From positions 1-64,000 of the forward strand of contig JAAYMA010000048.1 of the NCBI GenBank assembly GCA_012521615.1: a stretch of 64,000 bases of DNA. The letters are read 5' to 3'. The stretch's first letter is position 1; each line of letters begins with the position of its first letter. Positions 1-64,000 of the stretch are shown here, in pieces. This stretch comes from Clostridiaceae bacterium (GTDB lineage Bacteria > Bacillota > Clostridia > DSM-8532). The position numbers were made by a program, and so were the translations under genes. The notes beneath the pieces are model-generated. The model made no database searches. It worked only from the letters and a program-made list of their open reading frames with translations, and was not told the DNA's origin.

Positions 1-2
1 AC

Positions 3-113
3 AAAAAGTGTAGAATAGGTCGGACTTATCAGAATTTCCTTAAATTTATGGAAGAACATCCAGGACTTCTTGTTGTAGAAATAGACTCATTTGAAGGAAA
101 AAGAGGGCCGTAA
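3..113 (+). pseudogene. Fragment of an IS30-family-like transposase (DDE core, cut off after the first catalytic Asp)
   Basis: Frame 3 reads KKCRIGRTYQNFLKFMEEHPGLLVVEIDSFEGKRGP*, resembling the 'GRTY.DF..YMEE.P...VEMD.VEG' region of IS30-type transposases; stop at 111-113. The 5' part is outside the window. Confidence 0.5.
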
Positions 114-341
114 ATTCTTCAAAAAAAGTTCTGTAAAGCACTTTTAACAACAAAAAAAGCGAAGCGGCTAAAAATGGCTCAACAAAAGGCTTTCGGGGTC
201 CCTGATCTGAATAACCCGCTTAAATAAATGGTTCTGAATAAAAAATTTTCAAAAATTATGGCTTTTTTTGTTGCTTTATGAAATAATATGGGTATAAATT
301 ATCTGGCATATATAGCCAGAATATCCGAAAGGAGAGTTGAC

Positions 342-623
342 ATGAATAAGGCTGATCTTATTGATGCAATCGCCAAGAAGGCACAAATGACCAAAAAGGA
401 CGCAGGAGCGGCACTCGACGCAATCATCGAGACAATTAGCGGCTCTCTTGAGAAAGGGGAAAAGGTTACCCTTGTCGGCTTTGGAACATTTGATGTCAGA
501 GAACGCAAAGCCCGCGTCGGTGTTAACCCAAGGACAAAAGAAAAGATTCAAATTCCTGCTACCAAAGCTCCGGTATTTAAGGCTGGTAAGGAGCTGAAAG
601 AAAAAGTTGCCGCAACAAAATAA
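342..623 (+). CDS. hup: HU family DNA-binding protein
   Basis: MNKADLIDAIAKKAQMTKKDAGAALDAIIETI...GFGTFDVRERKARVGVNPRTKEKIQIPATKAPVFKAGKELK; RBS aaaggag upstream of ATG at 342. Confidence 0.95.
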   Translation: MNKADLIDAIAKKAQMTKKDAGAALDAIIETISGSLEKGEKVTLVGFGTFDVRERKARVGVNPRTKEKIQIPATKAPVFKAGKELKEKVAATK

Positions 624-640
624 AAAAACAATTATTTGAA

Positions 641-665
641 GCAGTCCGATGGACTGCTTTTTTTT
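641..665 (+). terminator. Rho-independent terminator after HU gene
   Basis: gcagtcc-gat-ggactgc followed by ttttttt. Confidence 0.9.
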
Positions 666-814
666 GTTCCAAATTATTCGTAACATAATCGAAACACACA
701 ATTAATATAAATATTCTGTCTTATGTAATGGTTTTATGTTAAGCTTTTCCTGTGAACCTTCTTTTTTGTTCCGCATATGAAAAGTAAACTGACAGAATTG
801 CAGGGGGTTTTTAC

Positions 815-3800
815 ATGAGACAAAAATTTTTGAGAGATACCAGGAGATTTTTAACAGGATTTGTTTCTGTATTATTGATATGTTCCATATTATCTGGGAC
901 TGCTTCTTTTGCTTTTATTTCAAATTCGGGTTCTACAAGGATTGTACATAATGAGGAATTTGAAATAGCAAAAGGAGTTGTGCTGAATAAATGGCAAGGT
1001 ATTACCACAGATGGAAAGCCTAAAGCAGGTCATACTATTACTTTTGATCCTAAAACATCTGATGCAATGATTATGACTGCTTATGGATATAACGTAAACA
1101 GCCGGGTTACTCTTTCAAGCTCATCCTACCTTGTTGAGCAGGAAGGGGTTAATGTAATTGCCGGCATAAACGGGGATTTCTACTATGTCGAAACTGGAAT
1201 TCCCATAGGAATGATGATTCAAAACGGTAGACTTGTGTCCTACAGCACTACCAAATGGAATGCCATAGGGTTTAAAAAAGACGGATCGGTTCATTTAGGA
1301 GAACCCCAATTGGAAATGCAATTTACTGTCAATGGAAAGTCAAATAGTTTTAACAACTTTAATAAAAGTCAAAGTGACTGGGGGCCATATCTTTACAGTC
1401 ATGATTTTGGTCCCAACACCGGATCGACAGTACCCAGTATAGAAGTTGTACTGGACATAATTTCAGGAGAGCCAGCCATAGGAAAAACTGTAACTGCCAC
1501 AGTATCACAAGTAAAAACAAATGCAAAATCTACTCCCATTGGTGAAAATCAACTGGTCTTATCGGCCAGAAATGAAAAAATGGGATATTGGCCATTGGCA
1601 GAGCTTAAGGTAGGGGATACTGTAGAATTTACATTCAAAGATGTAACCGGTGAGTGGTCAGATGTAGTGCAGGCCATTGGCGGGGAGAAAATCTTAATCA
1701 ATAATGGTGTTATACAAAGCGGGCTTTCCACTACAAATTATAATCCTGTAAGTGCGATAGGAGTAAAGGCCAATGGTGAAGTTGTAATACATCAGGTAGA
1801 TGGACGCAGTACCTTAAGCCAGGGTGTCTCGAGCTTTGAGGTTGCTAAATTTTTGCATGATTTGGGTTGTGTAAAAGCGATACAGCTTGATGGAGGCGGA
1901 TCTTCAGCCATAATTGCGCGGATGCCGGGGCACAGAAGTCCAGGAATAATGAACAGACCTTCTGATGGCAGGGAAAGAGCTAATTCCAACAGCCTTTTAC
2001 TTGTTTCCAAGCGAAGTATAGATATCAAAAACGGGGTGGCCGAGCCAGGCAAACAAGCTACCAAACTTCATATTTACCCCAAAAAGACATATGCTCTGCC
2101 CAATGCACAAGTAGAATACTATGTTCTTGCCACAGACGATTACTATTTTGCGACGGATGTACCCAATAATGTAGAGTGGTTTACTAATGCAGGCTCTATA
2201 GACAGCAGAAAACTGAAGGTTACAAAGAAACCGGGCAGCTATTCTGTCATGGCTGCAACTGATATCGCCTTTGGTTCAGCAGAATTAGTCGTGCTTGGCA
2301 GTGTTACATCACTTAAACCATCCCACAGTGTAGTGTATGTAGAGCCCGGAGAAACTGTGGATCTGAGTTGTGAAGCATATTATTACAATATAAAAGTCGC
2401 ATCAGATGACACTTCTTTTACCTGGAATGTTGAAGGAAATATAGGAACTGTCAGTGAGGATGGTAAATTCACTGCAGCAATGAACGCCCAGGCAAAAGGA
2501 AGAGTTGTGGTAAGCTATGGCAACACCAAAGCCTACATAGATGTTGTTTTCCCCGGACCTCCCGATATTATTGAAGACTTTGAAAACAATAACAATTGGG
2601 GTGCTTTTAAAGAAAGAGCTAAATCTGTATCTGCTTCAGTAATTGAAAACAAAGATTTAGCCAGATCGGGAACAAAGGTCCTGAAAATAGATTATGATTT
2701 CACCCTTGATAGTGATGTCGAATCAGGAATAGCGGGTGCATACGCCTCTATGACCAATCCTGATACAGGAGAACTACGCAGCATAAACTTATCCAAGGAC
2801 CCTGCCGCAATAGGAATGTGGGTTTATGGAGATAACAGCAAGAACTGGCTACGGGCTCAGGTCAGAGATGGGAATGGTCAGAAATTCTATATAGATTTTA
2901 CTTCAGATTACAACCCAAATACCGGTACAGGGGGTATAGACTGGACTGGCTGGAAGTATGTCGAGGCTAAAATCCCGTCCGGAAGAAAAGGACCATTTAC
3001 TTTGGAGATTCCTGTCCGGATCATGTGTACCAGGGATGGAATGAGAACAAAAGGCACCCTGTATTTCGACAGGATTCAGGCAGTATATACAGCATCATCC
3101 CCTGATACTGAGCCACCAGTGCTCAATATCAGTCCTGATTTAAATCAGACTGTTATTAATACCAACAAGGTTTCTCTTGTGGCTAACCTTTTCGACGACC
3201 GTTCAGGTGTTGACATCCGGAGCATAGAAGTATCCCTGGATGGAGCAAATCTTCCCTTTAATACATCTGTCAACACCGACGGAACGGTTGTCCTGAAAAG
3301 TGAGTTAGGTGCGGAACTTCCGCTGGCTGACGGATTCCACAGACTTACCTTTAAATATGCTGACTATTTTGGAAACAATGAGACAAAGAACATTGAGTTT
3401 ACAGTTGATACCGGTTTGCCGCAGATAGTTGCATCCACCCAGAATACCGTGGTGGAAGGCGGAACGTTTACAACCACATTAAGTGTCAAAAATCCGGCTA
3501 ATCTCAGGAAAGTTTATATGGATTTCGTTTATGATCCATCAAAGGTAGAAGTAGTGGATGCGGATCCAAACTTAGGCGGAAAGCAAATTGCACTTGCTTC
3601 CGGTGTCAAAAGCCGAAGAATCATAACCCACAGGGTTGATGAGGTTAATGGAAGAATAATTCTTGAGATAGATAATCTGAGTAATTTCTCAAATGCGTCT
3701 CAAGCTGAGCTTGGAACAATTACCTTTAAGGCAAAAGATTCTTTTACAGATTCTACCGAGCTCAATTTAAGGCTGGGAGCAATGATTGTAGGGCAGAATC

Positions 3801-4105
3801 CTGTAAGTCAGAGATTTGCCCTGCCCCGAATGGAAACAAATCTCGATTACAGTTTCATCTTAAATATCACCGGTACCAATCAGGGAGAAATTACTGTATT
3901 CACCTTGACCGATAAGAATGGAAATCCGGTCAGCGGAGCGGGGATCTATTTAAACGACACAAAAAATCCTCTATTTATAACAGATGAGAATGGGCAGGCC
4001 AGAACAGGTATACTGACATTGCTTCCTGTGGGGACAGAACTTAATTTCAGATGTATAAAAGACGGTTTGAAGAGTAATCCGGTTAAAATAGTTATAACTG
4101 AATGA
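815..4105 (+). CDS. Secreted multidomain phosphodiester glycosidase (NAGPA-like) protein with Ig-like, CBM-like and cohesin-like C-terminal modules
   Basis: Signal peptide; GINGDFYYVETGIPIGMMIQNGRL and LDGGGSSAIIARMPG motifs of NAGPA domains; C-terminal STQNTVVEGGTFTTTLSVKNPANLRKVYMDFVYDPSKVEVV resembles a cohesin/adhesion fold. Confidence 0.8.
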   Translation: MRQKFLRDTRRFLTGFVSVLLICSILSGTASFAFISNSGSTRIVHNEEFEIAKGVVLNKWQGITTDGKPKAGHTITFDPKTSDAMIMTAYGYNVNSRVTLSSSSYLVEQEGVNVIAGINGDFYYVETGIPIGMMIQNGRLVSYSTTKWNAIGFKKDGSVHLGEPQLEMQFTVNGKSNSFNNFNKSQSDWGPYLYSHDFGPNTGSTVPSIEVVLDIISGEPAIGKTVTATVSQVKTNAKSTPIGENQLVLSARNEKMGYWPLAELKVGDTVEFTFKDVTGEWSDVVQAIGGEKILINNGVIQSGLSTTNYNPVSAIGVKANGEVVIHQVDGRSTLSQGVSSFEVAKFLHDLGCVKAIQLDGGGSSAIIARMPGHRSPGIMNRPSDGRERANSNSLLLVSKRSIDIKNGVAEPGKQATKLHIYPKKTYALPNAQVEYYVLATDDYYFATDVPNNVEWFTNAGSIDSRKLKVTKKPGSYSVMAATDIAFGSAELVVLGSVTSLKPSHSVVYVEPGETVDLSCEAYYYNIKVASDDTSFTWNVEGNIGTVSEDGKFTAAMNAQAKGRVVVSYGNTKAYIDVVFPGPPDIIEDFENNNNWGAFKERAKSVSASVIENKDLARSGTKVLKIDYDFTLDSDVESGIAGAYASMTNPDTGELRSINLSKDPAAIGMWVYGDNSKNWLRAQVRDGNGQKFYIDFTSDYNPNTGTGGIDWTGWKYVEAKIPSGRKGPFTLEIPVRIMCTRDGMRTKGTLYFDRIQAVYTASSPDTEPPVLNISPDLNQTVINTNKVSLVANLFDDRSGVDIRSIEVSLDGANLPFNTSVNTDGTVVLKSELGAELPLADGFHRLTFKYADYFGNNETKNIEFTVDTGLPQIVASTQNTVVEGGTFTTTLSVKNPANLRKVYMDFVYDPSKVEVVDADPNLGGKQIALASGVKSRRIITHRVDEVNGRIILEIDNLSNFSNASQAELGTITFKAKDSFTDSTELNLRLGAMIVGQNPVSQRFALPRMETNLDYSFILNITGTNQGEITVFTLTDKNGNPVSGAGIYLNDTKNPLFITDENGQARTGILTLLPVGTELNFRCIKDGLKSNPVKIVITE

Positions 4106-4158
4106 ACAAGAAAACGAGAAATTGAATAAAATAAAAGGAACAACAATTGGAGTTCGCT

Positions 4159-4335
4159 ATGAAAAATCCGCATTTGGATGTCGACAAGCTGTCATTAATA
4201 GCGGCATTCCTTATCCTGCTTTATAATATTATATCCTTATTGCTGGCATTTCAAACTTTCATGGATAAGGTGGATAATAACAGACGTTCATACCTGCTTA
4301 ATGCAGAAAAATATATAAATAATCCGTATTTATAA
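4159..4335 (+). CDS. Small single-pass membrane protein, hypothetical
   Basis: MKNPHLDVDKLSLIAAFLILLYNIISLLLAFQTFMDKVDNNRRSYLLNAEKYINNPYL; one hydrophobic segment; followed by a terminator. Confidence 0.5.
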   Translation: MKNPHLDVDKLSLIAAFLILLYNIISLLLAFQTFMDKVDNNRRSYLLNAEKYINNPYL

Positions 4336-4353
4336 ATAATCATTCTTAAGTAT

Positions 4354-4385
4354 GCAGCAGTTTTTCAAACTGCTGCTGCTTTTTG
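4354..4385 (+). terminator. Rho-independent terminator
   Basis: gcagcagttt-ttc-aaactgctgc then T-rich tract. Confidence 0.8.
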
Positions 4386-4515
4386 CTCAGAAAAATAAGA
4401 AAATATATTTTTATGAATTGCTAAACTTCTGGAGTTTGTTAAAATAGGTAGGGGAGTCTGTACAAGATCGCTTTTTTTATGTTTATAATAAATAGTCATA
4501 TATAGAAAGGGAAGT

Positions 4516-6288
4516 ATGATGAGAAAAACTAAAATAATCTGCACATTAGGTCCTGCTGTTGAAGCTGAAGAAGTGATGAAGGAACTTGCTTTGAAAGGCA
4601 TGGACGTAGCAAGGCTCAATTTTTCACATGGTTCACATGATTACCACTTAAAACTCATAAAAACCTTGAAAAAGGTCAGAAAAGATATAAAGAAACCCAT
4701 TGCACTTATGCTGGATACTAAAGGTCCGGAGATCAGGCTGGGTTGTTTTGAAAACGGAGAGATTGAATTAAAAGCCAATGACAAATTTATTTTGACAACG
4801 AATAAGTGTATTGGCAATAAAAAGAGAGCTTTTATCTCTTATGCAAATCTGCCGAAGGTTGTTAAAACTGATGATATAATACTTCTGGATGATGGATTGG
4901 TAGCTCTGAAAGTTGTTGAAACAGATGAGATCCAGATAGTGTGCAGGGTGATGAATAGCGGTATTATCAAGGACAAAAAAAGTGTTAATATACCCGGTGT
5001 TCGCTTAAATATGCCCTATTTAAGCGATGAAGACGTAAAAGATATTCTGTTTGCCATAGAACACGATTTTGACTACATTGCAGCATCATTCGTACGAAGA
5101 GCAGACGATATCAATGATTTAAGAAATATCCTTGAAAAGCATGGCGGAAGCGATATTCAGATAATAGCTAAAATAGAAAATGGAGAAGGCGTTGAGAATA
5201 TTGACGAGATATTGTCGGTCAGCGACGGCATTATGGTTGCCCGCGGTGATATGGGTGTAGAGATAGATTATAATGAGCTTCCAAGAATTCAGAAAATGCT
5301 TATAAAAAAAGCCATGCTCCATGGAAAGAAGTCTATTACTGCTACTCAAATGCTTGATTCAATGATATCAAAACCCAGGCCGACACGGGCTGAAATAAGT
5401 GACGTGGCAAACGCCATCTATGACGGAACAAGCGCTATTATGCTGTCCGGGGAGACTTCAATAGGTAAATATCCTATAGAAAGTGTTTCCACTATGGCAA
5501 GAATAGCTGAGAGTACTGAGACGGCCATAAATTACAAGAAGCGTTTCAGGCAGATGCAGCTTGAAGAATCAACCACCAGCGTAACAAACGCAATCAGCCA
5601 TGCTACTTGTACAACGGCTCATGACCTTAATGCTGCAGCAATTATTACTGTTACCAAAACTGGAAGCACTGCACGCATGATTTCAAAATACCGTCCTGCT
5701 TGTCCGATAATAGGGGGATCTCCCGTTGAAAAAGTCTGCCGGCAGCTTGCTATGTCCTGGGGAGTAACACCTGTGTTGATTGAAGAAAAACAAAATACAG
5801 ACCAATTATTTGAACACGTTGTTGACAAGGCCGTTGAGACCGGGATTGTAAAAAGCGGTGATCTTGTGGTTCTAACAGGCGGTTTTCCCATTGGAATTCC
5901 AGGCATGACCAATATTATGAAGGTTGATATAATCGGCAATATTCTAATCCGTGGTACAGGTGTGAACAAGAAAATGGTTACCGGTACTCTTTGTGTTTGT
6001 AAAAGCGAAGAAGAAGCACTAAAGAATTTTAACAGCGGTGAGATACTGGTAATTCCTGAAACATCCAACAATATTATGAGTGTTTTAAAAAGAGCGAAGG
6101 GAATAATCACAGAAAAGGGCGATCTTTCATCCCATGCGGCAATTGTAGGGTTAAGCTTGGACATACCGGTCATATGTGGTGCAAAAAAGGCTACTGATTT
6201 GCTAAAGGACGGTACCACCGTTACCGTTGATTCATCAACCGGTATGGTATATGCTGGAAGGAGCCATAACTTAAAGTCGTCAAAATAA
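4516..6288 (+). CDS. pyk: Pyruvate kinase with C-terminal PEP-utilizer (PEPut) domain
   Basis: RKTKIICTLGPA, LNFSHGSHDYH, KIENGEGVENIDEIL, MVARGDMGVEI; C-terminal ILVIPETSNNIMSVLKRAKGIITEKGDLSSHAAIVGLSLDIPVICG. Confidence 0.96.
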   Translation: MMRKTKIICTLGPAVEAEEVMKELALKGMDVARLNFSHGSHDYHLKLIKTLKKVRKDIKKPIALMLDTKGPEIRLGCFENGEIELKANDKFILTTNKCIGNKKRAFISYANLPKVVKTDDIILLDDGLVALKVVETDEIQIVCRVMNSGIIKDKKSVNIPGVRLNMPYLSDEDVKDILFAIEHDFDYIAASFVRRADDINDLRNILEKHGGSDIQIIAKIENGEGVENIDEILSVSDGIMVARGDMGVEIDYNELPRIQKMLIKKAMLHGKKSITATQMLDSMISKPRPTRAEISDVANAIYDGTSAIMLSGETSIGKYPIESVSTMARIAESTETAINYKKRFRQMQLEESTTSVTNAISHATCTTAHDLNAAAIITVTKTGSTARMISKYRPACPIIGGSPVEKVCRQLAMSWGVTPVLIEEKQNTDQLFEHVVDKAVETGIVKSGDLVVLTGGFPIGIPGMTNIMKVDIIGNILIRGTGVNKKMVTGTLCVCKSEEEALKNFNSGEILVIPETSNNIMSVLKRAKGIITEKGDLSSHAAIVGLSLDIPVICGAKKATDLLKDGTTVTVDSSTGMVYAGRSHNLKSSK

Positions 6289-6357
6289 AACTAAATAACT
6301 TATTGCAGATTATTTCAGTACAATATGTCATAATTTATTACAGATATTGTATAACAA

Positions 6358-6392
6358 AAAAGCCGGAGTGTGATTGTTTACTCCGGCTTTGA
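6358..6392. terminator. Bidirectional terminator between convergent pyk and pckG
   Basis: aaaaaagccggagt-gtgattgttt-actccggcttt, A-run and T-run on either side. Confidence 0.85.
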
Positions 6393-6401
6393 TATATCCT
6401 T

Positions 6402-8195
6402 TTATTCCATTTCGTTAACTCTCTTCTCAAGAGCTGCCAACTGGTTTTCGAGTTCCTTGGGAAGTTTGGAACCGAAGGTCTTATAGTGTTCTTTTATAGA
6501 TTCAATTTCTTTCAGCCAGTCTTCTTTATTGATGGTGAGAAGTTCTTTCATTGTTTCTTCGCTTATATCAAGACCTTCAGTGTCAATCGCGTCTGGAGTA
6601 GGCATGTAGCCAATTGCAGTCTTAACAGCCTTACCTTTGCCTGAAACTCTTTCGCAAATCCACTTGAGTACACGGCTGTTCTCACCGTAACCGGGCCACA
6701 TGAAGTTGCCTTCTTCATCCTTGCGGAACCAGTTTACATAGAAAATCTTAGGAAGTTTACTTTCTTCTGTTTTTTCGCCGATATCAAGCCAGTGCTGCAG
6801 ATAGTCACCTACATGATAACCGATGAATGGCAGCATAGCGAATGGGTCACGGCGTACCTGACCAATCTTATCAGAAATAGCAGCCGCAGTAATTTCAGAT
6901 CCCATAATTGAACCCAAGAATACACCATGTTTCCAGTCAAAGCTCTCATGTACCAGAGGAATAGTGGTTGGACGACGACCGCCTACCAGGATTGCAGAAA
7001 TGGGCACACCTTTAGGATCTTCCCATTCAGGAGCAATGGCCGGACACTGGCTTGCTGGTGCTGTAAAACGAGCATTAGGATGAGCTGCTTTTCTGTCTGA
7101 ATCAGGTGTCCAGTCGTTTCCTTGCCAGTCAATCAGGTGATCAGGAGCGTCGTAGCCAATGCCTTCCCACCAGACATCTCCATCATCAGTAAGAGCAACA
7201 TTGGTGAATATGGTATTTTTCTCAATGCTGCGCATAGCATTGGGGTTTGAATCCATGGATGTACCAGGAGCAACACCAAAGAAACCTGCTTCAGGATTTA
7301 TGGCATACAGACGACCATCTTCTCCGAATTTCATCCAAGCTATATCGTCACCGATGGTTTCAACTTTCCAGCCAGGAATAGTAGGAACTAACATTGCCAG
7401 ATTTGTTTTACCGCAGGCACTTGGGAAAGCACCGCAAATATATTTGACATCGCCTTCAGGGCTGGTGATCTTAAGAATGAGCATGTGTTCAGCAAGCCAA
7501 CCTTCATCACGGGCTATTGCTGATGCTATACGAAGTGCAAAACATTTCTTTCCTAAAAGTGCGTTTCCGCCATAACCTGAACCATAGGACCAGATGGTTC
7601 TTTCTTCAGGGAAGTGGCTGATATACTTTTGCTCCATGGGTGCACACGGCCATGTGCTGTCTTCCTGACCCGGTTCTAATGGAGCACCGATTGAATGCAG
7701 ACATGGAACAAAATCTCCGTCTTCTCCCAGTTGATCAAGTACTTCCTTGCCCATTCTGGTCATGATACGCATGTTAACTACGACATATGGGCTGTCAGTA
7801 ATCTCTACGCCGATTTTGGAGTGGGGTGAACCTATCGGACCCATAGAAAATGGAATGACATACATGGTGCGTCCTTTCATACACCCTTTATATAATTCGG
7901 TCATAGTCTTTTTCAGTTCATCCGGATCAATCCAGTTGTTTGTAGGACCGGCATCATCCTTGGATTTGGATGCAATAAAGGTTCTCTCTTCAACACGTGC
8001 AACGTCAGATGGATGGCTTCTGAAAAGGTAGCTTCCGGGACGCTTTTTCAGAGGTACGGCCATACCTGATTTTACCATCTCGTCCAGCAGGCGCTGATTC
8101 TCTTCTTCAGAACCGTCACACCAATAAACTCTGTCCGGTTGGCAAAGTTCTTGAACTTCTTTGACCCACGCTTCTAACTTTTTGTTTTTGATCAT
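6402..8195 (-). CDS. pckG: Phosphoenolpyruvate carboxykinase (GTP)
   Basis: [62 protein letters not shown], typical GTP-PEPCK. Confidence 0.97.
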
Positions 8196-8588
8196 AACGT
8201 TTTCCCTCCAAGCTTACATTATTTGTATAAAATTAAGAGAGTCATATATTAACCCATTATGAAAACGATTATTTCTATTATAACTTATTATATATTATTT
8301 TGAAAGACAGTTCTTGAAAAATTTCATAAATTCATTCTGTTTATGTAATTCAAAAAATATGAAACTTGTGTTTAAAATGCTATTTCGTTGATTTGTTGAA
8401 CCTTTTATAAATTGAAGAAATTATTGTTAAGTATGTAACAAACTAATAATTGCAAGCTGATTATTTGTATAATTCATAACCAGATTCATGTATGCGAAAT
8501 ATCGTACAAATAATAATTGTTACTCCATTCTTGAATATTTATGTAAAAATAAATAAAATAAACATCAAAAAAAATAAGTAATAACAAG

Positions 8589-10703
8589 GTGAATTTTGTT
8601 GTGAGCAATTTTTTCGAAATCCTCAGAAAAAAATATCTAATAAATCTGGACAGCAGCCAGAGGGCTGCTGTAGAACATCTGAAAGGTCCTGCACTGGTGC
8701 TGGCAGGTCCGGGCTCAGGGAAAACAACAGTCATAATAGCGCGTACGTTCTACCTCATTTCCAAAGCCAATAATAACCCGGATGAAATTTTAACCCTTAC
8801 ATTCAACAAAGCTGCACAGGTTGAAATGAATAATCGGTTTTCAAAAGTTTTTGGTGATCAGACATTTAAGAAAGTAAAATTTGTTACATTCCACAGCTTT
8901 TGTTTTTCAGTATTAAGGGAATATGAAAGAAGACAGGGTTACAGGTTCAGGCTTATAGAAGGAAAAACAGGGGAAGACTTACCCTATAAGACAGTAATTT
9001 TAAAGAATATTTATGAAAAAATAAATGGAACAATTGCCAATGAGGAAGAACTTGAAACCCTCAGCAATGAGATAGGGTACGTTAAAAATAAGATGGTAAC
9101 AGACTTTTCAGGCCTGAATTTAAGGACCAGGGAATTTGGAAAGATTTATATGGCTTATGAAAAGTTAAAAAGAGAAAATTCCTTTATTGATTTTGATGAT
9201 ATGTTGACATATTGTCTTGACATACTAAACAAATATCCTGAGATTCTTATAAGCTATAAAAACCGCTATAAATATTTTCAGGTGGATGAAGGTCAGGATC
9301 TTTCAAAGATACAGTTTGAAATCCTCAAAAAATTATGCTCATCCGAGGAGAGCAATTTGTTCATAGTGGCTGATGATGATCAGAGTATTTATGGCTTCAG
9401 AGGGGCTGAACCCAAATATATTCTGGAACTTGGCAAATATTATAAAGGGCTTGGTATATATAAGCTTGAAAACAATTACCGCTCAACCAGAAATATTGTT
9501 GAACTGAGCAGTAAATTAATAAAAAAGAATAAATTAAGATACCATAAATCTCATAAAACTGGAAATCCTGTGTTCAATGATCCTGTCATAGTAAATGTGG
9601 AGGACGAAATTGAGCAGCTTAAGTTTATTGAAGAGACCGTAAAGTATCATTTAAGGGAAAATCACACTGTGGCTATATTATACCGGAATAATATTTCTTC
9701 TGTACCCATTGCGGAAATGCTTGACAGAAAAGGTATCCCATTTGTTCTAAGGCAAAACCGTATTCATTTTTTTCGGCATTGGGCTGTTCAGGATATTATA
9801 GGTTTTTTAAACTTTGCTTTAAATCCATACGATTATGAATCCTTCAAAAGGATTTACTATAAAATAAACCTGTATATATCAAAGAACATGATGGAAAATG
9901 CCTTTAAAAATCAATACAGGCTTCCTGTGATAGAGAGCCTGATAAAAGAGAATGTATTACAGGCCTATCAGATAAATGAGCTTAAAAACTCAATCAGGAA
10001 ATTCAAAAACCTTTCAGGAATGAGACCTTTAAAAGCACTTAAATATATAGAGGATGAATTTAAGTATTTCGGAAACATTAAAGGTTTATGTGAGTATACA
10101 GGTGTGTCGGTTGACTATATCTACAGTTTATTTGGTGTATTGAAAACACTTTCGGCATCCTGCCGGAGTATTCCTGAATTTCTTGTAAAGTTGGATGCGC
10201 TTAGTAAAATCTTTGAAAACAAAGAAGGTGATTTTGGAAGCGGGCAAAATCCTGTAAGCCTTATTACTCTGCATTCAAGCAAAGGTTTGGAATATGACGC
10301 TGTTCTTATGGTGGACCTGACTAACAGTCAAATACCGGGAGAAAGCACAGCAGTAAAAAGCGTTAATCACGATCAAAATCTTATAGAGGAAGAAAGACGT
10401 CTTTTTTACGTAGGAATGACCAGAGCAAAAAAATGGCTATATATGATATGTCCTCAATACGTAAATGAAATGAAAGAGTTTCGTTCCACTTTTGTAAATG
10501 AAGCGGCATCCATACTTGGTGAAAAACTGTTGGGGTCCGTAACCGAAGGCAGAGTAATAGTACATAAGAAATATGGGGAAGGGATTATTTCTTCTGTAGA
10601 CCACAAATATGGAACGACAGTCATTGAGGTTGATTTCGGCGGAAAAACAAGGTCTCTTGATTTAGTATTATGTCTGGAAAACCGAATAATCAGGTTTTGT
10701 TAG
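8589..10703 (+). CDS. UvrD/Rep/PcrA-type ATP-dependent DNA helicase (SF1A)
   Basis: LDSSQRAAVEHLKGPALVLAGPGSGKTTVI, VDEGQDLSKIQFEIL, VADDDQSIYGFRGAEP, LHSSKGLEYDAVLMVDL, EERRLFYVGMTRAKK. Confidence 0.93.
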   Translation: MNFVVSNFFEILRKKYLINLDSSQRAAVEHLKGPALVLAGPGSGKTTVIIARTFYLISKANNNPDEILTLTFNKAAQVEMNNRFSKVFGDQTFKKVKFVTFHSFCFSVLREYERRQGYRFRLIEGKTGEDLPYKTVILKNIYEKINGTIANEEELETLSNEIGYVKNKMVTDFSGLNLRTREFGKIYMAYEKLKRENSFIDFDDMLTYCLDILNKYPEILISYKNRYKYFQVDEGQDLSKIQFEILKKLCSSEESNLFIVADDDQSIYGFRGAEPKYILELGKYYKGLGIYKLENNYRSTRNIVELSSKLIKKNKLRYHKSHKTGNPVFNDPVIVNVEDEIEQLKFIEETVKYHLRENHTVAILYRNNISSVPIAEMLDRKGIPFVLRQNRIHFFRHWAVQDIIGFLNFALNPYDYESFKRIYYKINLYISKNMMENAFKNQYRLPVIESLIKENVLQAYQINELKNSIRKFKNLSGMRPLKALKYIEDEFKYFGNIKGLCEYTGVSVDYIYSLFGVLKTLSASCRSIPEFLVKLDALSKIFENKEGDFGSGQNPVSLITLHSSKGLEYDAVLMVDLTNSQIPGESTAVKSVNHDQNLIEEERRLFYVGMTRAKKWLYMICPQYVNEMKEFRSTFVNEAASILGEKLLGSVTEGRVIVHKKYGEGIISSVDHKYGTTVIEVDFGGKTRSLDLVLCLENRIIRFC

Positions 10704-10753
10704 CACCTCGAAAATTCAGGCGAATAATATTTTTATAAAACTGCTAATTTTTA

Positions 10754-10786
10754 CTTGACAAATATGAGTAGCGGGAAGTAAACTAT
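10754..10786 (+). promoter_or_regulatory. Candidate sigma-A promoter of the his operon
   Basis: ttgaca followed ~18 nt later by taaact/tatac, upstream of hisZ. Confidence 0.45.
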
Positions 10787-10838
10787 ACACATCACCTATT
10801 TATCGCTTTATCGTGATGAAGCGAGTAAGGAGGATATT

Positions 10839-12047
10839 ATGAAAAAGTGGAATCTTTACACCCCGGAAGGGGTACAGGATATATTGTTTACACCATGTGC
10901 TTTTAAAAGGGAGCTGGAAAGCAAAATCAGAAATGCTTTCAGACTTAATGGATATATGGAACTGGAAACTCCGACAATTGAGTTTTATGATGTGTTTGCC
11001 GGTGACAGCGGACTGATGCGACAGGAAAGTATGTACAAATTCTGTGACTCAAAAGGAAGGCTTCTGGTTTTAAGACCCGATATAACAGTGCCGGTAGCCA
11101 GGATTGCAGCAACTAAACTTAAAGATAAGGATTTCCCTGTAAAGTGCTTTTATATAGGAAACACATTTAGTTTTGATGAGCTGGGCGGCGGGAAACAAAA
11201 TGAGTTTACACAGGCAGGCTGTGAAATTCTCGGGGCTAATTCGCCCGAGGCTGATGCCGAAGTAGTTGCTATGGCAATTAATACAATAAAAGCAACTGGT
11301 ATAGAAGAGTTCCAGATAGATATCGGTCAGGTGGACTTCTTCAAAGGTCTTATGGAGGAGTCCGGACTTAAGAAAGATGAAATAGAGGAAGTAAGGGAAC
11401 TTATAGATTTGAAAGATTTTGTCGGCGTTGAGCAGGTCATGGACCGCCATAATGTAAAAACGGAGCTCAAGACGCTAATTCTTGATTTGCCAAAACTGTT
11501 CGGATCAAAAGATATACTTGAAACTATAAATTACAATCATATAGGAAAAAGAGCCGCCAATGCCCTGGACAATATAAAAACCATATTGGATATACTTGCA
11601 GACAGAAATCTGGACAAATATGTATCCATTGACCTTGGCATGGTCCAAAGCATGAATTATTACACGGGCATTGTTTTCAGAGGTTATACCTATGGCGTAG
11701 GCTTTCCGATTTTAAGCGGAGGCCGGTACGACACACTGGTCTCCAAATTCGGTCGTAATCTTGGAGCGACAGGATTCTCCATGGGCATAAATATGGTCAT
11801 GATGGCTCTGGAACGTCAGAAAAAATTAAGTAATCCCGTAAAAGAAGGCTGCTTTATTTCATATGAGGAAGGTGCCAGAAAGAAGGCGCTTGAATATTGT
11901 CAAAAGCTCATAGACAAAGGTATTCCTGCACAAATTGATTTTATGCTTAAAGGTGTGGATGAGGGTATTGAATACGCCCAAAGAAAAGGCCTGAACAGTT
12001 TTGTCTACTTTTACACAGATGGTTCAAGGAAGGAGATATCGTTATGA
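10839..12047 (+). CDS. hisZ: ATP phosphoribosyltransferase regulatory subunit
   Basis: HisRS-like: [71 protein letters not shown]; directly precedes hisG. Confidence 0.93.
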
Positions 12048-12679
12048 GGTATATTACAATAGCCCTATCCAAAGGAAGACTCACCGAACTTTCCATTGAT
12101 CTTCTGGAAGGAGCCGGATTGGACTGTTCAGAGCTGAAATCCAATTCAAGAAAATTGATTTTATCTGATCATAAAAATAAAGTCCGGTTCTTTCTTGCAA
12201 AACCTGCAGATGTTCCGGTTTATGTAGAATATGGCGCTGCCGATATAGGTATTGTTGGAAAAGATACTTTACTGGAGGAGGGGCGTGACCTCTACGAAGT
12301 TTTAAACCTGGGATTTGCAAAGTGCAAAATGTGTGTTGCGGGTCCAAAAGCACTCGAAGGCTGTATGGATACAGTACAGATTTCAAGAGTAGCTACCAAG
12401 TATCCAGAGATTGCAAGAATGTATTTCAGGAGAAAAAGAAAGGAATCTGTGGAAATAATCAAGCTTAGCGGATCAGTTGAATTGGCTCCATTAGTGGGTC
12501 TTTCGGATGTTATAGTTGATCTGGTTGAAACAGGCAGAACCCTTAAAGAGAATGGTCTTGTGGTCCTTGATCATATAGCCGATATCAGTGCAAGAATGGT
12601 TGTTAACCGGGTCAGTATGAAGATGGAAAATGAGCGCATTACAAAACTTATACAGGCAATAAGGGCACAGCTGAAATAA
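12044..12679 (+). CDS. hisG: ATP phosphoribosyltransferase, short form
   Basis: [66 protein letters not shown] overlap with hisZ. Confidence 0.97.
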
Positions 12680-12793
12680 AATTAAGCAATCAGCTACTGA
12701 TATTATTTCTATAACTGGAGATAGTTTTGGGGGAACCAGCCTTGGCATGTCCCCTAAGTTTCTCAGAAATGTGGGATTATGAAGGAGCAGATT

Positions 12794-14083
12794 ATGAAGA
12801 CTTATGAATATGGGAAAGACAACCTTACAGAATTGTTTGAGAGATTGAAACAACGAAGTTCTGAATTCAGGCCAGACGTGGAAGAAACATGCCGGGATAT
12901 TTTGAACAATGTAAGGGATAAAGGAGACAAAGCCCTCTTAGAATATACCCGGAAATTTGACGGCGCAGCTATCGATGCCATTGAAGTTTCAAAGGCAGAA
13001 ATTGAATCGGCATTCAATGCAATAGACAGGAACCTGCTAAAGACCATAAAAAGAGCTGCAGCAAATATACGGGCATTTCATGAAAAGCAGAAAGAAAACT
13101 CATGGTTTACCAGCAGTAATGGAATTATTCTTGGACAGAAGGTTACCCCATTGGAAAGAGTAGGGGTTTATGTTCCGGCCGGTAGTGCGCCGCTTCCTTC
13201 AAGTGTTCTGATGAATGTAATTCCGGCAAAAACTGCCGGGGTCAGTGAGGTAATACTTTGCTCCCCCCCTGACAAAAATGGCAGAATTAATCCTTTGATT
13301 CTTGCCTGCTGCAAACTTACAGAAGTTGACAGAGTGTTCAGAGTTGGAGGAGCCCAGGCCATAGGAGCAATGGCATATGGAACTGAGACTGTACCTAAAG
13401 CAGATAAAATAGTCGGTCCGGGAAATATATATGTGGCTACTGCCAAAAAACTTGTATTTGGTCTGTGTGGAATAGATATGGTTGCAGGTCCCAGTGAGAT
13501 ACTGATTATTGCAGATCAAACGGCAAACCCTGCCTATGTTGCGGCTGATTTGCTGTCCCAGGCTGAGCATGATATGCTTGCATCTTCTGTCCTGGTAACA
13601 ACTTCAAAGAAGCTTGCAAATGAGGTAATGAGACAAATTCACCTTCAGCTGCCGGAACTTCCAAGAAAAGAGATAGCATCTAAATCTCTTGAGGATTATG
13701 GTGCAGTTATAATAACTGAGACTATTGAAGAAGCTGTTGATATTGCAAACACCATTGCACCGGAGCATTTAGAGGTATGCGTTGATGAACCTTTTGCCCT
13801 TCTTGATTCATTAAAGAATGCGGGGGCTATATTCCTGGGCAGCTATTCACCCGAGCCGCTGGGAGACTATTTTGCAGGTCCTAATCATACCCTTCCCACT
13901 ACAGGATCTGCAAGGTTCTTTTCGCCTCTGGGAGTATATGATTTTGTAAAATACCAGAGTGTAATATACTACAGCAAAGAAGCCTTTGAAAAAGTCTCTG
14001 GAGATGTAGCGGCCTTCGCCGATGCTGAACAGCTTTCGGCCCATGCCAATGCAATCAGGATAAGGGGGAGTGAAAAGAAGTGA
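12794..14083 (+). CDS. hisD: Histidinol dehydrogenase
   Basis: [75 protein letters not shown]. Confidence 0.97.
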
Positions 14084-15141
14084 GCAGATTCTGGAGCTTG
14101 AAAACTCATAGTTTAACTCCTTATGTTCCGGGTGAACAGCCGAAAGAAGGAGTTTATATAAAACTTAACACCAATGAAAATCCATATCCTCCTTCACCTA
14201 AAGCCGTTGAAAAAATCAGAAACATGGATTTCACATCATTGAGACTGTATCCGGACCCAGATGGCGAGCTTTTAAAAAAGGCCGTTTCGGATTACTACAA
14301 TATATCGGACAAAGAGGTTTTTGTGGGGAATGGTTCGGATGAAGTTCTGGCCTTGGTTTTCAAAGCTTTTTTTGATGAAAAAGCTACCATAGCTTTCCCC
14401 GATATTACCTACAGTTTTTATCCGGTATACTGTAACCTTTTTGAAATACCTTTTCTGCAGATACCGCTAAGAGAGGATTTATCTATAGACTTAAACGATT
14501 ATCCCACTGATGTTAAGGGGATAATTTTTGCCAATCCCAATGCACCTACAGGCCTTTATATTGAGCCTCGGAAGATCGAAGAGTTTTTAAAGCTCAGATC
14601 TGACACTTTAGTAATAGTGGATGAGGCTTATGTGGATTTTGGAGGTAAATCATGCGTGGATTTAGTATCCAGGTATGACAATCTGCTTGTGGTTCAGACC
14701 TTTTCAAAATCAAGATCCCTGGCAGGTTTGAGAATAGGGGTTGCAGTAGGAAATTCTGCTTTGATAGAGGGAATTAAAAGAGTCAAGGATTCTTTTAATT
14801 CCTATCCGGTAGATAAAATTGCACAACTTGCCGGAGCGGCAGCAATACAGGACAAGGAATATTTTGAAACGGTTAGAAACAAGATTATAGAAACCCGTGA
14901 AAAAACAAAAAACATTTTCAGAGAAATGGGGCTTATTGTAACCGATTCAAAGGCGAATTTCCTTTTTGTTAAAATACCCGGTATTCCGGGACCTAGAGCA
15001 ATGGAAAAATTAAGACAGCAGGGTATATTGGTGAGAAATTTCAATACCGGAAGAATTTCCGATTATCTTAGAATTACTATAGGGACAGATGAAGAAATGG
15101 CCAAAGTGGTTGAAAGTATCAAAGTCATTATGGCAGAATAA
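14080..15141 (+). CDS. hisC: Histidinol-phosphate aminotransferase
   Basis: KLNTNENPYPPSPKAVEKI, FVGNGSDEVLALVFKAFF, FANPNAPTG, TFSKSRSLAGLRIG. Confidence 0.96.
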   Translation: MSRFWSLKTHSLTPYVPGEQPKEGVYIKLNTNENPYPPSPKAVEKIRNMDFTSLRLYPDPDGELLKKAVSDYYNISDKEVFVGNGSDEVLALVFKAFFDEKATIAFPDITYSFYPVYCNLFEIPFLQIPLREDLSIDLNDYPTDVKGIIFANPNAPTGLYIEPRKIEEFLKLRSDTLVIVDEAYVDFGGKSCVDLVSRYDNLLVVQTFSKSRSLAGLRIGVAVGNSALIEGIKRVKDSFNSYPVDKIAQLAGAAAIQDKEYFETVRNKIIETREKTKNIFREMGLIVTDSKANFLFVKIPGIPGPRAMEKLRQQGILVRNFNTGRISDYLRITIGTDEEMAKVVESIKVIMAE

Positions 15142-15216
15142 ATTTATAATTTATGGTTTTTCACCATTTATTCAGGTTCACATAATTATTATAAAAATAT
15201 TAAAAGAGGTAATATC

Positions 15217-15801
15217 ATGAGAAAGGCTGAAATAACCAGAAAAACCAGTGAAACAGATATAAGTTTAGGTCTTTGCCTTGACGGGCAGGGCAAATCAAAC
15301 ATTGATACGGGAATTGGGTTTTTGGACCATATGCTCACATTATTCAGTGCTCACGGCGGATTTGATCTGGATGTTTCCTGCAAGGGAGACCTTAATGTAG
15401 ATGCGCATCATACCGTGGAAGATATCGGGATTGTATTGGGCAAAGCTATCTCGGAAGCCCTGGGAGACCGAAAATCCATAACAAGGTATGGAGACAGTTT
15501 AATTCCGATGGATGAAGCTTTGGCTCTGGTCTCTCTGGATCTGTCCAACAGACCTTATCTGCATTTTGAAGTTCCTTTTACAGCTTCAAAAATTGGAGAT
15601 ATGGAAACCGAGCTTTTTGAAGAGTTTTTCAGGGCTGTTTCAGTAAATGCCGGAATGACACTACATATAAAGCTGATCCATGGAAAAAATAATCACCATG
15701 TTATAGAAGCTGTATTTAAAGCCTTTGGAAGAGCTTTAAAAAAAGCAGCAGGCATTGATACTGATATTAAAGGTGTAATGTCCACTAAAGGAGTATTATA
15801 A
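15217..15801 (+). CDS. hisB: Imidazoleglycerol-phosphate dehydratase
   Basis: RKAEITRKTSETDISLGLCLDG, TGIGFLDHMLTLFSAHGGFDL, DAHHTVEDIGIVLG. Confidence 0.97.
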   Translation: MRKAEITRKTSETDISLGLCLDGQGKSNIDTGIGFLDHMLTLFSAHGGFDLDVSCKGDLNVDAHHTVEDIGIVLGKAISEALGDRKSITRYGDSLIPMDEALALVSLDLSNRPYLHFEVPFTASKIGDMETELFEEFFRAVSVNAGMTLHIKLIHGKNNHHVIEAVFKAFGRALKKAAGIDTDIKGVMSTKGVL

Positions 15802-15848
15802 TTTTTCAGTTTATATAGATCTTTAAATTTAAAAAACGGAGGAGTAGT

Positions 15849-16739
15849 ATGCTACTGAGAAATACTGATTTCATTGATTTACCGGTTTACGTCAAAGGCA
15901 AGGTCAGAGATGTATATCAAGTCGGGGAAGACATGCTGTTAATGATAGTAACTGACAGAATATCTGCCTTTGATGTAGTTTTTGACGAGTTAATTCCAAA
16001 CAAAGGAAAAGTTCTTAATGGAATTTCAGAATTCTGGTTTGACTTCTGTAAAGACATAATAGGAAACCATATAGTGACCACTGATGTTTCCGAATATCCA
16101 ATGGGTCTTTCCAAGTATAAGAATGAGCTTCAGGGAAGATCAATGCTGGTTAAAAGAGTGGATATGGTAGAAGCTGAGTGCATTGTACGCGGCTATTTGG
16201 AAGGCTCCGGGCTTAAAGATTACAGGGCAACGGGGAAAGTTGGAGGCGTAAAGCTTCCTGAAGGATTAAAACAGGCAGATAAACTGCCCGAACCTATTTT
16301 CACCCCCTCTACCAAAGCCAAAGAAGGCCATGACATTAATATCAGTTATGATGAACTTGAAGATTTAATAGGGGCAGACCTTGCATCAGCCTTAAAGGAA
16401 AAATCAATAGCCCTTTACAAAAAGGCTTCCGAATATGCTCTTACAAAGGGAATTATTATAGCCGATACCAAATTTGAGTTCGGCCTTCTTGACGGAGAGC
16501 TTGTAATAGCCGACGAAATCTTTACTCCGGATTCATCCCGTTTCTGGGAGTTGTCAGACTATGAACCGGGACGACCTCAAAAGAGCTTTGACAAGCAATA
16601 CTTAAGGGAATACCTTGAGACCCTTGACTGGGACAAGAATCCTCCGGCGCCAAAGCTTCCGGAGGAAGTTATCAAAAAGACAGAGGAAAAATATATAGAA
16701 GCATATGAACGTATAACCGGGAAGAAATTTGAGCCATAG
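15849..16739 (+). CDS. purC: Phosphoribosylaminoimidazole-succinocarboxamide synthase
   Basis: YVKGKVRDVYQVGEDMLLMIVTDRISAFDVV, ECIVRGYLEGSGLKDYRATG, DEIFTPDSSRFW. Confidence 0.96.
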   Translation: MLLRNTDFIDLPVYVKGKVRDVYQVGEDMLLMIVTDRISAFDVVFDELIPNKGKVLNGISEFWFDFCKDIIGNHIVTTDVSEYPMGLSKYKNELQGRSMLVKRVDMVEAECIVRGYLEGSGLKDYRATGKVGGVKLPEGLKQADKLPEPIFTPSTKAKEGHDINISYDELEDLIGADLASALKEKSIALYKKASEYALTKGIIIADTKFEFGLLDGELVIADEIFTPDSSRFWELSDYEPGRPQKSFDKQYLREYLETLDWDKNPPAPKLPEEVIKKTEEKYIEAYERITGKKFEP

Positions 16740-16825
16740 AAGCCATCAGCCGGCTTTAATTTGAGAAAAGTTTTGTTAAGAGTGTTTTGCACATTTTAAA
16801 GCAATTATTTAAAAGGGGCAAGAAA

Positions 16826-17530
16826 ATGATTATTTATCCTGCAATAGATATAAGAGGTGGCAAATGTGTCAGACTGCAACAGGGAAGATATGACAAGATG
16901 ACAGTCTTTTCAGACGATCCCAAAAGTATTGCGCTGAAATTTCAGAATTCCGGTGCCAAATATCTGCATATAGTGGATCTGGACGCTGCAAGGGGAGAGA
17001 ATGACAACCGCAAACTTATCATTGACATAGCCAGAAGTTTGAAAATTCCTGTTCAGACCGGTGGTGGTATCCGTTCCCTGGACGATATAGAATACGTTTT
17101 AAGTTCGGGAGTTCAGAGGGTTATTATAGGCACAGCGGCTGTCAGAAATCCTGATATGGTATCAGAGGCTGTAAGACTTTATGGTTCTCGTGTTGCAGTA
17201 GGTATAGACGCAAAAGACGGCTTGGTTGCAATCGAAGGCTGGGAGAAAGTCTCAGAATATAATGCTGTGAATTTTGCAAAGAAAATGAGGGATTTGGGAG
17301 TAAAAACAATTATATATACTGATATCGCCACTGATGGTATGCTTAGCGGTCCGAACATCAAGGCAATGAGTGAAATGGTGAAAGAAACAAATTTGGATGT
17401 CATAGCCTCTGGTGGGGTTTCAAAAATTGAAGATTTATTCGAGCTTAAGAAGGTTGGAGTATCAGGGGCTATTGTAGGCAAAGCTATTTATACGGGAGAT
17501 ATAGATCTTAATGCCCTTGCCTCTTTTTAA
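16826..17530 (+). CDS. hisA: Phosphoribosylformimino-5-aminoimidazole carboxamide ribotide isomerase
   Basis: MIIYPAIDIRGGKCVRLQQGRYDKMTVFSDDP; IDAKDGLVAIEGW; VIASGGVSKIEDL. Confidence 0.96.
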   Translation: MIIYPAIDIRGGKCVRLQQGRYDKMTVFSDDPKSIALKFQNSGAKYLHIVDLDAARGENDNRKLIIDIARSLKIPVQTGGGIRSLDDIEYVLSSGVQRVIIGTAAVRNPDMVSEAVRLYGSRVAVGIDAKDGLVAIEGWEKVSEYNAVNFAKKMRDLGVKTIIYTDIATDGMLSGPNIKAMSEMVKETNLDVIASGGVSKIEDLFELKKVGVSGAIVGKAIYTGDIDLNALASF

Positions 17531-17549
17531 GATCGGGCAGGGAGGACAG

Positions 17550-17615
17550 GGGGACGGTTCTTAAGTCTTATTCCGGCAGAAACAGGGCAGGAAGGCAAGA
17601 CATAGAACCGTCCCC
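17550..17615. repeat. Long imperfect inverted repeat (ggggacggttct ... agaaccgtcccc)
   Basis: 12-bp perfect outer arms 17550-17561 / 17604-17615, extended by gtctt/aagac after a short internal mismatch. Confidence 0.85.
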
Positions 17616-17867
17616 TGCTACTGTGACAGGATGCCGTTTGAGCGGCGCTTGCCCGGATGGCAAGTTCGCCCGCCTACTCCAGGAGAGCAAACATTGAACC
17701 ATACAGCTTTCTGAGCCGAGGACCCGTGAAAGATTGAACCACTTGCAGGTTACAGCTTCGTTTAGCTGGGGACAGCAATAAGATCTGAAGATAAGGCTGT
17801 TTGGAATGGAGAAACTTGCGCCCAGTGTCGACCCTAAATTAAGTATTTCGTAATTCAGGAGGTTTAT

Positions 17868-18629
17868 ATGCCAGTAAAAAGAATAATTCCTTGTCTTGAT
17901 ATTAAAAATGGCAGGGTGGTCAAAGGAGTACAATTTGAAAACCTGACAGATGCCGGTGATCCTGTGGCATGTGCTGTTGCATATAACACTGCGGGTGCCG
18001 ATGAACTTGTATTGCTCGATATAAGCGCGACAAAAGAAGCAAGAAGTATCATGCTTGAAATGGTATCGCAGGTGGCAGGACAAATTTCCATCCCTGTCAC
18101 AGTAGGTGGCGGGATCAGGACACTTGAGGATTTCCGGAAAAGTTTCTTGGCAGGGGCAGATAAAGTGTCGGTCAATTCTGCGGCTTTTAAAAGACCCGGG
18201 CTTATATCTGAAGCTGCCTCTAATTTTGGATCTGACCGTATAGTTGTGGCAATTGATGCTAAAAGGCGTACAGATGGAAAGGGATGGGACGTATATTTAA
18301 GCGGCGGAACTGTAAATACTGGTATGGATGCAGTAACATGGGCAAAAAAAGCCGAAGAATTAGGTGCAGGTGAAATCCTTCTTACCAGTATGGATTGTGA
18401 TGGCACTAAATCAGGATATGATATTGAACTTACCCGTGCAGTTTCAGACGCGGTCAATATACCTGTAATTGCGTCAGGAGGAGCAGGTAAACCTGAACAT
18501 TTTAAGAGTGCCATACTGGAAGGTGGGGCAGATGCTGTCCTGGCTGCTTCACTTTTTCATTTCGGGGAAATAAAAATAATAGATTTAAAGAAATATTTAA
18601 GGTCCGAAGGTATAGAAGTAGCATTTTAA
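17868..18629 (+). CDS. hisF: Imidazole glycerol phosphate synthase cyclase subunit
   Basis: [80 protein letters not shown]. Confidence 0.97.
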
Positions 18630-18907
18630 GCGGTCTTTCAAAGAAAATGCGGCAAATGATAAGCAGTGATTATGAAATATGAGCCATGTATAATATGGAT
18701 ATTATGAGATTATGCTATGCAACAGAAATTAAGATACCGATTACCATTAACTTGAAAAGGGATAATGTACAAGTGCGATGATTGACAAAAAAATAACAAT
18801 GTGATACAGTTATTATAGACGAACAGGTTCTGTAATGTAAAACAAAATATGTTTTACAGCATTGATTTAGCAAATACTAATAAATATTAACATAAGGAAG
18901 GGTAAAC

Positions 18908-19570
18908 ATGAGTGAAGGAAAGAAAATTTCTGTTGCTGTCATCAGAAGGCTTCCAAGATATTTTCGTTATCTTTCGGATCTCCTTAAACTCGATATAAAA
19001 CGGCTTTCTTCAAGAGAATTAAGTCAGCGGATGGGTATTACTGCTTCTCAAATCCGTCAGGATCTTAATTGTTTTGGAGGATTCGGTCAACAAGGTTATG
19101 GATACAATGTGGAGAATTTATTTGAAGAGGTAGGAAAAATATTAGGCACAGACCAAGGCTTTAAATGCATCATTATAGGTGCCGGTAACATGGGTAATGC
19201 CTTAGCGAATTACGAGAACTTCAAAAGACGTGGCTTCGAAATGATCGGGATTTTTGATGTCGATCCCAAAAAAGTCGGAACTTATATAAATAACATTAAG
19301 GTACGACATATGGACGAACTGGATGATTTTGTAAAGGAAAACCATGTTGATATTGCTATACTTACTGTACCGAACAAATATATTATTAATACTGCAAAGC
19401 GTGTGACTGCACTGGGCATAAAAGGAATATGGAATTTCTCGCCCACCGATTTAATGCTGGGCGACGATGTGGTTGTAGAAAATGTCCATCTGTCAGACAG
19501 TTTAATGGTATTAGGGTATAATTTGAAAGAGAAGAGAAAACAAATGGAAGAAAAAAAGGGAGCTGATTAA
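18908..19570 (+). CDS. rex: Redox-sensing transcriptional repressor Rex
   Basis: VIRRLPRYFRYLSDLLK, SRELSQRMGITASQIRQDLNCFGGFGQQGYGYNV, IIIGAGNMGNALANY. Confidence 0.97.
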   Translation: MSEGKKISVAVIRRLPRYFRYLSDLLKLDIKRLSSRELSQRMGITASQIRQDLNCFGGFGQQGYGYNVENLFEEVGKILGTDQGFKCIIIGAGNMGNALANYENFKRRGFEMIGIFDVDPKKVGTYINNIKVRHMDELDDFVKENHVDIAILTVPNKYIINTAKRVTALGIKGIWNFSPTDLMLGDDVVVENVHLSDSLMVLGYNLKEKRKQMEEKKGAD

Positions 19571-19583
19571 AAAGCTCCCTTTA
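19556..19583 (+). terminator. Hairpin terminator overlapping the rex stop codon
   Basis: aaagggagct-gattaaaa-agctcccttt spans the last rex codons. Confidence 0.65.
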
Positions 19584-19705
19584 GCATATGCGGATGGTGT
19601 GATTGCTCTGCACTTTTTGTAATAAACAATTCTGAAAGCATTCACAATAATCTGCATTGACATCAGAAAAAGCTGAACACCATGGCAACAAAATTTTTAA
19701 CATAT

Positions 19706-20579
19706 CTAAACCAGTATATCCCTGGACAACATGCTATATTTCTTTGGTGATATTCCGAACTCCTTGCTGAATGCACGAATGAAATTTGAGTAATCATTAA
19801 ATCCACATTCATGACAGACCTGAGAAATATTTAAACCTTCCTTCAACAAACCTTTGGCAGTTATAAGCCTTTTTTTATGTATGTAGTTATAAGGTGTATA
19901 GCCGGTATGTTTTTTGAACAATCTCAAAAGATGATATTTGCTTATGTAGAATTTTGAAGCCAGGTTTTCAAGTGAAAGGTCTTCACTTAAATTATCATTG
20001 ATATAGGAAATTATGTCGCTTATTTTTGAGTCGTATATCAGGTCTTCTGTAATATCATTCATATCCCGGGCTATATATTCTTTATTGAGAAATACAAGTA
20101 ATTCAATGAGGTAAAGTTCCATCAGGATATCACTTCCGAAGGTTGTACCTGTACATGCCCTGCTTAGTTTTGAAAGGATTTCTTTCAGTACACTTCTCAT
20201 TTCCGCACGGGGTCTTAGAAGGTTATGCCGGTTTTCCAGGGTTGATTCAAAACATGTTAAAAGATTACTGTCTTTGGTGCTATATTTTGTCAAAAGTTCA
20301 GGGTTAACCCACAATACGTATCTTTCGTATGTGGAACCCCCTTCTATAATAGGTTTGTGTATCTCTTTATCATTAATTAGAAGGATATCTCCCGGTTTTA
20401 TAATATAGGATTTTCCTTCGACTATATAACTTAATCCTCCCGATACGAAGAAGAATATTTCATAAAAATCATGATGATGATATTCCAGTGTAAGGTTGGA
20501 GTCATCCCTGTAATGAAAAAATTCGAAGGTAGAGTTGATCATATGTAATCTGCGTGTATGATTTTGTTTTTCAGGTTTC
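19706..20579 (-). CDS. AraC-family transcriptional regulator (cupin plus HTH), probable hexuronate operon regulator
   Basis: LEYHHHDFYEIFFFVSGGLSYIVEGKSYIIKPGDILLINDKEIHKP; C-terminal LASKFYISKYHLLRLFKKHTGYTPYNYIHKKRL..CGFNDYSNFIRAFSKEFGISPKKY; divergent from the operon. Confidence 0.9.
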
Positions 20580-20814
20580 ATTTTCTTCACCTCATTTATA
20601 TTATAAAGCAATTTTTGCAATAAAAAAAGCAATCATAGCAAAGAAATTTGCAAATATAAACTGTATACTACAAGTATCAAGTGTATTTTATATTCGCATA
20701 AAGGTATACCCATGCCAATTGAGCATGGTTTTGCAAAATATATTTCAACTATTTGTACATTTTAGTTCAAACAAGTAAACAATGAAACTGGATTATAGTA
20801 TGGAGGGCAGCACT

Positions 20815-21663
20815 ATGAAATTACCTATTGAAATTGATTTGAAAGGAAAAGTCGCCGTAGTGACCGGTGGCGGTGGTGTTTTATGCAGTGAGTTTGTAAA
20901 GGCACTTGCCAAATGCGGCGCTAAAGTTGCGGCTATCAGCCGAAGACAGGAAAGTGTGGACAAAGTAGCAGAGGAAGTAAATAATGCCGGTGGCACAGCA
21001 ATAGGTATATCTGCAAATGTGCTTGATATGGACAGTTTGAAAAAAGCAAGAGAAGTAATTTTGGAAAAATTAGGCCCATGCGATATTCTGATTAATGGTG
21101 CAGGTGGCAATCATCCGAAAGGAACGACTACCAAGGATTATTTCGAAAAAGGTGATCTTGAAGGAAAAGAGGAAATTGTTACTTTTTTCGATCTTGATCC
21201 TGAAGGAATAGAATTTGTGTTTAACCTCAACTTTTTAGGAACACTTATGACTACCCAGGTCTTTGCAAAAGATATGATTGAAAGAGGCGGAATTATTATC
21301 AATATTTCTTCAATGAATGCATATACACCTCTTACAAGAATCCCTGCATACAGCGGAGCCAAAGCTGCCATTACTAATTTTACACAGTGGCTGGCTGTGC
21401 ATTTTTCTAAAGTTGGTATACGTGTAAATGCTATAGCACCCGGATTCTTTTTGACGCAACAAAACAAATCACTTTTGACCAAACCCGATGGTTCATACAG
21501 TGAAAGAGCTCAGAAAATTCTTAATATGACTCCTATGGATCGTTTTGGCAAGCCGGAGGAGCTGCTTGGTACCTTACTCTATCTTTGTTCCGATGCAAGT
21601 AAATTTGTTACAGGAGTGACCATACCTGTGGACGGCGGTTTTTCAGCCTACTCCGGAGTTTAA
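20815..21663 (+). CDS. SDR-family oxidoreductase, probable D-mannonate oxidoreductase (fructuronate reductase)
   Basis: GKVAVVTGGGGVLCSEFVKALAKCGAKVAAISRR; NISSMNAYTPLTRIPAYSGAKAAITNF (YxxxK); operon context with uxaC and a PfkB kinase. Confidence 0.8.
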   Translation: MKLPIEIDLKGKVAVVTGGGGVLCSEFVKALAKCGAKVAAISRRQESVDKVAEEVNNAGGTAIGISANVLDMDSLKKAREVILEKLGPCDILINGAGGNHPKGTTTKDYFEKGDLEGKEEIVTFFDLDPEGIEFVFNLNFLGTLMTTQVFAKDMIERGGIIINISSMNAYTPLTRIPAYSGAKAAITNFTQWLAVHFSKVGIRVNAIAPGFFLTQQNKSLLTKPDGSYSERAQKILNMTPMDRFGKPEELLGTLLYLCSDASKFVTGVTIPVDGGFSAYSGV

Positions 21664-21710
21664 TTCCATCACGGTTTTCTGAAATAATTAAATCCTTGGA
21701 GGGAATAATT

Positions 21711-22991
21711 TTGAATATTTCTTTAAAATCATTTACCGGAAGTTCTATTAGTGATGATACACTTTTGGATGCACTGAAGAAGTCAGTGGATGGATTGAAT
21801 TTGTCCAGAGTGCTAATTCTTCCGCCTGACATTACGAGGCTGCATTCCTATGCAGGAAAAATTACTGCCATGTACTACAATATGTTGAAAGATTTTTGCC
21901 AGGTAGATATAATGCCAGCTCTGGGTACCCATGATGCTATGACTGAGCAGGAATGCCTGGAGTTTTTTGGGCCTGATGTGCCTTATGAATCGATAATACC
22001 CCATAACTGGAGAAAAGATGTCAAGAAAATTGGTCAGGTTCCTGCAGAATACGTAAAAGAGGTTTCCGAAGGGCTTATAGATTATCCGATAGATGTAGAA
22101 GTAAACAAAAGGCTTCTGGATGATTCTTATGATCTCATTATATCAGTAGGGCAGGTAGTACCGCATGAAGTTGTGGGCATGGCCAATTACAACAAAAACA
22201 TATTTGTTGGCTGTGGCGGACATAGTATGATAAACCGTACCCACTTTTTAGGTGCTGTTTATGGAATGGAAAGAATGATGGGAAAAGATTTTACCCCTGT
22301 CCGCAAAGTTTTGGATTATGCCGAGGAAAAATTCCTGAAAGAAATTCCTTTAATTTACGTGCTTACTGTTACAACTGTTGAAAACGAAGAAGTAAATCTT
22401 AAAGGACTTTTCATAGGCCGAGACAGAAAGCTGTTTGAAGAGGCTGTGGAATTGAGTCAGCAGAAAAATCTCATATTCCTTGACAAGCCCATTAAAAAGG
22501 CTGTTGTATATTTGGACGAAAGAGAATTCAAAAGCACCTGGCTTGGCAATAAAGCTGTTTACAGAACACGTATGGCTATTGCAGACAATGGTGAACTGTT
22601 GATACTTGCTCCCGGAGTACGGAAATTTGGGGAAGATGAAGAAATAGACAAACTTATCAGAAAGTATGGCTACAAAGGCAGGCTCAAAATACTGGAGGAT
22701 TATAAAGCCAATGATGATCTTAAAGAAAATCTCTCTGCAGCAGCTCATCTTATCCATGGTTCATCAGACGGCAGATTTTCAATCACCTATGCCGTTGAAA
22801 AATTAAGCCGTGAAGAAGTGGAAGGGGTAGGTTTCAATTATATGCCATACTCTGAAGCAATTAAAAAATATAATCCAAAGGAACTGAAGGACGGTTTCAA
22901 CATACTCGATGACGGGGAGGAAATTTTCTTCATCAGTAATCCGGCAATAGGTCTTTGGGCTGATAAGACAAAATTTGAAAGGGAGGCGTAA
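21711..22991 (+). CDS. LarA-like (DUF2088) nickel-dependent racemase/epimerase homolog; start uncertain
   Basis: RVLILPPDITRLHSYAG, PALGTHDAMTEQE, VGQVVPHEVVGMANYNKNIFVGCGGHSMINRTHFLG, matching the His/Lys motifs of LarA. Confidence 0.8.
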   Translation: MNISLKSFTGSSISDDTLLDALKKSVDGLNLSRVLILPPDITRLHSYAGKITAMYYNMLKDFCQVDIMPALGTHDAMTEQECLEFFGPDVPYESIIPHNWRKDVKKIGQVPAEYVKEVSEGLIDYPIDVEVNKRLLDDSYDLIISVGQVVPHEVVGMANYNKNIFVGCGGHSMINRTHFLGAVYGMERMMGKDFTPVRKVLDYAEEKFLKEIPLIYVLTVTTVENEEVNLKGLFIGRDRKLFEEAVELSQQKNLIFLDKPIKKAVVYLDEREFKSTWLGNKAVYRTRMAIADNGELLILAPGVRKFGEDEEIDKLIRKYGYKGRLKILEDYKANDDLKENLSAAAHLIHGSSDGRFSITYAVEKLSREEVEGVGFNYMPYSEAIKKYNPKELKDGFNILDDGEEIFFISNPAIGLWADKTKFEREA

Positions 22992-22994
22992 AAG

Positions 22995-24398
22995 GTGGCA
23001 AGTTTTATTAACGAGGATTTTATGTTAAACAATAAAACAGCTTCGTTTCTATATCATAATTATGCGAGTAAAGCTCCCATCTTTGACTATCACTGCCATT
23101 TAGACCCCAAGGAAATATATGACGACAGAAAGTTTAATGACATCACCGAATTATGGCTGGGTGGGGATCACTACAAATGGCGTCTTATGCGGGCTAATGG
23201 TGTTGATGAAGAATATATAACAGGCAACGCTGACAATTATGAAAAATTTCTTAAATGGGCACAGACCTTATCAAAGTGTATGGGAAATCCTTTATATCAC
23301 TGGTCTCATCTTGAGCTTAAGCGTTATTTCGGAATAGATGAATTATTGACAGCCGATACCGCACCTGAAATTTGGGAAAAATGCAATGCAATGCTTAAGG
23401 AAAATGATTACTCAGCCCGTTCATTTATTCTGAAAAGCAATGTAAAAGGCTTATGCACAACCGATGATCCCTGCGATGATCTGGTATACCATAAGAAATT
23501 GAAAGAGGACAGTTCATTCAATGTTCAGGTTTTACCTACTTTCCGTCCTGACAGGGCGCTTAATATTGAAAAGGCGGATTTTGCAGATTATATCAGAAAG
23601 CTGTCAGAGGCAGCCAGTGTCGATATAAACAGTTTTGAAACCTTGGTTGAAGCGTTGGAAATCAGGGCCCGGTATTTCAAGGAAGTGGGCTGCAAGCTTT
23701 CAGATCAGGCATTCAGTAATCCTGATTTTTCAAAGGGAACGCTTGCCCAGGCCAGAACAGCACTTGACAAAGCATTAAAGGGAGATACACCGGATGAAGA
23801 AGAAATAAACGCATACAAGACCCAGCTTATGCTTGCTCTTGGCCGGATTTATCACAGGCTTGGATTTGCAATGCAGCTTCATCTTGGTGTAATACGGAAT
23901 ATCAACAGCAGAATGGCTCAAAAGTTAGGACCGGATACAGGCTTTGACTCAATAGGTGACAGTGTTTCGGCAAATTCGCTGGCGGCACTTTTGGACGGGC
24001 TGGAGAAGACCGGTGAGCTTCCCAGGACTATTGTTTACTGCTTGAATGACAATGCTAACGATAAAATTATGGCTGTTATAGGCAGTTTCCAGACCGGAGG
24101 CATTAAAGGCAAAATGCAGCTTGGCTCGGCCTGGTGGTTCAATGACCATTTGGATGGTATGGAAAAGCAACTAAGATCTGTGGCGAATGTAGGTATACTT
24201 TCCAATTTTGTCGGTATGCTGACTGATTCCAGAAGTTTCCTGTCCTATACCCGTCATGAATATTTCAGAAGAATATTGTGCAACCTGATAGGACACTGGG
24301 CAGAAAATGGTTTGGTGCCTAAGGATAACGCGATTTTGGGCAATATGATTGAAGATATTTGTTTTAACAATATAGTTAACTATCTTGAAATAAATTAA
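22995..24398 (+). CDS. uxaC: Glucuronate isomerase
   Basis: FDYHCHLDPKEIYDDRKFNDITELWLGGDHYKWRLMRANGV; VLPTFRPDRALNI; FVGMLTDSRSFLSYTRHEYFRRILCNLIG. GTG start. Confidence 0.95.
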   Translation: MASFINEDFMLNNKTASFLYHNYASKAPIFDYHCHLDPKEIYDDRKFNDITELWLGGDHYKWRLMRANGVDEEYITGNADNYEKFLKWAQTLSKCMGNPLYHWSHLELKRYFGIDELLTADTAPEIWEKCNAMLKENDYSARSFILKSNVKGLCTTDDPCDDLVYHKKLKEDSSFNVQVLPTFRPDRALNIEKADFADYIRKLSEAASVDINSFETLVEALEIRARYFKEVGCKLSDQAFSNPDFSKGTLAQARTALDKALKGDTPDEEEINAYKTQLMLALGRIYHRLGFAMQLHLGVIRNINSRMAQKLGPDTGFDSIGDSVSANSLAALLDGLEKTGELPRTIVYCLNDNANDKIMAVIGSFQTGGIKGKMQLGSAWWFNDHLDGMEKQLRSVANVGILSNFVGMLTDSRSFLSYTRHEYFRRILCNLIGHWAENGLVPKDNAILGNMIEDICFNNIVNYLEIN

Positions 24399-24411
24399 GG
24401 GGGGCATTTCA

Positions 24412-25491
24412 ATGAGTTTAGAACTGAGAAAGGATTGTAAATGGGCATTGGTCATTCCTACAAGTATGGGAGTGAGAATAACACCTGCCAATGGACAGCC
24501 GGTACATTCCAGTGATACCTTTTTCATGCATGTAACAAGTGCAGAATCAAATGTGGGAAGTATATCTTCATACCTTGGTCTTCCCGTTAAAATTCTTACA
24601 AACTTTGTAAAGGGAAGTCCAATCTCTCAAATGATTAAAAGTAATCTTTTAAGCAGGAATATGGCCTTTGAGGGTAAAGAAGTTGAACAGGGCGGTCCTT
24701 GGGGTTACCGTCATCAATTCAATATTGCTGACAGCGGTTACGGGCTAAGAGGTCCGAGAGTCCACAATGACCGTGCTGGTGAGGTAGGGCGACTTCTGAA
24801 TGTCAAAGATTTCGATCTTGACAGAATTTTTGGTGAAGAAGGTGCTCAGATAGTTCACATGTCGGGGCTTATAGCTGCTTTATCTCCTGAAACCGGCGAA
24901 TTTTGCCTGGAATTGGCGCGTATCGCCAAAAAATATGGTACCAGAATTTCATTTGATTTGAACTACAGGGCAAGTTTCTGGAAAGACCGTGAGAAAGAAC
25001 TTCGCGAAATATTTACAGAAATAGCAAGCGTGGCTGATATTCTTATAGGCAATGAAGAAGACTTCCAGTTGTGTTTAGGTATAGAAGGACCTGAAGCAGG
25101 TGGAAAAGACATAACTGCTAAAATTGAGAACTTTAAGGCCATGATAGCCAGAGTCAAGAAAACTTTCCCGAATGCTACTGTTTTTGCAAATACACTCCGT
25201 GAAGTATTAAATGCTAATGTACATTTATGGGGAGCAATTATGCTTGTAGGTGACAATTGGCATGTGGTAGAACCCCGCGAAATTCGTGTCCTTGACCGTA
25301 TTGGCGGCGGAGACGGATTTGTCGGTGGTACACTGTATGCAATTCTGAAAGGCTGGGAGCCTGAGAAATGGATTCAGTTTGGATGGGCAAGCGGAGCTTT
25401 GGCTACAACATTCTTAACTGACTATGCCCAGCCCCAGGATGAAGAGCAAATCTGGAGCATATGGCATGGCAATGCAAGGGTAAAACGTTAA
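24412..25491 (+). CDS. PfkB-family sugar kinase, probable 2-keto-3-deoxygluconate kinase
   Basis: PfkB signature DRIGGGDGFVGGTLYAILKGW; ISFDLNYRASFWKD; terminal gene of the hexuronate operon. Confidence 0.82.
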   Translation: MSLELRKDCKWALVIPTSMGVRITPANGQPVHSSDTFFMHVTSAESNVGSISSYLGLPVKILTNFVKGSPISQMIKSNLLSRNMAFEGKEVEQGGPWGYRHQFNIADSGYGLRGPRVHNDRAGEVGRLLNVKDFDLDRIFGEEGAQIVHMSGLIAALSPETGEFCLELARIAKKYGTRISFDLNYRASFWKDREKELREIFTEIASVADILIGNEEDFQLCLGIEGPEAGGKDITAKIENFKAMIARVKKTFPNATVFANTLREVLNANVHLWGAIMLVGDNWHVVEPREIRVLDRIGGGDGFVGGTLYAILKGWEPEKWIQFGWASGALATTFLTDYAQPQDEEQIWSIWHGNARVKR

Positions 25492-25528
25492 TTTTTCCTA
25501 TACATGTAATGGGGGGAGTATATAAACT

Positions 25529-25567
25529 AAGAGCCGGGTGTCCTGGGGACATTCCGGCTCTTGGCTT
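25529..25567 (+). terminator. Hairpin terminator of hexuronate operon
   Basis: aagagccgg-gtgtcctggggacatt-ccggctctt. Confidence 0.65.
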
Positions 25568-25783
25568 TATACGTACGACTGCAGATATGGAAGGTGTATC
25601 TATTGAGGCAGGGAAAATATCCTGTGTACCTCCTTAACATAGCAGGTGTTCACATTGAGATCTGACTTAGTTTATAAAATTGAAAAATCATGGTAATAGT
25701 AATAAAAAATATTCTCTTTTGCATCAAAAATTTATTATATACTATTAATATATAATCATGAATTTGAATCGGGAGATGATTTT

Positions 25784-26284
25784 TTGATCAAAGTGGGAAT
25801 AGGGCAGGACAGCCACCGTTTTGTGGAGGGTGAATGCAGTAAAAAACTCGTGCTCGGTGGTGTTGTCATAGAAAATTGCCCGGGGCTGGAAGGAAACAGT
25901 GATGCAGATGTGGTGCTGCATGCAATCACCAATGCAATCTCGGGTATAAGCTGTGTAAATATATTGGGCAGCGTAGCCGATGAAATGTGTTTGAGGCAGG
26001 GAATTACAGACAGCAGCGCCTATTTAAAGGCAGCTCTTGACACATTAAAGGGTTATAAAATTATTCATGTTTCAATTTCAATAGAGGCCTTGAAGCCCAA
26101 GCTGGCGACACATATAGAAAAAATCAGGGAAAGTATATCCGGGCTTCTGGAAATTGATAAAAACAACGTTGGTATTACAGCAACTACGGGTGAAGGTTTG
26201 ACAGAATTCGGACTGGGAAAGGGCATTTTCTGCACTGCCATTGTCACGGCTCAATATATAAATTGTGATAAAAGTGACTATTAG
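25784..26284 (+). CDS. IspF-like protein (2-C-methyl-D-erythritol 2,4-cyclodiphosphate synthase family), divergent
   Basis: IKVGIGQDSHRF, LEGNSDADVVLHAITNAI, ITATTGEGLTEFGLGKGI; the GDIGxxFPDTD motif is missing. Confidence 0.75.
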   Translation: MIKVGIGQDSHRFVEGECSKKLVLGGVVIENCPGLEGNSDADVVLHAITNAISGISCVNILGSVADEMCLRQGITDSSAYLKAALDTLKGYKIIHVSISIEALKPKLATHIEKIRESISGLLEIDKNNVGITATTGEGLTEFGLGKGIFCTAIVTAQYINCDKSDY

Positions 26285-26375
26285 GTAGAATTCATGGTAT
26301 AATTTCTATTAATAATGACGTGGAAATTTTAAATAGATATTCAAAAAGATGCTGATTTATTGGAGGGAAACATAG

Positions 26376-28331
<1,956 letters not shown>

Positions 28332-28346
28332 GAAAGGAAGGATGTT

Positions 28347-29108
28347 TTGATAGACTCACATGCCCACTATGACGACGAAAGATTTAACGAAGATCGTCAT
28401 GAAATTTTGCAAAAATGTGTTGATGAAGGTGTTTCACATATTGTCAATGCGGGGACTGATGTGGAAAGTTCATATGCTTCAGTTTCCCTCGCAGACAAGT
28501 ATCCTTTTGTTTATGCAGCAGTTGGTGTGCACCCTCATGAAGCCTCTGGCTGGAATGATGATACTTTATCAGAATTAAAGAAACTTGCCGGCTGTGAGAA
28601 AGTTGTAGCTATCGGAGAAATAGGACTGGATTATCATTATGATTTTTCCCCAAGATCAGTTCAAAAGGAGGTATTTGCCAGACAGATCGATTTTGCCCGC
28701 AGTCTTAAGAAGCCAGTAATTGTCCATAACAGAGAATCGCACCAGGATATTCTGGATATTCTTAAAAGTGAAAAGGCCTATGAAGTAGGCGGCGTTCTGC
28801 ATTGCTTTTCAGGATCTGTCGAAATGGCTAAGCAGGTGCTGGATCTTGGGTTTATGATTGGTATTGGAGGTCCTGTGACATTTAAGAAAGCAGTTAAGCC
28901 GGTAGAGGTAGTGCGCTATGTCCCACTTGATATGCTGCTTATAGAAACTGATTGCCCTTATTTGTCCCCTGAACCTGTAAGGGGCAGAAGGAATTGGTCG
29001 GGCAATTTAAAATATATATTAGAAAAGATTGCTCAAATAAAAGGTATAGATTATAAAGAAGCAGAAATGGCTACTACTGAAAACGCCAGACAACTTTTCA
29101 AGTTTTGA
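28347..29108 (+). CDS. tatD: TatD family hydrolase
   Basis: IDSHAHYDDERFNEDR, AIGEIGLDYHYDFSPR, VIVHNRESHQD, LHCFSGS, LLIETDCPYLSPEP. Confidence 0.95.
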   Translation: MIDSHAHYDDERFNEDRHEILQKCVDEGVSHIVNAGTDVESSYASVSLADKYPFVYAAVGVHPHEASGWNDDTLSELKKLAGCEKVVAIGEIGLDYHYDFSPRSVQKEVFARQIDFARSLKKPVIVHNRESHQDILDILKSEKAYEVGGVLHCFSGSVEMAKQVLDLGFMIGIGGPVTFKKAVKPVEVVRYVPLDMLLIETDCPYLSPEPVRGRRNWSGNLKYILEKIAQIKGIDYKEAEMATTENARQLFKF

Positions 29109-29158
29109 TGGATTTACTTAGCCTGAGGGTTAAGTTTTCTTGTGGGGTGCGGTCAAAA

Positions 29159-29881
29159 ATGAAAAAATTTGTAATTGTCATGGTCTCAATTTTCATACTT
29201 TTTATATTTATTATGATGAACTATCTTTTGTGGGATAAAGAGAATTTAATGGAACAGAGAGACAATGACAGAATCGAGCAGGACTGGCTCAGAGGACAAA
29301 ATCGGACTCTTCAGGCTACAGTGGAGGAACTGGAGCAGGCTATCCGAAAGCTCCAGGATGAGAAAGAAGAGCAGCAGAACAAGATTATTGATCTTGAAAA
29401 TAAATTGCGCGAGGCTCTGGAAAGAGAGAACAGCAGTATAAAGGATATCCAGGAAAAGAATCAGGCAATCGCTCATTATAAGCGTTTTATGGAAGAAGAG
29501 GTGAAAAATGTCGCTGTAAAATGGTTCAGCGACATAAGCAATAGAAAATATGAAGAATCTTTTGAATATCTGTATAAAAATTTCACTCTCCAGGGCAATA
29601 AGTATGATAAAAAGAACTATATAGAACTGGTAAAAGGTTTTGAAACAATTTATATTTTGCCGGATAAAGACAGTGAGGTTAAACCTTTCGCTGTGATTCA
29701 GGACGAAGGATCAGCATACGAGGTTTATACCAGAATAAAAGCTTTAATTTCGTTAAAGAGTGGGAATATTGAAGGTATAGGGGACATATTCCAAAACGGA
29801 GTGAATACATTGGAAGTTGTGTTCCTTTATGATATAGACCTGGAAAGGTGGATTATTAAATCAATTGAAGTTATCCTGTAA
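29159..29881 (+). CDS. Membrane-anchored coiled-coil protein, hypothetical
   Basis: N-terminal TM (VIVMVSIFILFIFIMMNYLLW), coiled coil (LEQAIRKLQDEKEEQQNKIIDLENKLREALERE), C-terminal globular domain. Confidence 0.65.
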   Translation: MKKFVIVMVSIFILFIFIMMNYLLWDKENLMEQRDNDRIEQDWLRGQNRTLQATVEELEQAIRKLQDEKEEQQNKIIDLENKLREALERENSSIKDIQEKNQAIAHYKRFMEEEVKNVAVKWFSDISNRKYEESFEYLYKNFTLQGNKYDKKNYIELVKGFETIYILPDKDSEVKPFAVIQDEGSAYEVYTRIKALISLKSGNIEGIGDIFQNGVNTLEVVFLYDIDLERWIIKSIEVIL

Positions 29882-29891
29882 CTGGTAAGCC

Positions 29892-29923
29892 TTGACAAAA
29901 AAAATAAAGATGATATAGAATAT
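29892..29923 (+). promoter_or_regulatory. Candidate sigma-A promoter upstream of yabE-like gene
   Basis: ttgaca - ~16-18 nt - tatagaat. Confidence 0.5.
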
Positions 29924-29973
29924 AGAAGCTTTGCAGATTGCCTTGTTGGAAATAAATAGGAGAGGAAGTTTGA

Positions 29974-31080
29974 ATGAGTAGAGTTTATATCAAATATATC
30001 AAACGAACTCTTCCCTTAAAAAGATTGGCTATACTGTTAGCTGTATCAGTTTTAGCAATCGCTGCAGGCTTTTTGATTTATTCATCTATTAGTAAAGACA
30101 TCCAGGTTATTGAAAATGGTAACCTATTAGCCGCAAAAACTATGGGAAAGAATGTTCGGCAAGCCCTGGAGAGAATGAATATTACATTAAGTAAAGATGA
30201 TTATGTCAGTATGCCGCTGGACGCAGCATTGGATGTACATGATCTTAATATAATCAATATTAAGAGGGCTGTACCCGTCAACCTTATCGTGGACGGAGAA
30301 AATAAGACAATAATGACATACAGGGATACGGTGGAAGAAGTTATAGACGAAGTCGGTATTACTCTGGGGGCTTTGGACCGTTTCGAAGGTGTGAACCCTT
30401 CTGATCCGGTAGAAGAAGGAATGGATATCCGACTGGTGCGTGTAAAAGAAGAAATTGTAGCAGAGAATGAATACATCCCTTATGAAACTATTGAGAAACC
30501 TAATAATGTTATGAATGTGGGGGAAACAAAAGTTGTCACCCCCGGGGAATACGGCGTACTGAAAAAGAATTACAAGATTGTCTATGAAGATGGAAAACCT
30601 GTATCGAGATCTTTTGTAAATGAAGAAGTTATTAAGCAGGCTGTCAACCAGATTGTAGAGTTTGGCACGGTCTTGAATTTCAGGAACAGCAGAGGAGAAT
30701 TAATCCGCTATTCTAAGAAACTAAATATGCAGGCAACAGCTTATACCGCATCCTTTGAAGATACAGGGAAACATCCTGATCATCCTGCATTCGGAATAAC
30801 ATATACCGGTATGAGGGTAAGACATGGTATGATAGCTGTTGACCCAAAGGTAATTCCGTTAGGAACGAAAGTATATGTGGAAGTGCCTGGCCCGGCTCCT
30901 GACTATGGATTTGCAATAGCTGCCGATATAGGCAGTGCCATAAAAGGAAATCTTATTGATTTATACTTTGATTCATCTAGCAAGGTAAAGGCCTGGGGCA
31001 GGAGAAATGTTGTTGTTTATATATTGAATGAGCAAAATGATGACCGTTGGAAACAAAATTATAATCCATGTCAAGATTAA
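29974..31080 (+). CDS. YabE-like DUF348/G5/3D-domain cell-wall protein
   Basis: VNLIVDGENKTIMTYRDTVEEVIDEVGITL (DUF348); G5 region; C-terminal 3D domain MQATAYTASFEDTGKHPDHPAFGITYTGMRVRHGMIAVDPKVIPLGTKVYVE. Confidence 0.9.
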   Translation: MSRVYIKYIKRTLPLKRLAILLAVSVLAIAAGFLIYSSISKDIQVIENGNLLAAKTMGKNVRQALERMNITLSKDDYVSMPLDAALDVHDLNIINIKRAVPVNLIVDGENKTIMTYRDTVEEVIDEVGITLGALDRFEGVNPSDPVEEGMDIRLVRVKEEIVAENEYIPYETIEKPNNVMNVGETKVVTPGEYGVLKKNYKIVYEDGKPVSRSFVNEEVIKQAVNQIVEFGTVLNFRNSRGELIRYSKKLNMQATAYTASFEDTGKHPDHPAFGITYTGMRVRHGMIAVDPKVIPLGTKVYVEVPGPAPDYGFAIAADIGSAIKGNLIDLYFDSSSKVKAWGRRNVVVYILNEQNDDRWKQNYNPCQD

Positions 31081-31100
31081 TGGTAAGGTAAAAAGTATTA

Positions 31101-31952
31101 ATGATTAATACAAATGAAATTCTTAAAAAATATGATATAAGACTCACAAAAACTTTGGGTCAGAACTTTCTGACCGATATCAATATTATTCGAAAAATTG
31201 TCAATGAAGGCGAGCTTGAACCTTCTGATTTTGTGTTGGAAATAGGTCCGGGTATTGGTTCGATGACGTGTGAGATTGCTAAAAAAGCCGGAAGAGTAGT
31301 GGCTGTTGAAATAGACAAACGACTGATTCCGGCTCTTGAAGAAACTTTAAGTGATTTTTCCAATGTCACACTAATTAATGAAGATATTATGAAACTGGAT
31401 CTTAATTCCATGACCGGTGATTGGAAGGGATCTCTTAAGGTAATATCAAATCTGCCTTACTATATAACAACTCCCATTATTATGATGCTGCTGGAAAGTG
31501 AAATAGAGTGGGATACCTTAATCTTTATGGTACAGAAAGAGGTAGCTTTGAGAATGGCTGCAGTACCGGGAACTAAAGATTATAGTTCCCTGTCTGTTGC
31601 CGTTAGATATTATTCAGAACCCAAACTTTGTTTCACTGTATCACGGAATTGTTTTATTCCTAAGCCTGAAGTAGATTCAGCAGTGGTCAAATTGAAAAAA
31701 CGGGAGCTCCCTTATTTGAAAGATGTAGATAAGGAATTCTTTTTTAAGATTGTCAAGGCATCCTTCAGCCAAAGAAGAAAAACACTTCTTAACTCGCTTG
31801 GTACACAGCCATGGTTAGAGGGCGGTAAAAACACCTTAAAAGAAACTCTGGGAATTTTAAACCTGAAAGAAACAGTCAGGGCAGAGGAGTTATCTTTGCA
31901 GGATTTCGCAAATCTGGCCAAAACTCTGGCCCAACACGGTTCTGGTGTCTGA
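31101..31952 (+). CDS. rsmA: 16S rRNA (adenine1518-N6/adenine1519-N6) dimethyltransferase
   Basis: LTKTLGQNFLTDINIIRKIV, VLEIGPGIGSMTCEIAKKA, VISNLPYYITTPIIMMLLES. Confidence 0.97.
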   Translation: MINTNEILKKYDIRLTKTLGQNFLTDINIIRKIVNEGELEPSDFVLEIGPGIGSMTCEIAKKAGRVVAVEIDKRLIPALEETLSDFSNVTLINEDIMKLDLNSMTGDWKGSLKVISNLPYYITTPIIMMLLESEIEWDTLIFMVQKEVALRMAAVPGTKDYSSLSVAVRYYSEPKLCFTVSRNCFIPKPEVDSAVVKLKKRELPYLKDVDKEFFFKIVKASFSQRRKTLLNSLGTQPWLEGGKNTLKETLGILNLKETVRAEELSLQDFANLAKTLAQHGSGV

Positions 31953-32134
31953 ATTCAAACCAGTATCGGATATATTTGTCATACTTTATTGCCTGCATAT
32001 ATGGCCATAAGGTTCTCCGGTGTTTGTCTTTTATATTCTCTGAAAACTTTACCCAGAAAAATAACAGGCAATGTTATATCATCGGTTTTATGTGCGTATA
32101 ATTTTATGAGAAGTTGTCTTTTCAGGGTGGTATT

Positions 32135-33241
32135 ATGCAGTCACTCAGCAGTTTCACCAGAAAATATGCCATTATGGAAGAACTCGACAGCGGGTTTAGT
32201 TCAGGCAGCACTCCCGAAGCTTTTGTCCGCCTCGATTCATGGGAAGGAAATATACAAGCCTCTGTACATGTTAAGGGACTAAAGCAGGGTCCGTTCCAAT
32301 ACAGACTTTATCTGATATTCGATAAAGAAGGTACATTAATTCCCCTTATTGCCGGAACTATGAATGTGTCGTACAGCGGGATGCAAAGCGGACTGGAAAT
32401 AGACGCAAGTATTTTGAAGGAAAATGGTGTAAGACCTGAATCAGTCAGGTATGCTGCAATTGTTGCTGAAGATCGGGACAGGAAGTGGATACCCCTGTTT
32501 TCGAGTTTTGAGAAAAGTTTTAAATGGGATGAAAGTATACGTCAGGTTCTGTTAAAAAAAACTTATACCCCTCCAGTTGATAAAGAGATTAAGCAGCCTG
32601 CCGGCACAGAGGATACCGAGAAAAAAACAGATAATACTGATACAGAAATTAAAGAGAAGATCGCTTCTGTACAAACTGAGGCTGTAATTGACAGTTCTTC
32701 TGAAGAACATATTAAAGCTGAGGAGCAGAAGGAAACGGCAGCTCTGCCGGAAGAGAATGTAAATAATAAAGCTGTTTCTGCATCTAATGTAAAGGAAAAA
32801 ATCTTTGAGAAGCCTAAGGCATTTCCTGCTGAAGATTCTTTTTACAAATGCGATATCAATAAGCTGGAAGGCCTTTTACAAAACAGTTTTGAAAGTTATA
32901 TACCCTTTAAACGTTCCCATAGGGGATACTCGTGGTACAGGGTTTCTGATCTTTCCAAGCTGAGCAATATCATGTATCTGACAGGGGTAAATGTGCCTGT
33001 ATTTGCCAATCCCAAGATTTTGGTGGGACTGTTCAAATACAAGCATATACTGGCAGGATTATATCGTGGTGAAAATGGAAGAAATTATTATGTTATTGGT
33101 GTGCCGGCAAAAAATGAGCGGGATAACCGGCCTTTTGAGACGGCCTGCCGGTGGGTGCCTCTTAAAGACAGTGATATAAGGGATATGGGAGGATACTGGA
33201 TGGTTTATGTCAGTTTAAAAACAGGGGAGATAGTGGTATAA
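32135..33241 (+). CDS. Hypothetical protein with two globular domains joined by an acidic low-complexity linker
   Basis: N-terminal SSFTRKYAIMEELDSGFSSGSTPEAFVRLDSWEGNIQASVHVKGL; Glu/Lys/Thr-rich middle; C-terminal SHRGYSWYRVSDLSKLSNIMYLTGVNVPVFANPKILVGLFKYKHILAGLY. Confidence 0.6.
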   Translation: MQSLSSFTRKYAIMEELDSGFSSGSTPEAFVRLDSWEGNIQASVHVKGLKQGPFQYRLYLIFDKEGTLIPLIAGTMNVSYSGMQSGLEIDASILKENGVRPESVRYAAIVAEDRDRKWIPLFSSFEKSFKWDESIRQVLLKKTYTPPVDKEIKQPAGTEDTEKKTDNTDTEIKEKIASVQTEAVIDSSSEEHIKAEEQKETAALPEENVNNKAVSASNVKEKIFEKPKAFPAEDSFYKCDINKLEGLLQNSFESYIPFKRSHRGYSWYRVSDLSKLSNIMYLTGVNVPVFANPKILVGLFKYKHILAGLYRGENGRNYYVIGVPAKNERDNRPFETACRWVPLKDSDIRDMGGYWMVYVSLKTGEIVV

Positions 33242-33243
33242 AA

Positions 33244-34689
33244 CTATTTTATACCATGTATCTCCCGATATTTGCCCGGACTTATACCTTCGTTTTGCTT
33301 AAATATGTTATAGAAAGTCTGTGGAGTGTTAAACCCGGTTAAGTAAGCTATTTCATTTACGGTTAAATCGCTGCGTTTAAGAAGCTTTTTGGCATGTTCG
33401 ATTCTGACTTCACCTATATATTCATTTACAGTTTTTCCGGTTGAGTTTTTGAAGATTCTTGCCAGATACACTTTGTGCATATCAAAAATATTGGCAATGG
33501 TTTCGAGACTCAGATCACTGCTGCAATAATTTTTATCTATATAGTTCTGTATTTTTTTTACTTTGGGATGGGATATTTTGTTATCTGTTTCCCATATTGC
33601 TTCAAATAAGTTGTCAAATCGCTCCAGATACCATTCACACATTTCATTTACTGTTTCGAATTCATTGGTGACATCCACAGAAATTAAATTTGAACCGAAA
33701 ACAGAACTGAATGGAATTTTCTTTTTCGCACAAAAAGATGTGAGCATCCCAAGTAAAACATTATTTATATGCTGGAGATAGTTATATTGCATCATTCCTT
33801 GCAAATCTTTTTTGTAGAGACCGGAAATCTCTTTTTTCAGCGTTTTCAGATTGCCAGTCTCTATCGCCGAGTTTATTTTTTCCAGGCGGACATTTAGGAT
33901 TTCAATCTGGGCAGCCTGTGCCTGATTTTTCACGGATTCATAATACAGCGTTCTGCCTTTGCCGAGAAAAACTCGACATTCCAGAGCATGTCGCGCCTGA
34001 TTGACAATCTCGTATAAATTAAAGGCATCTGCACTGTTATTGCTCACCCCAACAGTAACACGACTGTCTGTATAACGTTTAAGTAATGTACGGATACTTT
34101 GTATCAGCCTGAATTGGTGATTGGCCATATTGAGCCGGCTGTAATCACGGGGGATAAGTGCCAGTATCAGAAGAACATTACTGTCGGCCATATAATATTC
34201 CCCCCCACCAAGGTTGAGCAAAAGCTTTTTTAGATCCTCGCTGATTTTATTGATAAAATTGAGAAGAAATTTTTGGGGGGTCTCCGACCTTACGGCCAGA
34301 CAGAAATATTCATTATTGTGTTTCAGATATGATTGAAGCTGGGCTGCAGCCTCATTACAGGTAAAACCCTTCTCCAGGACTCTGGAAAGAATTCCTTTTT
34401 GCACCGAGGTTTTGGGGGCTGCAGTCAGATCCGCCATAACATTGCTTTCTGGAAAAGCATTCAGCAGAGTATTATAAAGAGTCTCTGCAGTTAAGGCATC
34501 CTTAATAAGGTAATCATATACACCGAGACGTAATGCTTCCTTTGCATAGGAAAAGCTTTCATGGCAGCTTAGAATTATTATTTTTTTATGCTCATCTATC
34601 ATGCGAATCCGGCGTATTAATTCAAGCCCATCCATTACCGGCATTTGGATATCAGTGATTACAAGGTCAGGATTATGCTCGTTCTGAAA
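33244..34689 (-). pseudogene. 5'-truncated response regulator (REC-AraC HTH)
   Basis: In-frame minus-strand reading upstream of the ORF-track Met continues as FQNEHNPDLVITDIQ-MPVMDGLELI, then immediately hits TAA; the first half of REC, including the start, is absent. C-terminal HTH intact. Confidence 0.8.
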
Positions 34690-35036
34690 TTAAGACATGG
34701 CTTGTGACCGCTCCTAATGATGAAGGTGCGCAGGGTGCTACCCGCGCTTTAGAACAGGCAGGTAAGGATAAAGATGCCATAGTCATTGGCGTTGGTGGCT
34801 ATCTTGCCAAGGACGAATTTAAGAAAGAGTATTCCTGTTTTAAGGCAACTGCCTATATTGATCCTGTATTGGATGGAACTATAGCAGCAAATGCCGCCAT
34901 GGACTGGATCGAATTTGGAAAAGTTCCTTATGAGGAATACAAAAAAGAAGGACAGGAATTTGGAGTATATCCTTTCAGTGCAACAATGATAGACAGAAAC
35001 AATTACAGAGAAGTAATGGGAGAAGCGGCTGATTAA
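34683..35036 (+). pseudogene. 3' fragment of a sugar ABC transporter periplasmic-binding protein
   Basis: SEIKTWLVTAPNDEGAQGATRALEQAGKDKDAIVIGVGGYLAKDEF...DPVLDGTIAANAAMDWIEFGKVPYEEYKKEGQEF; only the C-terminal third is present. Confidence 0.75.
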
Positions 35037-35054
35037 GATAAATACCAGTATAAC

Positions 35055-35091
35055 AAAGGCGGGTCAGCAACATGGACCTGCCTTTTATTTT
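35055..35091 (+). terminator. Rho-independent terminator
   Basis: aaaggcgggtc-agcaacatg-gacctgcctttt-atttt. Confidence 0.75.
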
Positions 35092-35130
35092 AGTAAAAAA
35101 TATCTCTACTGCTAATAAAAGGAGGTTTTT

Positions 35131-36201
35131 ATGACAAATCGCGAAAATGTTTTAAGAGCACTAAGAAGGGAGAATCCCGAAAGAGTTCCATTTGAATTTG
35201 TGCTTTGTCCCTCTAAAATAGAAGAATTCAAAAAGCGGACAGGAGAGAGCGACTATCAGGAATATTATAATTTTCCGATCAGGTATGTGGAACTCAATCC
35301 TACAACGAAGAAGACAGATTTCACTGTTTTTTATGAAGAATTGCCGCAGGATGCTCAGCTGCTTTCTTGGAACCCTGAATGGGGAGTAATGACTGTAAAA
35401 GGTACGGTGGCTCATTTTGAAAGAATGTTTCATCCTATGGAAAAATTCACAACTGTTGAAGAAATAAAAAACTATCCATTCCCGGATTTTAATGAAGAGT
35501 ACCGTTGGACAGGATTTAAGGAAAAAGTGGACTCCCTGAAAGAAAATGATCTTATTGCAGTGGCTTTTATGCAAATGACAATATTTGAAGTAGCCTGGTA
35601 TCTGCGCGGTATGGAGAACCTGTTGATTGATATGGTATGCAATCAGGAAATGGCAGAGGTCTTGCTGGATGAAATTACAGAAATACGTATGGGCATGGCC
35701 GAAAAATACGCCAGATACGGGATTGATATACTTATGCTGGGGGACGACGTTTCATCGCAGCAGGATATGATAATGGATCCCGGGCTGTGGAGGAGATTTC
35801 TGAAACCCAGACTTGCGAAGGTTATTGCCTCAGCAAAAGCAGCCAATCCGGATATACTTATTTTTTATCACGGGGATGGGAATCTTCAGAAAATAATTCC
35901 CGATTTAATAGAAATAGGTGTGGAGATACTAAATCCAGTTCAGCCCGAATGTATGGACCCAATATTAATTAAAAAACTATATGGAGATAAATTAACCCTG
36001 TGGGGTACCCTGGGAACCCAGACAACCCTGCCGTTTGGCACTCCTGAGGAAGTGAAACAAAAATGTAAAGAACTTATAGAAACAGTCGGGAAAGGTGGAG
36101 GCTTGCTGTTGGCTCCCACACACACAATAGAACCCGAGGTTCCCTGGGAAAACATACAGGCTTTTATAGATGCAGCAAAAGAGTATGGGGCGAAGAAATA
36201 A
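35131..36201 (+). CDS. Uroporphyrinogen decarboxylase (URO-D)/MtaA-like family protein
   Basis: NRENVLRALRRENPERVPFEFV; YGIDILMLGDDVSSQQDMIMDPGLWRRFLKPRLAKVIASAK; FYHGDGNLQKIIPDLIEIGVEILNPVQPECMD. Confidence 0.85.
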   Translation: MTNRENVLRALRRENPERVPFEFVLCPSKIEEFKKRTGESDYQEYYNFPIRYVELNPTTKKTDFTVFYEELPQDAQLLSWNPEWGVMTVKGTVAHFERMFHPMEKFTTVEEIKNYPFPDFNEEYRWTGFKEKVDSLKENDLIAVAFMQMTIFEVAWYLRGMENLLIDMVCNQEMAEVLLDEITEIRMGMAEKYARYGIDILMLGDDVSSQQDMIMDPGLWRRFLKPRLAKVIASAKAANPDILIFYHGDGNLQKIIPDLIEIGVEILNPVQPECMDPILIKKLYGDKLTLWGTLGTQTTLPFGTPEEVKQKCKELIETVGKGGGLLLAPTHTIEPEVPWENIQAFIDAAKEYGAKK

Positions 36202-36366
36202 TAATTTTAATAATTTAAATTATTCCAATTGATTATATTTGCGTTATAACTGAGCAGCCTTTATAATATGAGTGTCTGATATAAATATAAAAATTAACTT
36301 TACACCAATAAGATTTGTTGGTAGCAAGGACGTATCGGACACCGGCTTATGCAGGTAATTTAATGA

Positions 36367-37662
<1,296 letters not shown>

Positions 37663-37695
37663 AAGTTTAAAATATATGAATAAGTTTAGCTTGAA

Positions 37696-37720
37696 AGCTG
37701 TCTTTAAAGACAGCTTTTTT
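37696..37720 (+). terminator. Rho-independent terminator after purA
   Basis: agctgtcttt-aaagacagctttttt. Confidence 0.85.
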
Positions 37721-37804
37721 CATGTTTTTCTCTTGTTGCATTTAGTAACCTGCCTTGCATATCATAAAATTAGATCACTATATCCATAAAATAAGAGGAA
37801 TCTG

Positions 37805-38950
37805 ATGGTATATTTGGATAATGCAGCAACATCCTTCCCCAAACCCCAGGAAGTATACGAAAAAATATATACATTTATGCAGGAATCCTGTGCCAACCCG
37901 GGCAGGTCTTCGCACAGAATGGCAAGAGTTTCGGCTCAATACATAATGCAGACCAGAGAGAGTATTGCAGCTCTTTTTAATATCAGTAACCCCCTGAGAA
38001 TCGGCTTTACAGCAAATGCAACATATGCTCTCAACATGGCCATTAAAGGCATACTCAGAAAAGGAGATCATGTTGTCACCACAGCATTGGAGCATAATTC
38101 TGTTTTGCGTCCTTTATATGAGCTGAAAAAGAAAGGGTTTATAAATTATTCAATAGTACTGCCCCGGAATATTTACGGGGACATAGACCCATACGACATT
38201 GCAAAAGCAATAAGATATAATACGCGACTTATTATTATTACCGCCTCATCGAACGTTACAGGTAATATACTGCCTTTTGAGCAAATCGGGGATATTGCAA
38301 AAAAACATGGTGTTCACTACTTGCTTGATGCATCCCAGGGCGCTGGAGTTCTTCCCATTGATGTCGAAAAAATGAATATAGACTTGCTTGCCTTTCCGGG
38401 ACATAAAGGGCTTATGGGACCACAGGGCACGGGCGGTCTTTACTGCAGGGAAGGACTTAAATTAAAATCAATAATACAGGGTGGTACAGGAAGCAAGTCC
38501 TTTGAAACCGTTCAGCCTGATTTTATGCCTGACCTGATTGAAAGTGGCACTTTAAACACTCCTGGAATTGTCGGTCTGGGAGAGGGGATAAAATTTATCC
38601 TGAAAACAGGTACACAAGCCATACATGAAAGAAAACAGCTCCTAATAAAAAGACTTTATGACATGCTGGAAGGCTCAGGCAATATAAAATTTTATTCAAG
38701 ACCTGAAAACAACAGCGGTGTTTTGGCTCTGCTTATAGATGGGATGGATTCCTCTGAAGCGGCCAATATTCTGGATTCTAAATATCAGATTGCTGTCCGT
38801 CCCGGTTTTCATTGTGCACCTTTGATGCATAAGTTTTTAAAGACTGAAAAAACAGGTCTCGTCAGAATAAGTCCTGGATATTTCAATACTGTTGAGGAAA
38901 TAGAGTATACAGCTGAAAGTATACTTGAAATAGCGGCAGGTTCGAACTAA
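37805..38950 (+). CDS. Cysteine desulfurase-like class V aminotransferase
   Basis: [73 protein letters not shown]. Confidence 0.9.
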
Positions 38951-39747
38951 ATATCGATAAAAGTAATCTCCGGTCTTGATCCGAGACGCAGTGGGACTAC
39001 CACATTACCTATACCTCTGGTTATGTAGCAAGGGATGCCGTTTATACGGTGGAAACCTTTTCTGTAACCGGCTTTGGAGGTTTCTTCCTTTCTTAAAAGT
39101 TTGTATTCGAGGTCAAAGGGCATCCAAATCTGACCGCCGTGGAAATGCCCGCAAAGAAGGAGGTCAATTTCCCCCGGCGGAATGGACAGGGCTATTTCAG
39201 GGTTGTGGGAAACACCGAGAGTAAAGTCGGCTTTTTTGTCCTTTTGAGAAAGGGCTTTTTGGATATCGGGCTTTCCATATCTTATATCATCGATACCTAC
39301 AATGTTTATTACTTTTTGACCTTTGTGGAATGTAACACAGTCATTGATAAGGAATTCAATGCCCAGACCCTGCAAATTGAAAAAAAACAGTTCTTTGGCA
39401 CGCGGGTATTTATTGAAGCAGCGGTGATCATGGTTTCCCAATGTGACAAAGACCGGACATTTCGGGGAAATATTCTCAATCAGCTTTCTGAAGTCCTTTA
39501 TATGCTTTTCATTCTCGATTATATCCCCTGCAATTACCAATAAATCAGGCTTTTCTTCATAAAGGGCCTTTTTGATATCCTTATCGGATACCATTAAAAG
39601 CCCCATATGCAGATCGGATATGAGAGCAATTCGCAAACCTGTTTTATTATTTCCAAATCTAAAATATTCGCGTTTCAGGTGTCCGGCATGAAACGCCATA
39701 AAAAGGATAAATGCCAGGAATAATAAAAGAACAAAATACAACTTCAA
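38947..39747 (-). CDS. Membrane-associated metallophosphoesterase (YkuE-like)
   Basis: N-terminal [49 protein letters not shown]. Confidence 0.9.
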
Positions 39748-39902
39748 TCACCTTAATCAAAGATAACACACTGAGTATGTTGAGGACAAGCTTTCAGGCA
39801 ATTCCATTTTATTGATGTTTTATATTTTGTTAATAAGGTAAAATATGAGAAGAATAAAAAGTAAAAAGGGTTTGGAAATAGAGATTACAATGGAGGAATT
39901 TT

Positions 39903-41081
39903 ATGAAAAGAGCAATTATTATAGTACTTGACAGCTTAGGTATTGGAGAGTTGCCTGACGCTCACATATACGGGGATGAAGGGAGTAATACCCTTGGCAA
40001 TATCGTCAAATCAATGAAGAAGGAACAATGGTTCTCTTTGAAAAATCTTGAGAAATTGGGTATGGGATATATAGATGGTATTGATTATCTGGGAAGACCG
40101 GACGAAATACTGGGTGCGGTTGGCAGAATGGCAGAGATATCAAAGGGTAAGGACACCACAACCGGCCATTGGGAAATAGCCGGTATTATACTTGACAGGC
40201 CATTCCCGACTTATCCTGATGGCTTTCCGGCTGATGTCATTGAAGAATTTGAAAAAGCCATAGGGAGAAGAATACTGGGAAACTATACCGCTTCAGGCAC
40301 GGCTATTATTGAGGAGCTTGGCAGGCAGCATATGGAAACAGGAAAGCCCATTGTATATACATCCGCAGACAGTGTATTTCAGATTGCGGCCCATGAGGAA
40401 ATAATCCCGATAGATGAGCTTTATGATATGTGCAGAAAAGCCCGTGAAATACTTAAGGGAGAGCACGGGGTGGGAAGAGTGATAGCCCGGCCATTTATAG
40501 GTGAGCCTGGTAATTTCAAGCGTACTGAAAGAAGAAAAGACTTTTCACTGAAACCTGTAAGAAAGACAGTATTGGATTATGCTGAAGAGAATGGATACGA
40601 GGTAAGGGCAGTAGGTAAAATAAAGGATATTTTTGCAGGCTCGGGTATTACTCATTCTGTGCATACCAGCAATAATATGGACGGGGTTGATAAAACAATA
40701 GCCTGGCTGAAAGAAGAGTTTCCGGGTATTCTCTTTACCAATCTTGTAGATTTTGATATGCTCTACGGACACCGCAACGACACTGTTGCCTATGCCAAAG
40801 GACTGGTGGAGTTTGACAGCCGCCTGCCGGAGATTTTAGACAGTCTGAAGGAAGAGGATATTTTATTCATTACTGCAGATCATGGATGTGATCCCACAAC
40901 TGAGAGCACCGACCATTCCCGGGAATATACCCCGCTTCTGATTTATGGAAGCAGTATCAAAGCAGGTGCCAATATTCATACCAGGAAAAGTTTTTCCGAC
41001 ATTGCTTCAACTATTAAGGAATATTTAAATATTGATGCCGATATTGAGGGTGAAAGCTTTCTTAATCTGATTTTGAAATAA
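39903..41081 (+). CDS. deoB: Phosphopentomutase
   Basis: [86 protein letters not shown]. Confidence 0.97.
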
Positions 41082-41124
41082 ATCCTGCATACGTGCTGAA
41101 TTTAACAGAAAGAAGGTATTCCTT

Positions 41125-42426
41125 ATGAGAATGATTGATATTATTGAGAAAAAAAGAGACAATAAAAAACTTTCGCAAAAAGAAATTGAGTTTTTTGTAA
41201 AAGGTGTTGCTGACGGGTCTATACCGGATTATCAGACAAGCGCTCTTCTTATGGCCATTTGTCTGAATGGAATGGATGATGAAGAAACTTTATATCTTAC
41301 ACAGGCCATGGCAGCTTCGGGTGACCAGATAGATCTGTCACCAATTCCCGGAATAAAGGTGGACAAACACAGTACGGGAGGTGTAGGGGATAAAACTACG
41401 CTGATACTGGGGCCAATTGTTGCCGCTTGTGGCGTGCCTGTAGCCAAAATGAGCGGAAGAGGGCTCGGCCATACCGGGGGAACCATAGATAAACTGGAAT
41501 CAATACCGGGTTTCAAATCAGGATTGTCAAGAGAAGAGTTCATAAATTCGGTGAAAGAAATTGGTATTGCGGTTGCCGGTCAGACCGAAAATCTTGTGCC
41601 TGCCGATAAAAAACTCTATGCTCTCAGGGATGTTACAGGTACAGTCAGAAGCATTCCCCTGATAGCGGCCAGTATTATGAGCAAAAAGCTTGCCAGCGGG
41701 GCCGATGCAATTGTTCTGGATGTAAAAGTCGGAAGCGGCGCTTTCATGAAAACAGTTGATGAGGCAAGGAGACTTGCCCGGGCCATGGTTGATATAGGAA
41801 AGGGAGCCGGAAGAAAGACAGTAGCCATAATAACTGATATGGACAAACCTTTGGGAAAGGCTATAGGCAATGCTCTTGAAGTTAGGGAGGCCATAGAGGT
41901 ACTGGCGGGCAGGGGGCCGGAAGATATAACCGAAATATGCCTTACCCTTGCAGGAAAAATGCTTGAACTGGCAGGGAAAGGCGATTTTGACACATGTAAA
42001 TCCCTTGCTCTGCAGGCTATTGGGGATAGAAGTGCTCTTGGAAAGCTTAAGGAAATGATTAAAAACCAGGGCGGAATTCCTGATGTGGTGCATGATTTTT
42101 CCCTCCTTCCCAAAGCTGTTCATACAAAGGAATACCTCTCACCGGACACCGGATATTTGGCTTCAATGACTTCAGATGTTCTGGGCGTGGCTTCCATGCT
42201 TCTTGGGGCTGGCAGGGCAAACAAGGAAAGTTCCATTGATCATGCCGCGGGAATAGTTCTGCTGAAGAAACCCGGAGACAGGGTAGAAAAAAATGAACCT
42301 TTAATGATTCTTCATGCAAACCAGTCTTCGTTTTTTGACGCTGCTATCAGGCAAATAGAAGGTGCAGTGGAAATCAGTCAGGATAAGCCTAAGATGCCGC
42401 CATTAATACTTGATATTATCGAATAA
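41125..42426 (+). CDS. pdp: Pyrimidine-nucleoside phosphorylase
   Basis: MRMIDIIEKKRDNKKLSQKEIEFFVKGVADGSIPDYQTSALLMAI, VDKHSTGGVGDKTTLILGPIVAACGVPVAKMSGRGLGHTGGTIDKLESIPGF. Confidence 0.96.
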   Translation: MRMIDIIEKKRDNKKLSQKEIEFFVKGVADGSIPDYQTSALLMAICLNGMDDEETLYLTQAMAASGDQIDLSPIPGIKVDKHSTGGVGDKTTLILGPIVAACGVPVAKMSGRGLGHTGGTIDKLESIPGFKSGLSREEFINSVKEIGIAVAGQTENLVPADKKLYALRDVTGTVRSIPLIAASIMSKKLASGADAIVLDVKVGSGAFMKTVDEARRLARAMVDIGKGAGRKTVAIITDMDKPLGKAIGNALEVREAIEVLAGRGPEDITEICLTLAGKMLELAGKGDFDTCKSLALQAIGDRSALGKLKEMIKNQGGIPDVVHDFSLLPKAVHTKEYLSPDTGYLASMTSDVLGVASMLLGAGRANKESSIDHAAGIVLLKKPGDRVEKNEPLMILHANQSSFFDAAIRQIEGAVEISQDKPKMPPLILDIIE

Positions 42427-42444
42427 AACCAGCGAAATATTAAA

Positions 42445-42480
42445 CTCCCGGTATCATTGCTCTGAACCGGGAGCCTTTAA
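42445..42480 (+). terminator. Hairpin downstream of pdp
   Basis: ctcccggt-atcattgctctga-accgggag. Confidence 0.6.
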
Positions 42481-42560
42481 AACGGGGCTATCCATTTTTT
42501 AATTTACATTATATACACATTTTCAGAATAAGATATATTGAGTTGTTGATAATTATTAAA

Positions 42561-43766
42561 CTACTGATAAACCCTTACATAATCAACAAGCATTTCTGCG
42601 GGGAATGGGGTGCTGGAATTTGGTGAACCCGGCCAATTACCGCCAACTGCAAGGTTCAGGATAATGAAGAATGGCTTGTGGAATTCATCAGTCCCATTAA
42701 TGCCGTTGGCAATATTGGCCTCAAAAAACTGGTTGCCGTCAACAAACCATTTGATTGATGAGGGGCTCCACTCAATAGAATAAACATGGAACTGGCTGAA
42801 ATCCAGATTCCAGGTTGCTCCCCCGTAATAAGCATAGTTTCCATTGTGATCTGACCAGTGAATGGTACCGTGGGTGACAGATTCGTTATTTATATGTTCC
42901 ATAATGTCGATTTCACCACAGTAAGGCCATGAAACCTGGGAAAAACTCTCTCCCAGCATCCAGAAGGCCGGCCAGAGCCCCTGTCCTGTGGGTATCTTTA
43001 TTCTTGCCTCTATTCTTCCATAGGTCCAGTTCCTCTTGCCCTGAGTTTTTATACGGGCAGAGGTATAATTTCTGCCTCCATAGTTTTCCCTGCGGGCGGT
43101 AATAATGAGATGCCCTCCGGAAACACGGACGTTCTCGGGACGATCTGTGTAGTACTGGAGTTCATTATTACCCCAGCCATTGTGGCCGGTTCCGATTTCA
43201 CAAGTCCAGTTTGATGTATCCAAACTTGAACCGTTAAATTCGTCCGACCAGACAAGAGTTTTGTAATCGGGAGAAGGACTGGAACCGCCGAATTCGGTAA
43301 TCTTGAACTTCTCCCATGTGTCAATGGACGATCTGTTGGCATACAATACAGCGCCCTGATTCAGATCGGCACTGACATACATATTGTTTGCAAGTGCCAG
43401 AAGAGCAACTGTACCATCGCCTAAATCCACAATTCTGAACTTCTCCCATGTATCTATAGCAGTTCTGTCAGCAATCAACTGACCGCCGAGGTTCAGATCA
43501 GCACATACATATTTGTTACTTATCTGAGAGAGAAAAGAAACTGTACCGTCTGAATTGTAGATAACTTTAAATGATTCCCAGTCGCTGGCGGAGGACCGGT
43601 TGGCAACAAGAGGACCGTTGCCGTAATCTTCGGCGCAGACATATTGGTTATTTGCCATTGCCAGGATACTTGAATAGCCAGCTATAGGTTCAGCAACAGC
43701 CGGTAAAGACCAGGTCGAAAATACAAGCAACAAAATAAGGATACTGACAAGAAATCTCCTTAACAT
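42561..43766 (-). CDS. Secreted GH16 beta-glucanase with N-terminal fascin-like beta-trefoil module
   Basis: Signal peptide; three ~44-aa repeats (NNQYVCAED..G.LVANRSSASDWESFK / NKYVCADLN..LIADRTAIDTWEKFR / NNMYVSADLN..LYANRSSIDTWEKFK); GH16 catalytic EIDIMEH. Confidence 0.92.
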   Translation of the reverse strand: MLRRFLVSILILLLVFSTWSLPAVAEPIAGYSSILAMANNQYVCAEDYGNGPLVANRSSASDWESFKVIYNSDGTVSFLSQISNKYVCADLNLGGQLIADRTAIDTWEKFRIVDLGDGTVALLALANNMYVSADLNQGAVLYANRSSIDTWEKFKITEFGGSSPSPDYKTLVWSDEFNGSSLDTSNWTCEIGTGHNGWGNNELQYYTDRPENVRVSGGHLIITARRENYGGRNYTSARIKTQGKRNWTYGRIEARIKIPTGQGLWPAFWMLGESFSQVSWPYCGEIDIMEHINNESVTHGTIHWSDHNGNYAYYGGATWNLDFSQFHVYSIEWSPSSIKWFVDGNQFFEANIANGINGTDEFHKPFFIILNLAVGGNWPGSPNSSTPFPAEMLVDYVRVYQ

Positions 43767-44153
43767 ACTATTACCTCCTTGTAACTACATTTAACAGACT
43801 GTTTTACACTGGATAACCCCGTTCCATATGTGTTGCCCAGGTAAAAGTCGTTGTTGTGACATAGCAGCTACAAAGGAGTAATGAGCAGGAATATCTTAAT
43901 TAGCATACATTGAACGTGAAAGATTTGAAGAGTAATTATAATATAAACAGGAATCAAATTACATGCAATAAGACTTTTTTCCTATATTTGCATTAAAAGT
44001 GATTATAAGCATAGTATGGTACTTTGTAAAGGTAAACCATAATATAAGACAATTAATATTTCCCGATATTTCCCGGAACTTTAATTTGAGTTATTTGAAA
44101 TAAAACCTGAATAACTGAGATAAGCCTGCATATAGTTTTTATTGGATAAGTCT

Positions 44154-45419
44154 ATGGAAGTGATATCCTTGAAACAAAAAAGAAGGCTTTGTCTTGTTCT
44201 CTGTATTATTATGTGTATCATAACTTCTACAGTCGGAGCAGGTGCAGCCAATATACAGGAAGCTACATACGAAACTGATGTTTCAATCACCTCAATTGAA
44301 ATCGACAAGGATGAAAAAAACGAAGAAACAGCGGCTGAAACACCTAAATTTACGGTAGATGCCAAATCGGCCATTTTGATTGAGGCAGAGACCGGAAAAG
44401 TTCTTTATGCTTTTAACGAAAATGAACCCCTTCCTATTGCCAGCATCACAAAAATAATGACAATGCTTCTTGTTATGGAGGCAATCGATACGGGCAAGAT
44501 AAACCTGACCGATAAAGTCACTGTTTCTGCCCATGCGTCCAGAATGGGAGGATCGCAGGTTTATCTCAAAGAGGGGGAAATCTTTACAATTGAAGAACTC
44601 TTAAAGGCGGTTGCAGTCCACTCTGCCAATGATGCTTCTGTAGCTCTGGCCGAAGCTGTGGCAGGAAGTGAGGAAGCCTTTGTTGCAATGATGAATGAAA
44701 AAAGTCAGGAACTTGGTATGAAAAATACAAAATTTCTTGACTGCACGGGTTTGACCGATGAGGGGCATTTCAGCACGGCTTATGATATAGCCATTATGTC
44801 CAGGGAATTATTGGTTAAACATCCCAGAATTATTCATTATACGACTATCTGGCATGATACATTCAGGGACGGGACTTTTGATCTTGACAATACAAATAAG
44901 CTTGTAAGACGCTACAGAGGTACAACGGGTATCAAAACCGGTTTTACAAATGCGGCTGGTTTTTGCCTGTCGGCCTCAGCTGAAAGAAATGGCACCAAGT
45001 TTATCTCTGTATTATTGGGGGCAAAGTCTAATGATACAAGATTTTCAGAATCTGCCAGACTTCTGGATTATGGGTTCAGCAACTGGGAAAGTGTAAAGAT
45101 AGAAAAGAAGGATATGGAGGCTGGTGTAATAAAAGTAAAAAAAGGTGTGACTGCTGAAATACCTGTTACTTTTTCATCTGATGCTTTTGTGGTGGTCAGG
45201 AAGGGCAGCAGGGACAAGATTGAAGAAACTCTGGAAATACCCGAGGTTGTCAATGCACCTGTTGAGGAAGGTCAGACCATCGGAGTGTTAAACATTGATC
45301 TAGATGGGGAGAGGCTTGCCTCAATCCCGGTTGTTGCTGCCGGAAGTTCTGAAAAATGTACTTTGGCCAAAGCTCTTGCCATGATTATCAGTAAATGGCT
45401 CACGCTGAGTATAAAGTAA
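44154..45419 (+). CDS. D-alanyl-D-alanine carboxypeptidase (DacF-like)
   Basis: SxxK in PIASITKIMTMLLVMEAI, SxN in VHSANDASVALAE, KTG in GIKTGFTNAAGFC. Confidence 0.94.
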   Translation: MEVISLKQKRRLCLVLCIIMCIITSTVGAGAANIQEATYETDVSITSIEIDKDEKNEETAAETPKFTVDAKSAILIEAETGKVLYAFNENEPLPIASITKIMTMLLVMEAIDTGKINLTDKVTVSAHASRMGGSQVYLKEGEIFTIEELLKAVAVHSANDASVALAEAVAGSEEAFVAMMNEKSQELGMKNTKFLDCTGLTDEGHFSTAYDIAIMSRELLVKHPRIIHYTTIWHDTFRDGTFDLDNTNKLVRRYRGTTGIKTGFTNAAGFCLSASAERNGTKFISVLLGAKSNDTRFSESARLLDYGFSNWESVKIEKKDMEAGVIKVKKGVTAEIPVTFSSDAFVVVRKGSRDKIEETLEIPEVVNAPVEEGQTIGVLNIDLDGERLASIPVVAAGSSEKCTLAKALAMIISKWLTLSIK

Positions 45420-45565
45420 TGCACCGGTCTTTTCTGATTTTATGTGACTTGTTTTATGTGTGGCCGCAAGGCGGTTCTCCGCTGCGAACAGTTTCAAGGT
45501 ACCAAGGCAAACTAAGCATTCGGATGTTCTTCAGGAGAAGCCTTGCGCCCATTTGTACGAATATT

Positions 45566-46405
45566 TCAGGTGTAAAGCATTCTCACTGCTATTTCCAGAA
45601 CCTTTGCCGGCAGAATTTTTTTGAGAAATAAAATCAGTTTATACTGAAAACCTACAGTAGTCCTGACGGGTGGATTTTTCCTGACTGCCATTTTGTATAT
45701 GGTTTTGGCCACTTTTTCAGGTGATACTCCATTTTGTTCATCGCGCTCCATACGGGCAATAGATTTTTTGAAGCTCTCAAAGTAAGGGCTGTTTTGATTG
45801 GCATTTTCAGAATAAATACGGTTACTTGTAAATTCTGTTTTTGTATCTCCCGGCTCTACCAGACAGACCTTAATATTAAAAGGGGATACCTCATATCTCA
45901 ATGCCTCCATTATACTTTCCAATGCAAACTTACTGGAACTGTAATGAGCCTGGTACGGAATGGATATCACACCGGCAACAGAACTTAAAGCAATAATTTT
46001 TCCAAATCCCTGTTTTCTCATCACAGGGAGAATTGCCTTAATGACCCGGAGTGAACCGAAAAAGTTTACCTCAAACTGTTTTTTCGCCTCATCCATTGTT
46101 GTATCCTCAATTGAACCTGCAATACCCATGCCGGCATTGCTGACAAGTACATCAATATGCCCTTCTTTGAAAAGAACAACATCAATTGCATTTTTAACTG
46201 AGTCGTCACTTGTGACATCCAGGGGGATCATATCAATGAAACCACCGCTCTGAGCATCGGAATATGTATGCTTGTCACTTATCTCAGCCTTTCTGGATGT
46301 GCCGTATACATGGTATCCTTTTTTCATAAAAAGTTCGGCTGCAGCTTTGCCGATTCCCGAGGAAGCACCGGTAATCAAAATTACCTGGTTTTTCATATTT
46401 CCCAC
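45566..46405 (-). CDS. SDR-family oxidoreductase
   Basis: NQVILITGASSGIGKAAAELFMKKGYHVYGTSRK, VSNAGMGIAGSIEDTTMDEAKKQFEVNFFGSLRVI, YSSSK. Confidence 0.9.
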   Translation of the reverse strand: MGNMKNQVILITGASSGIGKAAAELFMKKGYHVYGTSRKAEISDKHTYSDAQSGGFIDMIPLDVTSDDSVKNAIDVVLFKEGHIDVLVSNAGMGIAGSIEDTTMDEAKKQFEVNFFGSLRVIKAILPVMRKQGFGKIIALSSVAGVISIPYQAHYSSSKFALESIMEALRYEVSPFNIKVCLVEPGDTKTEFTSNRIYSENANQNSPYFESFKKSIARMERDEQNGVSPEKVAKTIYKMAVRKNPPVRTTVGFQYKLILFLKKILPAKVLEIAVRMLYT

Positions 46406-46651
46406 CTCGTTTTTTATTTTTTCGTATTTATTGTAATATATAATCGAACAGAAGTATATTGATTTTATTTTATGTGGATTTTGGGGGAATGCAGTTTATT
46501 TTTAAACAATAGAGTTTGGTGGTATGATTTTAACAAATTGAATTTAAGATGTATATTTTTCTGAGATGTGGTAAAATAAAATGGTAATTTTGATATTCTG
46601 GTGTTAATACCAGGTAATAATTAAATACATCCTCAAGATGAAGGAGAGGTT

Positions 46652-47827
46652 ATGATGGATCTTTTTCAAAAATGTTGGGACTATACTTTAGCTAAGGAAG
46701 CAATGGAAGCAGGAATTTACCCCTACTTTCACGCTCTTCAAACCGGACAGGATACTGTAGTAACTATGGAAGGCCGCAGAACAATAATGATCGGCTCCAA
46801 CAACTACCTTGGCCTGACATCTGACCCAAGAGTAATAGACGCCGCTGTGGAGGCTACGAAAAAGTATGGCTCAGGGTGCAGCGGGTCAAGGTTTTTAAAT
46901 GGTACCCTTGATCTGCATCTGGAGCTGGAAAAACAGCTGGCTGATTTTTTACATAAAGAGGCATGCATAACTTTCAGTACAGGGTTCCAGTCCAATCTGG
47001 GGATTATTTCGGCTATAGCAGGACGTAATGATTTAATTTTCTGTGATAAAGAAAACCATGCAAGTATATATGATGCTTGTCGTTTAAGTTATGCAACTAT
47101 GATAAGATACAGACACAATGACATGGAGGACCTGGAGAGGGTTTTGAAAGAGGCTCCTGATAATAAGGGCAAACTTATCGTAACTGATGGGGTCTTTAGC
47201 ATGGGAGGGGAAATATGTAACCTTCCTGAGATTGTAAGATTAGCAAAAAAATACGGTGCACGTGTAATGGTGGATGATGCACATGGCCTGGGAGTATTGG
47301 GTGAACATGGAAGAGGTACTGCCGAATACTTCGGGCTTGAGGATGAGGTTGATATAATAATGGGTACCTTCTCAAAATCTCTTGCCAGCCTTGGTGGATT
47401 CATGGCTGCAAAAGAGGAAATAGTATCCTATGTCAAACACAATTCCCGTCCCTTTATATTTAGTGCCTCAATTCCGCCTGCCAATGCAGCAGCGGCTCTG
47501 CGTGCACTTAATATATTGAAGGAGGAGCCTGAAAGAGTACGTAAAGTAAATGATATTGCCGAATATATGAGGGGGCTGCTAAGAAAGAAAGGTATTCCTT
47601 TACGTGAAACAAAGGTGCCCATAATTCCAATTATGACCTATGACAATATAAGAACCTTTGTTATATGTAAGGAACTTCTGAATGAGGGTGTATATGTTAA
47701 CCCTGTTATTTCACCTGCAGTGCCCCAGGGTCAAAGCATGATCCGTACAAGTTATACTTCCACTCATACCCATGAACTTATGGACGAGGCTGCAGAAATT
47801 TTTGAGAAAGTTTTCTCGCGGGTATAA
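46652..47827 (+). CDS. Alpha-oxoamine synthase family PLP enzyme, resembling bacterial serine palmitoyltransferase
   Basis: AMEAGIYPYFHALQTGQDTVVTMEGRRTIMIGSNNYLGLTSDPRVIDAAVEATKKYGSGCSGSRFLNGTLDLHLELE; PLP-Lys motif GTFSKSLASLGGF. Confidence 0.85.
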   Translation: MMDLFQKCWDYTLAKEAMEAGIYPYFHALQTGQDTVVTMEGRRTIMIGSNNYLGLTSDPRVIDAAVEATKKYGSGCSGSRFLNGTLDLHLELEKQLADFLHKEACITFSTGFQSNLGIISAIAGRNDLIFCDKENHASIYDACRLSYATMIRYRHNDMEDLERVLKEAPDNKGKLIVTDGVFSMGGEICNLPEIVRLAKKYGARVMVDDAHGLGVLGEHGRGTAEYFGLEDEVDIIMGTFSKSLASLGGFMAAKEEIVSYVKHNSRPFIFSASIPPANAAAALRALNILKEEPERVRKVNDIAEYMRGLLRKKGIPLRETKVPIIPIMTYDNIRTFVICKELLNEGVYVNPVISPAVPQGQSMIRTSYTSTHTHELMDEAAEIFEKVFSRV

Positions 47828-47881
47828 GGCATAATAAACAATATACATATATATATATATATTGTAAATTAAAGATAAATA

Positions 47882-47915
47882 AAAAAAGGCTGTTTTTATT
47901 AAAACAGCCTTTAAA
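47882..47915 (-). terminator. Terminator between convergent SPT-like gene and abrB-like gene (works on both strands)
   Basis: aaaaaaaggctgtttt-tatt-aaaacagccttt. Confidence 0.8.
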
Positions 47916-47932
47916 TACAAAAAATAATTTTT

Positions 47933-48178
47933 TTAGGACTCTTTGCTTAAGGATTCTAAACAGTCTGCACAGATATTTTTACCTTTAAATACTTTAATAT
48001 CTTTTGCGTTATCGCAGAAAATGCAAGCGGGTTCATATTTCTTTAAGATAATTGTTGCTCCGTCAACGTATATTTCAAGAGCGTCTTTTTCCGCGATGTT
48101 CAGAGTCCTTCTGAGCTCGATAGGTAATACAACTCTGCCAAGCTCGTCAACCTTACGTACTATACCAGTTGACTTCAT
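47933..48178 (-). CDS. abrB: AbrB/SpoVT-family transition-state regulator
   Basis: MKSTGIVRKVDELGRVVLPIELRRTLNIAEKDALEIYVDGATIILKKYEPACIFC. Confidence 0.93.
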   Translation of the reverse strand: MKSTGIVRKVDELGRVVLPIELRRTLNIAEKDALEIYVDGATIILKKYEPACIFCDNAKDIKVFKGKNICADCLESLSKES

Positions 48179-48407
48179 TATAATCCCCCCAACTTTTCTA
48201 TATATTTTTTGTCCTTAGACATGATACCATAAAATTGTAATGTTGGTCAATATAACATGGACTTATTAAAGTATAAATTGATAAAATTTACTTTATTGTA
48301 ATATAATTTGTCGTTTTTTATAACCATGAGGAAAAATATTTTATGAATAAATGTACAGGCAGGTTACTATGTATTAAAAAGTGAAGCTTTTGTTCAGGGA
48401 AGGTTAT

Positions 48408-48989
48408 ATGCTGAATTTTATATGGGCATTTATGATTTTCATAGGTGTAGTAACCGGCCTTTTACTTGGCAGAACCAAAGAAATCTCGGATGCTGTCCTT
48501 GCAAGCTGTGTTGATTCAATAGAACTGGTCATAACAATGATGGGGGCCATGTGTTTATGGTCGGGTATTATGAGAGTTGCTGAAAAAGCAGGTCTGGTTA
48601 ACAGCCTTGCCAGGCTTCTTAAAGGAGTATTTCGTTTTCTTTTCCCCGGGATACCAAAGGATCATCCTGCCAATGGTGCTGTTGCAGTAAGTATAAGTGC
48701 TGATCTGCTGGGATTGGGAAGTGCAGCCACACCTCTTGGAATTATGGCCATGAAAGAACTTTCAAAAGCCAATGGTAATTCTCCTGTGGCCAGCAATGCC
48801 ATGGTGATGTTTGGTGTCTTAAATGCTGTTTGTATTCAATTGATACCTTCCACTGTTCTTATAATAAGACAGCAGGCGGGATCCCTGAATCCGTCGTCCA
48901 TATTGCCCAATGTGTGGATATCATCTGTCGCCTCAATGATGGCAGGTATTATTGCAGCAAAATTAATGGAGAGGAGAGACAGTCTCTAA
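48408..48989 (+). CDS. spmA: Spore maturation protein A
   Basis: MLNFIWAFMIFIGVVTGLLLGRTKEISDAVLASCVDSIELVITMMGAMCLWSGIMRVAEKAGL. Confidence 0.92.
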   Translation: MLNFIWAFMIFIGVVTGLLLGRTKEISDAVLASCVDSIELVITMMGAMCLWSGIMRVAEKAGLVNSLARLLKGVFRFLFPGIPKDHPANGAVAVSISADLLGLGSAATPLGIMAMKELSKANGNSPVASNAMVMFGVLNAVCIQLIPSTVLIIRQQAGSLNPSSILPNVWISSVASMMAGIIAAKLMERRDSL

Positions 48990-49508
48990 ATGATAGATTT
49001 TATCTCAAGATTTTCTGTACCCGGCATTATATTATTTATAGTTTTAATAGGTTACTTAAGGAAAGTGCCTGTTTTTGATGTATTTGTTGAAGGTGCAAAG
49101 GAGGGGGCAAGGGCAGCTTTTGATGTTCTGCCTGTAATGGTGGGAATTCTTGCAGCAGTTTCATTACTGAATGCCTCAGGCTTTATTGATATCCTTGCCA
49201 ACCTGATTGAAAAGCCATTAAGCTTATTTGGAATTCCGCCGGAAATAGTTCCGATTTTAATCATACGTCCATTTTCAGGCAGTGCGTCTTTAGGTTTGTT
49301 TACCCAGCAGATAAAAGTCTTTGGGGCTGACAGTTATTTAGGTAAAGTTATCTCAACTATTATGGGTTCAAGTGAAACTGTTCTTTATACGCTTCCTGTA
49401 TATTTCGGTGCGGCAAACGTGAAAAACACACGCCACGCCTTAGCCGCATCTCTTATTGCGTCTTACTTTGGAATGCTGGTTTCGGTTTATATATGTAAAG
49501 TCCTTTAA
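48990..49508 (+). CDS. spmB: Spore maturation protein B
   Basis: VPVFDVFVEGAKEGARAAFDVLPVMVGILAAVSLLNASGFIDIL, IIRPFSGSASLGLF, adjacent to spmA. Confidence 0.93.
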   Translation: MIDFISRFSVPGIILFIVLIGYLRKVPVFDVFVEGAKEGARAAFDVLPVMVGILAAVSLLNASGFIDILANLIEKPLSLFGIPPEIVPILIIRPFSGSASLGLFTQQIKVFGADSYLGKVISTIMGSSETVLYTLPVYFGAANVKNTRHALAASLIASYFGMLVSVYICKVL

Positions 49509-49672
49509 TAAAAGTCCTTTAATAAATGAATAATTCTTTTATACATATCTGAATTTCTTAGCTGATCAAAAGCAAACTAATTATCACCTTCTTTTATGCT
49601 GTGCAATATGATGATATTACAGAAAACAAAAATATTGTTCGGTGGGGGCTGTACCAAAAGAGGAGGGTGAGT

Positions 49673-50446
49673 ATGTCAAAAGAAGATATTGTCAGGGTTG
49701 AACATGTCGGGATGAAATACCAGTCTGTTAATGGTGAAATAGATGCAATACAAGATGTATCTTTTACTGTAAAAAAAGGTGAATTCGTTGGTATTGTAGG
49801 TCCAAGCGGTTGTGGAAAATCAACACTACTTTCTATTATTTCCGGGCTTTTAAGACCAAGTCAGGGAAAGGTTTTCATTAATGATGAAGAAGTAGTAAAG
49901 ACATCTGAAAAAGTAGGCTATATGCTTCAAAAAGATCATCTTTTTGATTGGCGTACAATATATCAGAATGTAATTTTGGGGCTGGAGATAAGGAAAAATC
50001 TCACAAATGAAAACAAAGAGTATGTCCTGCATCTCTTAAAAACCTATGGTCTTTATGAATTCAAAGACAAATCCCCGAAACAGCTATCAGGAGGAATGCG
50101 TCAACGTGCGGCATTAATCCGTACTCTCGCTGTTAAACCAGAAATTTTGCTTTTAGATGAAGCGTTCTCCGCATTGGATTACCAAACCAGACTGGTTGTA
50201 ACTGAAGATATTTACAGCATTATTAAAAGTGAGGGTAAAACTGCTATTATGGTCACTCATGATATCTCTGAAAGTATCAGTATGTCTGACAGAGTTATTG
50301 TTTTAACCAAAAGACCTGCGACCATAAAAAATGTTTATGAAATAGACCTGGGCTGCCCAAACAGGACACCGCTGAAATGCAGGGAGGCTCCAAAATTCAG
50401 AGAGTATTTCAATGCTATATGGAAGGAGCTGGATGTACATGTATGA
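49673..50446 (+). CDS. ABC transporter ATP-binding protein (nitrate/sulfonate/NMT1 type)
   Basis: FVGIVGPSGCGKSTLLSIISGLL, LSGGMRQRAALIRTL, LLLDEAFSALD. Confidence 0.92.
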   Translation: MSKEDIVRVEHVGMKYQSVNGEIDAIQDVSFTVKKGEFVGIVGPSGCGKSTLLSIISGLLRPSQGKVFINDEEVVKTSEKVGYMLQKDHLFDWRTIYQNVILGLEIRKNLTNENKEYVLHLLKTYGLYEFKDKSPKQLSGGMRQRAALIRTLAVKPEILLLDEAFSALDYQTRLVVTEDIYSIIKSEGKTAIMVTHDISESISMSDRVIVLTKRPATIKNVYEIDLGCPNRTPLKCREAPKFREYFNAIWKELDVHV

Positions 50447-51257
50447 TAATAATAATTTGTCGCCTGAAAGAATCAAATATCTGAAAAAAATCAAAAGGCA
50501 GAAAATTGCAACATGGTCCATAAGGCTCTTAATACTGGTATTGTTTTTTGCTGTCTGGGAAGTGGCGGCGAACTTAAAATTAATAGATACCTTTGTTACA
50601 AGTCAGCCATCCAGAATGGTTAAGACACTTGTAAATCTATATAAGGGAGGAGATCTCTTTTTACATATAGGAGTAACATGTTTGGAAACTGTTGCAGGAT
50701 TTATAATAGGTACGATATTGGGAACTTTAATTGCTGTTATGTTGTGGTGGTCGGATTTTGCATCCCGTGTGATGGAACCCTACCTTGTGGTATTAAACAG
50801 TCTGCCCAAGGTTGCATTAGGACCAATATTTATTATATGGATTGGTGCCGGACCTTCAGCCATTATTGCTATGGCTTTGGCTATATCACTCATAGTTACA
50901 ATCCTGGAAGTTCTAAATGCCTTTATACATACAGATGAAGAAAAGATCAAACTTGTCGAGACTTTTGGGGCAAATCGTCTGCAGGTCTTTACAAAAGTGG
51001 TTTTCCCTTCAAATATACCTGCCATGATAAATGCACTTAAAGTGAATGTCGGACTTTCCTGGGTAGGTGTTATAACTGGTGAGTTCCTGGTGTCAAAAGC
51101 CGGATTGGGATACCTTATAGTCTACGGCGGACAGGTATTCCAGCTTGATTTGGTCATGACAAGTGTCATTATTCTGGCAGTTGCAGCGGCTCTTATGTAC
51201 CAGGGCGTGGTCTTGTTACAAAAAAGACTGGCAGGAAGGCAGGCTTCAGACAAATAA
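50439..51257 (+). CDS. ABC transporter permease (SsuC-like)
   Basis: Multiple TM segments; TCLETVAGFIIGTILGTLIAVML, LPKVALGPIFIIWIGAGPSAIIAMALAISLIVTILEV. Confidence 0.9.
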   Translation: MYDNNNLSPERIKYLKKIKRQKIATWSIRLLILVLFFAVWEVAANLKLIDTFVTSQPSRMVKTLVNLYKGGDLFLHIGVTCLETVAGFIIGTILGTLIAVMLWWSDFASRVMEPYLVVLNSLPKVALGPIFIIWIGAGPSAIIAMALAISLIVTILEVLNAFIHTDEEKIKLVETFGANRLQVFTKVVFPSNIPAMINALKVNVGLSWVGVITGEFLVSKAGLGYLIVYGGQVFQLDLVMTSVIILAVAAALMYQGVVLLQKRLAGRQASDK

Positions 51258-51350
51258 TTTAAGAAGTTTTTGTATAAAGAAGTGTAAGAAAAGGAAATGA
51301 AGGCAAGCCATTAATAAATGGCATAAAAATTTATTAAAAGGAGTGATAGA

Positions 51351-52358
51351 ATGAAAAAATTAGGTCTTATCTTTGTTACCATACTTTTATTACTGTCTAT
51401 TATCCTTGCAGGATGTCAAAATTCAAAAGATGGCAAAATAAAAATAACATTGAATGAGGTAACGAGATCTGTATTCTATTCCCCTCAGTATGTAGCAATG
51501 AGCAAAGGATTTTTTGAGGAAGAAGGTTTAGAAATTGAAACCGTAACTGGTCAGGGAGCCGACAAAGTTATGACCGCAGTTGTATCGGGACAGGTGGATA
51601 TAGGTTTTTCCGGACCTGAAGCATGTGTATATGTATATAATGAGGGTAAAGAAGATTACGCTGTAGTCTTTGCACAGCTTACCAAAAGAGATGGCTCCTT
51701 TTTGGTAGGAAGGGAGCCCGAGCCCGATTTCAAATGGGAGAATTTAAGAGGGAAATATATAATTGGCGGAAGAAAGGGTGGCGTTCCGCTGATGACATTG
51801 GAATATGTACTTAAACAGCATGGCCTTGTTCCTAATGTCGATTTAACAGTGGATACCAGCATACAGTTTGCAGTAATGGCGGGCGCCTTTACCGGGGGGA
51901 TAGGAGATTATGTTACATTATTTGAGCCTACCGCCACAATGCTGGAACAGGAACAAAAGGGTTATGTGCTGGCTTCTATAGGGCAGGAGAGCGGTGAGAT
52001 ACCCTATACATGCTATTACGCAAGAAAGAGTTACATAGAGCAGAATCCTGAGATCATTCAAAAATTCACCAATGCTATTTATAAAGGACAATTATGGTGT
52101 GATACCCATACACCAGGAGAAATTGCGGAAGTTATCCATGAATTTTTCCCTGATACCGATATAGAAACACTTGAAGCTGTTGCAAAGCGTTATAAGGAAA
52201 TAGATGCATGGAACCAGGATCCCATTTTGAAAGAAGATTCTCTTAACCGTCTGCAGGATGTAATGGAGGAAGCAGGTGAGCTCAATGTAAGAGCCCCCTA
52301 TGATAAAATTGTGACTACCTCTTTTGCAGAACAGGCAATAAAAGAAATCAAAAAATAA
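51351..52358 (+). CDS. ABC transporter substrate-binding lipoprotein (NMT1/THI5-like)
   Basis: Lipobox IILAGCQNS; EVTRSVFYSPQYVAMSKGFFEEEGLEIETVTGQGADKVMTAVVSGQVDIGFSGPE. Confidence 0.9.
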   Translation: MKKLGLIFVTILLLLSIILAGCQNSKDGKIKITLNEVTRSVFYSPQYVAMSKGFFEEEGLEIETVTGQGADKVMTAVVSGQVDIGFSGPEACVYVYNEGKEDYAVVFAQLTKRDGSFLVGREPEPDFKWENLRGKYIIGGRKGGVPLMTLEYVLKQHGLVPNVDLTVDTSIQFAVMAGAFTGGIGDYVTLFEPTATMLEQEQKGYVLASIGQESGEIPYTCYYARKSYIEQNPEIIQKFTNAIYKGQLWCDTHTPGEIAEVIHEFFPDTDIETLEAVAKRYKEIDAWNQDPILKEDSLNRLQDVMEEAGELNVRAPYDKIVTTSFAEQAIKEIKK

Positions 52359-52403
52359 ATTATTGCTATCACTGATAAAACAGATATCGTATAAAATCCA
52401 GAA

Positions 52404-52446
52404 AAAAGACTGCCGGAAAATTTGTTTTCAGGCAGTCTTTTTTTTG
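52404..52446 (+). terminator. Rho-independent terminator after ABC transporter
   Basis: aaaagactgcc-ggaaaatttgttttca-ggcagtctttttttt. Confidence 0.9.
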
Positions 52447-52492
52447 GTGTGTCAGGCATAAAAAGACTGTTTATAACAAGTTTCAATACTTA

Positions 52493-52521
52493 TTGACAAA
52501 GGAATTACCATCTGATAGTAT
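52493..52521 (+). promoter_or_regulatory. Sigma-A promoter of purine riboswitch/permease transcript
   Basis: ttgaca (52493-52498), 17-nt spacer, tagtat (52516-52521). Confidence 0.65.
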
Positions 52522-52545
52522 TATCATGTCAATTGAATAGGGAAC

Positions 52546-52617
52546 AAACTCATATAATTCTGCCGATATGGGGCGGAAGTATCTACCAAACAACCTTAAA
52601 TTGTTTGACTATGAGTG
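52546..52617 (+). ncRNA. Purine riboswitch aptamer, guanine/hypoxanthine type
   Basis: aactcatataattctgccgatatggggcggaagtatctaccaaacaaccttaaattgtttgactatgagt: P1 aactcat/atgagt, J1/2 ATATAAT, J2/3 GTATCTACC, and GACTATG with C at the ligand-pairing position. Confidence 0.96.
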
Positions 52618-52739
52618 AAATTATTAATGCTGGAGATATCAGCATTCCGTGTAGACTTGATTTAAGTTGCTCATTTAATTGTAGCAAAGCTTTGCAGGTT
52701 TGCTGGAGGTGTGATATCTGCGCGGTTATGCCGATTTAA

Positions 52740-52776
52740 AGCAAATAGATTTCACTTGTAATCTATTTGCTTTTTT
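52740..52776 (+). terminator. Riboswitch-controlled terminator
   Basis: agcaaatagatt-tcacttgt-aatctatttgcttttttt. Confidence 0.85.
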
Positions 52777-52960
52777 AGTTTATACCAGAAAAATTATGAA
52801 TATGCATATGGAATGCAGTATATGGTTTCAGACAATACTAAGAATTAGCTATGCATATTGGAAGTTTTTATGGTATTCGACCTATACAATTGAACAAACT
52901 TAATTAATTTCTATACACTTAGAAAATTAAGTGATAAATAATTTCAGGAGGGGAAAACCT

Positions 52961-54382
52961 ATGGGATTTCTTGAGAAAAAATTCCATCTAAAAGAAAGTG
53001 GTACTAATGTACGTACCGAGTTTGTTGCAGGATTGACAACATTTGTTACTATGGCTTATATAATCATGGTCAATCCCAGCATACTTGAACAATCAGGCAT
53101 GCCTTGGGGTGCTGTATTCCTCGCGACTATTATTGCATCAATAATTGGAACACTCGTAATGGGGCTGGTGGCTAATGTTCCTTATGCACAGGCTCCTGGT
53201 ATGGGACTTAATGCATTCTTTGTATTCACTGTAGTTATCGGTCTCAAATTCACCTGGCAGGAAGCACTAGCCATGGTATTTATCTGTGGTCTTATCAATA
53301 TTTTTATTACTGTAACCAAGATTCGTAAATTAATCATTAAAGCAATTCCTGAAAGTCTGCAAAATGCGATTGGCGGCGGAATAGGTATTTTCATAGCTTA
53401 TATAGGTATTAAAAGTGCAGGACTTCTCAATTTTACCTCAGATCCGGGAACCTATGTTCAGTTAGGTGAAGGCGGCACAGTTATTGCAAATTCAAGTGCA
53501 GTTCCCGCTATCGTTCCATTAAATACTCCTGGTGTTCTGCTTGCTATTTTCGGTATCGTTCTTACATTCATTCTTCTTGTTTGTAATGTCAAAGGCGCTA
53601 TTTTGATCGGTATAGCAGCAACTGCAATTCTTGGAATTCCTCTGGGTGTTACTCAGATGGGAGATACCATCAGCTTTTCAGAGGCTTTATCACAGCTTCC
53701 TGAGACTATGTTTGCAGCTTTTGGTAATCCGGGTTTGTTATCGCTGTTTAGTGATCCAAGCAGAATTCCTCTGGTGTTAATGACAATTTTTGCATTCAGC
53801 TTGTCAGATACTTTTGATACCATCGGTACTTTCATTGGAACAGGCAGAAGAAGCGGAATATTTGATGAAAAGGACGAAGAGGCTCTCTTCAGCAGCACAG
53901 GCTTTAAGTCCAAAATGGATAAGGCTCTGTTTGCCGATGCTACCGCTACTTCAATAGGTGCTATCTTTGGTACCTCCAATACCACCACCTATGTTGAGAG
54001 CGCTGCAGGTATTGGTGCTGGAGGACGTACAGGTTTGACAAGTGTTTTTGTGGCAATCTTTTTCGCACTTAGTGCTTTCTTTGCCCCTGTTATCAGTGCT
54101 ATTCCTGCCGAGGCAACCTCTGCAGCTCTGATTGCTGTTGGTATAATGATGCTGTCTGCATTCAAGGATATTAAATGGGATGATCTGGCTGAAGCCATTC
54201 CGGCATTCTTTGCAGGTATCTTCATGGCATTGTGCTACAGCATTTCCTACGGTATTGCCACAGGTTTCATTTTCTATTGCATAGTAAAAGTGTTCAAACG
54301 CGAGGCCAAGGATATCAATCCTGTTCTGTGGGTATCAGTTATCTTGTTTATAATTAACTTTGCCATTCTTGCAATTATCTAA
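52961..54382 (+). CDS. NCS2-family guanine/hypoxanthine permease (PbuG/AzgA type)
   Basis: MGFLEKKFHLKESGTNVRTEFVAGLTTFVTMAYIIMVNPSIL, NVPYAQAPGMGLNAFF; RBS aggaggggaaa; downstream of a guanine riboswitch. Confidence 0.95.
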   Translation: MGFLEKKFHLKESGTNVRTEFVAGLTTFVTMAYIIMVNPSILEQSGMPWGAVFLATIIASIIGTLVMGLVANVPYAQAPGMGLNAFFVFTVVIGLKFTWQEALAMVFICGLINIFITVTKIRKLIIKAIPESLQNAIGGGIGIFIAYIGIKSAGLLNFTSDPGTYVQLGEGGTVIANSSAVPAIVPLNTPGVLLAIFGIVLTFILLVCNVKGAILIGIAATAILGIPLGVTQMGDTISFSEALSQLPETMFAAFGNPGLLSLFSDPSRIPLVLMTIFAFSLSDTFDTIGTFIGTGRRSGIFDEKDEEALFSSTGFKSKMDKALFADATATSIGAIFGTSNTTTYVESAAGIGAGGRTGLTSVFVAIFFALSAFFAPVISAIPAEATSAALIAVGIMMLSAFKDIKWDDLAEAIPAFFAGIFMALCYSISYGIATGFIFYCIVKVFKREAKDINPVLWVSVILFIINFAILAII

Positions 54383-54397
54383 ATCAAAGTACATTAA

Positions 54398-54440
54398 CAT
54401 ATGCTCCGCCTGATTGTCCGGGCGGAGCATATGTTTAATA
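54398..54440 (+). terminator. Terminator hairpin after NCS2 permease
   Basis: catatgctccgcc-tgattgtccg-ggcggagcatatg, 13-bp perfect arms. Confidence 0.8.
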
Positions 54441-54642
54441 TCCGGATTTTATGTTGTTTTCAGAAATAGACTGAAACAAAATAAATTAGTAAGATTTGCC
54501 TGGCAGATAGTCATTTTGATGATCTGCCAGTTTGTTTTATGTATTTAGATGTGTATTTTAAACAGCTTGAATTTTGCAAATGATTAAGTGATAATGGTGT
54601 CAAAGTGGATTAAACATAAGATCTCTTTAGGAAAGAGGTGCA

Positions 54643-55326
54643 GTGATGAGTGCACATGTGCTTGTTGTAGATGATGATATAAATATTTGCGAGATAATCA
54701 GGATGTACCTGGAAAAAGATAATTTCAAAGTAACGCTTTGCCATGATGGCAAAAAAGCGATGGAAGAGTTTAAGGATAAAGCGCCTGACATTGTCATTCT
54801 TGATATTATGCTTCCCGGAATGGACGGATGGCAGGTATGCCGGGAAATAAGGAAGGTAAGTTCTATTCCGATTATAATGCTTTCAGCCAAGGATGAAACA
54901 TTCAACAAGGTATTAGGTCTGGAGCTGGGTGCCGACGATTATATGGTAAAACCCTTTGAGCCTAAAGAATTAATAGCCCGTATACGGGCAGTCTTAAGAA
55001 GGTATGAACATCATGAGGAAGCTCCGCTTCAGATTGTGTTTCCCGGGCTTGTTATCAATAAATCAAATTATACGGTGAAATTAAATGGAAAAGAATTGAA
55101 CCTTCCCCCGAAAGAACTTGAACTTTTGTATTTTCTTGCTTCAAATCCCAATAAGGTTTTTACCCGGGAACAGCTTTTGGAAAATGTTTGGGGGTTTGAT
55201 TTTTACGGAGACACCAGAACTGTTGATGTACACATAAAAAGATTGAGGGAGAAATTAGAATCCGGACAGAATAAATGGCAGATAAAAACAGTATGGGGAG
55301 TAGGTTATAAATTTGAGGTGAAATGA
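54643..55326 (+). CDS. OmpR/PhoB-family response regulator
   Basis: VLVVDDDINICEIIRMYLEKDNF, VILDIMLPGMDGWQVCREIR, LGADDYMVKPFEPKELIARIRAVLRR, winged-helix C-terminus. Confidence 0.95.
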   Translation: MMSAHVLVVDDDINICEIIRMYLEKDNFKVTLCHDGKKAMEEFKDKAPDIVILDIMLPGMDGWQVCREIRKVSSIPIIMLSAKDETFNKVLGLELGADDYMVKPFEPKELIARIRAVLRRYEHHEEAPLQIVFPGLVINKSNYTVKLNGKELNLPPKELELLYFLASNPNKVFTREQLLENVWGFDFYGDTRTVDVHIKRLREKLESGQNKWQIKTVWGVGYKFEVK

Positions 55327-56804
55327 TGATAAGAACATTATTCGGAAAAATTCTTACAATTGTCTTGCTTGTCCTTATCATCAGTTTCACCATAACCGGT
55401 TTTCTGATGAATGCCGGTCTTAAAAACATGATTGCTGATCAAAAAGCAGAGCAATTGGATAATATCTCTGAAAAGGTGATTGCTGCTCTGGAAACCCTGT
55501 TGAGAAGCAATACAATAAGGGATCCCTTTTTATTCAACAGTTTCATCCAGATACTCGCCGATAATACAGACACTATTATATGGATATTAAGAGAAGACGG
55601 TGCAATTCTATTTTACTCCAATATCCCGGGATATGTTGCCGATAAATTGGAAATTACTGAAGACGGCCGCCCGAAACTGCCGGATGAGCGGCAGTTTACA
55701 GGATTTGTCCAGGAGTATTCGACCGGTGATTTTTACGGTCTTTTTGAAAGTTCCGGTGTTGATTGGATAACCAGAAGTGAGTATTTTAAACTGACAGGAA
55801 TTCCGCCTTATAATCTGAATGCAAAAATTCTTGTGATGATTCATGCCCAATTGCCGTCAGTTTTCAGTACGAAATCATCAGTTTTTATAATTTTCATTCT
55901 CTCAGGTCTGGTTGGTTCTTTTATATCATTCCTCTTTGTAGCTCTTCTTTCGCGCCGGATTGTAAGACCCGTTAAACAAATGAAGGATATTGCAAAAAGA
56001 GTGGCTTCAGGCGAATTTGGCGAACAAATAACTGTTAAGGGCAGGGATGAAATAGCAGAGCTGTCTGAAAGCTTTAATAATATGGTGGTTTCCCTTAAGA
56101 ATCTTGAACAGATGAGACGTGACTTTATAGGAAATGTGAGCCATGAGCTTCGCACGCCAATTACAACAATTAAGGGTTTTGTAGAAGGAATCCTCGATGG
56201 AGTAATTGAAGAAGAACGCCAGGCTGAGTATCTGTCTATAGTCAGAGATGAAGTAAGAAGAATGCAAAATCTTGTAAATGACCTGTTGGATCTTGCCAAA
56301 ATGCAGGGTGGCGAGACAAAGCTCAACATATCTGTTTTTGATGTAAATGAACTTGTCAGGCGTTGTGTAATTAGTCTTCAACAAATGTTTATAGAAAAGA
56401 ATCTGGAATTCAATGCGGATTTCGAACAGGAAAAAATGCTTGTCAAAGCTGATAAAGAAGCTATTCAAAGGGTTATCATAAATCTGCTTCATAATGCAAT
56501 TAAATTTACGCCTGAAAGTGGCAGAATAACAGTAAGAACATTATTGTCAAGAGATAAGGTAACTGTATCGGTGGAAGATACAGGCAAAGGAATACCCGAA
56601 AATGAGCTGAAAAATATATTTGAAAGATTTTACAAAACTGACAAATCGCGGAGCGAAGATCGGGCAGGAGTTGGACTCGGTCTTGCCATAGTCAAAAATA
56701 TAATTATGTCTCACAATGAGACAATAAAAGTGGAAAGTAAAGAAGGAGATGGATCCAAGTTTATTTTTACCTTGCGTAGTGCATCACTTACTGACACATA
56801 CTAA
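55323..56804 (+). CDS. Sensor histidine kinase (HAMP, HisKA, HATPase)
   Basis: FIGNVSHELRTPITTIKGFVEGILDG, NLLHNAIKFTPESG, VEDTGKGIPENELKNIFERFYKTDKSR; ATGA overlap with the RR. Confidence 0.95.
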   Translation: MMIRTLFGKILTIVLLVLIISFTITGFLMNAGLKNMIADQKAEQLDNISEKVIAALETLLRSNTIRDPFLFNSFIQILADNTDTIIWILREDGAILFYSNIPGYVADKLEITEDGRPKLPDERQFTGFVQEYSTGDFYGLFESSGVDWITRSEYFKLTGIPPYNLNAKILVMIHAQLPSVFSTKSSVFIIFILSGLVGSFISFLFVALLSRRIVRPVKQMKDIAKRVASGEFGEQITVKGRDEIAELSESFNNMVVSLKNLEQMRRDFIGNVSHELRTPITTIKGFVEGILDGVIEEERQAEYLSIVRDEVRRMQNLVNDLLDLAKMQGGETKLNISVFDVNELVRRCVISLQQMFIEKNLEFNADFEQEKMLVKADKEAIQRVIINLLHNAIKFTPESGRITVRTLLSRDKVTVSVEDTGKGIPENELKNIFERFYKTDKSRSEDRAGVGLGLAIVKNIIMSHNETIKVESKEGDGSKFIFTLRSASLTDTY

Positions 56805-56851
56805 TGTTAACATTTTATTCATAACTAATTAAAAAGTTTGGTTTAATATAT

Positions 56852-58249
56852 ATGTGGAAATATCTTAAAAAATATTGGAAAGAAAGGGGTAGGCAGTTTA
56901 TGGATGATTACAACAGATATAATAATCCGGATAATAGCTGGAATTACACACCAAGTTCAAATCCTGACGAGTACACGTACTCTTACTATAAATATGATGA
57001 CGACAAATATGAAGATTTAAAAACATCGTCATTTTATAACGAGAGCTATAAAAAGCCTTCAAAGGGTAAACTCAAAGGGCTTATAGTGCCCATGATCATT
57101 GTAGCGCTCATAAGTTCAATTTTGACCGGTGGAATTGTGGGGGCATATTTTACTTATATTATGCCGCAGAACAATGGTACCAGTTATCAGGGTAACAGCA
57201 ACAGCAATCAGGTGCCTGTAAAGCAGATAGAGATAATTGACAAAACAGGTGATGTGACAATCGAAACAGCTGTAGCAGAAAAAGTGAGCCCTTCTATTGT
57301 AGGCGTGAGTGTTACCTATCAGACTTCTGATTTTCTCTTCGGGACCCGTCAGAACAGCGGTTCAGGATCCGGAATTATATACAGCAGCGACGGTCATATT
57401 ATCACCAACAATCACGTGATTGAAGAGGCAATGCTTGGATCAAGCGGAAATAAAATAGCACCCGGGGCAAAAATACAGATTATACTTCCCAATCAGGTAG
57501 ATAGACCTTATGATGCAACAGTAATCGGTCGTGACAGAAGAACTGATATTGCAATTCTGAAAATAAACGCATCGGAGCTCCCAGCGGCCGAGTTTGGAGA
57601 TTCAGACAAGGTTAAGGTAGGAGAAAAAGCAATCGCAATAGGTAATCCGGCTGGACTTGAATTCATGGGTTCTGTTACATCGGGAATCATAAGTGGACTT
57701 AACCGTGAAGTTAAATTTGATGACGGCAAATCTCTGAAACTTATTCAGACTGATGCGGCAATAAACCCGGGCAACAGCGGAGGAGCTCTTTTAAACGCGA
57801 AAGGTCAGGTAATTGGAATTAATACTTCCAAAATTGGTGGAGTTAACTTTGAGGGGCTTGGATTTGCAATTCCTTCCAATGATGCCGTAGCAATAGCTGA
57901 GAGCCTGATAGAAGACGGATATGTTAGGGGCAGGCCACAGCTCGGTATTACGGTCGATACCCGGTTTAATGCGAGCGTAGCAAAGGCCAATAATGTTCCT
58001 GAAGGAATTCTGGTATATACGGTGGAACCTTTAAGCGGAGCTTATAAGGCAGGTATCAGAACCGGTGATATAATAACGAAGTTCAATGGTGTGGAAATAA
58101 AGACCTTCGAGGATCTTGAAAGGGAAAAGAATAAGTACAAAGCCGGTGATACAGTTGAAATAACACTTTACAGACTGCCTGATAAATGGCCGTATGATAA
58201 AGGAGAGTATATGACAGTAAATGTAGTGCTGGGGGAAGACAAAGGTTAA
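56852..58249 (+). CDS. HtrA/DegP-like membrane-anchored serine protease with PDZ domain (start may be 56900)
   Basis: Triad motifs IITNNHVIEE, RRTDIAILKI, INPGNSGGALLN; C-terminal PDZ (GAYKAGIRTGDIITKFNGVEI). Confidence 0.94.
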   Translation: MWKYLKKYWKERGRQFMDDYNRYNNPDNSWNYTPSSNPDEYTYSYYKYDDDKYEDLKTSSFYNESYKKPSKGKLKGLIVPMIIVALISSILTGGIVGAYFTYIMPQNNGTSYQGNSNSNQVPVKQIEIIDKTGDVTIETAVAEKVSPSIVGVSVTYQTSDFLFGTRQNSGSGSGIIYSSDGHIITNNHVIEEAMLGSSGNKIAPGAKIQIILPNQVDRPYDATVIGRDRRTDIAILKINASELPAAEFGDSDKVKVGEKAIAIGNPAGLEFMGSVTSGIISGLNREVKFDDGKSLKLIQTDAAINPGNSGGALLNAKGQVIGINTSKIGGVNFEGLGFAIPSNDAVAIAESLIEDGYVRGRPQLGITVDTRFNASVAKANNVPEGILVYTVEPLSGAYKAGIRTGDIITKFNGVEIKTFEDLEREKNKYKAGDTVEITLYRLPDKWPYDKGEYMTVNVVLGEDKG

Positions 58250-58267
58250 TGTCTTCAAGCACGAAAG

Positions 58268-58305
58268 GAGTGTTGCACTTTAAAAAGTGCGACGCTCTTT
58301 TTTTG
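58268..58305 (+). terminator. Rho-independent terminator
   Basis: gagtgttgcacttt-aaa-aagtgcgacgctc followed by ttttttt. Confidence 0.85.
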
Positions 58306-58334
58306 TTCCTGTAAGATGGAATTTTGAAAATAAA

Positions 58335-59432
58335 TCAGGCATAATTTGAAATCTTGTCCAGAAGCTCTTCCTGTATTTTATTAAGATCAGCCAAGTTCAT
58401 ATTTTTTATATAATATCTTTCAAGTTCATCGTGGGCATTCTTTGCCTTTGCGATGTATCTGATTGCCTGCTGCATTAATATTTCGGTATTAGTACAGTTG
58501 AAATTTAATTCATCATTTGCTTCATTAATTCTGGACGGGTCATAAAACTGTCTTAAGTCATATGTTGTACAGTTGCTGCTGTTTGGCTCGCTTATATCGT
58601 GATATACATTGGCTGTAATAATTGACACCTTAAGCTCAGGGATGATAAGGTGTTCAACCCGTTCAGGAGCCATTGGGCAGTAAAAGGCTTCTGTATAGAG
58701 ACCCCTTATAAGGGCTTCTTTTTTTAAATATCCTATTATCTCACTTGTATTGCTTCCGGATGGTGCAGTTAATCTAAAAATTTTAGTTCCCGAGCAAAGA
58801 CTGTCAAGGTTATCGGTAAAACCGCCAGGAGTTATTCCGCTTGCAAACATACGTCTTATTCTGCCATAGGTTTTGGAAGGCTGAATATCCTTAAATATTT
58901 CAGAAGCTAATTCATATGCAAAAAAAGACAGCTGTCCTTTATCTGCAGCATTGTCATATATGGTTTCGGTGTCTTTTTTGAGAAAACTTGCTGCTTTCAA
59001 ATAGTTGTAGGCTCTGTTAAAATATCCTTTTACCTGTTGACTGACAGATATTATCTGATCTTTAAAGGATTCTAACCCTTTTTCATCCCAAAATTGGCCC
59101 AAATTGATTATTTCATCAACAACACCGGGGAAAACAGGATCTACTACATGGGGAGCAGTGCCGTCCAGAATAGCAATCTTTAGTTTTGGTATTACTATTC
59201 CGTCCAGGCTGTTATTATCACTGGAACAGCGCATGAATTCAACTTCGTAACCTTTTTTGGAGAATTCAAGTCCGACTTTCTTCATGATTGTGCTTTTTCC
59301 TGTTCCGGGACCGCCTTTTAAAATAAATATTTTTCTTGCCTCTAACGGTGAAATTACATATTCATAATAACTATAAAAACCTGCAGGCGTATTTCCGCCC
59401 GGATACATCTGCCTTATTCTGCCTTCGGACAT
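58335..59432 (-). CDS. PRK06851-type duplicated ATPase-like protein
   Basis: GRIRQMYPGGNTPAGFYSYYEYVISPLEARKIFILKGGPGTGKSTIMKKVG and a second half GRIRRMFASGITPGGFTDNLDSLCSGTKIFRLTAPSGSNTSEIIGYLKKE. Confidence 0.75.
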   Translation of the reverse strand: MSEGRIRQMYPGGNTPAGFYSYYEYVISPLEARKIFILKGGPGTGKSTIMKKVGLEFSKKGYEVEFMRCSSDNNSLDGIVIPKLKIAILDGTAPHVVDPVFPGVVDEIINLGQFWDEKGLESFKDQIISVSQQVKGYFNRAYNYLKAASFLKKDTETIYDNAADKGQLSFFAYELASEIFKDIQPSKTYGRIRRMFASGITPGGFTDNLDSLCSGTKIFRLTAPSGSNTSEIIGYLKKEALIRGLYTEAFYCPMAPERVEHLIIPELKVSIITANVYHDISEPNSSNCTTYDLRQFYDPSRINEANDELNFNCTNTEILMQQAIRYIAKAKNAHDELERYYIKNMNLADLNKIQEELLDKISNYA

Positions 59433-59639
59433 TATAACACCTCAAATGCAAATTTACAGGTATAGTATATTTGCTGATTTATAGAATTATTCCTGATTGT
59501 TTTTTTTTAGATTTTCTGTCTTTAAATAATATTTTCAATCATTTATAATACATTTATAATATTTATTTAACCATATTAGCACTATATATCCTATACAAAG
59601 TTTTTCTTATAAAAAATTTTGATGGAAATGGAGATCAAT

Positions 59640-62600
59640 ATGGCAGTACGGAGATTATTTGTTGAAAAAAAATCAGAATTCAATTCAGAAGCTACAAATC
59701 TTTTGACTGAAATCAGGGATGTATTAAAGATTAAAGGGCTCGAGAAGCTGAGAATTCTTCAGAGGTATGACATTGAGGGAATCTCGGACGCTGATTATGA
59801 AAAAGCCAAAAACTTATATTTTAAAGAGCCATTCACAGATTTGATCCATGAGGAAGAAATCCAGCTGAATGGAAATGACCGGGTTATAGCAATAGAATAT
59901 CAGCCCGGCCAATATGATCAGAGGGCTGATTTTGCAGCACAGTGCATTCAGTTCATATCCCAGAAAGAACGTCCCATCATAAAAGCAGCTAAAATATTAA
60001 TTCTGACAGGTAAAATATCCGATGAAGAATATAATGTCATCGTCGATTACCTGATCAATCCCGTAGAGACCCGAATGGCATCTTTGGAAAAACCTGAGAC
60101 TATCAGGGAGACATATCCTGAACCTCAAGATGTTCCTGTAATAGACAATTTTATTAATATGACAACAGAAGAATTAGAAACTTTAATGGAAGAACTGGGC
60201 TTTGCCATGTCTTTGAAGGATCTTGAATTCTGTCAAACTTATTTCAGGGATACCGAAAGGCGGAATCCTACCTTGACAGAACTCAGAATGATTGACACCT
60301 ACTGGTCCGATCACTGCCGTCATACAACTTTTTTAACCGAACTGGAGGAAGTCCGGTTTTCCGATAATAAAACAGCGCAGAAGATTAAAGAAACATATGA
60401 TTTATACCTTGATACCAGAAATACTGTATATAAAGATAAAGAAAAAGATATTACCCTCATGGATATAGCAACTCTTGCCATGAAATATTTAAAATCCACG
60501 GGGGATCTTGATAATTTGGATGAGTCTGACGAGATCAATGCCTGCAGTATTATCGTTAAAGCAAATGTAGACGGTAAGGAAGAAGACTGGCTTGTAATGT
60601 TCAAAAATGAAACCCATAACCATCCTACTGAAATTGAGCCTTTTGGTGGTGCTGCAACTTGTCTTGGAGGAGCAATCAGGGATCCTCTATCAGGCAGGTC
60701 TTACGTTTATCAGGCAATGCGTATAACCGGAGCCGCTGATCCACGTAAACCTGTTTCTGAAACACTGCCCGGAAAGCTTCCTCAAAGGGTGATAACCACA
60801 ACCGCCGCCCGGGGCTACAGTTCCTATGGAAACCAGATCGGGGTTGCTTCCGGTCTTGTATCAGAAATATACCATGAGGATTACGTTGCAAAAAGAATGG
60901 AACTTGGGGCACTTGTTGGCGCAGCTCCCCGGTCAAATGTGGTCAGGAAAGCGCCGGAAGCAGGGGATATAATTATACTTCTCGGAGGCAGGACCGGCAG
61001 GGATGGCTGTGGTGGTGCTACAGGTTCTTCCAAGGAACATACAGAAGAATCATTGACATCCTGTGGAGCAGAGGTTCAAAAAGGTAATGCACCCCTTGAA
61101 AGAAATATTCAGCGCCTGTTTAAAAAGGCCCACGTTGCAAGGATGATTAAGAAATGCAATGACTTTGGAGCGGGCGGTGTTTCAGTAGCTATAGGAGAAC
61201 TGGCGGATGGTCTTGACATAAATCTTGATGCCGTACCCACAAAATATGAAGGGTTGGATGGTACTGAACTTGCCATTTCCGAGTCCCAGGAGAGAATGGC
61301 AGTTGTAGTTTCTGCCGGGGATGCGGACAAGTTCATAGAAGAAGCCATGGCTGAAAATCTGGAGGCCACACCTGTTGCAGTGGTGACCGATCTGGGGCGC
61401 CTTCGTATGAAGTGGAGAGATAAAGTTATTGTTGATTTGAGCAGGGACTTTTTGAATACAAATGGAGTGAAACAGACAGCCTCGGTTAAAGTTACCGGAG
61501 CGAAGCTGGACGAAAGTCCCCTTAAAAATATTGACAAAGAAATCACAGATTTGAAAAGTGACTATAAAAATGCATGGATAAAGAATCTGGAAAGATTAAA
61601 CGTATGCAGTCAGAAAGGCCTTGCACAGCAGTTTGACTCTACAGTTGGAGGCGGTACTGTACTTGCGCCCTACGGAGGTAAATATCAGCTTACTCCTATA
61701 GAGGGAATGGTGGCAAAACTCCCGGTTGAAAGCGGCGATACCACTACAGGAACCATTATGACATATGGCTATAACCCCTATATATCAAAATGGAGTCCTT
61801 ACCATGGAGCTGTTTATGCAGTACTTGAATCTGTCTCACGTATTGTTGCTGTTGGCGGTGATTATAAAAAAGTACGGCTTACTTTCCAGGAATACTTCGA
61901 GAAACTGGGGAAAGATGAGGAAAAATGGGGCAAACCCTTCTCTGCACTTTTAGGGGCATTCCATGCCCAAATGAGCCTGAAACTTGCTGCAATAGGCGGC
62001 AAGGACAGTATGTCAGGTACTTTTGAGAATTTGGATGTACCACCTACGCTGGTCTCTTTTGCCCTTGCCCCTGCCGATATTACCTCTGTAATTACTCCTG
62101 AATTAAAAAGAGCAGGCAGTAAACTAATATTACTTCCTGTGATTAAAGATGAGCTCCTTCTGCCTGATTTTGAAAACCTGAAGGCAATGTATACAGTTTT
62201 GCATGACTGTATTTCCAGGAAGAAAGTATTGTCTGCCATGACCATAAAAATGGGCGGAATTGCTGAAGCTGTATCCAAGATGGCTTTTGGAAACAAGATA
62301 GGAGTAAAACTGAAGGATCTTGAGTTTGAAAAGCTGTTTGGAGCAGATTATGGTTCAATCCTTGTGGAAATACCCGGTCAGTATGATGAAGCCCAGTTGT
62401 TTGAAGGTATTAGTTTCGAGTATATTGGCGAAACAATTTCAGAGCCTGTTATAGAAAGCAATGGCACGGCTATGCCTTTGGATAATCTGTCTTCTTCATG
62501 GCAAAGCACGTTGGAAGACATTTTCCCTACAAAGGTTGAAAGTGAAGTATCAGAAGTTAAAAGTACAGAATACACTAAAGGTGTGGTAATTAAAAAGCCA

Positions 62601-63410
62601 TCCGGAAAAATCCGTCCAAAAGTTATCATACCTGCATGCTATGGGACCAATTCCGAGCTCGATATTAAACGTAAATTTGATGAGGCCGGTGCAGACGCAG
62701 AGATTTTTGTAATAAGAAATCTTACCCCAGATGACATAACAGATTCCATCAATACCATGAAAAAGCTTATTGATGAGAGCCAGATACTGGTTATGCCGGG
62801 AGGATACAGTGCGACCAGTGAGACCGATGGTTCCGCCAAATTGCTGGCGGCTGTCTTCAGAAATCCTGTTCTGGCTGAAGCTGTTATGAACCTGCTCAAT
62901 AAACGAGATGGACTTATCCTTGGTATAGGTACCGGTTTTCAGGTTCTTCTTAAACTGGGGCTTCTGCCTTATGGCGAAATCCGGCCGCTTGATGACAACA
63001 GCCCTGTATTTACATTGAATCCTTTGGGAAGACATATTTCTGCTATGGTAAATACTAAAGTTGTATCAAATTTATCACCATGGCTGTCCGGGACCAAAGT
63101 AGGGGAAGTTTATACCGTTGCGGTATCCAGCAGTGAAGGAAGATTTGTGGCAAGTGAAGCTTTATTAAGTGAGCTGGAGAAATCAGGGCAGATTGCTGCC
63201 CAATATGTGGACTTCAATGGAAATCCGTCTATGGATATTCAATATAACCCCTTTGGCTCAATGTTCGCCATCGAAAGTTTAACAAGCAGGGATGGCAGGG
63301 TTTTCGGGAAAATGGGACATAGTGAAAGATTTACAAAGGATACATTGATAAACATACCCGGAAACAAGAATCAAAAGATATTTGAGGCGGGGGTTGAATA
63401 CTTCCTATGA
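59640..63410 (+). CDS. purL: Phosphoribosylformylglycinamidine synthase (large PurL type) with an apparently inactive glutaminase domain
   Basis: VMFKNETHNHPTEIEPFGGAATCLGGAIRDPLSGRSYVYQAMRITGAADP; IDTYWSDHCRHTTF; C-terminal GATase-like domain with GIGTGFQ instead of GICNGFQ. Confidence 0.93.
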   Translation: MAVRRLFVEKKSEFNSEATNLLTEIRDVLKIKGLEKLRILQRYDIEGISDADYEKAKNLYFKEPFTDLIHEEEIQLNGNDRVIAIEYQPGQYDQRADFAAQCIQFISQKERPIIKAAKILILTGKISDEEYNVIVDYLINPVETRMASLEKPETIRETYPEPQDVPVIDNFINMTTEELETLMEELGFAMSLKDLEFCQTYFRDTERRNPTLTELRMIDTYWSDHCRHTTFLTELEEVRFSDNKTAQKIKETYDLYLDTRNTVYKDKEKDITLMDIATLAMKYLKSTGDLDNLDESDEINACSIIVKANVDGKEEDWLVMFKNETHNHPTEIEPFGGAATCLGGAIRDPLSGRSYVYQAMRITGAADPRKPVSETLPGKLPQRVITTTAARGYSSYGNQIGVASGLVSEIYHEDYVAKRMELGALVGAAPRSNVVRKAPEAGDIIILLGGRTGRDGCGGATGSSKEHTEESLTSCGAEVQKGNAPLERNIQRLFKKAHVARMIKKCNDFGAGGVSVAIGELADGLDINLDAVPTKYEGLDGTELAISESQERMAVVVSAGDADKFIEEAMAENLEATPVAVVTDLGRLRMKWRDKVIVDLSRDFLNTNGVKQTASVKVTGAKLDESPLKNIDKEITDLKSDYKNAWIKNLERLNVCSQKGLAQQFDSTVGGGTVLAPYGGKYQLTPIEGMVAKLPVESGDTTTGTIMTYGYNPYISKWSPYHGAVYAVLESVSRIVAVGGDYKKVRLTFQEYFEKLGKDEEKWGKPFSALLGAFHAQMSLKLAAIGGKDSMSGTFENLDVPPTLVSFALAPADITSVITPELKRAGSKLILLPVIKDELLLPDFENLKAMYTVLHDCISRKKVLSAMTIKMGGIAEAVSKMAFGNKIGVKLKDLEFEKLFGADYGSILVEIPGQYDEAQLFEGISFEYIGETISEPVIESNGTAMPLDNLSSSWQSTLEDIFPTKVESEVSEVKSTEYTKGVVIKKPSGKIRPKVIIPACYGTNSELDIKRKFDEAGADAEIFVIRNLTPDDITDSINTMKKLIDESQILVMPGGYSATSETDGSAKLLAAVFRNPVLAEAVMNLLNKRDGLILGIGTGFQVLLKLGLLPYGEIRPLDDNSPVFTLNPLGRHISAMVNTKVVSNLSPWLSGTKVGEVYTVAVSSSEGRFVASEALLSELEKSGQIAAQYVDFNGNPSMDIQYNPFGSMFAIESLTSRDGRVFGKMGHSERFTKDTLINIPGNKNQKIFEAGVEYFL

Positions 63411-64000
63411 GTCGTTCTACAAAATACTCGTGTCAGCATATAGTGAAGTTGAAGGATATAATTGGCGGGATTTTTTGTAAAATGTACTGTTTTACTTTTA
63501 TATTGTTGCTGTTGCTTGTGATTGCCGGGCTTTCAGCCTGTACAGGAGGTTCTGTAACAGACAGTGTTTCTGTTACAGAGCCTTCTTTTGGCCAACAGAA
63601 CATAGGTACAGAAGTCGGGTTTGACCATAATACAGAGGAAACAAATACAGGTGAAGTGTCCGGCACTGTATCAGAAAATTCTGAAACAGATCAATCTGAG
63701 TTTAATGTGGATTATGTTACTGAGCCGGCTCCGTCTTCTGGCCCTGAGCCAACACCGGTTCCTAAACCAACACCGGCTCCTTCACCTGAGCCATACCAGG
63801 ATTCTGCTTCAAAGCCTATTGACGTATCCGGGATAGTGAATCCCTATGTACCGTATACATACGACCAGATGATTGCAGAAAGCCAAAAGCTTTTTGAGAA
63901 ATATCCCGAAATAATTGCTCTTGACAGTATCGGCAGCTCTGTTGAGGGCAGGGAACTTCTGCTCATTAAGATGGGCACGGGTGAAAAGAAGATAATTCTT
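63407..64000 (+). CDS. M14-family zinc carboxypeptidase lipoprotein (partial, runs off the window)
   Basis: Starts ATGAGTCGTTC overlapping the purL stop; lipobox AGLSAC; Pro-rich linker PAPSSGPEPTPVPKPTPAPSPEP; YTYDQMIAESQKLFEKYPEIIALDSIGSSVEGRELLLIKMGTGEKKII. Confidence 0.8.
   Translation, partial: MSRSTKYSCQHIVKLKDIIGGIFCKMYCFTFILLLLLVIAGLSACTGGSVTDSVSVTEPSFGQQNIGTEVGFDHNTEETNTGEVSGTVSENSETDQSEFNVDYVTEPAPSSGPEPTPVPKPTPAPSPEPYQDSASKPIDVSGIVNPYVPYTYDQMIAESQKLFEKYPEIIALDSIGSSVEGRELLLIKMGTGEKKIIL

Follow-up and report, generated by a model that had tools for sequence, protein, structure and literature searches.

The question raised by this locus is how two genes on opposite strands came to meet head to head with the beginnings of both missing. 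In the window, by which we mean the whole 64,000-nucleotide stretch of a Clostridiaceae genome that was analysed, a YesN/AraC-type response regulator on the minus strand meets an AraF/RbsB-type sugar-binding protein on the plus strand at positions 34,683 to 34,689 (Table 1). The analysis outlined below indicates that this arrangement very probably arose by a single deletion of about 5.7 to 6.1 kb within a divergent two-component/sugar-ABC locus, the size of the deletion, the number of steps and the repeat at the breakpoint being estimated from distant relatives.

Table 1. Features at and around the join, in window coordinates
Feature	Position	Strand	Basis or remark
Left flank, conserved gene without known function (orf32114)	32114..33241	+	ksgA upstream; borders the slot in the genus
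5'-truncated YesN/AraC-type response regulator	33244..34689	-	Reading frame, Pfam, reciprocal best match to the L030 regulator
Junction zone	34677..34689	none	34684-34689 (ctgaaa) assignable to either gene; 34677-34683 likewise if mismatches are allowed
5'-truncated AraF/RbsB-type sugar-binding protein, C-terminal 117 residues	34683..35036	+	Pfam, structure-database match, homologue alignment
Probable terminator, 11-bp hairpin then U-rich tract, after the binding-protein gene	35055..35085	+	Folding
Intact URO-D/MtaA-CmuA-like gene	35131..36201	+	Reading frame, family match, synteny
Right flank, purA	36382..37662	+	

The regulator frame is open from its stop codon at 33244 up to a phenylalanine codon (34687 to 34689). 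This run of 481 codons without a stop reads FQNEHNPDLVITDIQMPVMDGL, with an in-frame stop codon ahead of it. In Pfam, it matches positions 39 to 101 of the 111-position Response_reg profile, together with the complete AraC HTH domain. The intact regulator of the homologous locus L030 has 42 residues ahead of the equivalent break point; by this comparison about a third of the receiver (REC) domain is missing, rather than the half that had been claimed in the initial annotation. Since 19 of the 21 REC domains in the same genome are complete or nearly so, and clear truncation is limited to the domain in the window and one where contig C97 ends, the truncation is not a chance feature of such domains. 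The binding-protein frame reads SEIKTWLVTAPNDEGAQG from 34683 and covers positions 187 to 255 of the 258-position Peripla_BP_4 profile. Full-length homologues (L030 and L018) have 230 to 236 residues ahead of the break point, and the protein has thus lost the first ~230 of its ~350 residues, including the signal peptide and the N-terminal lobe. The full-length L018 homologue matches the L-arabinose-binding protein AraF (PDB 4kzk, 1abe) over nearly its whole length (2.7e-24), whereas the window fragment, of which only the C-terminal third is present, gives a weak match over the C-terminal part (2.6e-4). The open frames, the partial Pfam matches and the alignment with homologues bear out the earlier proposal that both genes are 5' truncated at one point, with the regulator reading sensibly up to ~34689 and then stopping and the binding protein beginning in the middle of the protein at 34683.

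Both remnants are probably nonfunctional pseudogenes. It can be envisioned that the shortened genes still work, with the regulator acting as an AraC factor independent of phosphorylation and the binding-protein fragment acting as a small protein, a reading that is compatible with an origin by deletion and that draws on the absence of stops and frameshifts from both frames and on the completeness of the AraC domain; however, we consider it quite improbable. The regulator remnant contains no ATG, GTG or TTG start codon before the ATG at 34644, which is its first in-frame ATG; this codon lies past the phospho-acceptor Asp, so that a start there would trim the REC domain further, and inspection of the sequence ahead of it revealed no typical ribosome-binding site. 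When set against what is expected of a functional YesN-type regulator, namely, a complete REC domain with its acidic pocket and phospho-acceptor Asp, the remnant falls short, as only REC positions 39 to 101 are present. A binding protein devoid of its signal peptide and N-terminal lobe likewise argues against function; in addition, neither gene retains its original promoter, and matches resembling promoters at the locus are no more frequent than expected by chance. The deletion that would have produced these pseudogenes was probably recent, because neither frame has yet acquired a stop. Annotators should be aware that both open reading frames at the join are stubs.

The intact arrangement is found in other species. 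A scan of genome contigs with the binding-protein fragment yielded 20 loci, with relatives that were 44 to 84% identical. Two of these loci, L030 from a Bacillota MAG and L032 from a 131-kb contig of a Lachnospiraceae MAG, agree with the prediction in both gene order and orientation: the regulator and kinase genes lie on the minus strand, and the plus strand holds those for the ATPase, permease, binding protein and URO-D-type product; in L027 the kinase is divergent from the ATPase as far as the contig end. Treponema loci and the chromosome of an Acididesulfobacillus isolate (L028) have the same transporter but no divergent two-component system beside it. The frames of the L030 ATPase and the L032 regulator look interrupted; interrupted frames can arise in draft metagenome contigs. 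The domains found in the remnants and in L030 and L032 (REC and AraC HTH; His_kinase, HATPase_c and HAMP; ABC_tran; BPD_transp_2; Peripla_BP_4) are those of a YesM/YesN two-component system combined with an AraFGH/RbsABC-type sugar ABC operon, of which the window, unlike such a system, keeps only the rear of the regulator, the rear third of the binding protein and the URO-D-type gene.

When the L030 regulator was searched against the window genome, the window regulator was the top match at 329 bits (the next scored 141), and in the opposite direction the L030 regulator was the top match of the window regulator among all of the loci fetched (318 against 149 bits), at an identity of only 37 to 39%. 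For the binding proteins, the remnant and its L030 counterpart share 71% identity. Since the reciprocal best partner of the regulator and this binding-protein match both lie in L030, the two remnants point to one ancestral locus. The alternative that an inversion or translocation united the halves of two unrelated loci gains something from the abundance of this regulator family in the window genome, but it is highly improbable: the L030 regulator sits beside the binding-protein orthologue, oriented as a simple deletion would predict, and a balanced event would have left the missing halves in the genome, where they were nowhere found. The equivalent break points lie 6,079 bp apart in L030 and 5,689 bp apart in L032, which is the basis of the size given above for the missing stretch. 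These data support the initial annotation in placing a deletion inside a divergent two-component/sugar-ABC locus, as judged from L030, L032 and, in part, L027. The initial annotation had suggested comparison with close relatives to find the intact locus; none turned up in the 32 family genomes and 391 class genomes searched, and the comparison draws on the distant L030 and L032.

Deletion in an ancestral locus of this kind would have extended from the first third of the regulator receiver domain to the C-terminal third of the binding protein, taking with it the kinase, the ATPase, the permease and all of their promoters, apparently in one step. The histidine kinase, permease and ATPase had been named earlier as the genes to look for elsewhere in the genome. 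The window assembly (2.23 Mb in 133 contigs, 99.94% complete and 0.03% contaminated) contains none of the three at the identity expected of orthologues, which among the loci is about 58 to 85% for the ATPase and permease (51 to 58% for the more distant L034): the best matches were 41% for the ATPase, 38% over half its length for the permease and 30% for the kinase. The N-terminal part of the binding protein was not found in the assembly beyond a weak match of 29%. As these matches are below orthologue identities, the missing middle is not located elsewhere in the assembly.

This absence also bears on the explanation that the join is an assembly or binning error, in which parts of an intact locus, or of two strains, were put together and the middle dropped. 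In favour of such an error, the genome is a 133-contig draft, and another truncated regulator lies ~50 bases from the end of contig C97, the kind of place where artefacts occur; we nevertheless regard it as unlikely, and as less likely than a deletion. Assemblers use k-mers or overlaps far longer than the ~6 exact bases shared at the join, no other contig of this nearly complete and almost uncontaminated assembly carries the missing middle, a similar scar is found well inside contig C21, and the slot in which the locus lies is naturally variable in the genus.

In relatives from the genus, ksgA and the left-flank gene are conserved, and purA follows up to about 6 kb farther on where the contig shows it. 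The slot between them (33242 to 36381 in the window) varies in content: genes for galactose, deoxyribose-phosphate aldolase-like (deoC-like), AraC and methionine-type (metY-like) functions, all named by reading the sequences rather than by family search, or nothing at all. In one relative (G010) the slot is essentially empty, with only 283 bp between the left-flank gene and purA. Given this variation and the 283-bp remainder, the interval is an accessory slot. Among the genomes searched, neither the 31 others in the family nor the 390 others in the class yielded a relative of the binding protein, a distribution suggestive of horizontal acquisition of the locus followed by partial loss.

The initial annotation held that a shared tctgaaa would fit either gene, and this applies at most to ctgaaa; the first t is most likely part of the regulator side, because all 17 aligned binding-protein homologues have proline at the codon corresponding to 34683 to 34685, where codon-by-codon alignment gives serine in the window. 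Upstream of 34683, these homologues mostly read ATITA(N/H) and the window differs, while on the regulator side agreement with homologues extends up to the phenylalanine, at a position that is mostly hydrophobic in other regulators. The exact shared stretch would thus be at most about 6 bases, provided that the lost proline codon was CCT. Similarity to the left of 34684 is weak, with 3.8% of background positions scoring equally well, and for this reason we do not claim an extended imperfect homology. Long repeats were not found at the junction, and phage family models matched only generic regulator domains; an origin from a mobile element or repeat was consequently rejected.

A join at a short repeat (microhomology) of no more than 6 exact bases is plausible, and the overlap of ~6 bases is consistent with illegitimate recombination. 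Mechanistically, very short direct repeats would most likely have been the sites of replication slippage or of illegitimate recombination without RecA. Illegitimate recombination is regarded as a major origin of the variable segments of bacterial genomes (PMC2884548), and among 193 indels longer than 4 nt in Streptococcus agalactiae, 70% are flanked by repeats with a median length of 8 nt, mostly under the RecA threshold (PMC3637634). The short-repeat, RecA-independent deletions of S. agalactiae ST260-261 resemble the event proposed here in the loss of several kilobases, the few bases shared by the ends and the pseudogene stubs left behind (PMC3637634); unlike in that case, no undeleted strain of this species or genus was found from which the repeat could be read directly. 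The gene loss is of an ordinary bacterial kind, and the specific instance is new: it provides a clean, apparently recent example of a nutrient-uptake module that was lost whole at one join.

A second scar of this type was observed in the same genome. On contig C21 (about 18486 to 19372; L074 4487 to 5373), a sensor-like N-terminal fragment of 129 aa, which weakly matches a sensor-type protein of the window genome, is joined within the gene to an rbs-type permease of which only the C-terminal half is present (profile positions 136 to 268 of 269). At the end of C97 (L073 7079 to 7354), a regulator encoded after an intact kinase is interrupted near REC position 68, beyond which VTIDLDTTTGKYDLYI is read in another frame; because the break lies at the contig end, within about 50 bases of it, this case carries less weight than the C21 scar. 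The C97 fragment was rejected as the missing front of the window regulator, since the two REC domains overlap and share only 84% identity over 44 bp, as expected of another gene. A regulator fragment on C41 is cut by the contig end and was not counted as a further scar. It is possible, albeit doubtful at present, that the species is serially losing sensor-linked rbs/ara-type sugar transporter loci by short-repeat deletions, at the window locus, on C21 and perhaps on C97. If so, the species would be at an early point in a continuing narrowing of its sugar diet, and the URO-D-type enzyme would be an orphan of that process.

The stretch of 84 nt that contains the hairpin beyond the binding-protein remnant folds with a centroid energy of -17.1 kcal/mol (z -3.4); a terminator pattern scan with a loop limit of 8 did not catch it. 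The URO-D-type gene that follows is preceded by a ribosome-binding site, aaaggagg, and is closest to the MtaA and CmuA models, at scores far under the thresholds of these models (82 bits against 244 and 81 bits against 235, respectively). It would be the orphaned partner of the lost transporter. A URO-D gene also follows directly after the binding protein in L017 (67% identity to that of the window) and L024 (59%). URO-D/MtaA-like genes adjoin the same arabinose/ribose-type ABC transporter in ~14 of the 17 closely related loci, from Clostridia and Treponema (L016 to L018, L020 to L022, L024 to L030 and L032). A literature search on URO-D genes next to sugar transporters found nothing relevant, and the pairing stands as a recurrent, unexplained association across Clostridia and Treponema. 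In L030, a URO-D C-terminal remnant of 64 residues (6048 to 6239), 78% identical to the product of the window gene, sits between the kinase and the ATPase, and for this reason the L030 locus also seems to be partly decayed.
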